Of a stretch of DNA of 59,676 bases, positions 1 to 59,676 are shown one piece after another (position 1 is the first letter of the stretch; every line of letters begins with the position of its first letter). The notes beneath the pieces are model-generated. The model ran no database searches and was not told the origin of the DNA. It was given only the letters and a program-made list of their open reading frames with translations. Position numbers and translations under genes: made by a program. The stretch comes from Zygnema cylindricum (Eukaryota > Streptophyta > Zygnematophyceae > Zygnematales > Zygnemataceae): contig JBBHKE010001302.1 of assembly GCA_037447655.1 (NCBI GenBank), positions 64,001-123,676 of the forward strand, in the 5' to 3' direction.

Positions 1-3000
1 GAACTTCTTCGATCCCCGACAAATCCACTACAGCCGTACCACTTGTTGGGAAAAGGAGGAGCGGTACGCCAAAAAAATCGTGCGGTTTCTTTGTGAGGGA
101 GACGAACAGTCCATTTCATGAATCTTGGGAGGTAGTAATTATACGCGGCAACTGCATTTCTGCAAAACTGGACATCAGCAAAAAAAGCAAATCTTTATCG
201 AGACTTGTAGTTAAGTGCAAAACAATGATAGATTGTGAAACTAAGTCCATTCAAGGAGAAAGAGGGAGAGTACATCAGTCACCACTATTTACGAGGATTG
301 TGCTTGCAAAGCTTTTGCTTTTTGCTTGAACACATATATCATATATGGATCCCGATAACTAGCGATGTCTGGCGGCAACTGGTGATAACCGACGGACAAA
401 CGGATGATACGAAGCATGTAAATCTATAACAAGCTGAAACCATGACTTTGCTAAATCTTAATAGAACACTTGATTGGGCAAAATTCTGTTCACAAAATTT
501 GAAAATAATAATCAAGGTACAAAGTCCAACATATGATACACGCAAAACTATATAAAGCAGGTCATTACAGAATAAGTACAGTTTACAGCACACCATGCTG
601 AGGACTTTTTCCTCGACGATTTTGGAACCAAACGGTTTTAGTGCAGAGATGACGACGATACCGCAATATTGATGTCGATATGTTGCGATAATTGACGATA
701 TTATCGAGACCCATATTATCGAGATCGAAAAAAAATACATATAGGTTATCGACAAATCTGCCCGATATATAACACTAATGGCTATCCTTCCATAAATGCA
801 TCGGTGGACTCAACTTTTGTAATAAGCAGATTTACTTAAGCGGGCTAACGAAAAACCATTCCACAGACATAGTTCATAAATAGTCCGGTATTTATTTCAC
901 TTGACGAAACAAAATGATTGTAAATTGGCATTTACCCAAACATTCATAACTGCAAACAACCTTTACGGTATACGGCCATATAAAGCAACTGTCATAAAAG
1001 CATTTATATAACACGCAACAGGTGAAAAAAGGTTGAGTTCTAAAAGTTTGGATGAGAAAACAGTAATATTAGCAGTAACTGTTGTAGTAGTGTGGGAGCG
1101 CACCACTTCGTACGCAAAAAAGAAAGGTGTTATAAGGAGGCTTGTTAATGGTTCATATAATTTTTTCTTAGCTAATGCAACTGATCCACACTAATATACG
1201 TGTAAGCCACTGAAATCGCACCTAAAATTAGTATGGTCCCGGCCATAGTTCACAAGGATGGAAACTGAGGCCATAAGTTTATCGAAAGGTCAAACCTGGA
1301 TACAATTCCAAATAAAAAAACATAAAATGGCCGCAGGTTTCCGCACTTCAAAAATTACAGTCCAACCGAAATTTCATGAAAGTTCTATTGTATGCAATCC
1401 AGAAATACAGACCTTAAATAACTCTACAGTCGGAAAATTTGTGCCCATAGAGATAGACAGGACTACACAGATATTAGGATTGACAATACATATCCGGCGC
1501 TGTTTTTGTTTGGGCTCTGACCCTAAAGTTACGTTAATAATGCTAATTATTTTTCCTAACGCTCATTCTTTAATAGGTTCATGATCACCCACGTCCATTT
1601 TAACTAAATTAGGATTAACAGCACGCAAAGAAACACTAATAGCTTATTTACTCTAATAGTGGTTCACAGTATATGATCGCTGTCAGTTCATAAAATTTGA
1701 AAATTTTAAAGAATTCACGACAAATTTAAAACCCCCCAAAAAGTCCAGGTTTTTGATAATTTAGCATACTCAAATCTTTGAGAACTTAACATACCGGAAA
1801 AAACCAAATTTTTGGCAGTTTAACATACCACAAAGAAATAAATTTCCAGCAATTTCACATACCCGAAAAGTCCAGGCGCCTGCATCAAGAATTATAATAT
1901 CTGATGTATTTGAAAATCTCGGCCATTTAGGCTCCCCTAGAGTGGGCCTTAGACATCCAAATTTTCCAGTCCTAAAAATGCCCTCCATCCAATAGAAATT
2001 AATTTTTAAGCTTTCTCCAGTTATATCATCGTGAATAAACCATATTCGGTCCCCATGGAACGTTCCACTGAAGTTTCCTGGAAAAATCAAAAATCGGAAA
2101 ACAGGGAAGAAAAAGAAAAAGAACAAATTGAGACTGAGAAAACTGAAGTTTATAAAGCTTGGGTTAGAATGATCTCTCTGCTTACAATAGATACCAATAT
2201 CTCTTTCTGTAAAACAGAGCTTTATGAATCGGTTGACAAGTTTTTCGAAACTGAAACAGTTACCAGAATTGATGTGAAATATGTTAGGAAGCTTTAACAG
2301 GATTTAAAATGCTAATCCACATCAACGTTAGTACAAGTATCCCAAATTATATGCATTATAGACTTTTATTTTCAGCAAAATGCTAAAAAGTTACATGAAA
2401 GATTCTGGTGGGACTCTAATGACTAACATTGATATACCCCCACATATGAAAAAAATTGTTTCTACAACACTCATTCTAAAACATCCTGTGTTTTGAATCG
2501 AATACCTGTTTGTCTTGGCTTCCACAACAACTCACATAATCCTGCAGAGAAAAAAAAGACAACTAAAATTTACAAAAAACTATCCCTTCTGCCTAATAAA
2601 CAACAGCACAATCTGGGTTTAATTATAAGACTCACCATCAACCAGAGTCTGGAGATGTGTCAAAAGAGCTCGTTGGTGAGAATCCCCAACTATTGACACT
2701 TCCCGAATTCCCTTTTGAAGCAAAGCATTTGCAAAGGTTTCCAATGGCTGCATTTTTCCAGCACATTTGTACGTCTGAAACTGAAGATACGGTCTATTTG
2801 GAGGAGGAGCAATCCCAACTTCATTATAAGTGGAGCCGAGGTTCAAGAGACGACGACCAAAGCTGTTTCTTTCTCTTTTCGAAATAAATTCTGTACCGTG
2901 TTTTGTTGTTCGAGTATCTACCCACCGACCTACAAGTCCTATAGAACAAGGTCCTGCAGGCTGTTTCGGCAATGTTCGTGAAGGGCGTTCAATTTTGATA

Positions 3001-6000
3001 GTTAATTCTAACAGACGATTCGATCGAGGTCTTCCACTTGTCCCTCCCCTGTCACATGCCATACTCTCTGTCACGGTTAAGAAGGTTCCCACCATTGATC
3101 CAGTAACGCCTCATACTTATACCCATTCACACCAATAATAGTCTGGGCTGTCATCATTAGTGTTAACAGTTGGCTTATTATAGTAACTACCACACTTATT
3201 TTCCAATACAATTCGCTAAAGTTGAGCATATACCGAGCTCTCCGATTTTCTTTACCGAACTCCCTTTCAAAAAAACAACTGAATATACCTACATCGTGCA
3301 TCGCTATCAGCGTTAATATCATTTTGGCCTGTAAACTCATTTTTCTTCATGCCCACTCGTCGGATAATTACTCTGAAGTTGCCACAGAAATGTACGATTC
3401 TTACCTTCCAATTGGCTCTCTCCAAGTAAAAATCGAACACGAGTTTATAGAGAGAAGTCAATTTAAGGGGCCAAAAAAAAGAAGAAAAAACACGCAAATA
3501 GTGATATACGGTGTAATTCATAAATAGTTGTGAATGGTATAACATCTGCAGATGTGACAGTTTCAGTTAGCCAGGGTTCCTTGCTGATATTGGAAAGGTA
3601 ACTTGCCCAAAATGGACCGTAGAAGATAACAAACTAGGTGAAGGGGACCCACTAGGTTTAGTTGAACTTTATTGATTACTCTACGGATAAGCTAAAAAAA
3701 ACAAGAAAATTTAGTTCAAGTTTGTTTGATTAGTTTATGGAGACGTTGAGAAAAACTTACTAAGTTGAGAAAAAATGACTAACAGTCCATCAACAATCGA
3801 AAAAAACACGAGTGAGTTTAGTTACAGTTGATCAATTAATCAACGGACAAGTAAAGAGAAAGTTTAGTTGAGATTTCATCAACTAGACTCTAAGCTAAAA
3901 GAACATGACTAAGGTAGGTTAGTTGAAGTTGATTAGTTTGTGTATGAATAAGTAAGAGACCCACCTATTTTAGTTACAGTTTGATTGAATAGTCTATGGA
4001 TAAGTTAAGAGAACACACTAACTTTGATTAACGTTTTGATTGATTGGTCTACCGATAAGCTAAGGGAAGACGAAAAGTTTAATCAAATCTCAACTTAATA
4101 CTCCAGGGATAAGCTAAGAGAACACAACTAAGCTTAGCTATATTTGATTGATTAGTCCATGGAAAAGTTAAGACAGGGCAACTAAGTTAAATTGAAGCCG
4201 ACAAATAGCCACAGATAAGCTAAGAGAATAGACCAAAAGGATTAATAACTAATCTACAGATAAGCTAAGAAACATGACTACATAGTTCATAAATTAGCCT
4301 GTAGGTAAATTAAGAAAAACACGACTAAGTTTAATTCAATTTTGATTGGAAATCTTGGGAGGTTTAGAAGGACAGTAGCTCACAGAGAGCAGTCTGCGTC
4401 GATGGTGAGAAGGTATCTGCCCACGTCCCATGTCTGGTAGTGGACGGAGAAGGTGGAGCCCGGGCTGTCAGGGGACTTGGGCCGCGGAGAGATGTAGCCG
4501 TGCACCACTGCAGGTCCTGGGGAGGGAGGGAGAGGGAGACAGAGACAGAGCGGGAGACGGAGACAGAAGAAGGGAGTGAGGAAAGCGGAGACACGGTTCA
4601 GCGTTAAGCCAGCTACATAATAATTTGCCAAAAGCTATGTCACTGTCAGGAGAACAGTGTCAAATCGACATTACGATCAAAAGAATCCAAGTCAGAGAAT
4701 TTCCATAGATGGAGATTCAACTTCTGGCTTCATGGCCAACAATTTCCTGCACTCCTAAATGTTTTAAAAAACATGGTTGGTTACCTCCGCTTATTAGCAT
4801 TACTACATTCGGCAAATGATGAGATCTAGACGAGTAACCATGAGCCTTGGCAGTAAACTATTTTTAATAGATACCTAATACATAACTCTTGCCAAAAGAA
4901 CGCTTGGCGAGAAATCTTCCAAAAAGCTTGGTATTTGTGCAACTCGAGTCAAGTTTTCAGCTCACTTCCTCTAGAGTGTTCTAAAGAAAGTTGAGAATCA
5001 AAACAACACGCACAAAACACAGCTGACTTTAATTCACTGGCTTGTCTTTATTGGTGCTCAAAGAAACTGACAACTTGACATTTTTGGCTCAAACATAATT
5101 CGAGACTGAACAGTTGATATCTTGCCTGACAGAAACAGAAACCGTATTGTGTATAGCTAATGTTCATGAGTTAATGTTTTCCGCTCAAACTCGTTTTTCT
5201 ATGTGCACACTTTTTGATTTTTGTTGAAATTGACCAATCGAAAGGTAAGACGCTTACCTTTCTGTCACAGTATTCTGATGGAAGGTACAGGAATAAAAAC
5301 AAGTTTGAGGCGCAAAATCTATAATACTGACACACGCAGTAGTGGACTCCCTGCTGCCACTTCTGACATATACTCTTATGTTCTAGAGCATTTCATTCCT
5401 CTTCTAAAATTATTTCAAAAGCGCAAAGTTTGTAGTTAAGTTCACATCAATGCCAACACTTCTGAGGACTGGTCTGTCATTCACAAATCACTGATGCAAC
5501 AAAATATGCCCTTCAAAGAAATTGCTGTGCCCAGTAAACTTAACTATGTGGATTTTAAACTTAACCAAGACTCTTAGGAAGAACAGTGATGGGAGTGCAG
5601 CCAATTATTGAATCTCACCAGAGAGAATTACCATGAATTCACGTCTATCTGAAATGGCTCTGTCGAAGTAGGCATCCGAGGCAAAATTGAGCAAAAATTT
5701 GCATGGCAGCCCAGCCATACATTTCCAACAAGCTTTGCCTAACCCAATCCCAGAAATAGATCCTTCAACTAAAAGTAAAATGCAAGGAATTAGAGAAATT
5801 GGCCTCAATAATGTTTGCTATTAGTAAAAATGAGGGCCCAAAAGGATGGCCATAATGGAGGGAACAAAGCCACTAGTAAATGGGAGTAAAACTGTACCAC
5901 ATTATTTACGCCACAATTTGCCTAAAATAGGCTTCTTCCTGAGACCTTCCGTTGAAGACAACCCAAGAAGAGCATGGAAGGAAAGGTAGCAAAAGAGTCA

Positions 6001-7285
6001 ATTGAATGAAGAAACTGACAAAACACATATTAGCTTATATACGAGAGAAAAAAAAAAAAACCTTAGCTCCATCAGAGCTCCTGCTTTGCATTTTCTTCAT
6101 CAAACAAAAACATTTCGCTATAGGTGATGCATATGGTGAATTAAATCCTCACAAGGATTATATGATTCAACTTAAAGGTTGACAAAAAAATTCACAAAGG
6201 ATTTGGATAAAGGCTAAATTGGAAACAACTTATTTCAATTACGGTGAACAGTTTTACCTGTAACTTTAATATTCCAGTCTTTTCCAATAGTTATATTTGA
6301 CAGTTCACTTGTCTTTCCTCGCTTGTTCCAAAACTGTGCTGGGCCGTCCCAGCAAACATCATTGCTTACAAGGTCACGATTTGCAATTTGCTGGAGAGTG
6401 TCTGTGAGAGTAAAATTATAAAAAAAAAAAAAAAAATCAGCAAATTTTAACAAATTTAACAAAATAAAATATTTGACAGTTGAACAAATATAAAAATTTT
6501 AGACTGAAAAAATTAACAAATTTAAGTCCGCGAAGCAAGTTGTACTTGTGGATACTTTATACAGATTAAAACAAAAAACTTGTGTAAGCAACAGTTACGG
6601 AAGAGCATCTTTTACAAAGAGTTAGAAGAAGGAATTAGAAAAAATAAAAGAGTACTGAATTGCAAACCTTATTCTGAAACAAAAGCAGATTTTCCTACCA
6701 CACTACAAGTCAAGGATGATTACTTTGCATTGAAGGAAACTTGTCAACGTCAAGAAAACAATCAGGCTATCATCATTCAAAGGTGAACCTTCACCACTAA
6801 CAGTGACTGCAACTGTAACTGTCATGTTAACTCTACCTGTAACTGTAATTGTAACATTAATTGTAACTGTAATTGTAACATTAATTGTAACTGTAATTGT
6901 AACATTAACTGTAACTGTAATTGTAACTGTAATTGTAACTGTAATTGTAACTGTAATTGTAACTGTAGTTGTAACAGGAACTGTAATTGTAATTGTAACC
7001 GTAAGTGTAACTGTGATTGAAACTGAATTTGAAACTGTATCATAGACACATGCAAACTATCCTACGCACAACAATTTCCTTACCGTATTTTGCACGTCTC
7101 TTTCCTTGAACTTCACAAGTGAAAATTGCTAGAATCCATAAGCTTCCAAAAACGATTTTTTCAAAAATTCGTTTTCGGATCCTCCTCCTCTGCAAATCCT
7201 GTTTGTGGAATTCACATTTCAGGATAACTCTAGTTTGTCCCCCAAATTCTAAACCACCGACAATTTTCTTCCCTATCAGCTTCAT
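1..7285 (-). CDS. NXPE-like PC-esterase domain protein, 7 exons, 3' end off the window
   Basis: Proposed exons, in transcription order: 7285-7084, 6401-6258, 5768-5619, 4516-4384, 3048-2636, 2077-1863 and 167-1 (open at the edge). Every intron is GT..AG and all junction phases agree, giving 474 residues so far. Residues about 50-66 are hydrophobic after a basic N-terminus, suggesting a type II Golgi-like anchor. Exons 2-4 carry a filamin/Ig-like NXPE region (GPAVVHGYI, then DVGRYLLTI). Exon 5 has the C-x3-G-x2-GRWV signature (Cys 244, GRW 250-252) and the SGNH block I motif GDSH with the putative nucleophile Ser 333. Exon 6 has INFYW and AGAW (about 413-416). Exon 7 has YLPR and RTAPP (453-457). 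The family probably acts as secretory-pathway acyl-esterases or acyltransferases; the substrate is unknown. The Asp/His of block III would lie off the window. The ATG at 7285 is the first after an in-frame stop; an upstream exon ending at the TTTTAG just before it is not excluded. The weakest junction is the exon 5 acceptor. Confidence 0.82.
640..775. repeat. Dispersed CGATAT-rich repeat, copy 1
   Basis: A degenerate block rich in cgata/tatcg ends with GGTTATCGACAAATC and a terminal 'aacacta'. Better preserved relatives are at 27643-27747 and 33985-34150, and a weaker one at 33160-33300. The family is unnamed. Confidence 0.5.
1650..1677. mobile_element. Orphan terminus of the CACCGTGAATCGC inverted-repeat family
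   Basis: The stretch ctctaatagtggttcacag matches the right-hand end of the family described at 46586-46804. No clear left partner is present, so this is probably a truncated copy inside the NXPE-gene intron. Confidence 0.4.
3290..3515. mobile_element. MITE of the CACCGTGAATCGC family, intronic
   Basis: The left end reads TACATCGTGCATCGCTATC and the right end reads ATAGTGATATACGGTGTA. These are imperfect inverted repeats, each flanked by TA. Length is about 226 bp and there is no coding capacity. The copy lies in intron 4 of the NXPE-like gene. Confidence 0.65.
3640..4350. repeat. Degenerate ~60-bp minisatellite within an intron
   Basis: A recurring core of the type 'ggataagctaagagaacac..actaagtttagtt..attttgattgattagtct' appears about eleven times with many substitutions. 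The most constant words are GATAAGCTAAGA and TTGATTGATTAGTC. The array fills much of intron 4 of the NXPE-like gene, next to the MITE at 3290-3515. Confidence 0.75.
6803..7040. repeat. 12-bp minisatellite (aactgtaattgt)n
   Basis: About 18 imperfect copies of aactgtaattgt lie in intron 1 of the NXPE-like gene. The unit length is a multiple of three, so translations in both directions look like proteins (VTVIVTVIV or QLQLQLQ). These are artefacts of the repeat. Confidence 0.9.
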
Positions 7286-8150
7286 TCTAAAATTTAAACC
7301 AAGAAAGCTTTCCAGAAACTAAACTGGACCTCTGTCATACGCTCGAGACGTGGCAATTCAATATGCCTAAGCCTCTGCTTCCACAAAAAGTGTGGTTGCA
7401 AAACCAGACAAGTTGTACTTTTGATTGCAACAGCTGGATCGCCTTCTAAGGCAACACCATAACTGAGTGTTAAGAGAAGACAATAAAGTGGAGGCATCCA
7501 TGGCGACCTGTCCTCCTATCTTCCTCTTTTTTCAAATTTGTGTATTACGTTTCTCTATTTTGTTCGTCCAGGTTGGAGGGAAAAAAAGTGGCCGCATTTT
7601 TAAGGTTAAGTGGTGAATCAGTAAACGACCGGTTTTCTGTTGACCGTTTTTTTGCACGTTCACCTGACGGGACTGTACGGTCCCCTGGACTTTAGGGAAA
7701 CGAGGGGTAGATTAGTTTTTCCCTATGCGATTTCTGATGCTGAATCAGGTATATCGAGCAGCATAAAATCCAGTATTTATCGGGGAACATCGCGATTGCT
7801 GACCATAACTGGCAGATACATGTGCGTCACTACGCGTATCTGTAACAAAGAGAAAACATATTCGGAAGGTTTTGTCGTTTTATAATCTTTGAATAGTATG
7901 GCATCTACCTGTCTTGAACCAGTTTAGCGATGAATGGGTGCTATAAAACACCGCTTTGTGTCCTATTTAAGGAGAAAAAAAGTAAAATAGTAAAGGAAAA
8001 TTTACATCAGTCATGATTCAATATGTTAGTTGTTAGCTGTCGTATATGATAACTTTTGGGAAAGCGAAACATAAAATCATAGTTGTTCAAATCGGGCGAT
8101 TTTTTCCTTTTTTCCGATTAAAACGTATAATTCGTGACTTTTGAATAAAT
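7286..8150. other. Upstream of the NXPE-like gene; no gene seen
   Basis: This flank should hold the minus-strand gene's 5' UTR and promoter. A 67-codon minus-strand frame at 7294-7497 begins with a hydrophobic stretch but cannot be joined convincingly to exon 1. I could not pick out a clear TATA box. Confidence 0.4.
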
Positions 8151-8159
8151 CGGAAAAAA

Positions 8160-8410
8160 ACGCGATGTACTTTTTGTCCGGTAACTGAACGGCTAATTCA
8201 CGGAAAATGTACGGTATTTTACGATAGCTGTACGGTTCTGTACGGTAAATGTACGAAATTTGACGAAAAGATAAGTTGCACTTCGTAGTACTTTCTGTCC
8301 GGTAAACTGAACAGAAATTTTACGTAAATGTACGGAAATGTACCAAAAATGTACGGAATATTACGAAAGATACGGAAAATGTACGAAAATGGTACAAACT
8401 GCGGTATATG
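8160..8410. repeat. GTAC-rich dispersed repeat (copy 1; second copy near 33425-33560)
   Basis: Blocks such as gtccggtaactgaac and gtccggtaaactgaacag are followed by tttacgtaaatgtacgg. The same order recurs at 33425-33560 (ggacggttaactgaac, tttacgtgaacgtacg). Within the block, variants of tgtacggaaatg repeat many times. No coding frame is supported. Confidence 0.6.
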
Positions 8411-8419
8411 TGAAATTTA

Positions 8420-9739
8420 TTTTTGTTTACATGTACGCAATAGTACGGACGAAAATTCATTAACGATTTTTACGATTTTTTCAAAAGGTTCAATGCGTTT
8501 GTTACGTATAATTCGCCGCGATTAAATCGTTCGCACTAAACGCCGTGAACAACTATGCATAAAATGCTTAACCTTTCCTAGCAGCGTAACGCATTGAAAT
8601 CTGTTCCGATGGAAAAATTTCCAATTGAAAAAAATTTCCTAATTAAAATAGTGATGACCGTAAGGCTCAGGTCTATTGGCCCAATTTTCGGGTCATAGCA
8701 TGCACAGTTAGCCGCGTGGCAGTTACAAACAAATAGAAATAATGTCCGGGAAGAAGAAAAAAAAATAGAAACACACTTTTTTACGGCTGAGGGTATTTTC
8801 GCATGTGCTAAAGTTACAGTTATTTTCTGTCGTTTTCCTCCATAACTTGAAAAAAACGAGAAAATCCGCAGCCGTACCAAAAAATAGAAATTACCACCGT
8901 ACAAGTTGCGTTACCCTGGAACTTTATACGTACAGTATTTTGTCGTCTAGAGCGATACAATTTGTCGTTTAGCGCATTTCGACCCACTTTCGCGTCCTTT
9001 CAACACATGTTCAAACTTTACATCAAATCACCTTGTGAAGTGATTTGAAATAAAGTCTAGTAAGGTGAGTGAATAGGCTGACATTGTCGCACGTGTATGA
9101 AGTTTTTTACAATTTTTGTGCGCGGGGTACCTTAAAAAAAATACACCACGTTTCCAGCGTGTGCCTAATGTTTTGCGTGCGTAGATCCGTACAAGGGCCG
9201 TCTCTCTTAAAAACATGTGTCTTCACACATACAGCGTATGACAAATATTGGCCACCTGTCGGCAAGTGGGAAGACGATAAACGAAACCGCAAATTCTGTG
9301 CGACAGCGAAAGGTATTAGGGTTTCGACACGTCGACAATGTGGCGTACGGACATTACGAAGTCACAAAATTGTACAGCGTGCGGAGAAACGCCTCAAATT
9401 GAAGGCGAGTGGAAGTTTCGCCTCATTTTATGTACCACTTCATCTGTCACAATTCTTCGCACGTCTACGTAAGTCACTTTTTTAAGTGACAAGTTATTTG
9501 CGTTTACATCCGAATGCTCTGAAAGTTGTACGGAGAATCTTCGCTAAAAAACAAAGTAACAAGACTAAGTTACATGCGAAAGTACCCTAAGGGTTTTTTA
9601 CTTATTTTTTGTCGATTACCTCCAAGATTTAATTTTCTTCTGCCGTACGTATAAATTGTCGAAACCATAGTACAGTTGACGTCATTCTGAAACTTTGAGC
9701 ATATTCCACTTTGACGTCTTCACCTTTTTGACCCACTGC
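8420..9739. other. Unassigned sequence, no gene seen
   Basis: Open frames here, such as the plus-strand one at 9069-9485, have no recognisable domain and overlap frames on the other strand. The region shares the GTAC-rich character of its neighbours and is probably decayed mobile DNA. Confidence 0.4.
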
Positions 9740-10020
9740 TACACCGTGAATCGCTATTAGCGTTCATGACTCTAATTGGGGTACCCATTTTTTTTAGGCA
9801 AATTCCCAAATAGAATTAGGGTGATGTTCCATCAGGCGAAAAGTGGCGTAGTTTACAAAAATTCGCGACCCTCCGTACCAAATCGTACCCCCTATTTTGT
9901 TTTTATGGGAAAAACAACATTACAAAGAATCTTGCAGATACTCTCCGAAGGTCTTGGAAGTAATACTAGCCGTCGGATGTTCATTTGCGAGGAGTTCGCT
10001 TCATTTTTTTTTGTAACTGA

Positions 10021-10045
10021 CAACCCACCTCGAGGAGGTGGGTTG
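10021..10045. repeat. Conserved perfect hairpin, copy 1
   Basis: Arms of 11 bp (CAACCCACCTC and its complement) surround a 3-base loop. A near-identical stem occurs at 19916-19939. Sequence upstream is also weakly related in the two places (aaaacaacattaca). A second inverted repeat follows at about 10066-10099. Confidence 0.7.
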
Positions 10046-11695
10046 GCAGATACAGAAAAAAAAATCGTGACACGCTAGACGATTAAGCTACGTGTCATGA
10101 TGGAAAACCAACGAAAAATCTTAATATTTGCACATGACACGCGGTTTCCAAAATACAACCGAAAATAATAACGAAATTTCGTAATATCCCCTCGTCACGC
10201 TATTTTCGTTAACTTTTGTTCGTCACACTATTTTTCTCAAAGGACATTCGTTATGTTCGAAAAGTGAAACCCTAAAACATGAGTTGGCGTACAGACTGGC
10301 GTCTGCAAAAAGTATAATTTTTTTGTCGTAGGTACATGGTACGCAAGTCAAGATTTGAACTTCAGTTTGTCGGTGCTAAAAATTTGAAAGATATTCAATA
10401 TCCAACAGTAGCTTGCATGGCGCCAGTCAATATAGAACACGTGGCTTACAAAATCTACGTGATGGAACATCGACTCAATCAACCCAGTCTGTAGAGTTTG
10501 CCGTACAATTACAGAAACGTATGATGGAACTTCACCCTTAATCATTATAAATGTTTAATGAATGCTATTTGAGGTACCCCACCTAATAAGGTTCATAACA
10601 GTAATATAGTGCCCTTCTAAATAGTGTAGTGTACAGACTGTCAGATCCGTATTATTTTTTACTTTTTCAAGTAATAAAATATAGAAAAAATATTTACGCT
10701 AACGCGCGCGCATGTAAATGTGCTCTGGAAAAATGACGCGGATGTCACAAAAACGCGACGGCGTACGATTTGAACAATTTCGTACATGGACATAGTTTAG
10801 TGTGAAGATATTATGCGCCGACAATAATTACAAAGGAGTTTAAAAATTAGAGTTAATGATAAATTATAATTTTTTTTTTTTGGGAATTGCTAATCGTAGA
10901 GACGATTTTTGCTGCGCGCAGGTACACCGCGAATCGTAATTAGAGTAAATTACTCTAATTCGGTCGCTCGAAATTTCGACACTATGACATCAAATAGAGT
11001 AAATGATTCTAATTTTTTCATTATTCTATTTAAGGTAAGGTTTAATTAGCATTTTTAATTCTAATATATGTTCGTTTTAAATAGTGTGGAGTACGGATGA
11101 CGTCCGTCCGTGCAAAATTGTACTTTTATAAATAAAAAAAGTACAAATAATGTCTTATATGCATTTCTATTACTCTATATAGTGTGGCCCACACTATGTA
11201 GAAAGGTTGAACCAAATTCTAAAATTCTAATTGTTTGAACGTGCGAAAATTTCATGCGTAGCCCGCGCATGGAAACATTATTATGTTAATTAGTAATTTA
11301 ACTATAGAAATTTATCACGATTGAAAAAAAGTGTGTGATAATAACTGGTACTTCGATTGCCCAAAAAATGTTTAGCTTCAAGGGAAAATTTCAAAGGGAA
11401 TTGCTAATCACAGAGACATTTTTTGCTGCGCGCAGGTAGTTGTCAAAAATTGTACATTTGAAGTACAGTATAGAACAAGTGACGTACCTTTTGTGTTCAC
11501 ATTTGACGGTCAATCCGTCGAACAACTTTGACTGGCGAAATACTGTAACGACGGTTAAAAAAGTGTCGCGCTTGCGAACGTCGACCGTCATAAAAAAAAA
11601 AGCAATTCACACGGCCGGCGCAGATTTACGGTAACCTAACTGCGGCAACCACATGTAAATAAAATGGCTGCGCGCAAATAGTTTCTCACTTCACG

Positions 11696-11898
11696 TGAGC
11701 TCCACTGTGAAAGCACATCTTGGCATTTAAGTGCGTACTTTATTTTGTTTCTATGTGCGCATTTTACTTTTTCCATTAATGTGAATCAATGTGAAGTACG
11801 TTGTCGATGTTAGGATGCTGATTCGTAAATAGTGTGGCTTCATTTGGTCAAGCGTGACGACGCGCTAATACCAACATGTGCTTTCACAGTGGAGCTCA
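11696..11898. mobile_element. 203-bp inverted-repeat element (MITE-like)
   Basis: Arms of 28 bp start with TGAGCTCCACTGTGAAAGCA and are inverted at the far end with one mismatch. No protein is encoded. A target-site duplication is not obvious, so superfamily placement is open. Confidence 0.65.
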
Positions 11899-12350
11899 AA
11901 AATTATTCCCAAAAATTATTAACCCTAATAGCGATACACGGTGTAGTGTCCAATCCTAAAATACAAACTGAAAAGAAAAGGGGTCCGACAGGGTTCATTG
12001 AGTTTGATAACAGAATAGAACAAAACCAGAAATAAGGTTCATTTGGCTAAAAGTATTTTTCAATTTTTGAGGAAGAAAGGAAGTACATCATCGTTGGTTC
12101 CCTGTCGTATTTCACACAGTTCATCTTTTTTGAAAACATTGCTAACGGAAATTCAAAATCCCATACTTGTTGCTGACAACAAGTGGAAATTTCCATCGGA
12201 ACATACTTCAATGTGCTACGATGCTAAAAGTTAATGTATCCCACCTCAAAATTCAAGCAATTTTTGTTGCACTTTCCTAAAAAAGCGGCGAACAACATCA
12301 CAAAGCTTGCGTAGGAGAGCTTGGAGATCTTGGACTCGTTTCCTGACAAC

Positions 12351-12580
12351 TACACCACTGATCGCTAATCGTTATCAGTGTTAAAAAAAAAAAATCGTCA
12401 CTTAAAACAACAATTTGTCCTGCACACTTGTCGAATTGTCATTCCGATGGTTGCTATTGGAAGGCAAGATTCCCACCTTCCAATTGGTGATCTCCAATTG
12501 ACAATCCAGCAAGCGTGCGCGGAGAAAAGATGTTTTAAGTGGTGAAAAAAACATTAACTCTAATAGCGATTAGCAAAACA
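12351..12580. mobile_element. MITE of the CACCGTGAATCGC family
   Basis: The left end is TACACCACTGATCGCTAATC and the right end is a degraded ctctaatagcgattagca. Inside is the family's nested palindrome: cacttaaaacaac, then cacacttgtc, and near the far side gcgcggagaaaagatg with ttttaagtgg. Confidence 0.65.
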
Positions 12581-13080
12581 CTCGATCGTGCTCTTCTATT
12601 ATTTGTAAATAGAAATCTTGGCAACCCTTCCCCACCTCTCATGTCACCTTTCTACCACCAAAGTATCTCCACAGCCCTTCGATGCGCCCAAGCTCCGACC
12701 CTTATTTTCAAAGCACGGCGGGGAGCGTTGATCGTGGACTTCAAGACTTGTCAACGCACGAACCTGTGCATATGAATGATATTCCTACTTGTGAGCTTTA
12801 GTGTAATACAACCTTTGGCCACTTTTTTTTTTGAAGTGTACGAAGGATTGTCTAGAGGTAAAATAGCCCTGTAGTTGTTTCCGGTACTTTAAAGTTTCAT
12901 TTTTAAGTGTTGCTACACATTTTATGCTTATAATTTGTATGGATTTGCACATCTGACCTTTAGTGGTTGTCAAAATATAAAATTCCAATTATGATCCTCA
13001 AAGGTTAAGCCATGGGGCCTTTGGAAACAAATTATTCATATTAAAACATATTCTGATTAAAACTTCTAATGTTGTACGGT
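12581..13080. other. Unassigned, no gene seen
   Basis: Frames of 60-78 codons occur on both strands without recognisable content. This is the flank between a MITE and the pyrimidine-rich tract. Confidence 0.4.
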
Positions 13081-13084
13081 TCAT

Positions 13085-13296
13085 TCCCCAACCATGTCCC
13101 CCCTCTACTCCCCCCTTCTCCCTCTCCTTCTCTTTCATTGTCCCGCTCTCCTTTCCCTTTCTCTCTCTCTCTCTTTCCCTTAGCCTCTCTTTCCCTCTCC
13201 CTTTCCCCCTCTCTTCCCCCCCCCCCTCCCCCTCACCCTCTCCCTCCCCTTCCCTTACCCCCTGCCCCTCCCCCTTTCTCCCCACTGCTCTCTCCA

Positions 13297-13336
<40 letters not shown>

Positions 13337-13380
13337 CCACCACCTTTTTCCCCCCTCTCCCTCTATTCCTCCCTCCTTCC
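13085..13380. repeat. C/T-rich tract with a 38-base poly-C run (13298-13335)
   Basis: The plus strand is almost pure pyrimidine for about 300 bases and includes an uninterrupted run of 38 cytosines. Long frames on both strands (proline/serine-rich or glycine/arginine/glutamate-rich) are products of low complexity. The true length of the C-run is likely uncertain in the assembly. Confidence 0.9.
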
Positions 13381-14484
13381 AAGAGCCATGACAAGAGCAA
13401 GAGACATTCAAACGAAATGTGTTGGTGGTCCAGTTTGTTATTCGAACTACTTCACTTTCCCCATGTTGCCCAACTTGTGCAAAAGTGGTCCAATCAACGG
13501 GGACCAACCACACTTTTCCACACTATATATGGCAATGCATATATTGCCACACTACCACTTGGTCGGTGGTAAGCATCGCCATCTAGTGCCAAATTTCTCA
13601 AAAATCCAAAAGGAGGGTTCTGAAATAAGACAAACTCAACAGTGATCTATTCGTGTAGCACGACTCCAATTTATCGAATACCGGTATAGGGGAGCATGTT
13701 CATTTCGTATATTAATACAATAATGTTTGTTGGTTCCATCAGCAACGGACCGTCAACTATATAACTTGATTGGAGAGATGAAAATTATTTTACTGGTTTT
13801 TATTGGGTCAAAGAAACAATCACTTTTCATAAAGTGATTAACTCTAATAGCGATGGGCTAGGCTCAGAAATAGTAAAGCAATCTGTAGATTATGCTCTAG
13901 ACCACTTGTTTATGCCCACACACTGCAAACAAACGCTACAACAAGAAAGACCCAATGCAGGATGGAAAATTATTCAAATCAACAAGGAGATGAATGTACA
14001 GGCCTCCTACATTGCTTCAAAATCCCCCAATTTTTCCACCTCACTATTACGCAATAATGCAACGATACCTCCTCGATCACAGAAAAAACTTTACTGAGTG
14101 CATTGAAGTGAAATTGGGGCAGGAATGAGGCAGATGCACAAAAAACGGCTAAAAAGCATAAAAACCGATTCTCAAATTAAAGAATACGTGCAGACTTCTG
14201 TATTTCCTGTGTATTTATGTTCTTTTTGTACGTTTTCTGTACTTTCTGTATGTTTAAGTGGGTCAAACATTCTTCCACTTTCCTGTTTCACATTGTCGGT
14301 CGTCCACCTCGCAAAGCATCATCTTCCTGTTTTATTATGTCTTCCCGTTTTTTCAAAAACTGCAGATAAAAAAACCAAGAAGAACCCACAGTGAAGATGA
14401 CAACCTCCCGCCAACCAGAGATCTTCGCTTGACAACATCTATACAATGATTTTACAATGCTTTCAGACTCCTTTTTATGAAAAA
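13381..14484. other. Unassigned, with one orphan MITE end
   Basis: A right-type family end (aactctaatagcgat) lies at about 13838-13853 without a clear partner. Frames up to 89 codons have no recognisable domain. Confidence 0.4.
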
Positions 14485-14703
14485 TACACCATGTATTGCT
14501 ATTAGCATTAATGTTATTTTCGCCACTTCAATCAACTTCTCTCGGTGCACACATGCCCAAATTTCATTGGGAGACCGTCAATCGGAAGGTAACTTTTCCT
14601 TCTCGTCACAACAGACAGATTTACAATCTGACAAAATGTGCACAGTGAAAAATGGGTTCGAAGGGCGAAAGAAACATGAACTCTAATTGCAATATACAGT
14701 GTA
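14485..14703. mobile_element. MITE of the CACCGTGAATCGC family
   Basis: The left end TACACCATGTATTGCTATTA and right end TAATTGCAATATACAGTGTA are TA-flanked and imperfectly inverted. The interior keeps the family words cgccactt, cacacatg and aatcggaaggtaa. Confidence 0.7.
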
Positions 14704-15003
14704 GCTATATTTTTCTAAGACCAACACACCCAAGATTTGATGTCAAATTAGACATTGTAGCAAAACACCGAACAACGCTGATGACCCAAACATGTGGGCA
14801 AATCATTTGCTCTTATTTATGATGTCCTAAAATTGAAAATTGCCAAAGTAAAGATGCCAACTAGATTCAATCAAACTTAAAAGACTTTCCCACATTCCTT
14901 CACCCTTGGACTTATTTATAACTCGCTTAGCTTGGTAATGAAGTTATTTGACTTCCAAGCATGAAATGCCATTTTCACAAGCTGAATTAAAAAAAAAGTG
15001 AAA

Positions 15004-17882
15004 CTAAGAGATATGAACTTCCCATTTGTTCACCTTGTCAAGAGCTGCCTGGACAGCATCCCTTCCACCCACCAGTAATCGGGCAATCTGGACCACAGAT
15101 CAAAGCTCCAATATAGGTAAGACTCAAAGTGCAATAAAGAACATGACAAGCTCATAAAGCAACAGAAAAATCATACAATATCTTCGTTCCCCAATGAACT
15201 CAACTTTAAGTTATCAACGGCCCTCGCTTACTCTAGTAAAGATATTAGTGCGATGTTTCACTAGTTTTTACAGACGAAAGGAAAGGGCGTTTTATGATGG
15301 CAGAAGACACAACAACATCCCGTTTTCATACTTCCCGCCCTCTCCCCCCTCCCGGTTTGACCATTTCTTCCTAGCCTTGGGCAAGTTTTCCCACCAGTTC
15401 TGGGTCTTTTTCAAACCGCGCTGCTTCGAATTCTTGCCTCGCGCTACTGCGAATCAAATCTCGCCTGCCATTATAATCTCAAAAATCTTAAGTCCATGGT
15501 TTCCTCTACTTGTAAGTCATAGAAAAAAAACAAAAAAGAAAAAAGAAAACGGAAGGTCTGTTACCTACTACCAGAAACACAGTTAAGGCAGCAGATAGGC
15601 CATATAAGCACTGTAACAAAATGGTGAAATTAATATAATACAGCTTATCTGATCAAAATACAAGCCATGTCATTTAAATTTCAGACTTAAAACCTGACTT
15701 TATAATCCACGTTGAAAGGTTTCGGAAGAGTTTTGTTTAGCTGAGTGTCTAGACAAAATAGGCTCAAGACAATCTGAAAAATAACCTGAAAGGAGACAAA
15801 CGGGTAGAAATAGCTTATGCACTGTCTTGGAATTGGAGCCGTGAGTTGAACGAAAAGATTAATTCACGCTAGTTGAGGCATTAAACACGGCATGATACTT
15901 GTTACAACTAGGGTGGACGACGAAACAGGGAATGATGTTTAGTTTTGAAACAGAACCAATTGTATCGGGTCATAAGGTTCTTGACGCACTTCCTGCCCTG
16001 GTGACTATGATGGGTTGGATGATATTCCAGTTGGTGGAGAGTCCGTTAAGGAGACCTCACCAGACCACTCCTTGCTCATTGCGCCAAACAAAGAGCCGAG
16101 ATGTTCGCAGCACTTGCCGATACCTGCACACATATACACATCCACACTTATGAACTCGGGAGTGGTTCAATAATTATTTGATCGCATTTTAGACATTGAA
16201 CTTGTTTTGGATAATCCTAACAGGATTTGAACCGCAATCTACAAAATTTCTGATAATTTGAACAGCAGTAGAGGTGATTAGATTCGAACTGTGTTGGACT
16301 CATGCTGGAATCTTTAACATTGGTAGCAAATTTCACTGGTACGTTGAACAATTCTGTGTACTTTTATGTTTTGAACTATTGGTGACAAACAACATTAAAA
16401 CAGTTCAACTAAGCAAAATCTAATTTGTTTTCAGATCATTGGGGTGGATGTTACAGTACACACATCATCATCTCTACCCCAATTTCCTGTGTTCAGTCAT
16501 TTGAAAACGAAAATTTGGAGACTACACCGTGAATCGTTATTAGAGTAAAGAAATTATTAGAGTGGGGTTTTTTAAATTAGTGTTATTAATTCAAATTCGA
16601 TTCCAAATAACGCGTCTGTTTTTTAACTGTTTAAATAATTAGCGTTAAGAAAAGTACAGTGAGTGATATTAATACGATTTTAGGGTCAAGGGCTAGAATT
16701 TCGGGGCACAAATGTAGTGTTATCAACACCAATAACGATACACGATGTACTCTTCTTGTGCATCTTCCCACTATGTTCAAAAAGATTGAAACCTTTGTTC
16801 ACAGAGTGTGATTTGTGGTAACTTGTCAATCTCTCATAACAGACATGGGCAAATCCGCTTAATTGATTCGTCATTAGTTCACTCTTAAAAAAGTTAATTA
16901 CTCAGTGCACAAAATTACAGCTAAGAGTTGGCATAAATTTAGACTTTGAATGCTCAAAAGAATGTCCTCACTCCTTATAATCTCTCTGGACGAATTTCTA
17001 AGAGGCATCAAAGACAACAAAACGTGCAATAGGGTTGCTTGTAAATGTTCCAGTTTCAAAAAACAAAATAATGGGCAAGTATATTCAAGCTTTTCTAATG
17101 TAGTGCCGACTTAAATTGAATAGCCCTCTACAAGTAGGCCATGGTGATTTTGTGCCAGTGATAGATGTATCAGAACCACAAACTCTGGAGATCAAACAAG
17201 ATCTCAACTTGTACTCTATGCACTAAAACAACAGATATCAATTTAGTGTATTTGCTGAAGAAAGAGCTGCATATTTTTTATATTTGAAAGATAAAAAGCA
17301 CGCCAGTTTATTAAAAGACTGAGAGTCCATCGCAGGGAAAGAGGACTAGAAACAGAATTTAAGAACCGCCAAAAGCTTACAAAGCCAGTGAACTCAGTAC
17401 AACGGTTAATCAGGTTCTATGGCAGCCTTCAAGCTGTCACAACTTCATTTCTAATTTGAGAAACAATTACACACTTGGTAATCTTCAGTGTGAAAAGACT
17501 TGAGTTTTGAAGACTACTTGAGTTTTGATTATGTCAGCATATGTGGCCTTGCCATACCCCTTCAGTGTATCCAGGACATCACTTACAGTGAAATAGCCTC
17601 CCTTCTGGTACTTGTCAGCCTGCGAGAAGATACTTCTGAAGACTCCTCCCTCGGCTTTACTAAATGTCGCTCAATGAGATCCGCAACTTCACCGTCTTCA
17701 GAGCTCATCCTTAGATTTCGTCTTGCTTGCCAGTTCTCAAATCTGGTTCCAAAAAGAGTAACGGCTTTACTAATAGAGGAGTCAAAACCAGACAAGCCCG
17801 CACATGGAAACACCGTTTGTTCACATCCACACATGCTTCTTTGAAAAACCGATCGCCAACAAACAACTGCTACGTTCTGCAT
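15004..17882 (-). CDS. LYR-motif (Complex1_LYR-like) protein, 4 exons
   Basis: Proposed exons, in transcription order: 17882-17587, 16123-16061, 15464-15395 and 15087-15004. All introns are GT..AG with matching phases (2, 2, 0), giving 170 residues and a TAG stop. The L-Y-R tripeptide (99-101) is created exactly across the first splice junction (REAISL then YRQVLRTSRLF). It is followed by the family's conserved Phe (132, in ARQEFEAARF) and a C-terminal helix (ARLLVGGRDAV). LYR proteins are small mitochondrial adaptors that bind acyl carrier protein and help Fe-S delivery or respiratory-complex assembly; which subfamily this is I cannot say. Residues 1-58 are rich in Arg/Ser/Cys and could be a presequence. 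A start at Met 59 (17708) would give a 112-residue protein nearer the usual size. Weak points: the third donor is GTGGGA and the last exon is short. Confidence 0.8.
16523..16749. mobile_element. MITE of the CACCGTGAATCGC family, intronic
   Basis: The left end is TACACCGTGAATCGTTATTA and the right end is AATAACGATACACGATGTA, both TA-flanked; length is 227 bp. It sits inside intron 1 of the LYR-motif gene. The interior is AT-rich and unlike the ~200-bp subfamily, closer to the AT-rich subfamily at 29071-29559. Confidence 0.7.
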
Positions 17883-18996
17883 GGCGAGGACCTTCAAAAG
17901 AAAAAAATAACCACAATTAGCATCAAGAAGAATTATCCAATAGACAGAGACCAATATCTAGTTTCAAAGTTCCCTTCGATTACCGCAGCTCACCCATAAT
18001 TTATCATATGCAAAACTAAGAACACATACATATAAAAACAAAAATTATCTTCAGCAAAAAGTATGCACATGAGTTAAAGTTTTTAAAAATGGGTGGATTT
18101 CTTAAATGGAAATATCTCAAAAAAAAACAATGCGAGTGAACTTTGATGTTATCTTTACTGTCTTTACAAACCAAATATTTCTCCGACCAATTACGATGTC
18201 ATTATTAAGATCGTTGTTACATCTCAATGAAAATTCATTCCACATACAAACCGTCCACAAACTTCCAAACGAAAAAAGACAAACTGATCTAGACTACATA
18301 CTAGAGGAAAAAAGCAAAAAAACGATTTTGCCGAGAAACAAACAACATAGTCCAGATTAGGAAAGTCCGAAGGTTTCAAAGCAATCCACACTAAACTTAA
18401 TTTCTTCCCCATTTTTCTTTCCAGCTTTCAATTTGAGCTATTCATTTTTTTTTTTTTTTAAAGCTATTCATAGGTTTCTTTTTTCTGCTCGCATTGTTAA
18501 TCATTTCAAGTTTTTGCAACCCCACATTGAAGATAACCCTCAGCGTTATATTCCGTCGATGAATTTGGCATAATTTTCTTCTAAAGGCTACAAACAGACA
18601 AAATCTGGAAAAACAGGACTAGAACAGGCATAAGGCTCTAAAAACAATCAAGGGAAGCAGAGGAGGAAAAGAATAACACAGTAGACCAGCATAATCCAGC
18701 AGGTAAGGGAAAGAAAAGAACAGGCAAAATCATAACACACTCAAGAGTGAATAAAGATTTGGAATAAGAAAGGAGTGGTAGGAAACTGGGAGAAGATTAT
18801 TTACGTAGTGATTCAGGAAAGAAGGAAGAGGATGAACAGTGGGATTAGGTCAAAAAAATTGCTAGACAGGGAATCATTTCCTAAAGAAAAGGGAGGCAGC
18901 AAGGTGAATAATGCATATATGAAAGTACTGTAGCGTACGGTATAATATACTGGTCAGTACAGAAGTAAGTTACAAACTTACAACCATACGCTCACC
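17883..18996. other. Upstream of the LYR-motif gene; no further gene seen
   Basis: This should hold the 5' UTR and promoter of the minus-strand LYR gene. Frames up to 84 codons are unrecognised and overlap on both strands. From about 18950 the GTAC-rich repetitive character resumes. Confidence 0.4.
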
Positions 18997-19711
18997 TAAG
19001 GGTAACATTCCATTATACGAAGTGGGGTTCGTTACTGGACGCCGTACTTTTTAGTACAGTGCCGTACATAGTCGTACCCTAAAAAAATTGTTTTCAAATG
19101 AAACATCGTTACTGGAAAGCTGTCGGGAAGCTCCAATGATGTAGGCGTAATTCTTGACCGTTGGATGTTTCACTTTTAGAGATCCACGAAGCAATCGCGC
19201 ACATCATCCAGTGGAGGAGAGTTGGGGCCTGCGAGGGACTGCCATTAATTACCATTGGTACACGTGAAAAAGCAAAATAATATCTACTTTAGAACAAGCG
19301 ATCACAGGTGTGCACGTCGTACAGGCCATGTGCCGCCTGCCACGCTGAATGCAGGTCAGGTTGAATATATCCTCGCACGCTCCGTCTGACATCCACCGAC
19401 ATTCAAAGCTTGCCGCGACCTTCAAAGTTTGCCTCGTCCTTTTGCAATTCCGTTTGAAAATTTAGATTTCCATTTTCAAAATCAAAATATGGCCGAAAAT
19501 TTTATGTACGAATCATTAACTACCTCCGGTCGTACAGATATTTCGTACAGATATTCCATTTGTAGATTGTTTTAAGATTTTTAGAATCTGAACTCTAACC
19601 TATATGGCGCCAATCATAATTGAGGAAGGTTTGTTACTGGCCCGACATAATGGAGCTGTCAGTAGACTTGTCCGTACATTACTGGGACCGCCTAATGGAA
19701 TGTTACCCTAA
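18997..19711. mobile_element. 709-bp PIF/Harbinger-like (Tourist-type) non-autonomous element
   Basis: Terminal inverted repeats GGGTAACATTCCATTA are identical at both ends (19000-19015 and 19693-19708). Each is flanked by TAA (18997-18999 and 19709-19711), a 3-bp duplication of the TWA type used by PIF/Harbinger elements. No transposase frame is present, so the element would have depended on an autonomous copy elsewhere. The interior is rich in GTAC words. Confidence 0.8.
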
Positions 19712-19915
19712 GGGCATGGTTACATGAAACGAAAAGTGAGGATTAATACAGAATTTTGTACTTGTCCGTACCAGGCCGTATTGTATTTTCGTGAGTTTCT
19801 TGAAAACAACATTACAGAAAATAAGATTACGATTCTCAAGTATCTAGAAGACATCGACCGTCCGATTACATTTGGTCTTCATCTGCAAGCAATCTCCATA
19901 CTCCTCAGTATTGGT

Positions 19916-19939
19916 AACCCACCTCGCGGGAGGTGGGTT
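19916..19939. repeat. Conserved perfect hairpin, copy 2
   Basis: Arms AACCCACCTC and GAGGTGGGTT surround a 4-base loop, matching the hairpin at 10021-10045. The loops differ (GCGG here, GAG there) while the stem is kept. Confidence 0.7.
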
Positions 19940-20173
19940 CTCAATTCGCACCCTGGACGATAAACACGTGCATCGATGAAAAATGAAAATTTTCACACGC
20001 CCCCAAAGTCAAGTGCCTTCGGACAAGGTGACCGTAAAATCTTTGCCGAAAAGAATTACGGTTTTTTCCTGAAAGTCAACAGAGTGAAGGAGATCTCTAG
20101 GTACATTGACGCGGTACACTTGCAAAGTACACGTACGTGCAAGTACGGATTTCCATACGAAAATTGGTCGATT

Positions 20174-20795
20174 TTGCGTGGTTCACACTTGAAAAAGGGG
20201 AAAACGGTATGGTATGAAAACGGTACGTTTTTTTGTCAGCCGTGAACTGGCACGTGACGCTAGCCTACGTCAACTAGCGTGTCGTGATAGGAGCCACTTG
20301 TCCGTACGAAAAATAAACGCTTTGCGGACATGATATATACGAATCCTTCCAAACCAATATGTAGTGCCACGCAAGCATTTGTACAGACCGAAAATAATCA
20401 CGAAGGAACTTTGTACATGCCTTTTTTTTCCATCGGTGTTTTTTTTTTTTTTACATTACGTGCTCTCTTATGTGATTGGTCCTCTAGTTTGTTCATAAGT
20501 TTGCGAGGGAATGAATTCTTGTACGGTTCACGTCCGTGCGCTTCGTTTTCGAAATTCTTCAAAAACAAAAAAGTGCACTCCGAACATGATGTCAGATGGC
20601 GGATAGCAGTTGCCGTCTGCTTTACGCAGCTGTCGAGTTTTGACGCATACAACTGCATCTTTTGTCCGCCGCTATGCTGCAAAACGGTCGAAACCAATCG
20701 CCCCAACGCGTTTTTTGTCATTTTATAAAATTTGGCATACGGATCCCAAAATTTATGACATCGTTTTCCCAATTTTCCAAGTGTGAACCACGCAA
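20174..20795. mobile_element. 622-bp terminal-inverted-repeat element
   Basis: The left arm TTGCGTGGTTCACACTTG is matched perfectly in inverse at 20778-20795, and similarity extends to about 35 bp with a few mismatches. Overlapping frames of about 130 codons on opposite strands inside it have no recognisable domain. A near-terminal GACGCTAG/CTAGCG palindrome lies at about 20255-20285. A target-site duplication was not evident. Confidence 0.65.
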
Positions 20796-20937
20796 TAGCT
20801 CTAGTCGGTAAACTCCTAACGACGTCACCTGTCCTCCTTGGTCAACAACTCTCCTTAATTCAAAAGGCAATGGGCTCGTCAATGGGTTGGTCAAAGACAT
20901 CTTTCACTTTTTAAAAAAAAATCAGCAACATCTGCTT

Positions 20938-21480
20938 AGAATAATAGTCGCGGGCGACCCGGTGCTTTGCCCTTTGGTTGCCTAAGGGCCTTTCGTTTTT
21001 GTGCAGTAACATGTGTAATGCGATAGTCCTGTAACACTTATGTACAAACATTTTACGTGACGCTGTCACTGTAATTATGGTTCTGCACGGTACTATACTG
21101 AATCTTGCAACTTTTTGGCCCTCCGGGGTGCCGAAGACGTCCGCGACCGCTCGTTTAGGGTTTATTTTTTCGGTTTTTTTTTTTTTTATTAAAAAAACAA
21201 CCCAAACCCCAAAACCCTATTTCTCGTACCCGCTCCCTAGAGGTGTCGAATGTCGGCGCGAGGTGCCGCGAGGTGCCGAAGGTCCCACACTTGTATGGGG
21301 GCTTGTTCGATACCCTTACTGTATGAATTTTGAGAAAACAACGTGGCATGGTGTGACGCGATAGCACTAGTCGCTCTGACAGTTGCGTTTGGGAATCCAA
21401 ACTTCAAGCCAAAATGAAAAGTACGATACTGTATATTATAGGGCCGACATTTGTTTCTCGACAGTTTGGCGTGATGTGAT
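20938..21480. repeat. Dispersed repeat, copy 1 (related to 31852-32120)
   Basis: It starts aatagtcgcgggcgacccgg with tgctttgccctttggttgcc. The same start appears at 31852. Further in, 'acgtggc..tggtgtgacg.gatagcac' and 'aaaatgaaaagta' recur in the same order, so the two are diverged copies of one element of unknown class. Confidence 0.65.
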
Positions 21481-21600
21481 CTAACATCGACGGCACTTTT
21501 TGCGGTTTCCAAACGATACATTTTGTTGGCGGTACAACAACATGTATCGTTAAGGGTGTACTGCGGAAGTTACTCGTCCGGTTTCGAAACATTACATTGT
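21471..21600. repeat. Dispersed repeat, copy 1 (related to 53770-53950)
   Basis: The words ctttttgcggtttccaaacg, tggcggtac and tgtatcgttaagggtgtact recur in order at 53770-53950, so these are two diverged copies of a non-coding repeat. Confidence 0.6.
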
Positions 21601-21623
21601 GTCGGCGGTACGAAAATGTATTA

Positions 21624-21718
21624 TTAACGTCCTACTTTGGAAGTTTGACGTTTCGTTCTACAATTGTCGGTTAACGTCCTACTTTGGAAGTTTGAAGTTT
21701 CGTACTACAATTGTCGGT
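21624..21718. repeat. 47-bp tandem duplication
   Basis: Two adjacent copies begin ttaacgtcctactttggaag and end acaattgtcgg; they differ at only a few positions. Confidence 0.85.
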
Positions 21719-22550
21719 TGGTAGATTGTCTTTCGGTCCTGTCCTTCTCTTGCTATCTTGTTCAAATTATTTTTCTTATTCTTCTTCAACGACTTCACCG
21801 TTGCTAATTTCTCCTCCATTTTTTTCATAAATTTCTTCTCCAAGTAAAACAATATAAGTGAAGTTGAATTGCTTCCATCATCACTTCATTAGCTTTATAT
21901 ATTATTACTTTTTGGTTGCCACTTTTACAATTTTATTTGCATTGCGGCCCTTTCTTTCTCTCTTTTTCATATGCAGCAGAGAAAAAACGTTTTTTTTTTT
22001 AGAATTGGTGGATTTTTCCTCGCATTTGTTAATTTATAAAGCTGAACAAGATATTTGTAGGCTCTTTGTTTCCTTGATTTAATTCCATAAACCCTTTTTA
22101 GTGCGAGCTGGAATCAGATACTTAGGACATAATGTGATAAAATTAAAGTTAGGAAAAGGTAATATTCAATATTAATAATAACAATATTTTTTATAATAAT
22201 AATAATGGCTGTTTTTTCTCACATAATTATGAGACCACTCTCACAGCAAAACTGTTTCTATGTAAATTCTAGTTTAGTTAACGAGAAAAAATTGAAACTG
22301 GAATCGGGACAAAACAAAGGAAGTAATCCAAAAAATGATTGTTTTAATTATTCTTTTTCTTTGCTTAATTCAAAAACATGTGGCGATTGATTGCAAATTG
22401 TAAATTGTTCGAAAAATAGAAGTGTAAGGTTGAAGGTAAGCTACAAGTTATTTCGATTTGCAGTTTTTTTTTTTTTTTTTTTGTTTTAGGCGTGAGGGAA
22501 GATAGCAATAGGATATTGAAAATTAATGTCAATGTTTACTGTTGTCCACA
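21719..22550. other. AT-rich sequence, no gene seen
   Basis: Several poly-T runs (for example around 21990 and 22465) and an AT-rich stretch near 22165-22205 lie here. Small frames (60-74 codons) are unrecognised. Confidence 0.4.
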
Positions 22551-22689
22551 CTATTGAATGTGATGCCATAAAAGGCTGAAAAGATTAATATGTCGAAATA
22601 TCAAGAAAAGCCAAAACAAGGAAAAACATTGAGATAAAAAGACAAGGAAGAAAGTAACGACAAACAAGGAAACAAGTGAGAGGTTTGTC

Positions 22690-23020
22690 GTTCAAGTGTC
22701 TTGATTTTTGATAATAATTTACAACGACACAAGAGAGTCTTATAGGAAGACGATGTAAGGGGTAGCCGCAAAAAGGCTCTAAAAGGTACATCAAGCCTAG
22801 AGCGTAACTTAGGAAGGTACATCTAGTTATGGTAAAAGGAAACTAAGACTAAAGAGATTCCTATGTAAGAATCATCAATTCTAATCAAGTTATGTACATT
22901 TCACTAATTAAAGCACAGAATGCTAAACCGAAGTTCAAGACTTATAGCGTAGCAAATAGAACTCTAAAAATAGTGTAGGAAACAACAAGTAGTGTAGAAT
23001 GCTTTAATTGTATTTCAACA
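22690..23020 (-). repeat. Presumed 3' LTR of the copia element
   Basis: It begins TGTTGAAATACAATTAAAGC directly after the polypurine tract. The far end is uncertain: leader sequence shared with the 27.6-kb region starts by about 22645, so the LTR must end before that. No second LTR is available to fix its length. Confidence 0.5.
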
Positions 23021-23033
23021 CCCCCCCTCCATT
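23021..23033 (-). promoter_or_regulatory. Polypurine tract of the copia element
   Basis: On the minus strand the sequence ATGGAGGGGGGGTG lies between the end of the RNase H frame and the LTR start. This is where plus-strand DNA synthesis is primed during reverse transcription. Confidence 0.7.
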
Positions 23034-23042
23034 AAAGCATGG

Positions 23043-24100
23043 TTAGTCACGAAGACCGGCATAATAAATGTGATGGTGAAATAAGGGACAAGGGAGAGGT
23101 TTGGTAAGAAAATCGGCAAGTTGAGATCCGGATGCACAATGAGAGAAGGAAACGGTGCCATCAAGAATTGTATCACGCGTAAAATGAAATTGTATATCAA
23201 TATGTTTCGTGCGTGTATGATGGATAGGATTTTTCATAAGAGCCAATGCCCCTTGAAAGTCACAAAAAATGGGGGTGGGAGAAGACGGAGGAAAAGAGAG
23301 ATCGGAAAGAAGGCGTCGGAACCAAATAGCTGATTTCGTGGCGGTAGTGCCGGCCATATATTCTCCCTTCGTTGAGGAAAGAGCAACCGTGTTTTGTTTG
23401 CGCAATGACCAAAAGACAAGACCACCACCTAAAGAAAAACATACACCGGAAATGGAACGACGATCGTCGAGTTGATTTCCCCAATCCGCATCGCATAATC
23501 CAATAATAGAAGTGCCCGGAGAGAAAGAAGGGGAGGAGTGCGAGGGAGGAGAAGTAAGGGAAAAAGTGAGGTGAAGATGTTTCGTTCCTTGGAGGTATCG
23601 AATGACACGTTTGGCGGCTTGGAGATGAGTTTGAGTGGCACAATCGAGAATTGAGACAAACGGCAATACATATATCCGGCCGTGTTCCAAGCATAGCATA
23701 TATCAATTTTCCAACAATCGACCGATAGAGTGAGTTTATATCTCCTTGGGCATTCCCATTGGAGGACTCTTTGGTGAGAGTGGTATTTGGATCAAGAGGG
23801 GTAGGCACCGAATCGCAATCGGACATTGCAAAATGCTCAATAAGATCAAGAATGTAGTGCTCTTGACTCATTTGCAAAATGCGTGCAGACCTTTGACGTA
23901 AAATAGTGATGCCTAAACAATAGTCAAGATCGCCTAAATCAGTCATAGGCCAATAGGATGAGAGAATGTCTTTTACCTGATTAATGGAGGACTTACTAAG
24001 ACCTGCGAAAATTAAATCATCTACGTAAATAACAATGATGATTAACTGGTCTCCTTTACCTCTAACATAAATCCTAGGATCAACACTGATTTCTTTAAAA
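23043..24100 (-). pseudogene. Copia RT C-terminus and RNase H
   Basis: The catalytic YVDDLIFAG motif is intact (about 24015-24040). The frame continues with DLGDLDYCLGI and the connecting YRSIVGKLIYA, then shifts at about 23700 into LCDADW, SSTKGEYMA and HTRTKHIDI, the RNase H signature order. RNase H removes the RNA strand during cDNA synthesis. One frameshift separates the two parts. Confidence 0.9.
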
Positions 24101-24102
24101 CC

Positions 24103-24660
24103 TTATTTAATTAATGCTGCGACAAGGGTTTGATGCCAAACTCTAGGTGCTTGCTTAAGACCATAAATCGACTTACGTAAATGAAAAACAAGGGTTTTGG
24201 TACCAGGGACTGTGTAACCAGGTGGTTGCTCCATGAAAATATCTTTTGCAAGACTACCATGAAGAAAAGCAGTTTTGACGTCAAGTTGCTGTAACTCCCA
24301 ATCATGAAGAGCTGCAAGGGACAAAATCGTACAGATGGAGTCAAACTTCGCGACAGGGGCAAAAGTCTCGTTGTAGTCAACGCCCTCTGTCTGTAAGTAT
24401 CCTTTAGCGACGAGGCGAGCTTTGTATCGGTCGATAGTACCATCTGCCAGCCTATTAATTTTAAAAACCCACTTGGAACCAATCGCACGACGATTTGGTG
24501 GGAGAGTACAAAGCGTCCACGTATTGTTCGTCATTAATGCGTTGTACTCCTGTGTAGCAGCAAGACGCCACTTGTCACCATCAGGACGTTTTAACGCGAC
24601 ATTTAAGGTGGGAGGATCTTTGACGTCGGCAAGGTTGGCGTGAGCAAGATTCTCGCGTTA
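24103..24660 (-). pseudogene. Copia reverse transcriptase, N-terminal half
   Basis: Typical blocks are IGSKWVFKI, YKARLVAKGY, LDVKTAFLHG and SIYGLKQAPRVW. A TAA at about 24103 breaks the frame just before the YVDD segment, and another stop near 24660 breaks it upstream. Confidence 0.92.
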
Positions 24661-25469
24661 TTTCCACGTAGGTTGGGAAAAGCGCGTACTTTGTCGTACT
24701 GCAAGCTGTTCGACAGGTGGCGTGAGAGGAGTTATTATGACCGAGTTACGTACCACACGTGCTGGGGACGTAGCTTCCAAAGGTTTTGAAATTAAATTTG
24801 TAGATGGAAGGACCGAATCGTCACCAGTGACAATATAATTTGGCGCGTCCAAGACCGTCGCGTCATCAGTGATAGGAAATTTTGTCGCTTGAAGGACCGT
24901 CGCGTCATCGCAGCTTGATGTATAGTGGGAGGCGAATCGTCGGTAATCGCGGAGCGTAACAAGGAAAGTTTATCGTCGGAATTGGAGGAAGAGACAAAAT
25001 CTGTGGAAGGCGTAAAAACTGTAGAAATATGAGATATGTGAGGGTTTGAAGGGCGCGTATTTTGGGATGGGGTCAAAGGGGGCGTTAGCAAGGTGGTAAT
25101 AGAATTAGAAGGGACAGTTTTGTACGGAGGGAATAAACTAGGTACAGGAGTAATGGGAAAATCAGGTAGAAGTGTACGTATAAGGGGAGTCTCATGAAAA
25201 ATAACGTCACGAGTGGTGACAATGCGATGAGAAGAGGGGCACCAAATACGATATGCCTTGGAATTCGGGGAATATCCCACAAAAATTCCTCGCATAGCTC
25301 GAGGACCTAATTTACCATTGGAAGGGGGAAGGATTTTGAAGTATGCTTCGCACCCAAAAATGCGAAAATGGGAGACATCGGGTTTAGTTCCATGCCATGC
25401 TTCAAAAGGAGTTTTGTTAGAGAGAGAAGAGGTAGGAGAGCGATTACGAATATAAGAGGAAGTTAGCAA
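24661..25469 (-). pseudogene. Copia integrase C-terminal region and linker
   Basis: It starts with the conserved YIRNRSPTSSL and TPFEAWHGTKPDVSH, then FGCEAY and RGIFVGYS. A variable Ser/Thr/Pro-rich linker follows. It is one frame off the preceding integrase segment, with the shift near 25465. Confidence 0.88.
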
Positions 25470-26899
25470 GGCTTCCGCCCAAAAATGGAAAGGTAAAGAG
25501 GCAAAATGGAGAAGAGACGAGACATGTCAATGAGAGTGCGATTGAGACGTTCGGCATCACCATTTTGTTGGGGAGAATGAGGAGAGGTTTTGTGATGAAT
25601 AATACCATGTGTAAGTAAAAACTTCGAAAACTCATTGGAAACAAATTCCCCCCCATTATCCGTGCGAATTGTTTTAATGCGAGACGACAAGTGATTTTCG
25701 ACAAACGTTTTAAAATGTTGGAAATGGGTAAAAACCTCAGACTTATGACGCATAAAATAAACATGTGTAGAGCGAGAAAAATCATCAATAAAAGTGAGGA
25801 AATAAGATGCGCCACTAAGGCTTCGGATGGGAATAGGACCGCATACATCGCTATGAATGAGATCAAGGGGAGCCAAAGAGCGAGAAGAAGAAGAAGGAAA
25901 AGGTAAGCGAGGCATTTTTCCAAGAATACAACCATGACAAAAGTCAATCTTGTTTTCATTAAAAATATCGATGCCATTTACAAGCCCTTTTCCAAGGGAA
26001 GCTAGACTAGCACCATTAAGATGACCATATCGAAGATGCCATGTCAAAAAAGAGGAAGAAGAAGGAGAATGAGCTAAAGAAGCATGAGCAATATCATTAA
26101 AAAAAATTAAAAGATATAAGTTGCCCATTCTAGTCCCACTACCAATGAGATCCTTAGAGGAGGAAAAGAATTGAACGTGGGATTCAGTGATGACACCAAA
26201 ACTCCCATGGCGTAAAGCCGAACTAGCCGAAAAAAGATTCTTTTTGAGGTCAGGTACGAAATAAACTTTGTCCAATATGATTGGACGAGAGGCGTGCGAA
26301 CCGGATTTAATATGCACCTGTCCAACTAGAGTGGAGGTTAGAATCATATAATTACCCAAATAAATGCGTAGAGGAATGGAAAGGGGAACCTCATTAAGCA
26401 TTGTATCACGTTGAAAACACATGTGATGAGAAGCGTCTATGTCAATTAGCCAATCAGAAGGATTACCTGATTGCAAAACAGCATACCCATAGTCCACAGA
26501 GGGAAGTGGGGGAGGTATATTTGGGACAGGTATAATTGCAGGTGACGCATATCCGATATTTTGGTTGGATTGTGGAATAACATCAGGTGAAACCGGCCAG
26601 TTTGAAAGAGGATAGTAAAAGGGAGGAGTCGTGTACCACGGTGGCGGTGGGCCGTACGGCAAATTGAAGTCGACCGCCGCGTGCGCCGCATGACCAGGTG
26701 GCGGCGGGTAGGCGTGGGGATACGACAAGGACTTTGGATTTGGATTCGGCGTAGTAAGTCCCCGTGGTCCCCCAACTGTACGGTCTTTTTCGAGTTTTCT
26801 AGCCAATGCAGGACACACGTCGATAACGTGGTCAAGCTCTTTGCAGTATTTGCAAAAAAAATGAGATCCTGTAATCGGAGGTTTTTTGGGAGAAGACAC
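25463..26899 (-). pseudogene. Copia zinc knuckle, protease and integrase core
   Basis: A CCHC zinc knuckle (CKYCKELDHVIDVC) comes first. The protease active site reads DIDASHH where the family has D-S/T-G-A-SHH, so the catalytic triad is damaged. Integrase follows with its HHCC finger (HLRYGHL, then CHGC), catalytic Asp in HSDVCGP, second Asp in RTDNGGEF and Glu in GDAERLNRTL, all kept. The segment is open for 478 codons. Confidence 0.92.
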
Positions 26900-26908
26900 A
26901 AAAAACGC

Positions 26909-27568
26909 TTAACCATCATTAGAAACGACAGGGTTGTTAAGATTTAAGCTTGTCTCTTCATGTAACAAGCGATTAGTGAGATCTTGCAAAGTGACAGTGG
27001 ACATATCAGTACTAACTGTACTTGAAAAAGAGTTAAACGTGAGAGGTAATCCACCCAAAATTACACTTATGAGATCCTCATGAGTGATTGTGTAATTAAT
27101 GCATTTAAGTGGTCCAGCCAATGATTAAACTCTTTGAATAAATACAAGCATAGATTCAGATTTATCTTTTTGCGCGCTGTTCAACTGTCGACGTAAGGCC
27201 AATCGATGTGGCCAAGTGTCTGTTTTGTAGACGCGACACAAAATTTGCCATGCCTCATGAGAAGTTGTCGCCTCGCGAATTCGATTTGCAATCTGGCCGT
27301 CCAAGGAAAAGACAAGATGAGACAGCGCGACAGAATCTTTTTCAACCCATGAAGCGACATCTGTCTGAACAGCAGCAAAGGTGGCATCATCGGCGGCAAG
27401 AAAGACAGGCACCGTGACATGTCCATTAATGTTTCCCCAAATTTTTTCAAAAGAAAACGAATGATGGATTTGAAACTTCCTGTCATAGAAATTTTCACCA
27501 TGAAATTTCGGCACAGAGTTTGAGACAGACGAAGGGCTAGGCCCATAACCTATTGAATGTGATGCCAT
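26909..27568 (-). pseudogene. Copia gag (UBN2-type)
   Basis: It begins MASHSIGYG and includes the capsid-like EAWQILCRVYKT and LILH-type 'ISVILGGLPLTFNSF' words typical of copia gag. Stops at about 27122 and 26910 break the frame into three. Confidence 0.85.
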
Positions 27569-27642
27569 AAAAGGCTGAAAAGATTAATATGTCGAAATAT
27601 CAAGAAAAGCCAAAAAAAAAGAAAAACACTGAGATAAAACGA

Positions 27643-27747
27643 TAAGACCGATAACGATATATCGAGCCAATATATCGATTATCGGGAACCCGAAAAATGT
27701 CCATATCGGTTATCCGTAAATGCTTAACGATACACAACACTACAAAA
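27643..27747. repeat. Dispersed CGATAT-rich repeat, copy 2
   Basis: It contains cgatatatcgagccaatata, then cccgaaaaatg, catatcggttat and a terminal cgatacacaacacta. The copy at 34045-34147 is about 85% alike by eye. It truncates the copia leader. Confidence 0.8.
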
Positions 27748-28166
27748 TAGAGTTACTGTAACACCAGTTTTTGTTTCTTTACACTACTGGCGATACACGC
27801 CGTACACTTCTCGCTGATGGAAGTTGACCAAGCTTAAAGTCAATGCGTGTGACGCACTTTTGAAGGTTTGAAGCTCCTCGCCAATAGGAGCAGCCCGATG
27901 ACAAGCAAAAGGGTGCCACGCAGTTTTTCCACGCGCCGACGCGCCGACCATTATGATGCCTGGTTTAAACTCGAGTGACTGTATCGTCGTCGTGATTTGA
28001 TTCGTGTGAGGATCACCACGGAGGGAAAGGGAAGATTCCCACCGAGGGGATTCCCGTTGGTGAGATCCCGACACGTACAGTGTTTGACGGCTGCCCGCCC
28101 ATCGGAATCAGGGAAGCACTTTTTACAAACGTCACGTTCATTGCAAGCGTCTACGTCGTCATAAGG
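27748..28166. other. Unassigned, no gene seen
   Basis: A 96-codon minus-strand frame (27784-28074) has no recognisable domain and no splice context I can support. Confidence 0.4.
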
Positions 28167-28703
28167 TACACCGCCAATCTCTATTAGCGTGGTGTACGCT
28201 AATTTCGTCCCGTTTTTTTTTTTCTATTGTCCATTAGCGTAGTTCATTCTATTATTTTCTTTACTCTATTTAGGGTTAAATTTTTAGTACCATACAAAAC
28301 GGAAGTACGTGATCATTTAATTAGTGTGGTGTACGGATAGTGTCAGACCGTACAAAATTGTACCTTTTTAAGTGAAAAAGTATAATTAATGAGTTTTAGT
28401 AGCCGCGCACGCATGAGAATGTGTGCTCTAAAAAGGGGATATAATCGGGTTGTCAAATATTAGTTCGCACATATTCGTCCAGCAACCACGTTTCGACCGT
28501 GTGAACGTACGATTTGTCAGATTCTGTACGAATACCTATATTAGTGTACTGACATTTTTTTTTTCAAATACCCAAATTGTAATTATTAAACAATTAGAAT
28601 GTATGTTTTTTTTCAAAATTTTCAAATTCTTAATTAGCGTAAACCACGGTAATTATTCTTATTCGCTAAAGAAAATTCTACGCTAATAGCGATTGGCGGT
28701 GTA
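28167..28703. mobile_element. 537-bp long-form element of the CACCG family
   Basis: Ends TACACCGCCAATCTCTATTA and AATAGCGATTGGCGGTGTA are inverted, and the flanking AGG/CCT extends the match. The AT-rich interior includes ttagtgtggtgtacggatag, also found near 10610 and 11090, so this is a larger subfamily than the ~220-bp MITEs. Confidence 0.7.
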
Positions 28704-29035
28704 CCTCATAGAACAAAAACCGTGCAAGCTTGAACGGGGAAGTCGGTTGACCCTCGTTGACTACCGAATCCAAAAGTTTAAACGACAAAACCAAGTCTAA
28801 TTACGTTTGGTTAGAGTTGTGTATCGAAGCCAGAAGTCGCAAATGTCAAAATTTTAGATAACCGAAATCGACCGTTCTTTTTTTTTTAAATCTGAGTGCC
28901 CAACGCCCGACCAGGTTATGTCACGCTCCAATATTGTTAACCGTTAACCGAAACGAGTTTACGAAAATAAAAGTTAACCGAAACTCGATTTCTCGCGACT
29001 AACCGTGCCCTCCCGTAACCGAAAAAGTACAAAAT

Positions 29036-29714
29036 TACAACGCTCATTGTTATTAGTGTTAAGCATTTATTACACCGCGAATCGTAATTATCAAAAATAA
29101 ATAATTAATGTTATCCATTATAATTTATATATTTTCGTTTTAAAAAACAAAAAATCACTTTAGTTTATCAATAACTCTAATTTGAGTTTCTGTCCGTAAT
29201 AATTATCCGCATATAATATCGTTTAGGTACACATACAAAATTTGACAAACGTACAATTTCACGTCATTATGACGTTTGTACTACACGGTTTGTGAAAACG
29301 TAGTTACATCATAACGACATGTATTGAATCATTTTTTGTACTTTTTTCGTTAATGCAATACAATTTTGCACGGTCAAACACCGACCGTAAGCCACACTAT
29401 TTAAAACGGCACTATATTATATTTGTTAACACTTATTTGAAAAGTACCTTAAATAATGTAAAGAAAATTTTAGAGTTATTTACTCTTTTTAAGGTTTTTG
29501 GGTCAAAATTTGTGGTGACGAAATTAGCGTCAATAACGCTAATTACGTTTCGCGGTGTAGTGTTAATGGAAAATTATGAACTATAATATTATTTAATGCA
29601 AGGAGACGTGGCAGGTTATAGTCCATGTCTTTAAATAATGTTGTTAACTATATTTTGCGATTTTGGGCTATAAGTAGTAGCGACTTATTAACACTAATAA
29701 CAATGAGTGGCGTA
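29036..29714. mobile_element. Outer inverted-repeat element of a nested pair
   Basis: The left end contains TCATTGTTATTAGTGTTAA and the right end its inverse TTAACACTAATAACAATGA. Both carry the family's subterminal words but a changed tip. The element at 29071-29559 is contained within it. Confidence 0.6.
29071..29559. mobile_element. Inner inverted-repeat element (489 bp) nested in 29036-29714
   Basis: Ends TACACCGCGAATCGTAATTA and TAATTACGTTTCGCGGTGTA are TA-flanked and inverted. The AT-rich interior is non-coding. A left end of the same variant occurs alone at 10922. Confidence 0.7.
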
Positions 29715-31323
29715 GTGGTACATCTCCCTTTGCAAAAAAAAAAAATCGTATACCTCTTCTTTTTCCTATTTTGTCTTTTTTAAATCTCCTTTTACGAATA
29801 TTGTTTTCCCTCGACAATCACCTCCCTCAAGAGATTTGTTCCTAATTTTGCGTGTAACTATTAGATTGATTTTTAGACTCTTATATTAATGTTTAAACTG
29901 TTATGTTAATGTTTATTCTCTCGCAAATCTTAATTTTTCGCCACAATTTTCGGTCGGCTTTTCTTTCGACTACAATACTATGTTATGAATTATGCGAAAG
30001 TTTTAATTATGTGTGTTAAAAAAAAAAAAATTGCTTTTCACATAGAAAAAAAAATAGCAAACAACACATTGTGATGAGCAAAAAAAAACAAAAAACATTT
30101 TGTAGTATCAAATATAGAAATCATAAAATCACAACCTCGTCCTATTTCGACTCTATTATACAAATTTTCAACCTCAAACTTAAAAATTACACAAAATCAA
30201 TAAATTTAAATGTGGTATAAATACTGCGCTTTGGTAATTTGGTAAAAAATAATATAAATATATTAACAAAACAAGTTATAATGGCATATGCATTAACGCC
30301 ATCCTAAATGGAATTCAAAATAAATCATACCTCAACCGTCGACCATCGAAAAAGGTTGAAGGTCCTCGCAACACATCAACGCCACCATTTTCGCGGTTTT
30401 TACAACAAGCCACAAAACCTCCTCCCTTTACTATGTATTATTTGATGTTTTATTTTCATAGACATGTTCAATTTTTTTCCAACAACTATAAGTGGTCGTG
30501 CTTTCTTTTACTAGGTAATACTGAGCGATTTCACCGTTTTTTTCTTTTTGAAGTTCGTTTTGGATTGTAGTGTTAAGAGAAGCGCAAATGTTTTTCTCCA
30601 TTTTGGTGTATGACTAGGTTTTGTTTGAATTGTGGTCAAGTTTTTCTAACTTAAATAGCATTTCCATTTATTGATTTATTGTTTGAAACATGTGAGTAAG
30701 CTAATTATTAGGATTTATCTTGAGGAATTGTCGTAAAAAATTGATTTCCGCTGATTTATTAACTACTAATGACTACATGTAGCGTGACATTGACATAATA
30801 ATATGATACATTTGTAGAAACACGGTATAAAACGCATAATCGGCACTTTGCAATAATGTACGATATATGAGTAAGCCAATAATTACGACCTGTGGCTTTA
30901 TATTGATATACTAAATTTACATATTTTTGGAAAAACCGCATAAAGTGCATAATTAACACTTTACAATATATTACGATTTGCGGCCTTTTTTGTAAGATTC
31001 GCGTAATGAATAGTGTTAGTACCATGTCAGATTTGCGACGCTAATCATGATGTCACGCACTTCCACGATACCAAAAGTACAAGTACAATAATGTCAGAAA
31101 AAAAAGTACAAAAATTTCAATTTTTTTCGTTTTTTGCTTGACCGACACTAACCGTTTTTTTTTTTTTTTTCTGTGGGCTGACCGCCTGCATCCGCCCGAC
31201 CTCCCAAACTTGGCAACCGAATCCGTTCCGCGATCAGCGCGGGCAGTCGATTAACGGTCGGTCACGGTTTCGGTTGACCATTTGCGACCTCGCAGACAGT
31301 TGAGGGGCGGACGGGCGGCAGAG
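29715..31323. other. AT-rich sequence, no gene seen
   Basis: There are several poly-A/T runs and short frames only. Two partly similar blocks at about 30785-30880 and 30880-30980 (cataat..gcacttt, tacgat, attacga) suggest an old duplication. A high-CG block lies at about 31180-31320. Confidence 0.4.
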
Positions 31324-31526
31324 TACACAGTGAATCGCTATTAGTGTTGATGTTTTTTTTCGCCACTTAAAACATCTTTTCTCCGTACACACTTGTCCGA
31401 TGGTGGATTTGAAAGTGGCAATTGAAAGGTAAGATTCTCAGCTTCCGATTGGCGATATCAAATTGATAATAAGACAAATTTGTACGGAGAAAAGATATCA
31501 TTAACCCTAATAGCAATACACGGTGT
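31324..31526. mobile_element. MITE of the CACCGTGAATCGC family (~200-bp subfamily)
   Basis: The left end is TACACAGTGAATCGCTATTA and the right end is TAATAGCAATACACGGTG, followed by TG instead of TA. The interior has the full nested palindrome: acttaaaacatcttttctcc, cacacttgtccga, and the mirrored gacaaatttgtacggagaaa. Confidence 0.8.
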
Positions 31527-31851
31527 GTTGTAGCGGTTTGTTCAGTTTAGTTCTTAGTCTATTTTATTTTGTACTATATTGTATTTTGCTTCGCACTATC
31601 GACACGATATCCATGTCGACCCGTAACGCACTTTTATTTACACCGTCGGTTTGGGACCGGTACGATACACCGTGTATCGCTAATAGGATAAAAAAAAAAT
31701 CTCTACTTAAAACATCTTTTCTCCATTACACACTTTCCGATTTTCAATTTAAGACCGCCAATCAGAATTTGAAAACGTTACCATTCAATCGCAACCGTTA
31801 GATCCACAATCCAACAAGTGTGTATAAAGAAAACATGTTTTAAGAGAAAAA

Positions 31852-32120
31852 AATAATAGTTGCGGGCGACCTGGTGCTTTGCACTTTGGTTGCTAAGGGT
31901 CTGTCGTTGTACATGTGGATCAATGGAGCGTTACAATTTGTCTAGGAGTTACAAGTACTCCTTCACGTATCAATCCGTTTACGATAGTGTACGGATATTG
32001 AGAACACGACAACGTGGCGTGATGTGACGGGATCGCACGCGCAAAAATGAAAAGTAAAATCTTGCAAATTACTCTACCGGTATTGATAACACGACATTTT
32101 GGCGTGACACTGTATTTATC
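31852..32120. repeat. Dispersed repeat, copy 2 (related to 20938-21480)
   Basis: It starts aatagttgcgggcgacctgg and shares ordered words with the copy at 20938, but is shorter and lacks some middle segments. Confidence 0.6.
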
Positions 32121-32218
32121 TGGCCGTTTATCATACCATTACAACCACGCACATTATAACAAATAGGATTGTACCACATGTCTCTTTTCATTATTTGAAA
32201 CTTGGAACATGACAAAGC

Positions 32219-32380
32219 CAATCAAAACTCAAATCACTAAACGGCTCACGATCTTACACAAAAAAAATCGATTATCAATTATCGTTGTCATCAGAGACGC
32301 CAATCAAAACTCAAAACACTCAACGGCTCAAGATCTTACACAAAAAACATCGACGATCAATTATCGTTGTCACCAGAGAC
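32219..32380. repeat. 81-bp tandem duplication
   Basis: Two adjacent units begin ccaatcaaaactcaaa and end gtcatcagagacg or gtcaccagagacg, with a few substitutions between them. Confidence 0.85.
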
Positions 32381-32616
32381 GAATGCGACTAGAATGCTTT
32401 TCCCTTTTATAATCTAAAAGGGCAAAGCAAAAAACATTAACACTAATAGTGATTCACAGTATACTTGAATGTAACCGATATGGTTCTGTGCCGCATATAT
32501 TTTTCACCGTCGGTTTGGGTAGGTAATCTGGTTGACTTTTGACCGCAGGTTGTTTTCTATTGTATGTTTCTGTACGTTCCTTGATTTCGTTCCGTATTGA
32601 AGCTCAATTCTTCCTA

Positions 32617-32764
32617 GCATAGTCGTACAAGACGACATACCGTTTAACGTGTTCGAGGGTTATGTTTTTTTTCCGCCACTTCAAACTTTGTCATAGTCGT
32701 ACAAGACGGCACACCGTTTAACATGTTCGGGGGTTACGTTTTTTTTTCGCCACTTCAAACTTTT
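32617..32764. repeat. 74-bp tandem duplication
   Basis: Two adjacent units contain catagtcgtacaagacg, then accgtttaac and cgccacttcaaactt. The last word resembles the subterminal 'cgccacttaaaac' of the MITE family. Confidence 0.8.
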
Positions 32765-32948
32765 TTCCTTTTAGGAGAACATGTCAGGTGAGTGTGTATT
32801 GTTTTTCAATCTCAGCCGTCGATTAGCTTTCAGATTAACCTCTTCATGTTGGAAAGATGTCAATGGTAGTAGCGTTACATGGTGTAGTTTCGGTCCGTTA
32901 ATTATGTCTTGTCAGTTTGGGTCCAACAGTTTCATTTTATCGTTACTA

Positions 32949-33174
32949 TACACCGTGAATCGCTATTAGTGTTCATATTTATTTTTGCCACATAAAACAA
33001 CTTTTCTCCGCACACACTTGTCCGATTTTCAATTTGAGACTGCCAATCGGAAGCTGAGAAGCTTACCTTTCAATTGCAACCGTGGGATCCACAATCCGAC
33101 AAGTGTGTACGGAGAAATTTTTTTTTAACCCGAGAAAAATAGTTTAACACGATATTAATAGTTAGTCTTGTGTA
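32949..33174. mobile_element. MITE of the CACCGTGAATCGC family
   Basis: The left end TACACCGTGAATCGCTATTA is intact. The right end is degraded (attaatagttagtcttgtgta). The internal palindrome is well kept: cacacacttgtccgattt, with aatccgacaagtgtgtacgg on the other arm. Confidence 0.75.
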
Positions 33175-33424
33175 TCGGTAAAAAGACTTATGGCGATAAC
33201 ACCGATACCGAAAGTTATCAGTTATCGAACGGTTAGGTTCGGATATATCGCTCCGAAACCAACAAATTCTATATCAGCGAGAACTTTAAAATCATATAGT
33301 ATGCAAACAATAGTACTTTATAACATACTGTATTAAACTTTTGACTATATATAGCGTGGCATGCCACGTATAAGAATCTGTTCCGTATCTGTTTAACTGA
33401 AATTTATTACGACCAACGCAACAT

Positions 33425-33560
33425 ACACTGGACGGTTAACTGAACATAAATTTTACGTGAACGTACGAAATTTTTCTACCAAACTGCTGAACATGGAACG
33501 TACGGAATTGTACCGACAAACTAGTGAACATGGAACGGGAAAAGAATGGCGGACACAAAG
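33425..33560. repeat. GTAC-rich dispersed repeat, copy 2
   Basis: It carries the same word order as 8160-8410. The 'ctg..gaacatggaacg' word also occurs twice inside this copy. Confidence 0.55.
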
Positions 33561-33984
33561 TACAACGGACGCAAAAGAACATTTGACGCGCCGCCGGAAT
33601 CGAATGGACAATTTTAAATGAGAAAATACGAGTGGACGGCCAACGTGAGCGCCATCATCCCGGAATGTCTCTTTTGGCGGCTTATGCCAAAAAAGTCGAA
33701 AGATTGACGCGTGGCAAATCTCTAGTGGATCCCAAGGAAGAAATGGAGAAAGCCATGGCGTAGGATGTGCAAGGTATATCGTTTTTACTGGAGTTGTACG
33801 AAAGCCGTACAGACCTTATGGCGCCCACCGTACTTCAGCTGTAAAAATATACGATGCAGTGATCTGATTGGTATACACCTTTAGTAGATAGGGGTTATGA
33901 GTAGGGCGCGTCTGAGGAATAATACGTTAAGTTGAGTGTACTGGCCGTACATTTATTTGTACAGTTCGAATAGATATCGTCTAT

Positions 33985-34168
33985 AGTTATTGTTATCGGT
34001 ATTACCGCCGATAATAAACGATAAATATTGGTTGTTTATCGACAATAACAATGATAGCGATATATCGTACCAATATATCGATTATTGGCTACCCGAAAAA
34101 TGACCCATATCGGTTATAGACAAATCCTTATCGATACACAACACTATTAATAGCGATTCACGGTGTAG
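33985..34168. repeat. Dispersed CGATAT-rich repeat, copy 3, ending in a MITE terminus
   Basis: It matches 27643-27747 closely (cgatatatcgtaccaatata, cccgaaaaatga, cgatacacaacacta). It is followed at once by a right-type MITE end (AATAGCGATTCACGGTGTA, 34150-34168). Confidence 0.75.
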
Positions 34169-34934
34169 TTCTTGGATTTTTTTTTTCGCAAATGTCATTG
34201 CTTTGGAAAGGAATAGCCTTACGTCACAAGGAGCTAAGAAGTACAAGATCCGTACAAAGATGCTACGATTTAACTAGGAATGTCTTTGACCGGCTTTGAC
34301 TATTTTTGAATAACCGTCCCGTTAGCCTTTTCCCGCACCCATCATTCACATTGTTGGGTTTAACCGAGACAGTCAAATACATAAAATGTTTTATGTTACA
34401 CAAGGTATGTGTCTGTGCAACAGTAACCGATCTTGCATAATTTGTCTTGTAGTGAAAATTCTCCGTACTAAATAAGTACGATTTTTTCAAATTCGAGTCA
34501 ATTCTAAAGCCTAATTTGAGTCCTCCCTTGGACTTTGATTTCACATAAAAAAAAAACCGTGTTGTATTTTTTCGAAACAAAAAAATATTTTTAAGGAAAA
34601 CTCATATCATACTATCACACTTTTTGTCTTAGCGAAGGAGGCATGGAGAAGAGAGAACAAGGGGAAAAACAAAGACCACCCTAAATGTTGGAAACGTACA
34701 TCATCAAGCGATACAAAAGAAGTGTACTGATATCATCTCAATTACATCACATGACGAGATCACGAGATGCGTCAAAAGGGTGCGCCGTCGGATCTGAGTC
34801 TTGTCTTGCCACGTCACACATTTTAGACTTTGGCAGTCGATATAACATATGCAGGTGCGTCAAAACAGTCGTTGTTCGTCTTTTGAAAAAATACGTGACA
34901 ACGTGTAATTTGCTCATATATAAAAAAATTAAAT

Positions 34935-35140
34935 GTAAGCAAAAAGATAAGTAAACACAAAAGAATGAATCGTAGGCGAAAACCATTTGTTAATGTTTGA
35001 AGGAATGAAATATAGGCAAAAAGATTCTTTGATATAAAATAGTATGAAATATAGGCAAAAATACTTGTTAATATAAAAAAAAATGAAATGTAGGCAAAAA
35101 GATTCGTCCGTATAAAAAAATATTGAAATGACGACAAAAA
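34935..35140. repeat. ~50-bp AT-rich minisatellite
   Basis: Four to five units carry gaaatataggcaaaaagatt or gaaatgtaggcaaaaagatt, followed by a variable poly-A-rich spacer with gttaatataaaa. Confidence 0.8.
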
Positions 35141-35398
35141 TAGAAGTTATAAAGACGCTTTGTACTCAGTTGGTCATCCGTGAATTCTAATGGAGTAGCT
35201 GTCGAGAGTAAAGACAACCAACTTTGTGACAAATTTGTGTTTGAGTTAATAACATTGCTATTCGCACATTATGTGACAAAAAAACTTGTCAATAAGTCAT
35301 ATCGTATAAAACAAAAGAGGATATAAAATAAAAATGTACTTAATATCATACACGTGTCTTGACAAGTGCTTGAATTTTGTAGATTTGACGAAAGCTTG

Positions 35399-35475
35399 TA
35401 AACCCTAAAAAACCCTGAAAACCCCTAAAACCCTAAAAACCCTAAAAACCCTAAAAAAACCTAAAAAAACCCCAT
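35399..35475. repeat. Interstitial telomere-like CCCTAAAA(A) array
   Basis: About nine imperfect units of accctaaaa vary in A-run length. It resembles plant-type telomere repeats but is short, degenerate and flanked by ordinary sequence on both sides, so it is not a chromosome end. Confidence 0.75.
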
Positions 35476-35616
35476 ATACTCCAAGGGTTATAGAGAGTTT
35501 TACGTTTCGGTAAAAAAATTATTTCGATAACCGCAATAATTGATATTAGCAATTATATTAGTAACATATTTATATTTTTATTTCATTTTTATTTGAGATA
35601 TTATCGGCTATCAAAC

Positions 35617-35950
35617 TATTAGTTTTAGGCACTCACCCTAGCCCCTAGCCGAGGGTTAGGGTAGATACACCTAAAACATACACTAAAAGGGGTACTGTTA
35701 TGTGCCTCTGATCAGGTTTTCTATTTGTTGTCCTTGCAGCCTCTTAGAGAAATCAAAGCTGAAGTCCATGTGGACTCACTGCTCGGATTCACCTGCGCTC
35801 AACTTCTCTTCTCTAGGGACACTGAAGACAACACGGAGCACCACTTTGCAGTGGGCCCATAACCTATTAGTTTTAGGCACTCACCCTAGCCCTTGGCCGA
35901 GGGTTAGGGTAGATACACCTAAAACATACACTAGAAGGGGTGCCGTTAAG
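35617..35950. repeat. 85-bp direct repeats around a ~165-bp spacer
   Basis: Both copies (about 35617-35702 and 35866-35950) start tattagttttaggcactcac and end in an aaggggt purine block. Each holds an inverted pair, accctagccc and gggttagggt. The spacer begins after a good acceptor-like ttgttgtccttgcag and has an open frame up to the 'gtgggcccataa' word, which also marks the LTR family at 57425. Confidence 0.7.
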
Positions 35951-36275
35951 TGCTTCACAAGAGTTTAGAGATGGGAGTAGAAATAGATGTAGACACTAGA
36001 GCAGGCAGATTTAAACAGCTTTCAATAGGATAAATAAGGTAGGAATTACAATTGTCTCTTGGACATTTGCTAACTAATAAAGCTGCATTCTTCTCTTATG
36101 ACTATGTCTAATTTTTATGATCTATGTGATCTGTGATATCTATCTACGTTGTGTTTCTATCAATAAAATACTAAACACCATTGCCTAAACAAATTGCTAT
36201 CTTGTGATGTGTGAGAGAGATAGATCTCTTCCTATGCTTTGCTCACTATATAAGCATGTGCACTCCTATCCAATA
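35951..36275. other. Possible LTR-like remnant or spacer
   Basis: A TATA-like tcactatataagcatg lies at about 36241-36256. With the purine-rich aaggggt next to the direct repeats, this could be a plus-strand LTR fragment. No second copy is present to confirm it. Confidence 0.25.
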
Positions 36276-36475
36276 TGAATGTGTGCACTCGTGTGGTTCA
36301 ATGACTACACACCAAAATGTACAATGTCAGCCGTTCGTGGCTGCGTCCAAATAGGTGTCAGATTTCCACCGAAAATGTATGTCATGGAATTGTCCAGAGA
36401 CTCCATACGATTTGTTTCGTCTGTCGGTACAATATCAGCGCTCCGATATCCGTACATTATATCGTCCGAGATCGT

Positions 36476-37543
36476 CTAAAACCAACACTCCCACTCGATG
36501 TCGGCTTCGATATTTGTTGCGCTCCTCGATTTCGTCGAATCCAAAAAGTTTGGGCGACGCTTCAATAATACTGTACCTGCGTAATCACGTCCGTACATTT
36601 TGTACCCTGCTAAATCAACAAAATATACGATTTGGTTAGTACTTAGAAAATATTGCATATCAAAATAATTTTGTCCGTTGGGACCACTTGTGGTCCGTAA
36701 AAATCTGGTCGCCCGTACGTGTACCGTGGCGATTAATATGTTGTACAAAGGAATTGCGCTGCTGGCGACTTCGTCTTTTGCTAGTGACTCATTAACCGGA
36801 TTACTTGACGTGTAATCCCTTTTGTGCGTCCGATTCTCAAAATCCAAGATTCGCGTAATTTTTGGTAAACTAGAATCGTCGATTTCACTGTCACGAAGTG
36901 AATTGATTCCATCGTCACGAATCGTTGCATGATCAAATTGTGGTCGCTCGAGCAAATCCGATCGTTCGATGCTTGAATTTGTGGCCGCGATGACGTTGCT
37001 CAAAATGTGCAACCGTACATCTGGTTCGCGCCATCGTCACTCTTTCACAAAGGTACTTGTATCGCCTTTGTCACATCCATATAGTGGGAGGTGCTCAAAC
37101 AACTCTGTACTTCTAGGTTTCAGATTTGTTTTCTTGAATTTTGCTCCTCTAATTTCTTCTAAGTCCTCTTCTCCTCTGCCATAGCTTAGAGTGCCATTAC
37201 TTAAACCTCCTCTACTACTTAGACAACCATGACCAAGAGTGTGTGTCTGTACGTTCTGACTTAGGTTCTCCTTTTCCTCTAAGCTGTCTGCACCCTTTTC
37301 TCTTCTTAATCCTTCAATCATGAGTTTGCCAAGGGACTTAGGGTTTCGAAATTCCTTCCCTTTTACCCCTACCACGCCTTCTGCTGCACATTCTGTGTGG
37401 CGGCTTTCCGTTGGCAGAGACCTGAGGCGTCTCCCAATTTGTCTTGCGGATTCTTGAGGCAAGAAGGACTTTCTTGCTCCTTGATGAGGTTCCAATGTGA
37501 AGCGTTTGATCTCCATTTCTCCTTTTTGTCGTGCATGTGTCAA
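36476..37543 (-). pseudogene. Unidentified 356-codon frame with one in-frame TGA
   Basis: One reading frame runs from 37543 to 36476, interrupted only by a TGA at 37037-37039. The first ATG is near 37516. The N-terminal half is basic and polar. The C-terminal half has mixed hydrophobic composition like a folded domain (for example YFDMQYFLSTNQIVYFVDLAG). It follows the PHD finger of the gypsy element on the same strand after about 190 bp, so it could be a 3' accessory frame of that element, a neighbouring element's protein, or a decayed host gene. I do not recognise the family. Confidence 0.45.
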
Positions 37544-37772
37544 ATAACGTGTAGATGCATGCGATGTTATCAGTTGTGCTCCACTTAAAAATTATGAAAA
37601 TATATTGTGAATGAAACAAAACATGAAAGAGAAAAATGAATAAATATAACGATAGGCAAGGTGATAGAAAAAGAAAGGGCAACGACTTAGCTGGTTATGG
37701 TTAGGGCGGTTTATTCCCCCCCTCAGCTCTTTAGCCGGCAGAGGAGCTGGCCAACACGACCGGAAGCTCGCG

Positions 37773-37907
37773 ACATCCGTGGCAAAACCAGTAACCATCC
37801 AAAACTGCCAACAATGGTGGCACCAAACACTCCATGTGAAACCCCTGATTAGAATGATCACAAAGTAACATGGTAGTTTCCCCGTTCGATCGATGACAAA
37901 AGGTACA
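37773..37907 (-). pseudogene. PHD finger at the C-terminus of the gypsy polyprotein
   Basis: The segment reads CTFC, then LLCDHSNQGFHMEC, PPLLAV and WFCHGC, fitting the C4HC3 PHD pattern with seven of eight zinc ligands. The fourth ligand is Ser (TCT) where Cys (TGT) is expected. PHD fingers read histone tails, often H3K4 methylation or unmodified H3. Here it is in frame after the integrase C-terminal domain, the position that chromoviruses use for a chromodomain, so it may direct integration to chromatin. Confidence 0.85.
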
Positions 37908-37909
37908 TG

Positions 37910-39040
37910 CCGTCCCTTCCGTAATCAACATCCGCATAGGATCCATATCCTGCGACAAATCTGGTAAGTAACATGGAGCACAATTCTTGGAGTGCTTTCG
38001 AAAAGTCCGTGTGTCCGCCCCTTGTAATCCCAACATTCTGTTCGAATCATCCTCTATTATCCGTAGGATGTGTGTAGAAACATCCGTGTCCAAAGTGTCA
38101 AAAGATTGCTTGCAAAGATAAACATAGTCTCCTACCCGATAGGGCTTCTGTTGCGGCCTGTAAATACCGCTTCGAGTGGTGGCAAACCAAAGTGTGTCCC
38201 GATGCTGGGCAATCTGCAAGTTATCAAAAGCCATGGGAATTTCACGGGCAAAAAGCAAAGCACGACAAGTGTGTTCTTCCTAAAAGATTGTGTCAGACAT
38301 CAGTGGAAGCGGAAAGCTTGCAACTTTTTGAATATTGCGACCGAGCAACGGTTGTCGCCCCAATAAAACATAATACGGGCTGAAATTAGCCAGACTACCC
38401 TAAACTGACATGCGATATCCCATGGTAATGTAGTCGAGGGACTCGTCCCAAACCGAAATGTGTTTCTCTAAGCAATGCTTACGCAAGGCACGCTTAAATG
38501 TCTAGACTGCCCGTTCAGCCAGGCCATCAGCCTGGGGTGATCTCGACTAGTACGTCGATGATCGATGAGAGCCTCATCAAGCATCTCTTGAAATTCTCCC
38601 CGAAATTCTGTACCTTGATTCGTAAGGACCTCGGCTGGGGCACCATTTCTCGTAAAGACATGTTTGTTAAAAGTTGCGGTGGTTAACTTAGCCGTCTTAT
38701 GAGGCAGGGCTACGACTTCTACCCACTAACTGAAATTTTGGATCATAATCATTCTATATTGTTTCCCTCTAGGTGAGATGGGAAAAGGTCCGGCCAGATT
38801 GACCAACCATCGTTAGAATAAACCCCTAATGTGCAGAGGTTGGAGAGTAGTCTGCCGATTAGAGAAAGAGGTTCAGAGAAGGTCACAGGTGGCACACTTG
38901 TGTAGAATAGCAGCGACATCAGCTTGCATTCCTGACCACCAATACCGTGCCTGAACTAGACTTAACGTCCGCTTGGTACCATAGTGACCAAGCTCAGTGT
39001 GAATCTACTCAATGAGAGAAAGACGCTCGGTAGGCCGTGT
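37910..39040 (-). pseudogene. Gypsy integrase (HHCC finger, core, C-terminal domain)
   Basis: The zinc finger has HTELGHYGTK and CATC. The core has VNLAGPFP (38798-38800 is Asn where the first catalytic Asp belongs), LTNQGTEF (38618-38620 is Asn for the second Asp) and GLAERAV with the catalytic Glu kept (38514-38516). The C-terminal YRVGDYVYL is an SH3-like fold. Several in-frame stops (TAG) and a frameshift near 38270 are present. Both Asp-to-Asn changes are single G-to-A changes in the coding strand. Confidence 0.88.
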
Positions 39041-39127
39041 AACGTGCTTATGGCTTTCGTCTGCCAACAACCGAACTAAAGGTCTTCCGAGCCAAAGGTA
39101 ACTTTTGGCCCTCTTTTTCACTTTCTC

Positions 39128-39907
39128 TTATTCCTTAGAGGTAGTACCGAACTTGAAGGTGTGGGAGGATAAGAAAAGAATGAGAGGCCCATCACGCCAA
39201 GGATTTGTGGCGGGACGGGGGTTCGGAATAGACGCCAGGCAGTAAGTAAGATAAGAACTCATTGACATGACGGGAACATCGTCGTCATTGAAATCCTGTT
39301 GAAGTCCGCTATCCGTTGTTCGGGGCAAAGGATTTCGGGAAATTCCGTCTGCGTTTAGACTAAGCAGACCGGGTCGGTGAATTATTTCAACGTCATATTC
39401 TTGTAAGATCAAAGCCCATCGGGCTAGCTTCCTGGAAAGCTTATCGTTCGTCATCAACCAATGTAAGGGCTGATGGTCAGTTAGGAGTGTGAAAGGTTTT
39501 CCGTTCAAATAATGGCGAAAGTGAACGACTCCCCAAACCACAGCTAGACACTCTTCTTCGTAGCTACTTTAATTTGATTCAGCTCTGCTCGCGTAAGCAA
39601 CTATGTGATCCTCTCCGCCCAACTCTCTTTGTGTCAAGATGGTAGCGATTTTGGGTTTCCCAAAATCAGTTTGGAGAGAAAAATGGAGTTTGTGATTGGG
39701 AGGACAAAAAAATGGAGCACTCGATAAGGCGGTTTTTAATTTTTGAAATGTGGAAATCTGATCGCGACCCCATATAAACGCCACTTCTTTCTTGAGAAGC
39801 TCGTTCAACGGAGACGCGATGGTACTATAATTAGATACAAACCTGCGATAATAATTAGCAAGTCTGAGAAACGCTCGCAGACTTGTGAGGTCCGTGGTAG
39901 CAGGCAA
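39128..39907 (-). pseudogene. Gypsy RNase H region
   Basis: It includes LRAFLRLANYYRRFV, the thumb/connection FIWGRDQISTFQKLK, the RNase H core (LQTDFGKPKIATILTQ, then LTDHQPLHWLM) and the tether IIHRPGLLSLNADGISR. A stop near 39568 splits it in two within the same frame. Confidence 0.92.
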
Positions 39908-39925
39908 TTTACTGATTGCCTATAC

Positions 39926-40764
39926 CTATGCTTCGAGAGGAGTGATCCCCTCAGCCGAGATAAAATGGCCAAGGTAAGGCACTCCCTCGGCTCCAAAGGT
40001 GCATTTCGCTGGATGACATTTTAATCCGACCTTTTTTAATTCAGTCAATACCCATTCGATGTGAGCAGCGTGCTCTTCAATAGTAGCCAAGGCAATGATG
40101 AGGTCATCGATGTGACATCTAGGAAACTTACAACCTCCAACAACGGAGTCCATGACTTTTTGAAATACTGCTGGAGCATTTTTCAGTTCGAATGGCATTA
40201 CGACCCATTCCCATCGGCCATCGCTAACCCAAAAGGCATTTTTATGCTGGTCATTTTCCTCAATCTCAATTTGATTGAATCCCTGACGGAGGTCAAAGAT
40301 ACTAAAATACTTTGCTCTGCCTACGTGATCAAATATTTTTTTGGTAAGAGGCATGGGATGACGATATTGAAGCGTTCTAGCATTTAGTTCACGATAGTCA
40401 CCACACATTCGACATTCAGTAAAATTACCTTCGGAATCCTTTTTCCGAGGCATGATAGTGCGAGCTGTGAATGTGGAGTCTAACCGATAGATTAGGCCAG
40501 CTTCGTCTAGTTCATCTCATCGCTTGTCTACCATTTCCAATTCAGTTTCTGACAAACGATTTTTCGGTTTAAATATCGGTGGTCATCTTCGAGATCTATC
40601 AACATCTTATAAGCTGTGTGACGACCCAAATCGTTCATAAAAAAGGCAAAGGCATCAACATTTCGAAAAACTAAGTCATTCATTAACTCTTGTTCGGCCT
40701 TTGTTAGATTGGTGCGGAATTCCCTGTTAGGAGCATCGGGATTTTCAGTTGTCATAGCTTCCAT
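39926..40764 (-). pseudogene. Gypsy reverse transcriptase
   Basis: Blocks seen are CGDYRELNART, the first catalytic Asp in SIFDLRQGF, MPFELKNAPAVFQ and the active-site box as CHIDD (Asp codons about 40103-40108), where most elements have YxDD. GHFISAEGI closes the domain. The N-terminal portion (40764-40528) is in the MTase frame, and a frameshift at about 40560 leads to the rest. The His for Tyr change would likely impair polymerisation if not natural to the family. Confidence 0.9.
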
Positions 40765-41046
40765 AGCTTGTGCAAAGGCTAACTACTCATTTGCGATAAG
40801 CGTTTGACCTAACGCGTAAGCTACAGGTGATTGTTTAAGGCAATCAACCGAATGATTCCAACTACATGTTGGAAAAGCAACACTCCAATAAGGAGTGGGT
40901 GGAATATGCATGAAACTTGCAGACTAGACAGCCGTGTATGCAGGGATAGACCAAGACATATGGTTAAGATTGAGGAAATCGTAGATAGTGATTTCCATTA
41001 CTGGTGGAATTGGAGAAGGAAAGAGGAAAAATTGAAATGTGGTCCC

Positions 41047-42110
41047 TTAGAGAGTGGGACCGAAAGAATTTCTTGATGCATTCCCTTGCCCAGCTGGTTG
41101 AGACGGATTTCTTTGAGAGTGGCGACCAGCTGCAAACCTAATACCTAAAACAAAAGACAAAGACTGAGGGTCCATGACACGACATAATAAAGTGCATCTT
41201 TGACGTTTTGTAAGACCAGTAGCGGCTATAGTGCCAGGAATGAAATGTATGAGGTGTTCTTCTTCCGCAGAGGTAGGCTCTTCGAAATCACCGGTATGAA
41301 TGTATCGGAGCATGCCAGGACCGTCATGAAAGTATGCATGTGAATGTGGGTAAGAAACTAATGTAGAAAGCACCTTGAGAGGTTGACGCGAGACATTCAC
41401 ACTGAAATTAGGGGGACACACCTTTTGCATGCAAGGCTGCACCTTATGAAAAGGAAGAAGGGAAGCATGAATGTCTGTAGGAGGAGGACAAACTAACAAG
41501 TTGGCCTCACGGAGTTTACCAATATCGATCAGGTTTGTCCATTTGGAGCGAACCCGGTGTGCTAGTGAGCCATGGCGAGCCACGTCAATAATAAGAGGCG
41601 GACCAATAAATTGTTCGATCCGTCCATAATCAGCCAAAACCCTAGGTCTTAGATCATTATAGGCTCCGACATTTTCGAAGATATACCCCATAGGATGATC
41701 TAATGTTTGTAGAAAATGCAGAATGCAAACCAATTCAAAGAATAATTTGGTTTTGGGATCGGCTAATCCGAGACCTTTCCCAGCTCAAGACATTCTTTGG
41801 CACTCTTATCCGCCAACAACTGGATCGATTGGACCAATATCTTGTAAATGATGGTTGCCCACAATCCGGATGTCTTGTGGGAGGGCAGTATGCATATGCT
41901 GGTGTGCGCATTTTGGTAACAAATGCGGGTATTGGGAATGCAACAAATCACAATGATGTATCTGTGCTTTCCGTGCTAAAGGATCAATCTCAACCGAATA
42001 ATAAAATCGGATTAATAATCGATTTCGCAAACATGCAAGAAGGGAAGTGCCTATTCCAACAAAGAGGTCCAAAATCACCAATCCGTTTGGATGAGGTTTC
42101 AATTGGATCG
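41047..42110 (-). pseudogene. C5 cytosine DNA methyltransferase domain inside gypsy pol
   Basis: Motifs appear in the family order. Motif I is DLFVGIGTS (AdoMet site, from 42069). Motif II is YYSVEIDPLA, motif III LPQDIR, then GPIDPVVGG leading to motif IV with its catalytic Cys at 41800-41802 (ECQ; the usual Pro before Cys is Glu). AGKG follows, then motif VI ENVG (about 41668-41676) and motif VIII RVRSKWTN (41532-41556). Motif X was not identified with confidence. Stops at 41806-41808 (TAA) and 41785-41787 (TGA) flank the catalytic loop and inactivate this copy. The frame is continuous with the protease upstream and the RT start downstream, so the domain belongs to the polyprotein. The product would transfer methyl groups from AdoMet to cytosine. 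Confidence 0.88.
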
Positions 42111-42429
42111 GATTCCAATTCATGGGAAGAAACCCAAAAGAGTCCGTAGGGACTGGGATTGTAAGAGAGACCGGAGAAAGTGGAATTGACAAGGTTTGGT
42201 CATAGATTCGGTCTAATTCCTTTGTATCTTTAAGAAAACTTGGGTCACTGAAAATTTCAGGCAAGTAAAAACTATCGGGCAAAATTTCTTCTGCTGACAA
42301 TGCATGAAATATTTCGGCCCCGAGCGAATTCCTTGAAAATGCAGGCATGGATGTGGACAAATTTGCCATCACAGGCATGGGCTTCCTAGCGGAAATTAGC
42401 AGAATGCAGATTTTGCATTCTGGGAAGTT

Positions 42430-42830
42430 AGTGGGCCTATAAGAAAATGTCTGATTATGCATGTCAACTCCACCTTCTACACGAAATATAACGTCCTGTC
42501 CCACTAGGCATTCATAGTCACTACATTTAGTGACCAGAGCGTGAACCAAGATCTACACAAAGTCTGTGGCCGTTCCGTTCTGGAACCTGAAAACAAACGG
42601 TTCCTTAGTGATTCCTACGACTGGCTCGGTTGTACCCGTTAATGTTAACAAGCGAGTAGAAGTGGACTGAAGCTTGTCCGGAGTTAGACCAAGTTTGAGT
42701 GCAAAGTTAGAGCCCTATATCACCGGCTTTGCACCCGTATCCATGAGAGGCAAGCAAGGGGTTATACCAATGATCAACAATGCACCCTTCTCGTTATCCT
42801 AAAAACTGATGTGAGGATCGAGGGAATTTC
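42430..42830 (-). pseudogene. Gypsy aspartic protease
   Basis: The active-site motif MDTGA starts at 42744, followed by the flap region and the C-terminal DYECLVGQDVIF element (about 42520). Both are in the MTase frame. Stops occur near 42716 and 42552. The enzyme would cleave the polyprotein. Confidence 0.8.
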
Positions 42831-43450
42831 ACTCCTCTATGGAAATAGGCTGAATATCAACAAGATTTTTGTGCAGCTGAAGTGCTTGTAACGCGGCACC
42901 TGCAGCTGAGCTATCGGAGGTAAAGGAGATAGGGGAGATTTTTAGTGAGTCGGAAATCATAGTGGATAGAATGCACAAGCGTTCGTTCGCGCGGTGTGCC
43001 TCATGTATAGTTCGATCCACTATGTTGAGAGCTTCAACCGCGATGGCTGAAACGGTTTCGGGCAAAGGAGGAGAAGGTTCTTTAGTGAATGACAAAGGAA
43101 TGCGTGTGTTAGTAGTTTTACCGTCACAGCTGTGATCGGTTCTACTTTTGTCGAACGTAGCCTCTCGTTGTTAAATAATGGAATCTCGTAAGATTCAACC
43201 TACCAACGTCGGCATGTGTAGAACAGTGCAAGCCATGCCAGTAAATTGTGGCTTCATTTGAGTCATGAAGGCTGCGAATTGTTCCTTCATCATAGCCGCC
43301 ATTTGCTCTTGCATATCTAAACGCTCTCTCTCTCTCTTCGAGATACCTTAGGTGGATTGGTGCCTTTTTTGTTGTTCTACAACCACAGTTGCATGCGGAG
43401 GACCAGCAGCAATAGTGGAAGTAGATATGAAAAACAACAGAAACTATCAA
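42831..43450 (-). pseudogene. Gag-like or linker segment upstream of the protease
   Basis: From 43095 the frame shared with the protease contains a helical, polar stretch with no recognised domain. Upstream of it, another frame (about 43380-43220) has a coiled-coil-like MQEQMAAMMKEQFAAF typical of gag N-termini. No zinc knuckle is seen here. Confidence 0.5.
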
Positions 43451-43479
43451 AGTTACTACTCAACAGCCAACTGTGAGCT

Positions 43480-44120
43480 AACACAAAATATGACTCAGAA
43501 AGCCAATATGCTTCAAATTTGCCACAGTGATACACAAGGTGGGCCCAAAAGCTGAATTTGTGTGGTCTCCATTGACCCACAGAATGAGCAGCCTATGTAA
43601 AGCCTCTAGGATAATATTTGCCCCTTCCACTTTCCCACTGAATAAGCGCCGCCCAGGCAAAAAAGTATTCTGACCACCCTCACCCCTTTGAGGACAAGAC
43701 TCCTATGAGTGAAACGCAAAAAGAATCACTGAATTTGCTCCCTTGAGTAGTAAGTTATGGCTGGTCAAAGATGACCTTTATAGTTACAAGCTCTCTTAAA
43801 GAGAGGTACCTAAATCTCACTAAGTCTTGGTCTGCCTAATCACGACTACCTACTACTAAACCCTAGTCTAATAGGGACACTATATAGTACAAGAAGGTAC
43901 AATAGGAGATGTACTTATTGTACGACCATTGTACGACATGGTCTACAAGGTGACACATGTGAAATCCGGAGCCATGGTTCCTCCTCCCATCTTCTCCGGT
44001 ATCAAATAATGTGGCGCCACGTGGCACCGCGTGACGCTATCTCCAAATGACGTCAAAAGCTCACTTCGCGTGGCGGCTACAATGTCGACCGTCCAATCAA
44101 AACATATTTTTCATGGTTCA
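43480..44120 (-). repeat. LTR-family copy A
   Basis: It shares ordered words with copy B at 57425-58200: ggtgggccca, cccacagaat, aaaagaatcactga, ggtcaaagatgacc, the gtacgaccattgtacgacat block, and a cgtggcg/ccgtcc block at the far end. A TATA-like ACTATATAGTG near 43880 reads in the minus direction. Copies differ at perhaps a third of positions by eye. Confidence 0.65.
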
Positions 44121-44223
44121 GATTTGCGTACATGCATGAATTGCTCCTTTTCGTTAGTCTGCTGTTAATTAGCTGTCGCGTTAATGTTGAAATATCTTTA
44201 AATCCAGCACGTGTATCGTTTCG

Positions 44224-44300
44224 TAGCGCCTAAATGGTTAAGGCGCTCGGCTATAGTGAATCAAGAGGTCGCTTGTTCAAATCTAGACCTAGGCAACATT
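44224..44300 (+). tRNA. Degenerate tRNA-like sequence (pol III A and B boxes)
   Basis: The D arm is well formed (GCGC stems around a TAAATGGTTAAG loop, matching the A box), followed about 35 bases later by a B-box-like TTGTTCAAATC. The T stem and acceptor stem do not pair, so this is a tRNA pseudogene or a tRNA-derived SINE head rather than a working tRNA. Confidence 0.45.
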
Positions 44301-44529
44301 TTAGAAAAATATCCTCTACTTCAAAATCTGCCACTTTCTAAATATGGCGGCAGCAATGGCGCGCCTTTGATCCTCACTCTTTTTCTTTAAAGCAAAACTA
44401 AAATAGAGAAGTGAACTATGAATTACCTTTTTTCAACACAAATATTTTGAGGTGATGAACCGTACAAAATGTTCCAGGTGCTTAGTCACAGTAGTCACTA
44501 AAGTCTAGTTGACTGTCGTACTGTAGTAT

Positions 44530-44660
44530 GAAGCACGTGAGTGCTTCGTCACTTGTGGTCCCACGTGAATCACGCCTCGTCACTAGTGGTCCCACGTAAA
44601 TCATGCTTCGTCACTTGCTAACCCATGTGAATCATGATTGTGGTCTCAGGTGAATCGCGT
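44530..44660. repeat. ~37-bp tandem repeat
   Basis: Three to four units of gcttcgtcacttgtggtccc plus acgtgaatcac occur, degenerating to the right. Confidence 0.75.
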
Positions 44661-45027
44661 CTGTCGACGTCTCTCAAAATCAATGTTCATAAGTCGTACT
44701 GTACAATTTAATTCAAAAATATCCAGACGTCTCTATTTAATGATTATACAAACATTCCGTACCATATACTTCCAAATTATCCGTATGAATCCAAAATAGC
44801 CGTAACGTATATTTTTCAAGGTATTCGGATCAAATTGCGTCCGTCTGATCTGGCGATTTCAATTGTCTGCTGCGTGAGGCATGTCGACGCCACTCTGTAA
44901 AACCTGCAAAGGTACAATACACTCTATTGTACTTTGGCTACTGTAACGCTGATAAAGGTAAGTCTATTTAGATAGTATTCTAAGTCTTTTTGGTCTACTC
45001 TATTTACTGAACTAAAGATTTCAAATC

Positions 45028-45760
45028 TCAACACTTCCCCGGTTCTTTAACTGGTTGAACCGGTTTTGCGGATCGAGCGGGAATGCCACCATTTTTAATT
45101 TGTTTCAGATAAAAAAATTCCCGGTTTTTATATGACAACGTTGGACATTGTGTCCGGTTTCCTTGCAATATGTATAGGTAACAGTTTTTTCTGGACACAT
45201 TCGGGCATGATGCCCCGTTTTCCCGCATCAAACATAAACGGTTTTCGAAGCAACAGGTGGGGTTCCCATGGCTAGGACTTTAGGGGGCCGGTTGTTAGGG
45301 CGAGGAATGTTCTATGGTGGAACAATCGGTTCTTTCGGGACCGCTTTAGGACTATCATGGGCTTCCCACCAACAATTTTGCATTTCGTATTCCACGGCAT
45401 GCTGGGCGGCTTGGTCGAAAGTGAACTTCAAGCCATACGTTTGAGTCAAGTGACTCTGGATAAACTTCTTAGACTGACTCGGAAACTATCCTACAAATTT
45501 TTGGACAGCTTCCGCATCCGACATTAAGTCCAGCAATGCTTCACGAAGAGCTTCCATACGAGCACGCATGGCAGGGGCAGTCTCTCGTGACTTCCGTTCC
45601 AAGTTCATTAACTCACGAACTTGGTCAGGGTTTTGCATACGGTATTCCGCTTGCAACATTTCAAACATGACAGAGAGCGGATCCAATATAGGGATAGTCA
45701 TCGCTGGTCGTGCTGGAATTCCAGCATGTGCGGCTATAGCAACTTGTAGATAATAAGGAG
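45028..45760 (-). pseudogene. Retroelement gag remnant with two zinc knuckles
   Basis: A capsid-like helical segment (45701-45486, for example QNPDQVRELMNLERKSRE) leads through several stops to two CCHC-type knuckles. These read CGKTGHHARMC and CKETGHNVQRC near 45240-45150. In both, the first Cys position is Tyr (TAT for TGT). It may be the gag of the MTase-bearing gypsy element, separated from it by LTR copy A, or part of another element. Confidence 0.65.
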
Positions 45761-46585
45761 TTATTAGGAGTTTGATACTTTGTGGTGTTTCTGTGATGAG
45801 GGAGGTTAGTGAAGATCATCTTTATATGATTAAGAGGTTAGAAGTGAGCGTTTTAGTCTTGAGGAAATTATGTAAGAAAAGTTCCCTTTGGAATATATTT
45901 TTTTTCTTGGGTTATATTTCCTGTGTGTTTTGTCTACATGTACATGGTATTTGCGGAAGTTTATTATTGTAAGTTTATTATTGTAAAGATCCTTTCAGTA
46001 TTACCAATGCATGGAGCAAACCAAAAAAAATTTAAAAATCATAAATTAACTTTGTTGTTTGTTTCAGTGTTACATTCATGCAATTTTTAAAATTTGTCTG
46101 AAAAAAAAGGTACAAGTCTTTAATAAAACACTACAGTTAGTTATTTTTAAAGAAAATTCTCATGTATATTGCCTTTTACAAAAGAATATATTTTTTGGAG
46201 ATCACAAGCCCATAAATGTATGTCTTTAAGAACATGAAAAAAAAGTTTTTTATGAACGGATTTTTATTTTTACAATTCTCATTCTTTTTGTACTTTTGGA
46301 CAACTTGCTGATCTAAAAAAAAAAAAAAAACTATCGGTTTGCTTTGGGAATATGAGTCTTCAAATTTTGTGGTGACTAGGAAATCTTTTTCTTTTGGGGC
46401 AGTTGAAGTCTGGAAATAAAAGTTATTCAGTCGAAAAAATTTCAGGTCCATTGTTTAGAGTTAAATTGCAATTTAAATAAAAGAAATAAGTATAAATTAA
46501 ACATTTACTTTATTTAAGGTAATGCTTCAGCTTTTCATGAAATGACTATCATGCCGTACGACGCTGTTAACTCACTTTAGTACTG
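45761..46585. other. AT-rich sequence, no gene seen
   Basis: Poly-A/T runs (46315-46330) and frames up to 91 codons without recognisable content. Confidence 0.4.
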
Positions 46586-46804
46586 TACACCGTGTATCGC
46601 TATTAGGGTCAATAATTTTATCGCCACTTTAAAACATATTTTCTCCGTACACACTTGTCCTATTTCCAGTTTCAAACTGCCTATCGGAAGCCGATGATGT
46701 TACCTTTCAATCACAACCGTCTGCTCTGGGAACCGATATTCGTGTACAAAGAAAATATGTATAAGAGACTAAAAACAATAACACCAAAAGCGATTCACGG
46801 TGTA
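46586..46804. mobile_element. MITE of the CACCGTGAATCGC family (well-preserved copy)
   Basis: The left end is TACACCGTGTATCGCTATTA; the right end is AAAGCGATTCACGGTGTA. Excluding the flanking TA, the outer 12 bases are inverted with one mismatch. The interior carries the nested palindrome (cacacttgtcc, then gtgtacaaagaaaat). The constant TA flanks suggest a TA target-site duplication as in Tc1/mariner elements. Confidence 0.8.
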
Positions 46805-47100
46805 ATTCTTGCTGAACAGTAGTGATTCATATTTTACTATTCCTTCACTTGGTTATTTTACTCTTTTTACTAATTATTATTTCTTTTCAGTATAGTACTG
46901 GTTCCAAATTCTGCTAGGTGTTGTATGATCCTTTACACCCTTCTTATTTTCTCACAGTGTAGTACAGCTCTATAACTTAATAAAGATAATTTATCTTGGT
47001 CCTGTACTCTCTTTCTTACTGCTTGGTATTGATTCCATTTTCTTGCTACATGTTCTTTTGTGTTTGTTCGGTACTATTTTATGTCCTAAGCTGCAGCTAT
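46805..47100. other. Spacer, no gene seen
   Basis: Short T-rich sequence between the MITE and the LTR remnant; only short frames. Confidence 0.3.
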
Positions 47101-50100
47101 TCTAGAACTTTTGAATACTGAAGTACATTATGAAAAGGATGTTTACAATAAAAAAAATTGAATGCAAATTCCAGCGGAAGCATAAATGACAAAACACACA
47201 CAAGAGAAATATAACCCCAAGGAAGTCCATATATTCCAATGGAAACTTTTATTAAAAATATTTCCTCACACCCTTAAACCGCACTCACTTTTAACTCCTC
47301 TTAATCATAAAAAAAAAAAATCTTCACTAACTTTCTCTTTCTTCTCAAGAAACACCACAAAGCTATCAAACTTCCTTAACTCCTTGAAATCCTTCATAAT
47401 CTAGAAGGAAGATCAACTCTCGCCCAATTGATAAAAACCTCTCTCTCACTACGCCTCAATATACTTCTTCCAACGTCACGTAACAATACCAACCAAACAG
47501 TACATGAAAAACGCACAAAGCCCTAACTAATCAAACTACACTAATAACTAACACATCACATTACACGATTAGAAACGCGTAAGAGTCAACGTGGTGAAAC
47601 AACTGACCAACAATTGCGATCCAACTTGAACTACACGGTACAACTAGAAAAGTGTACGACTATAAAAGTCAAATGTGAACCTACTTGAACCACGCGGTAC
47701 GACTAGAACTTAAGTGAACCGAAACGACCAAATAATTTCCACGTCACTTCTATAGTACGACTCAAACTTAAGTGAAACGAAACAAAACGAACAATCCATT
47801 GCCACGACACTTCAAATATCTAGCGACAAAACTACTTCATCGCTGGTCGTCGCTGCTTTAGCTACGAAAATGTCTCATCGCTAAATGAGTTCTTAGTACT
47901 AAATCCTAGCATTCCCCCTTTTACTGAGACACTAAAAGCCCCCTATTATTCCATGCCTACTAATTTCTTTCCCATTTCATATATTTCTTTTGATGCTGTC
48001 AGTACACGCTCAAAAGAACGTACGCAAACGTCAACCGCAAAACTCCTTGACAAAGTGAAACAAAATCGGCTATACAAATGTACGCCGCAACCCAAAAACA
48101 AATCTACTCCTCAAATCAAAACAAAGACTACTATGGTCACTATGACACAAAAACATACAGTGACCGGGACCCTTCGTACTTACACTTCAAGTAAGACAAG
48201 ATACAAATAACTCCGACACACAAAATCAATACTTAAACTAAGCGTACAATGGTTGTTAAGCTGCCAACCGACACTAACACTAATCCCACAATGTAAAACC
48301 TTGCAATCCCCTTTTCAATGTGGGATTTATCAAACTGCCACCTCAATTCCAAAATAGCGTAAACGAACTTACACAAAACAACAAAAGACAAGCTAGACCA
48401 CGGCGCGACAAACACGTGATAACAGATTACAAATTTGAGTTTGACAATCCCCCTCTCAAACTTGTAATCATTAACCAATCTGAATTGAAAACTGTAGAAC
48501 ATCATGGGCATGCTGACGACAAATTAAAACACCCGGATTAATGTATGAAACAAACATCAAATGTCAACGAAGGAACAATTATATCTCCACGCAATTTTTC
48601 CTAAGCCAAATCGAATAATCCGCAATAAAATCCTCGAAACTTGATCAACTCCAAATGCGTTAGCCCCTACAAAGCGTTACATCTTGATTTAAATTTTCCT
48701 TGATCACCACCAAATTCATTTGAACCCGGCCAAAATTCACGCATACGCCACATGGCGCTTCTCCATTTGTTCTTAGAATCTCAAAATAAAACAAAATGCC
48801 GCTCCAAAAAAAACGTACGAGGGCAGTGAAATTTCGAAATCAAAATAAATGAAAAGTCCACGCCGCAAATTCACGTCAAATAACTCCGCGTCACAACCTC
48901 CATCAAAATTAGCACTTCCAATTTTTTTTTTCGTCAACTGAAACCATAGTCACATCCACATGGTACCAATATGGTACGAGAAGATCCGCATAAATGGACT
49001 TCGAATACCTCTGCGAACGACAAGATGTGACGACAACCAAAAGCCACCGCCAAAAATATCCTGCAAGGTAATGTACTGCAATTTTAAAAGTACAAGAGGC
49101 ATTAACGCCATCTAGAAACTCTCCTTCACACATACGTCAAAATCAAATAATGTAGATTCAACTCTAGATCTGCACAACTAATAATAATTCACGTAGCGAT
49201 TTAGGTAATTGCCGTACCACTTTAGGCTTCACTGTAACAATCGAACAGATTGTCGTACAAAACTTCACTTCAAAATAACACCATATTACAATGTTGAACA
49301 AAAAAAACTTAACAACCATAAAAAAATTTAGCGTTCGACAAAGCTAAGAAACGACTGAAATAGCAGAGGAAATACTGGTCTCGTTCTAATATGTAACATC
49401 ACTAGTTCCTCCTCTTCTTTGTCAAAAAATGACCAAACAACCGGTAAAGATATCAATTTTTGTTCCAACACGGAACTCCTCATTTTCTTCCTCTAATCAT
49501 ATAAATATTAAAAATTTACATCAACGAAATCCACAAAAAAAAATGTGCACACATTTACGACAAAAAAAAATAAAAAATGTGCAGTCATTGACGACAAAAA
49601 TAAAATAAATATGTACGCATTTGAACTGCGGACAGAGATTGAGGCTGCCAAACTTGAATGACGCTTCTTCCAAACTGATCGGCGATTTAGGTAATCGCCA
49701 CACCATTCACCACAATTCACTTCGATTCACTTCTTCAATAAATAAACGTACAATAGTTTGAAATAAAACTCCCTCCAAAAATTGATCTTCAAAATGTCGA
49801 GATTCATTTTCAACTCACGACAACACATTTACTTTCTTCTTCATAAAACACTCTTTTTCGCCTCAATCGATATATCACATTAACACACTTTATTCCTCCT
49901 TAAAAAAACTTTAATCTTATTCTCTTCACTCTTTCTTCCACTTCTACAACGTTGAAGCTTAATTGTGAACTCGATGTAAAACCTTGAAATTTCGGAGAAT
50001 TGGAATCAAAATTCCCATCACATCAATCATCAATTTCGATGTCACTCTTAACGTCACAACTTGTTCTCTTATTTCTCCTTCGAATGTGGAAATGTAATAT

Positions 50101-51117
50101 CTCCTCCTATTCTGAATTAGAAATGTCAAAGAAAATATAAATTTTCCACTCATAAAAACTCAAAGTTTTCTTTCAATTTCTCTTCTCCGCTCATCGAATC
50201 AATCATTTACATAACCGAAATAAATTACAAATTCATAACCACCAATCAAGGCGGTGGCCTACACCGCGATCGCCTCAGTCGCCTTATGCACGACCTCTTC
50301 CTCCACCAAAATAATTTAAGTAACATTGAGGAATAATATATCCCACAACCCATAATGTCAATTGTAATCCTCGGAATTTTACGTGATAGCTTACCTCTTC
50401 TCTTTCTCCTCTTTCTTCAAACAATTATCTCCTCGACTCTCATGTTCATCTCTATCCAAATATAGATCCACATCATATGACTCTTCCCTTTTCTTTTTCT
50501 TGCTTCTGATTGGAATAGGACATCAATATACCACATCAATTTTGTCGAACACTTTCGGAAATTGATTTCTCAAATTTACTCGGGATTCCATACATCCGAG
50601 ATTATTCCTCAAATATAACTTCGGGAAAAACTGATAAGTTTCTGTGAACGTGACGTTAAAGCCACCATGTGGGAAATATTATTCCTCTTTTTTTTTCCCA
50701 TACACCAATCTCTCTCTATCTCCACCTCATCTCTACACTTACCTTATTTTTTCAAACCGGAAAAAGAATCTGATTTCTCCTCTTTTCCTTATTCTTCATC
50801 TTCGGCAATTTTTTTTTTTTCTTCCACCTTTTTATCCTCACTCATTTCTCTCTCATCAAATCATTCTTCTTAATACACTTCTCATCACACTTTTCTTGAC
50901 ACCTCTCTTCAGTTTTTAATTCACTCATCTCTTATTCGCCTTCTTCGCATTCTTCGACTTCTTCAACTTCTTCAGACTCTTTTTCTTTGACTTCAAAATA
51001 AGTATCACCTCCATCCGAATCGGGATCCAGCGACGAAACTACTTCCTCGTTGGACGTCGCTGCTTTACCTACGAGAATGTCTTATCGCTAAATGAGTTCT
51101 TAGTACCAAATCCTCAC
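47101..51117 (-). mobile_element. Strongly decayed LTR retroelement remnant
   Basis: An 85-90-bp direct repeat links 47820-47910 and 51031-51117 (minus strand: GAGGATTTGGTACTAAG or TAGGATTTAGTACTAAG, then TCATTTAGCGAT and GCAGCGACG). On the minus strand a purine tract AGTAAAAGGGGGAA directly precedes the left copy, as expected for a polypurine tract and 3' LTR start. After the right copy a short acidic frame occurs (EKESEEVEEVEE). No pol domains are visible. Alternatively it is two fragments of one repeat. Confidence 0.5.
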
Positions 51118-52057
51118 ATATTATAGTACTATTTGTTAACTTTGGGCAGCTTAAAAAAAAAGAAAAATCAGCAGAAGTTACTAGGAAAAAATGGAGTTGT
51201 TGACTAAGGGTGGGTCACCATGTAATTGAAACTTAAAGAATTTACTTTGTTTTTAAGCACATATCTTATGGACCCAAAATTCAAGTGTCCCCATGTGTAA
51301 AAAAAACATGTTACTTAAGGGTGTGACGATTGTATACGATGACAATGCGCGTGACGGGTGTCAATGTCTACAATCTGTGATAACGCACGTTATTTTTAGT
51401 AAGTACTTGTGATGCCGCATGACTTTCCATGACATTGTAGACATACCTCCTTGAAACATGTGCGGTTTCATTGTTGAAGGAGATGCGCTTTGCCTTTGCG
51501 TCTCCTTTCTGGATGGTGTGAAATGGCATCAAAATCTTGAGGTCTTGCTAAAAAAAAGACCGTAACGGACGCAAACAGACAAAAAATAAAAATTATGTAC
51601 TTTTCATTGCCTTATTGAATGGAAAAGGATAAAACATAACGAATACTGTACCTTTCGGTGTCAGTTGAATCCGTTTGAACTTTTTTTTAAATTCTACACG
51701 TGCAAATATGTGGTCTTATTTGTTTAACAAAAATACTTTGTTTTAAAACACATCGCCCATGTGTTTTAAATAAAATTTTAAAAATGACGTTATTTGGCGT
51801 GGCCGTGGGTTGAAAAACACAAAGGGACAACATGTAGTATATTCTAAATTCAACGTTGACGCAAAACATACCTTTATTTTCTATTTTTTTTACGTTTGAA
51901 ACTTACGTGGTGCAACTCTAAGTTTTACAAGAAAATGATAGAAAGAAAAAACCCTTACTTTGGCACATGAACACCTGAGGCAGCTCAGCAGAAGGTGAGG
52001 GGTGAAGGAAGCGGCCGAAGGTGCGTACTTCAAAAGCAAAGGAACATGCATTGTCCG
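51118..52057. other. Unassigned, no gene seen
   Basis: Only short frames are present (up to 60 codons). Around 51300-51420 the sequence is richer in gtgacg words. Confidence 0.4.
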
Positions 52058-52257
52058 TACAAAGTGTTAATGTTTCTTTTTGTCACTTAAAACAACTTTT
52101 CTAAGAAGAACTTTTGTCGGATTGTGGATCGGACGGTTACGATTTAAAGCCAAGATTTTCACCTTCCGATTAGTGGTCTCCGTGTGATAATCGGCTAAGT
52201 GTGTACGGAAAAAAGTGCAAAAAAAATTAATAACGATGATAAAGGATACACGGTGTA
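52058..52257. mobile_element. MITE of the CACCGTGAATCGC family, left end degraded
   Basis: The right end (GATACACGGTGTA, ending 52257) is clear. The left tip is lost, but gtcacttaaaacaacttttc and the core palindrome (gtcggattgtgg) are kept. Confidence 0.6.
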
Positions 52258-52449
52258 GTGTTTAATATCCATATTGCGTTATTGATAGTCAATATGTACC
52301 TTTTTTGACTTTGAAAATAATCGATAAACTAGCTTGATGTGTCCGTATGAAAATTCTCGAATGATTTGAGGATATATTTTTCAGATATAAAGAAAAACTA
52401 AAGTATTTCGTGATGGTCGGCCTCAATTTTAAGAGGCTTTTATAGGGTT

Positions 52450-52691
52450 TACAAAACCGTGAATCTTTATTAGGTTAATGTCTTTTTATTCTCTTAAAAT
52501 ATATTTTCTTAATACACACATGTTGGTTTGTGGATCTGGCAATTGCGATTGGAAGGTAAGATTGCAATTGGAAAGTAAGATTTCCATCTTTCGATGAGCG
52601 GTCTCCATGTGAAAATTGGACACGTGTGTTTGGAGAAAATATGTTTTAAGTGGTGAAACATTTGTCAGTACTAATAGTGTTATATGGTGTA
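52450..52691. mobile_element. MITE of the CACCGTGAATCGC family
   Basis: The left end is TACAAAACCGTGAATCTTTA and the right end is CTAATAGTGTTATATGGTGTA. A 20-bp segment (attggaaggtaagatt / attggaaagtaagatt) is duplicated inside. Confidence 0.65.
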
Positions 52692-53504
52692 CCTTGTTGA
52701 TTTGCAAAAATTGTACAAGCCTAAAATGTTTTTGCCTCCCCGAATACGAGGAACGCTTTTGTTTTGCCCAACGATATGGCGCGTCGCACTAATCACCACG
52801 CAGCTATCAAATAGCTACTGTGCACGTACTGTATTGTTCACCATGAATAACGATTAACGTTAAAAAATAATTGGAGTTATTAATGAACTAGTGTGGTGCT
52901 AAATAATTAGCATTTTTTTTACTCCATTTTCCGTACTTTATTGTTTAACAAAGAACCATTTTGTATGGACTAACAAGTTCCGTACACCACTCTTTTCAAG
53001 ATGACCACAAATAAAAGTTATTAATGCTAATTAGCCATTACCTTAATTTACGTAAAAAAATAATAATGGTTAATATTTCGGTCTAAACAATTCGTGTTAC
53101 AACTCTTGTAATCCCTACTACCACGCTGAACGGTCATTTATTTACACTAGTTATACAGTAATTGTTCTGATGACGTGTCATTCGATTCGTTTTTCTTTCT
53201 CGCCAAAGTTTTTAGCAAAACTTTTAAATTTCCATCGGCACTAAATCAAATAGGTGTGCACAAAGTGCTCACCACAAGTTCTCCCTACTCTGTGATAGAA
53301 AGTCGTACTCTTGCCACTTTCATTTGGATTTGTCTTTTTTGAAAACAATTTTTCTTCGCTCTTATCATGTCTACTTTTTTGTCACCTGTTCCAACATCTA
53401 ATGTCTTTCAATCCCCTTTGCATACGCTTTTAAATATTGAAACCTCACTCGATCACCTTTTTTATACAAGTAAATTAATGCTCGTTACACGAGCATGGAC
53501 CGTG
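52692..53504. other. Unassigned, with one orphan MITE end
   Basis: A left-type end (TTCACCATGAATAACGATTA) lies near 52835, followed by AT-rich sequence like the long-form elements. No gene is seen. Confidence 0.4.
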
Positions 53505-53640
53505 TCCTGTTTTTCATGACTGTTTATTATGCCCGTTTTCCATGCTTTTTTATCATGCCCGTTTTTCATGATTGTTTATCATGCATGTTTTTCATGCTTG
53601 CTTTCCTTGCCCATTTATCATGCCCGTTACATGCATGAGG
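53505..53640. repeat. ~30-bp minisatellite (tttatcatgcccgtttttcatg)
   Basis: About five imperfect units of 'gtttatcatgcccg' plus tttttcatgctt occur, ending in gcccgttacatgcatgag. Confidence 0.8.
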
Positions 53641-53769
53641 TATGCATAAAGTCATACCCAAAAAAATGTAATTACACAGACATAATTTGAGGTATATTTT
53701 TTAAAACGTGTACTTCAAGCTTTGCGCCACTTTTGACCAACCACGCTTGCTTTTAAAGTTACCCAATGG

Positions 53770-53950
53770 TTGCGGTTTTTTTACTATATCTTTGGCGCTT
53801 TTTGCAGTTTCCAAACGATAGATTTGGCGGGAAGGTTTGTATGTTGTCGATTTTAAATCTCGTGTCGACGAAGCTATCTGCGTTTTCCAAACAATACATT
53901 CTATTAGCAATCTCACAAATTGTATCGTTAAAGGTGTACTCCTTGTAATT
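53770..53950. repeat. Dispersed repeat, copy 2 (related to 21471-21600)
   Basis: It shares gctttttgcagtttccaaac and tgtatcgttaaaggtgtact, in the same order, with the first copy, plus an extra internal near-duplicate (gttttccaaacaataca). Confidence 0.6.
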
Positions 53951-53989
53951 ATATGGATTCCATTTCCCCACACAAATTGCATATCCAAA

Positions 53990-54445
53990 GAAACTTATCT
54001 AGATAGTGCCGACTCCAAGTTGATACATACCCAAATGACTGACACCCTGACAGTGAAAACTCTAATAGAGCTTCAACCCTGTGAAAGAAGACTTTTTGTG
54101 TCCTAAGTTACACCACAAAATGCAAAGCTTCAACATGTGTTTTGCACAACATTCCTCACTTTGAATTTCTATTAGAAATACCGCCACCCTGGAGGGCAAG
54201 CACCTAACCAACTTCACCATTGTGAAGCCAAGACTCTAAAGAGTCCGTAGCAAAAAAAATCATTGAATTTTCTCCTCTAAGCATTAAGTTATGGCAAGCC
54301 AAAATTTGCGTATAAATACAGATGAACTCTGGGAGAGAGGCGGCTACCTAAAGATTTCTAAGTCCTAAGCTCCCTCTATGAACATATTATTATTGTACCA
54401 TAGCCAATCAGAAGACTGTAAGGTACAAGAAGGTGTTGAAAATTG
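53990..54445 (-). repeat. LTR-family copy C (partial)
   Basis: It begins tctagatagtgccgactcca, as copy B does at 57499. Copy C retains the 'caaaatgcaaag', 'gagtccg.agcaaaaa.aatcattga' and 'gtacaagaagg' words, then stops where copies A and B continue. It may be the truncated 3' LTR of the element whose 5' LTR is copy B. Confidence 0.6.
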
Positions 54446-55562
54446 TATTTTATAATCTATCTTCTTAGTCAATCTATGGTCATTCTGCAGTTTTTAAACT
54501 TGTCATAGTCACAGAGTGGCAGGCAACAGATGGAAAGACAGGCGAAGAAAGAGCAGCTTCTGCAAAATTTAAGCTGCTTAGGACAAGAATTGATTCTGTG
54601 ACCTCCGAATGACAAACGTACGGCGTAGGCGACAGTCTTCTCCAGCAGGGTATTAAAGATTCGATATACGTATTGTATTCGACAAATATTGAATAAATGA
54701 TGCGGCAACACTTTTCCTTTTACTGCTAATGAAACGAAACAAACATGAAAACTACAGTACAACACAAAATAGCTATACCGCACAAAATAAACGAAACGAC
54801 ATTTAATTTCAACGGACAAAATTAAAAGTCATTTCGCGATGAACGGTTTACAAATAAGCCGGAATTTCAAATGGTCAAACGGGATGATGACCCAGAAATT
54901 CAAGGTTCAACACGAAATGAATTTCAATGGTCAACGATATTTAACACGCCGTCAGATCGAACGATTGACATTAGTTGCCAAAACACAAACACAAGGCACG
55001 CATGAGTGCCTACATAGCGGAAAGAATTTTGGCCGTACTTCGCCAAAGTGGAGGAAAAGTTACACGTGGCGCCATCCTATATGATGTTGAAGAAAAAAAG
55101 TACAAAATGGCGACGACTTGCTTGCCACGTGTCACACCTAGATTGGTGTTGAATAATTCTATACATAAAGTGAGGCGACAACCGTAATTTGTATATACAT
55201 AATTTAGTGTATGTATTTTGATTGGTCTAGAGGAGTTATGAGAAAGTTCTTAAGACTTAGACAATATTTTGAAAGCCCTCTCTACTTGAGGCCATTTGTA
55301 TAAATTTGCTATCTTTGAATAGTGAAAACTTAATGCTCAGGTGAGCCACTTCAGTGATTCGTTTTGCAGCAAACTAAGGGGAGTCTAAGCTGTAATAAGG
55401 TGAAGTCGGTCAAAGTTTTTGCGTGCCAGGGTGGCACTTATTCGTTGCCAAAGTCAAAAGTGCATATATTATCATAGAGGCATCATGTAGAAGAACAGTG
55501 GGGGCAAAGATGGTAGAGGATGTTTGTACTAGCATGTTTACATGAAATGTATGCAAATTCCA
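54446..55562. other. Unassigned between integrase remnant and LTR copy C
   Basis: Frames up to 116 codons (54469-54819, minus; 54975-55187, plus) have no recognised domain. By position it should hold the 3' part of the element at 55.5-58.2 kb, but no polypurine tract or integrase C-terminus could be identified. Confidence 0.4.
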
Positions 55563-56341
55563 TTAATGGCAGTTTAGATTCCCATGTGTTCTGAACTCCA
55601 CTGCAAACAGTCCTAAGCATAGCATTTCTTCCAGTGTACAATTCATCCTTTCTGTTTGTCCATCTGTCTGAGGATGGTAAGAGGTACTCATTTTTAATTC
55701 AGTACCTAAATTTTGCTGCAATTCTTTCCAATATGCAGATGTAAATTTAGAATCCCTATCACTGACTATAGACAGAGGAACTCCATGATGTCTGACCACG
55801 TTGTCAAAATATAACTTTGCAATATCTACAACTGAATGAGTAGTTTTGCAAGGGATAAAGATTGCCATTTTACTGAACCTATCGACTACGACCATGATAC
55901 TGTCATTCCTTTTAGATGTAGCAGGCAACCTGACAATAAAATCCATACTGATAGATTCCCACGGTCTTTCGGGAATATCCAAAGGTTTTAAGAGACCTTT
56001 AGGTTTTTGGGTACTAGGTTTACTCTGTTGGCAAGGGACACAACTTTCCACGTGTTTTGCCACCTCTTTTGCCATCCCAGGCCAAAACAATATACTTTGC
56101 AACCGACTAAGGGTTTTATCTCGACCTAGATGTCCTAAATGCTCATGAGCTTCCCGTAAAATTTGTTTTCTTAAGTCTCCGACTTCAGGAATGCATAATC
56201 TATCCCCAATTTGCAAATACAGTAAACCATCCTCTAGTCTTAAGTTTTTGACATGCCTCTCATTCAATAGGTCAGAATTCCCTCCCGAAATATTCTTGCA
56301 AATCACAGCAAAATAAGGATCTTTATCATAACCATTCTGTG
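55563..56341 (-). pseudogene. Ty3/gypsy integrase, intact core
   Basis: A linker DPYFAVI leads into the HHCC finger (REAHEHLGHL, then CVPCQQ) and the core with all three catalytic acids: Asp in SMDFIV, Asp in VSDRDSKF and Glu in DGQTERMN, the last two with the standard 35-residue gap. The frame is open for 248 codons. It ends shortly after the core, so the C-terminal domain is missing. No reverse transcriptase is present upstream, where it would be expected. Confidence 0.92.
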
Positions 56342-57381
56342 TGCTTTTCTCTCTTCCTCATACTACCGATACGGAGAAGCTCCAACATATCTTCATCCTT
56401 TTTCTCCTCTTCCGTTTCTTCCTCCTCATCCACATTCCAACTTCTAAGTTCCTCTAAACTAGGGCATTTCTCCATATAATGACCCGGTTCCCTACAAAAG
56501 AAGCAAACCCCCTTTTTCAAAACACCCATTTCTTTTCCTCTCCCTCTCTTTCCACCAAAGTTTCGATAAGGTCTACCTTTGTCTTTCTTCCTCTCATCAC
56601 GCTTCCGCTCGTCACCACCGTTCCTCTCATCACGCTTCCGCCAATCACCACTAGCTGTAAATGCATTCACCCTGTCACTTCCCCTACAAAGCTCCAAAGT
56701 GCTTTCCCTCACAAGAATTATCCCCATGGTAAAGCTCCAAGTCCATGAGGAGCCATCCATTGCCTGCATACGACAAATGACGTTTTCGTACTCATCTGGG
56801 AGTTTCACGAGTAGTGTAGTAATCTTCCTCTCCTCAGATTCTACATATCCCGCACTAGCAAGCTCAACATATAGCGCAACAATATCATTGCAAAACTCTA
56901 TCATGCTACCACCTTTATAAACATATGCATCTATTTCTTGTTTTACTAATTGTTGCCTTTGAATAGTCTCACTCTTATAAATCTGACTTAGTGCTTCCCA
57001 TATCTCTGAAGACTTCGTTAAGTTTATAAGAGTGATAGTTATGGACTTAGACACGTTTCTAAGTATGAGATGCTTTGCTATAGTGTTTTTATATTCCAAT
57101 ATTTTTCTGTCATTTTCTTCAATTTTAATCCCTACAAGTGGAACCATAGTCGAGAGCCTAGCTCCCCTCACCATTGTTGTTCCTTTTCCCTTCTCCCATT
57201 ATTCCCCTTCCATGGCAACGATTTTCCCTTCACCTTCCTTTGCATCTGAACTCCAGTTGATTTTCTCGGCAGCCCCTAATGATTCTCCATAGTGAGTTCC
57301 TCCAAAGCGCTGTGGACGACACCTCACTTGTCTCGAAACAATTCCCCATAAGTGCTTCTCGAAAAGCAATCCCTCCATCAT
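56326..57381 (-). pseudogene. Copia-type (UBN2) gag with zinc knuckle
   Basis: The main frame (57174-56326, 282 codons) contains EIWEALSQIYKSE, KLPDEYENV, a basic Arg/Asp/Lys-rich stretch and a CCHC knuckle CFFCREPGHYMEKC. An upstream frame (57381-57199) supplies the N-terminus with a stop between. Gag forms the particle and packages the RNA. It ends within about 20 bases of a gypsy-type integrase in another frame, so the copia protease-integrase-RT part is absent. Confidence 0.88.
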
Positions 57382-57424
57382 AAATCCCTAATAAGTGAAG
57401 TCTGTTCTATCAAACATAGGCACC

Positions 57425-58200
57425 GTAGATGGTGGGCCCATAACCTAAAACTCCGTGTGCTCCATTGCCCACAGAATCGCAGATCTAAAATAAGCTAATC
57501 TAGATAGTGCCGACTCCAAGTTGATATAAACCCAAATGATTGAACCTTTGACAATCAGAACCCCATTAAAGCTTCACATCTGTGAAATAAGACTTTATGT
57601 GTGCTCAGTTTCACCACAGAATGCAAAGTTAGAATATGAGTTTTGGACACATTCACCCACTTTGACTTTCCCTTACAAATGCAACCACCCTGTCAGACAA
57701 AAACTCTGGCCGACTACACCAATGTGTAGCTTGAACTCCCCTGAGTCCGCAGCAAAAAGAATCATTGAAAAAGGTTAAGTAAATTGATAGTTATGAATGG
57801 TCAAAGATGACCATTTGTACACGAGCTCTCTTGGGGAGAGGCTGCAACCTACTAAATTTTCTAAGTCCTATTCCCTCTCTAAAACTCTCTCTATTGACGT
57901 GCGGCACCAATCAAATTAATGTTTCATACAGAAAAGTACAGGTACCGATGTACTTTCTGTACGACCATCGTACAACATGGCCAAAATGTCGACACGTGTC
58001 AAATCGGGATTTGTTCCCGTAATCTCCGAAGTTGTCGCAATCGAATGTTGTCGCGCCACGTGTCACTCGAGGTGGCAATGACCGTAAAACGCCAAAAGTA
58101 CTATTCTGCGATCGCGGCGTCTATCGCGGCCGTCCGATCAATACCGACTTTAATTCTAATCGTTCAAAATTGGTGCGCGGTATTTGTTTCGCGGTCGAAG
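57425..58200 (-). repeat. LTR-family copy B, probable 5' LTR of the gag/integrase element
   Basis: It lies directly upstream of the gag frame on the minus strand. It starts at the ggtgggcccataacc word shared with copy A and extends through the gtacgaccatcgtacaacat block to the cgatcgcggcg block. Exact TG..CA ends could not be fixed. Confidence 0.65.
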
Positions 58201-58344
58201 CAAATGCGCGGTATCTTTTTTCTAATATACATAAGACCGTACTATATTTGAACTGTTTCTATGTACTAGGAATCAATTAGTCTATGTATATGAATCGATC
58301 TACTTGATAAGATTTATTTTATTATCAAACCTAATAGTACCTAG

Positions 58345-58432
58345 CAGTCGTCTTAGACAAATTGGATAAAGTTGTCGGCAAACGGCTACCTTGACTGACA
58401 GCAGGTTCCAGGTTCAAATCCTGCGTCCGTCA
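58345..58432 (+). tRNA. Degenerate tRNA-like sequence (pol III A and B boxes)
   Basis: An A-box-like AAATTGGATAAAGTTGTCGG, resembling tRNA-Arg, is followed by a good B-box region CCAGGTTCAAATCCTG. D-stem pairing (GACA/TGTC) is present, but the anticodon and acceptor stems do not form. Most likely a tRNA pseudogene or SINE head. Confidence 0.45.
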
Positions 58433-58570
58433 ACTCTCATTATGGTAAATCTACCCACTCTATTCCGTGTCTTCTCTGAGGACCTAGGCAGCCATGGCTC
58501 TATATCCCCTGTCCAACCTTTAGTGACTACAACAAGTGTGGGGGCTGGGAGAGGGGAGTTAGAGGCAAAC

Positions 58571-58973
58571 TGCCTCTACTTTTTTCCTATCCTAATATAG
58601 ACCTAGAAAACACTCAAATATCAACATACCTTACGGAAAGTAGCAATTAGGATCCTTGGACAATGTACATTTGCCAACTCATGTGTGAGGAATTGATCAA
58701 CCTATGACTATATTCACTCTAAGAAAAGGAACAGGTTGACAGTTAAAAGAGCCAATGATTTGGTTTGGGTTTGCCTCTACTCTTTTCCTATCCTAATATA
58801 GACCTAGAAAATACTCAAATATCAATATACCTGACGGAAAGTAGCAATTAGGATCCTTGGACAATGTACAATTGCCAACTTTTGGGAGAGGAATTGATCA
58901 ACCTATGACCATATTCACTCTAAGAAAAGGAATTGGTTGACATCTAAAAGAGCCAATGATTTGGTTTGGGTCT
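58571..58973. repeat. ~202-bp tandem duplication
   Basis: Units 58571-58771 and 58772-58973 both begin gcctctact.ttttcctatc and end ccaatgatttggtttgggt. They are more than 90% alike by eye. Frames within are short. Confidence 0.9.
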
Positions 58974-59113
58974 TTAACAATCTCAGATTATTACAGAACA
59001 CCAGAGATGTTAGTTATGAAGTGGAAATGGTAGCATGGGAGGAAGAGTAATAGGAGGTAGGAGAAGAGGAGTTTGATGAAGACATGTTTGACGAGATTTA
59101 TAAAAGAGATAGG

Positions 59114-59258
<145 letters not shown>

Positions 59259-59425
59259 CAGCCTGCAATGAGTTGATACAGTTTTAATGTGAGAATTAGA
59301 GCATATCCCCCATATTAATATAATGTTTGTTTTGTTTTGCTTCAATGTGAACTTTTTCATATTTAATTGAGGACATGTTTTTTTTACCGTGGACAATTTT
59401 TTACATGGCCATGTTGTACCAACGA

Positions 59426-59545
59426 TGAGGCAGTCAAGTCGCTAGTTCAATAACCAGGCAGTGGTCGCTGGTTCAACGACGAGGCAGTCTGGTCGCTGGT
59501 TCAGCGACGAGGCAGTCTGGTCGCTGGTTCAGCAACCAAGCAGCT
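59426..59545. repeat. ~31-bp minisatellite (gacgaggcagtctggtcgct)
   Basis: Four units of the form 'cgacgaggcagtctggtcgctggttcag' occur; the outer ones are more diverged (aataaccaggcagtggtcgc, caaccaagcagcttggtcga). Confidence 0.85.
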
Positions 59546-59676
59546 TGGTCGATGGTTTGTTGCACGTTTCAATTTTTTAGGGTTTTGAATATTATAATAT
59601 TAAAATTTGAAAAGTTAAAAAAAATACGACTTTTACCTACAAATTTTAAAATTTTGAAATTGTTTTATACGCACGG

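Follow-up and report, generated by a model that had tools for sequence, protein, structure and literature searches.

A dead Ty3/gypsy copy in Zygnema cylindricum with a predicted DNMT3-class methyltransferase and a PHD finger in its polyprotein

Here, we present an analysis of a retrotransposon copy in a 59,676-nt stretch of DNA from Zygnema cylindricum (the window, meaning the whole stretch that was analysed). The interval 45761-37740 on the minus strand is almost certainly a dead LTR-type Ty3/gypsy copy of the KnitGypsy-Dnmt3 lineage. Its domains, all read on the minus strand, follow each other in the order gag, two zinc knuckles, aspartic protease, C5-methyltransferase, reverse transcriptase (RT), RNase H (RH), integrase, and PHD finger. 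The pieces were placed by tblastn with the related protein P0003 as the query, alongside a Pfam scan. The gag piece (45351..45761; frame -2; 42% identity to P0003, E 1.5e-22; one in-frame stop) is followed by two CCHC zinc knuckles of gag (45135..45227) that are seen directly in the translation. The aspartic protease (42433..42846; frame -1; 41% identity, E 2e-23; four in-frame stops) has its DTGA block at 42730-42753, and the C5 cytosine methyltransferase, of predicted DNMT3 class, occupies 41062..42180 (frame -1; 40% identity, E 2e-73; two in-frame stops). Downstream lie a linker with the N-terminal edge of RT (40537..40770; frame -1; 36% identity, E 8e-10; no stops); RT, RNase H, and the integrase core (38531..40579; frame -3; 54% identity; nine in-frame stops), with a Pfam RVT_1 match at 39926-40516 (E 1.1e-24); and the C-terminal part of the integrase with the PHD finger (37740..38537; frame -2; 55% identity; three in-frame stops). 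The PHD finger itself lies at 37773-37907 (Pfam E 1.9e-8); this match and the order in the relatives bear out an earlier note, made from the letters alone, which had put a PHD finger at the opposite end of pol from the methyltransferase. The same note had the methyltransferase in one reading frame with the protease and RT. This is correct for the protease, the methyltransferase, and the piece before RT, all of which are in frame -1, but not for RT proper, which is in frame -3, or for the end of the integrase and the PHD finger, which are in frame -2.

The copy is dead, with 19 in-frame stops over the mapped pieces, which are spread over three frames, and with Ser in place of the fourth zinc ligand of the PHD finger. 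No LTR or terminal repeat pair, LTR-type or DIRS-like, was seen around the element, an absence that decay may explain. A search of the element for a primer-binding site and a polypurine tract yielded nothing convincing, and an Rfam search of the window gave no match. The observed/expected ratio of CpG is 0.82 in the element, 0.73 in the methyltransferase, and 0.98 in the whole window; because another gypsy piece at an unrelated position in the window is lower still (0.51), no CpG depletion that could mark self-methylation stands out in the element. Compared with P0003, ∼1.5 kb of extra, non-coding-looking DNA (43400-45135) separates gag and protease, and a 31-base tandem repeat lies within it at 44542-44636. 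Just beyond the PHD end, two adjoining ORFs of 186 and 184 aa (36476-37591, minus strand) have no Pfam match. Elsewhere, the window contains a Ty1/copia element with integrase and RVT_2 (23043-26908, minus strand), a gypsy-type integrase fragment adjoining a copia-type gag ORF (55563-57198, minus strand), a foldback-like self-complementary repeat family (14485-14702, 31324-31853, 32932-33186, and 46586-46804), and at 35400-35467 a short array of the 9-base unit AAACCCTAA, which we take to be close to the plant telomere repeat.

The methyltransferase is recognized by the PF00145 profile at 41047-42552 on the minus strand (E 1.4e-7; 31.7 bits, cut-off 22) when the sequence is read in a single frame with stops written as X. 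The break sits in motif IV, and as a result neither stop-free half is matched by Pfam on its own at E<=1. Searched against the six frames of the window, a profile from six relatives scored 303 bits at the methyltransferase locus; the sole other row listed in the window had -3.6 bits, and the maximum over 200 peptide shuffles was 2.5 bits. In the usual motif numbering, motif I lies at 42046-42069, motif II at 41983-42000, motif III at 41863-41880, motif IV at 41788-41823, motif VI at 41665-41682, and motif VIII at 41533-41565, and IX/X-like blocks follow down to 41158. Thus, motifs I, II, III, IV, VI, and VIII are present in the order claimed before, but motif IV is interrupted by two in-frame stops.

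With the RT-RH-integrase piece as the query, 345 proteins matched, of which 120 were listed; the relatives P0001-P0017 come from these listed matches and, together with the contig L029, make up the 18 relatives considered here. L029 (CADCWO010000201.1) is the strong one of two confirmed hits among 46 pattern matches in genome contigs to A2, a profile built from four relatives. It is filed in the cyanobacterial MAG AVDCRST_MAG81; its content is eukaryotic, and it is probably a contamination. Protein searches with the methyltransferase region as the query gave no match at E<=1e-3 among 6279 and 7008 candidates. Viral contigs had no match to the window methyltransferase; against A2, 59 pattern matches led to 28 loci (best E 3e-13, 32% identity), some of which supplied the outgroup of the methyltransferase tree, and against the integrase-PHD alignment A4, none of 107 pattern matches was confirmed.

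The relatives establish where the methyltransferase belongs. P0003 (2358 aa) has the complete order in a single frame, with Pfam calls for protease, methyltransferase, RT, RNase H, integrase, and PHD finger, and in P0006, P0007, and P0015 of Klebsormidium nitens, the methyltransferase lies directly before RT and in one frame with it. P0001 starts within the methyltransferase and P0004 at its very end. L029, which is cut by the contig boundary, has a gag-protease-methyltransferase frame of 1162 aa (open at the 5' end) and an RT-RH-integrase-PHD frame of 1047 aa. The shared slot in P0003, P0006, P0007, P0015, and L029 confirms that the C5-methyltransferase is an integral domain of the Ty3/gypsy polyprotein, as had been suggested from the window. 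By contrast with these proteins, P0016 and P0017 have the methyltransferase between RNase H and integrase, not before RT. P0016 is an open frame of 2212 aa that lacks the block with motifs IV and VI, and therefore catalysis appears to be dispensable in at least one branch. Altogether, a whole or partial methyltransferase is present in 9 of the 18 relatives (P0001-P0017 among the matches listed, plus L029). No methyltransferase was seen in P0002, P0005, and P0008-P0014, which are predicted proteins that start near RT, six of the nine being too short upstream of RT to be informative. The remaining three, P0009, P0011, and P0012, have 297-335 residues upstream of the RT YxDD motif and no methyltransferase match; the methyltransferase ends 246 residues upstream of this motif in P0003, 303 in P0006, and 326 in P0007. 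Because the three proteins extend past the position at which the domain ends in P0003, this branch may lack the methyltransferase. P0009 also has ∼220 residues more than L029 between RNase H and integrase, with no methyltransferase match. In P0028, a gypsy polyprotein that does not belong to the group, RNase H and integrase are separated by a PHD finger.

Based on its sequence and on the modelled fold of the intact relative L029, the window methyltransferase is assigned to the DNMT3 class. Among solved structures, the closest sequence matches of the window domain are DNMT3A (E 2.5e-10), followed by DNMT3C and DNMT3B, with DRM2 at 5e-4 and HaeIII at 1e-3. Similarly, A2 scored up to 82.7 bits against DNMT3 chains, 36 against DRM2, 45.5 against 4onj (which we take to be a plant DRM), 35 against HhaI, and 30-32 against DNMT2-type enzymes, and it matched no chain named DNMT1 at E<=0.01. 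An AlphaFold2 model of the L029 domain (8 rows) had a mean pLDDT of 72.6 and a pTM of 0.78; all 50 listed of its 177 fold matches at E<=0.001 were DNMT3 chains or complexes, with TM scores by target length up to 0.79. Motif I precedes motifs IV, VI, VIII, and X in the window and in the relatives; this order is linear and unrearranged, and therefore the enzyme is not a DRM. The catalytic Cys of motif IV is retained in the window, L029, P0003, P0006, P0007, P0015, and P0017, and the RxR of motif VIII in all six of these relatives. The Pro of motif IV is retained only in P0007, P0015, and L029 (GWPCQ) and is replaced by E in P0003 and P0006 (GWECQ) and in the window (ECQ) and by S in P0017 (GWSCQ). 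Because P0003 and P0006 also have GWECQ, the E in the window was most likely inherited rather than a product of decay. The ENV motif is changed to EHV in P0015 and to ENA in P0017, and P0015 has a gap following motif I.

In a tree of RT-RH sequences from 36 chosen rows, a single group of 19 rows comprises the window, P0001-P0017, and L029 (UFBoot 100/SH-aLRT 99), and within it the window sits with P0001-P0005 (100/99). The same group (16 rows, SH-aLRT 100) was recovered in an RT-integrase tree of 115 rows, retained by length from 122 matched rows, from which P0009, P0016, and P0017 are absent. Among the members of the group are proteins of K. nitens (P0015) and of the liverwort Calypogeia fissa (P0010), the latter too short to show the presence or absence of the methyltransferase. 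It had been proposed that the slot between protease and RT marks a distinct lineage; this is not upheld because P0015 of K. nitens has the same slot and clusters with the window by RT-RH. The methyltransferase tree has 10 of 29 other loci, from phages and bacteria, as its outgroup; the nine element domains are set apart from these (100/100), and the window joins P0003 and P0001 (100/98). This tree includes no cellular DNMT3, and it therefore neither dates the capture nor proves that it was single. Good support is limited to 4 of its 16 inner branches, and the rows of the window and P0016 are long. The trees conflict over P0006, which is paired with L029 by RT-RH (91/92), whereas its methyltransferase groups with those of P0017 and P0016 (87/90 and 84/53), whose RTs fall elsewhere. 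Because of this placement, the few supported branches, and the long rows, an exchange of methyltransferases within the lineage is possible. The placement of the window in the RT-RH and methyltransferase trees makes a separate capture in each host less likely. As read from these sequences, the simplest history would be a single early capture, after which the domain shifted within the polyprotein and may have been exchanged.

The PHD finger is a regular part of these elements. Pfam calls it in 14 of the 18 relatives (P0001-P0017 among the matches listed, plus L029); P0006, P0010, and P0015 stop short of its position, and P0007 has a Cys-rich tail there without a Pfam call. Its eight zinc ligands are invariant in all 12 aligned rows. 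Among its solved relatives (60 of 82 listed) are CHD4, PHF12, UHRF1, KDM5A/B, PHF21A, ATXR5, BAZ2A/B, and AIRE, many of whose PHD fingers bind unmodified H3 tails.

In L029, the gag-protease-methyltransferase and RT-RH-integrase-PHD frames are in the same phase and are parted by a single stop, UAG-CAA-UCA (L029:3489-3497). This is an exact match to UAG-CARYYA, the readthrough context of tobacco mosaic virus. Because CAR-YYA codon pairs occur at only 8 of 2208 places in the L029 ORFs, a chance origin of this context appears unlikely, as judged from this one contig. The window has no UAG-CARYYA motif between methyltransferase and RT, and no stop interrupts this stretch in P0003, P0006, P0007, and P0015. 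Should the stop in L029 prove to be leaky, Gag-protease-methyltransferase would be the main product and RT-integrase-PHD a minor one; the enzyme would then be a major component of the particle rather than a trace, which bears on the question of whether cDNA is its substrate.

Altogether, we consider it probable that the window holds a dead copy from a lineage whose living members would combine a self-methylating writer with PHD-guided insertion. In a living copy, the methyltransferase would be carried in the particle together with the cDNA and would mark the new copy, either as cDNA or as a fresh insert, de novo, so that it would reach the host genome already marked as silent DNA. The PHD finger of the integrase would guide insertion to chromatin with unmodified histone H3 tails. 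An element bearing its own reader and writer of silent chromatin may thus trade activity for low harm and long residence. From L029 only, we propose that the methyltransferase is co-produced with Gag and that RT-integrase-PHD arises by readthrough of the leaky UAG. As for self-methylation being the main role of the methyltransferase, we are evenly divided. Methylation of element copies, the role that the earlier note suggested, is possible and agrees with the self-methylation of retrotranscribed DNA proposed for retrotransposon DNMTs in the main text of de Mendoza et al. (2018, PMC5890265); the window copy itself is broken. A more detailed history is rather doubtful, namely, a green plant and algal lineage with a Gag-level DNMT3 writer before a leaky UAG and a PHD reader, in which the capture predates the K. 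nitens case, the writer moved from before RT to before the integrase and died in one branch, and each new copy is placed in silent chromatin, and marked as such, by the element.

Three other explanations were weighed against this one. The window alone, with its decayed copy and no LTR pair found, is compatible with a chance neighbour, i.e., an ordinary gypsy element hit by the insertion of a host DNMT3 gene, a retrocopy, or a different element; however, the relatives refute this reading by their shared slot, with the methyltransferase in one frame with RT in P0003, P0006, P0007, and P0015 and in phase before the single stop in L029. The nine element methyltransferases also group against the 10 phage and bacterial ones (100/100), and that of the window with P0003 and P0001 (100/98), and we give a chance neighbour practically no credence. 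That the methyltransferase instead targets host DNA or competing elements, e.g., by silencing the surroundings of an insertion or rivals, is quite unlikely. The PHD finger could put the integration complex onto chromatin, and a Gag-level supply as in L029 would exceed the enzyme need of one cDNA, but we found no sign of trans action here, and an enzyme enclosed in a particle would, by reasoning, meet its own cDNA first.

It is also unlikely that the domain is retained for a non-catalytic purpose such as nucleic acid binding, polyprotein folding, or as a spacer. This would fit P0016, otherwise open but missing the block that holds motifs IV and VI, as well as the changes of the motif IV Pro to E in P0003, P0006, and the window and to S in P0017 and those of ENV to EHV in P0015 and ENA in P0017. 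However, the Cys and RxR are retained in L029, P0003, P0006, P0007, P0015, and P0017, with 39-45% identity to P0003 in the four that were measured. Moreover, between L029 and P0003, the methyltransferase (45% identity) is more similar than the protease (33%) or gag (25%), although less so than the part from RT to PHD (53%).

How does this methyltransferase- and PHD-bearing lineage compare with known systems? KnitGypsy-Dnmt3, as described in the main text of de Mendoza et al., is a DNMT3 carried by Pol in a gypsy LTR element of K. nitens; it is under purifying selection, and the authors regard it as having been acquired independently in the K. nitens lineage (PMC5890265). The window resembles it in that an unrearranged DNMT3-class methyltransferase is part of a Ty3/gypsy Pol, and P0015 of K. 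nitens resembles the window in having the methyltransferase between protease and RT and in belonging to the same RT-RH group. We infer that P0015 is a copy of KnitGypsy-Dnmt3; the main text of PMC5890265 gives no KFL gene names to match to it. The window differs in being broken, in having ECQ rather than PCQ in motif IV, in having a PHD finger (the word PHD is absent from that main text), and in that the reported DIRS-like repeats were not found in it. When expressed in yeast, the DNMT3s of SymbioDIRS retrotransposons caused CG methylation, and the KnitGypsy-Dnmt3 domain gave no detectable methylation, a result that the authors term inconclusive (PMC5890265). The dinoflagellate SymbioDIRS-Dnmt3 and SymbioLINE-Dnmt likewise carry DNMTs (DNMT3 in DIRS) within a retrotransposon frame, and SymbioDIRS has two domain orders, comparable to the P0003-type and P0017-type proteins here; they differ in belonging to other classes (tyrosine recombinase or LINE), and the main text reports that no relationship to gypsy elements was found (PMC5890265). 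A 2025 paper (PMC12344493) also describes streptophyte and dinoflagellate retrotransposons that host DNMT3s, there named Copia and DIRS. Our literature search on PHD fingers in gypsy elements, KnitGypsy, and further cases, whose coverage left out most subscription journals, returned no other report.

The cellular DNMT3A/3B/3C enzymes are the top sequence and fold matches of the element domain and share its linear motif order. The element domain differs in that identity in the fold alignments is ∼20%, in being embedded in pol, and in that no PWWP is among the Pfam matches of the members scanned. Chromoviruses are gypsy elements with an integrase chromodomain, and the window lineage resembles them in closing its integrase with a chromatin-reading module. 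However, the window lineage has a PHD finger in this role; none of the scanned group members has a chromodomain call, and the PF00385 proteins among the listed RT-RH-integrase matches that entered the trees all fall outside the group. The presence of a PHD finger beside the methyltransferase suggests that one mobile element came to both read and write silent chromatin. Thus, the element has an integral DNMT3-type domain in the published slot, and the lineage is wider than published and has a PHD finger in most members that extend to the end of the integrase. New here are the wider spread, the PHD finger, the changes of the motif IV Pro, the second position of the domain, and the readthrough-type stop in L029. 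Because some branches have an intact methyltransferase, some an altered one (ECQ, SCQ), and some a broken one, and because the domain occupies two different positions among them, the question of why a transposon methylates DNA becomes testable by comparison, and a published single-host case becomes a lineage with several branches.
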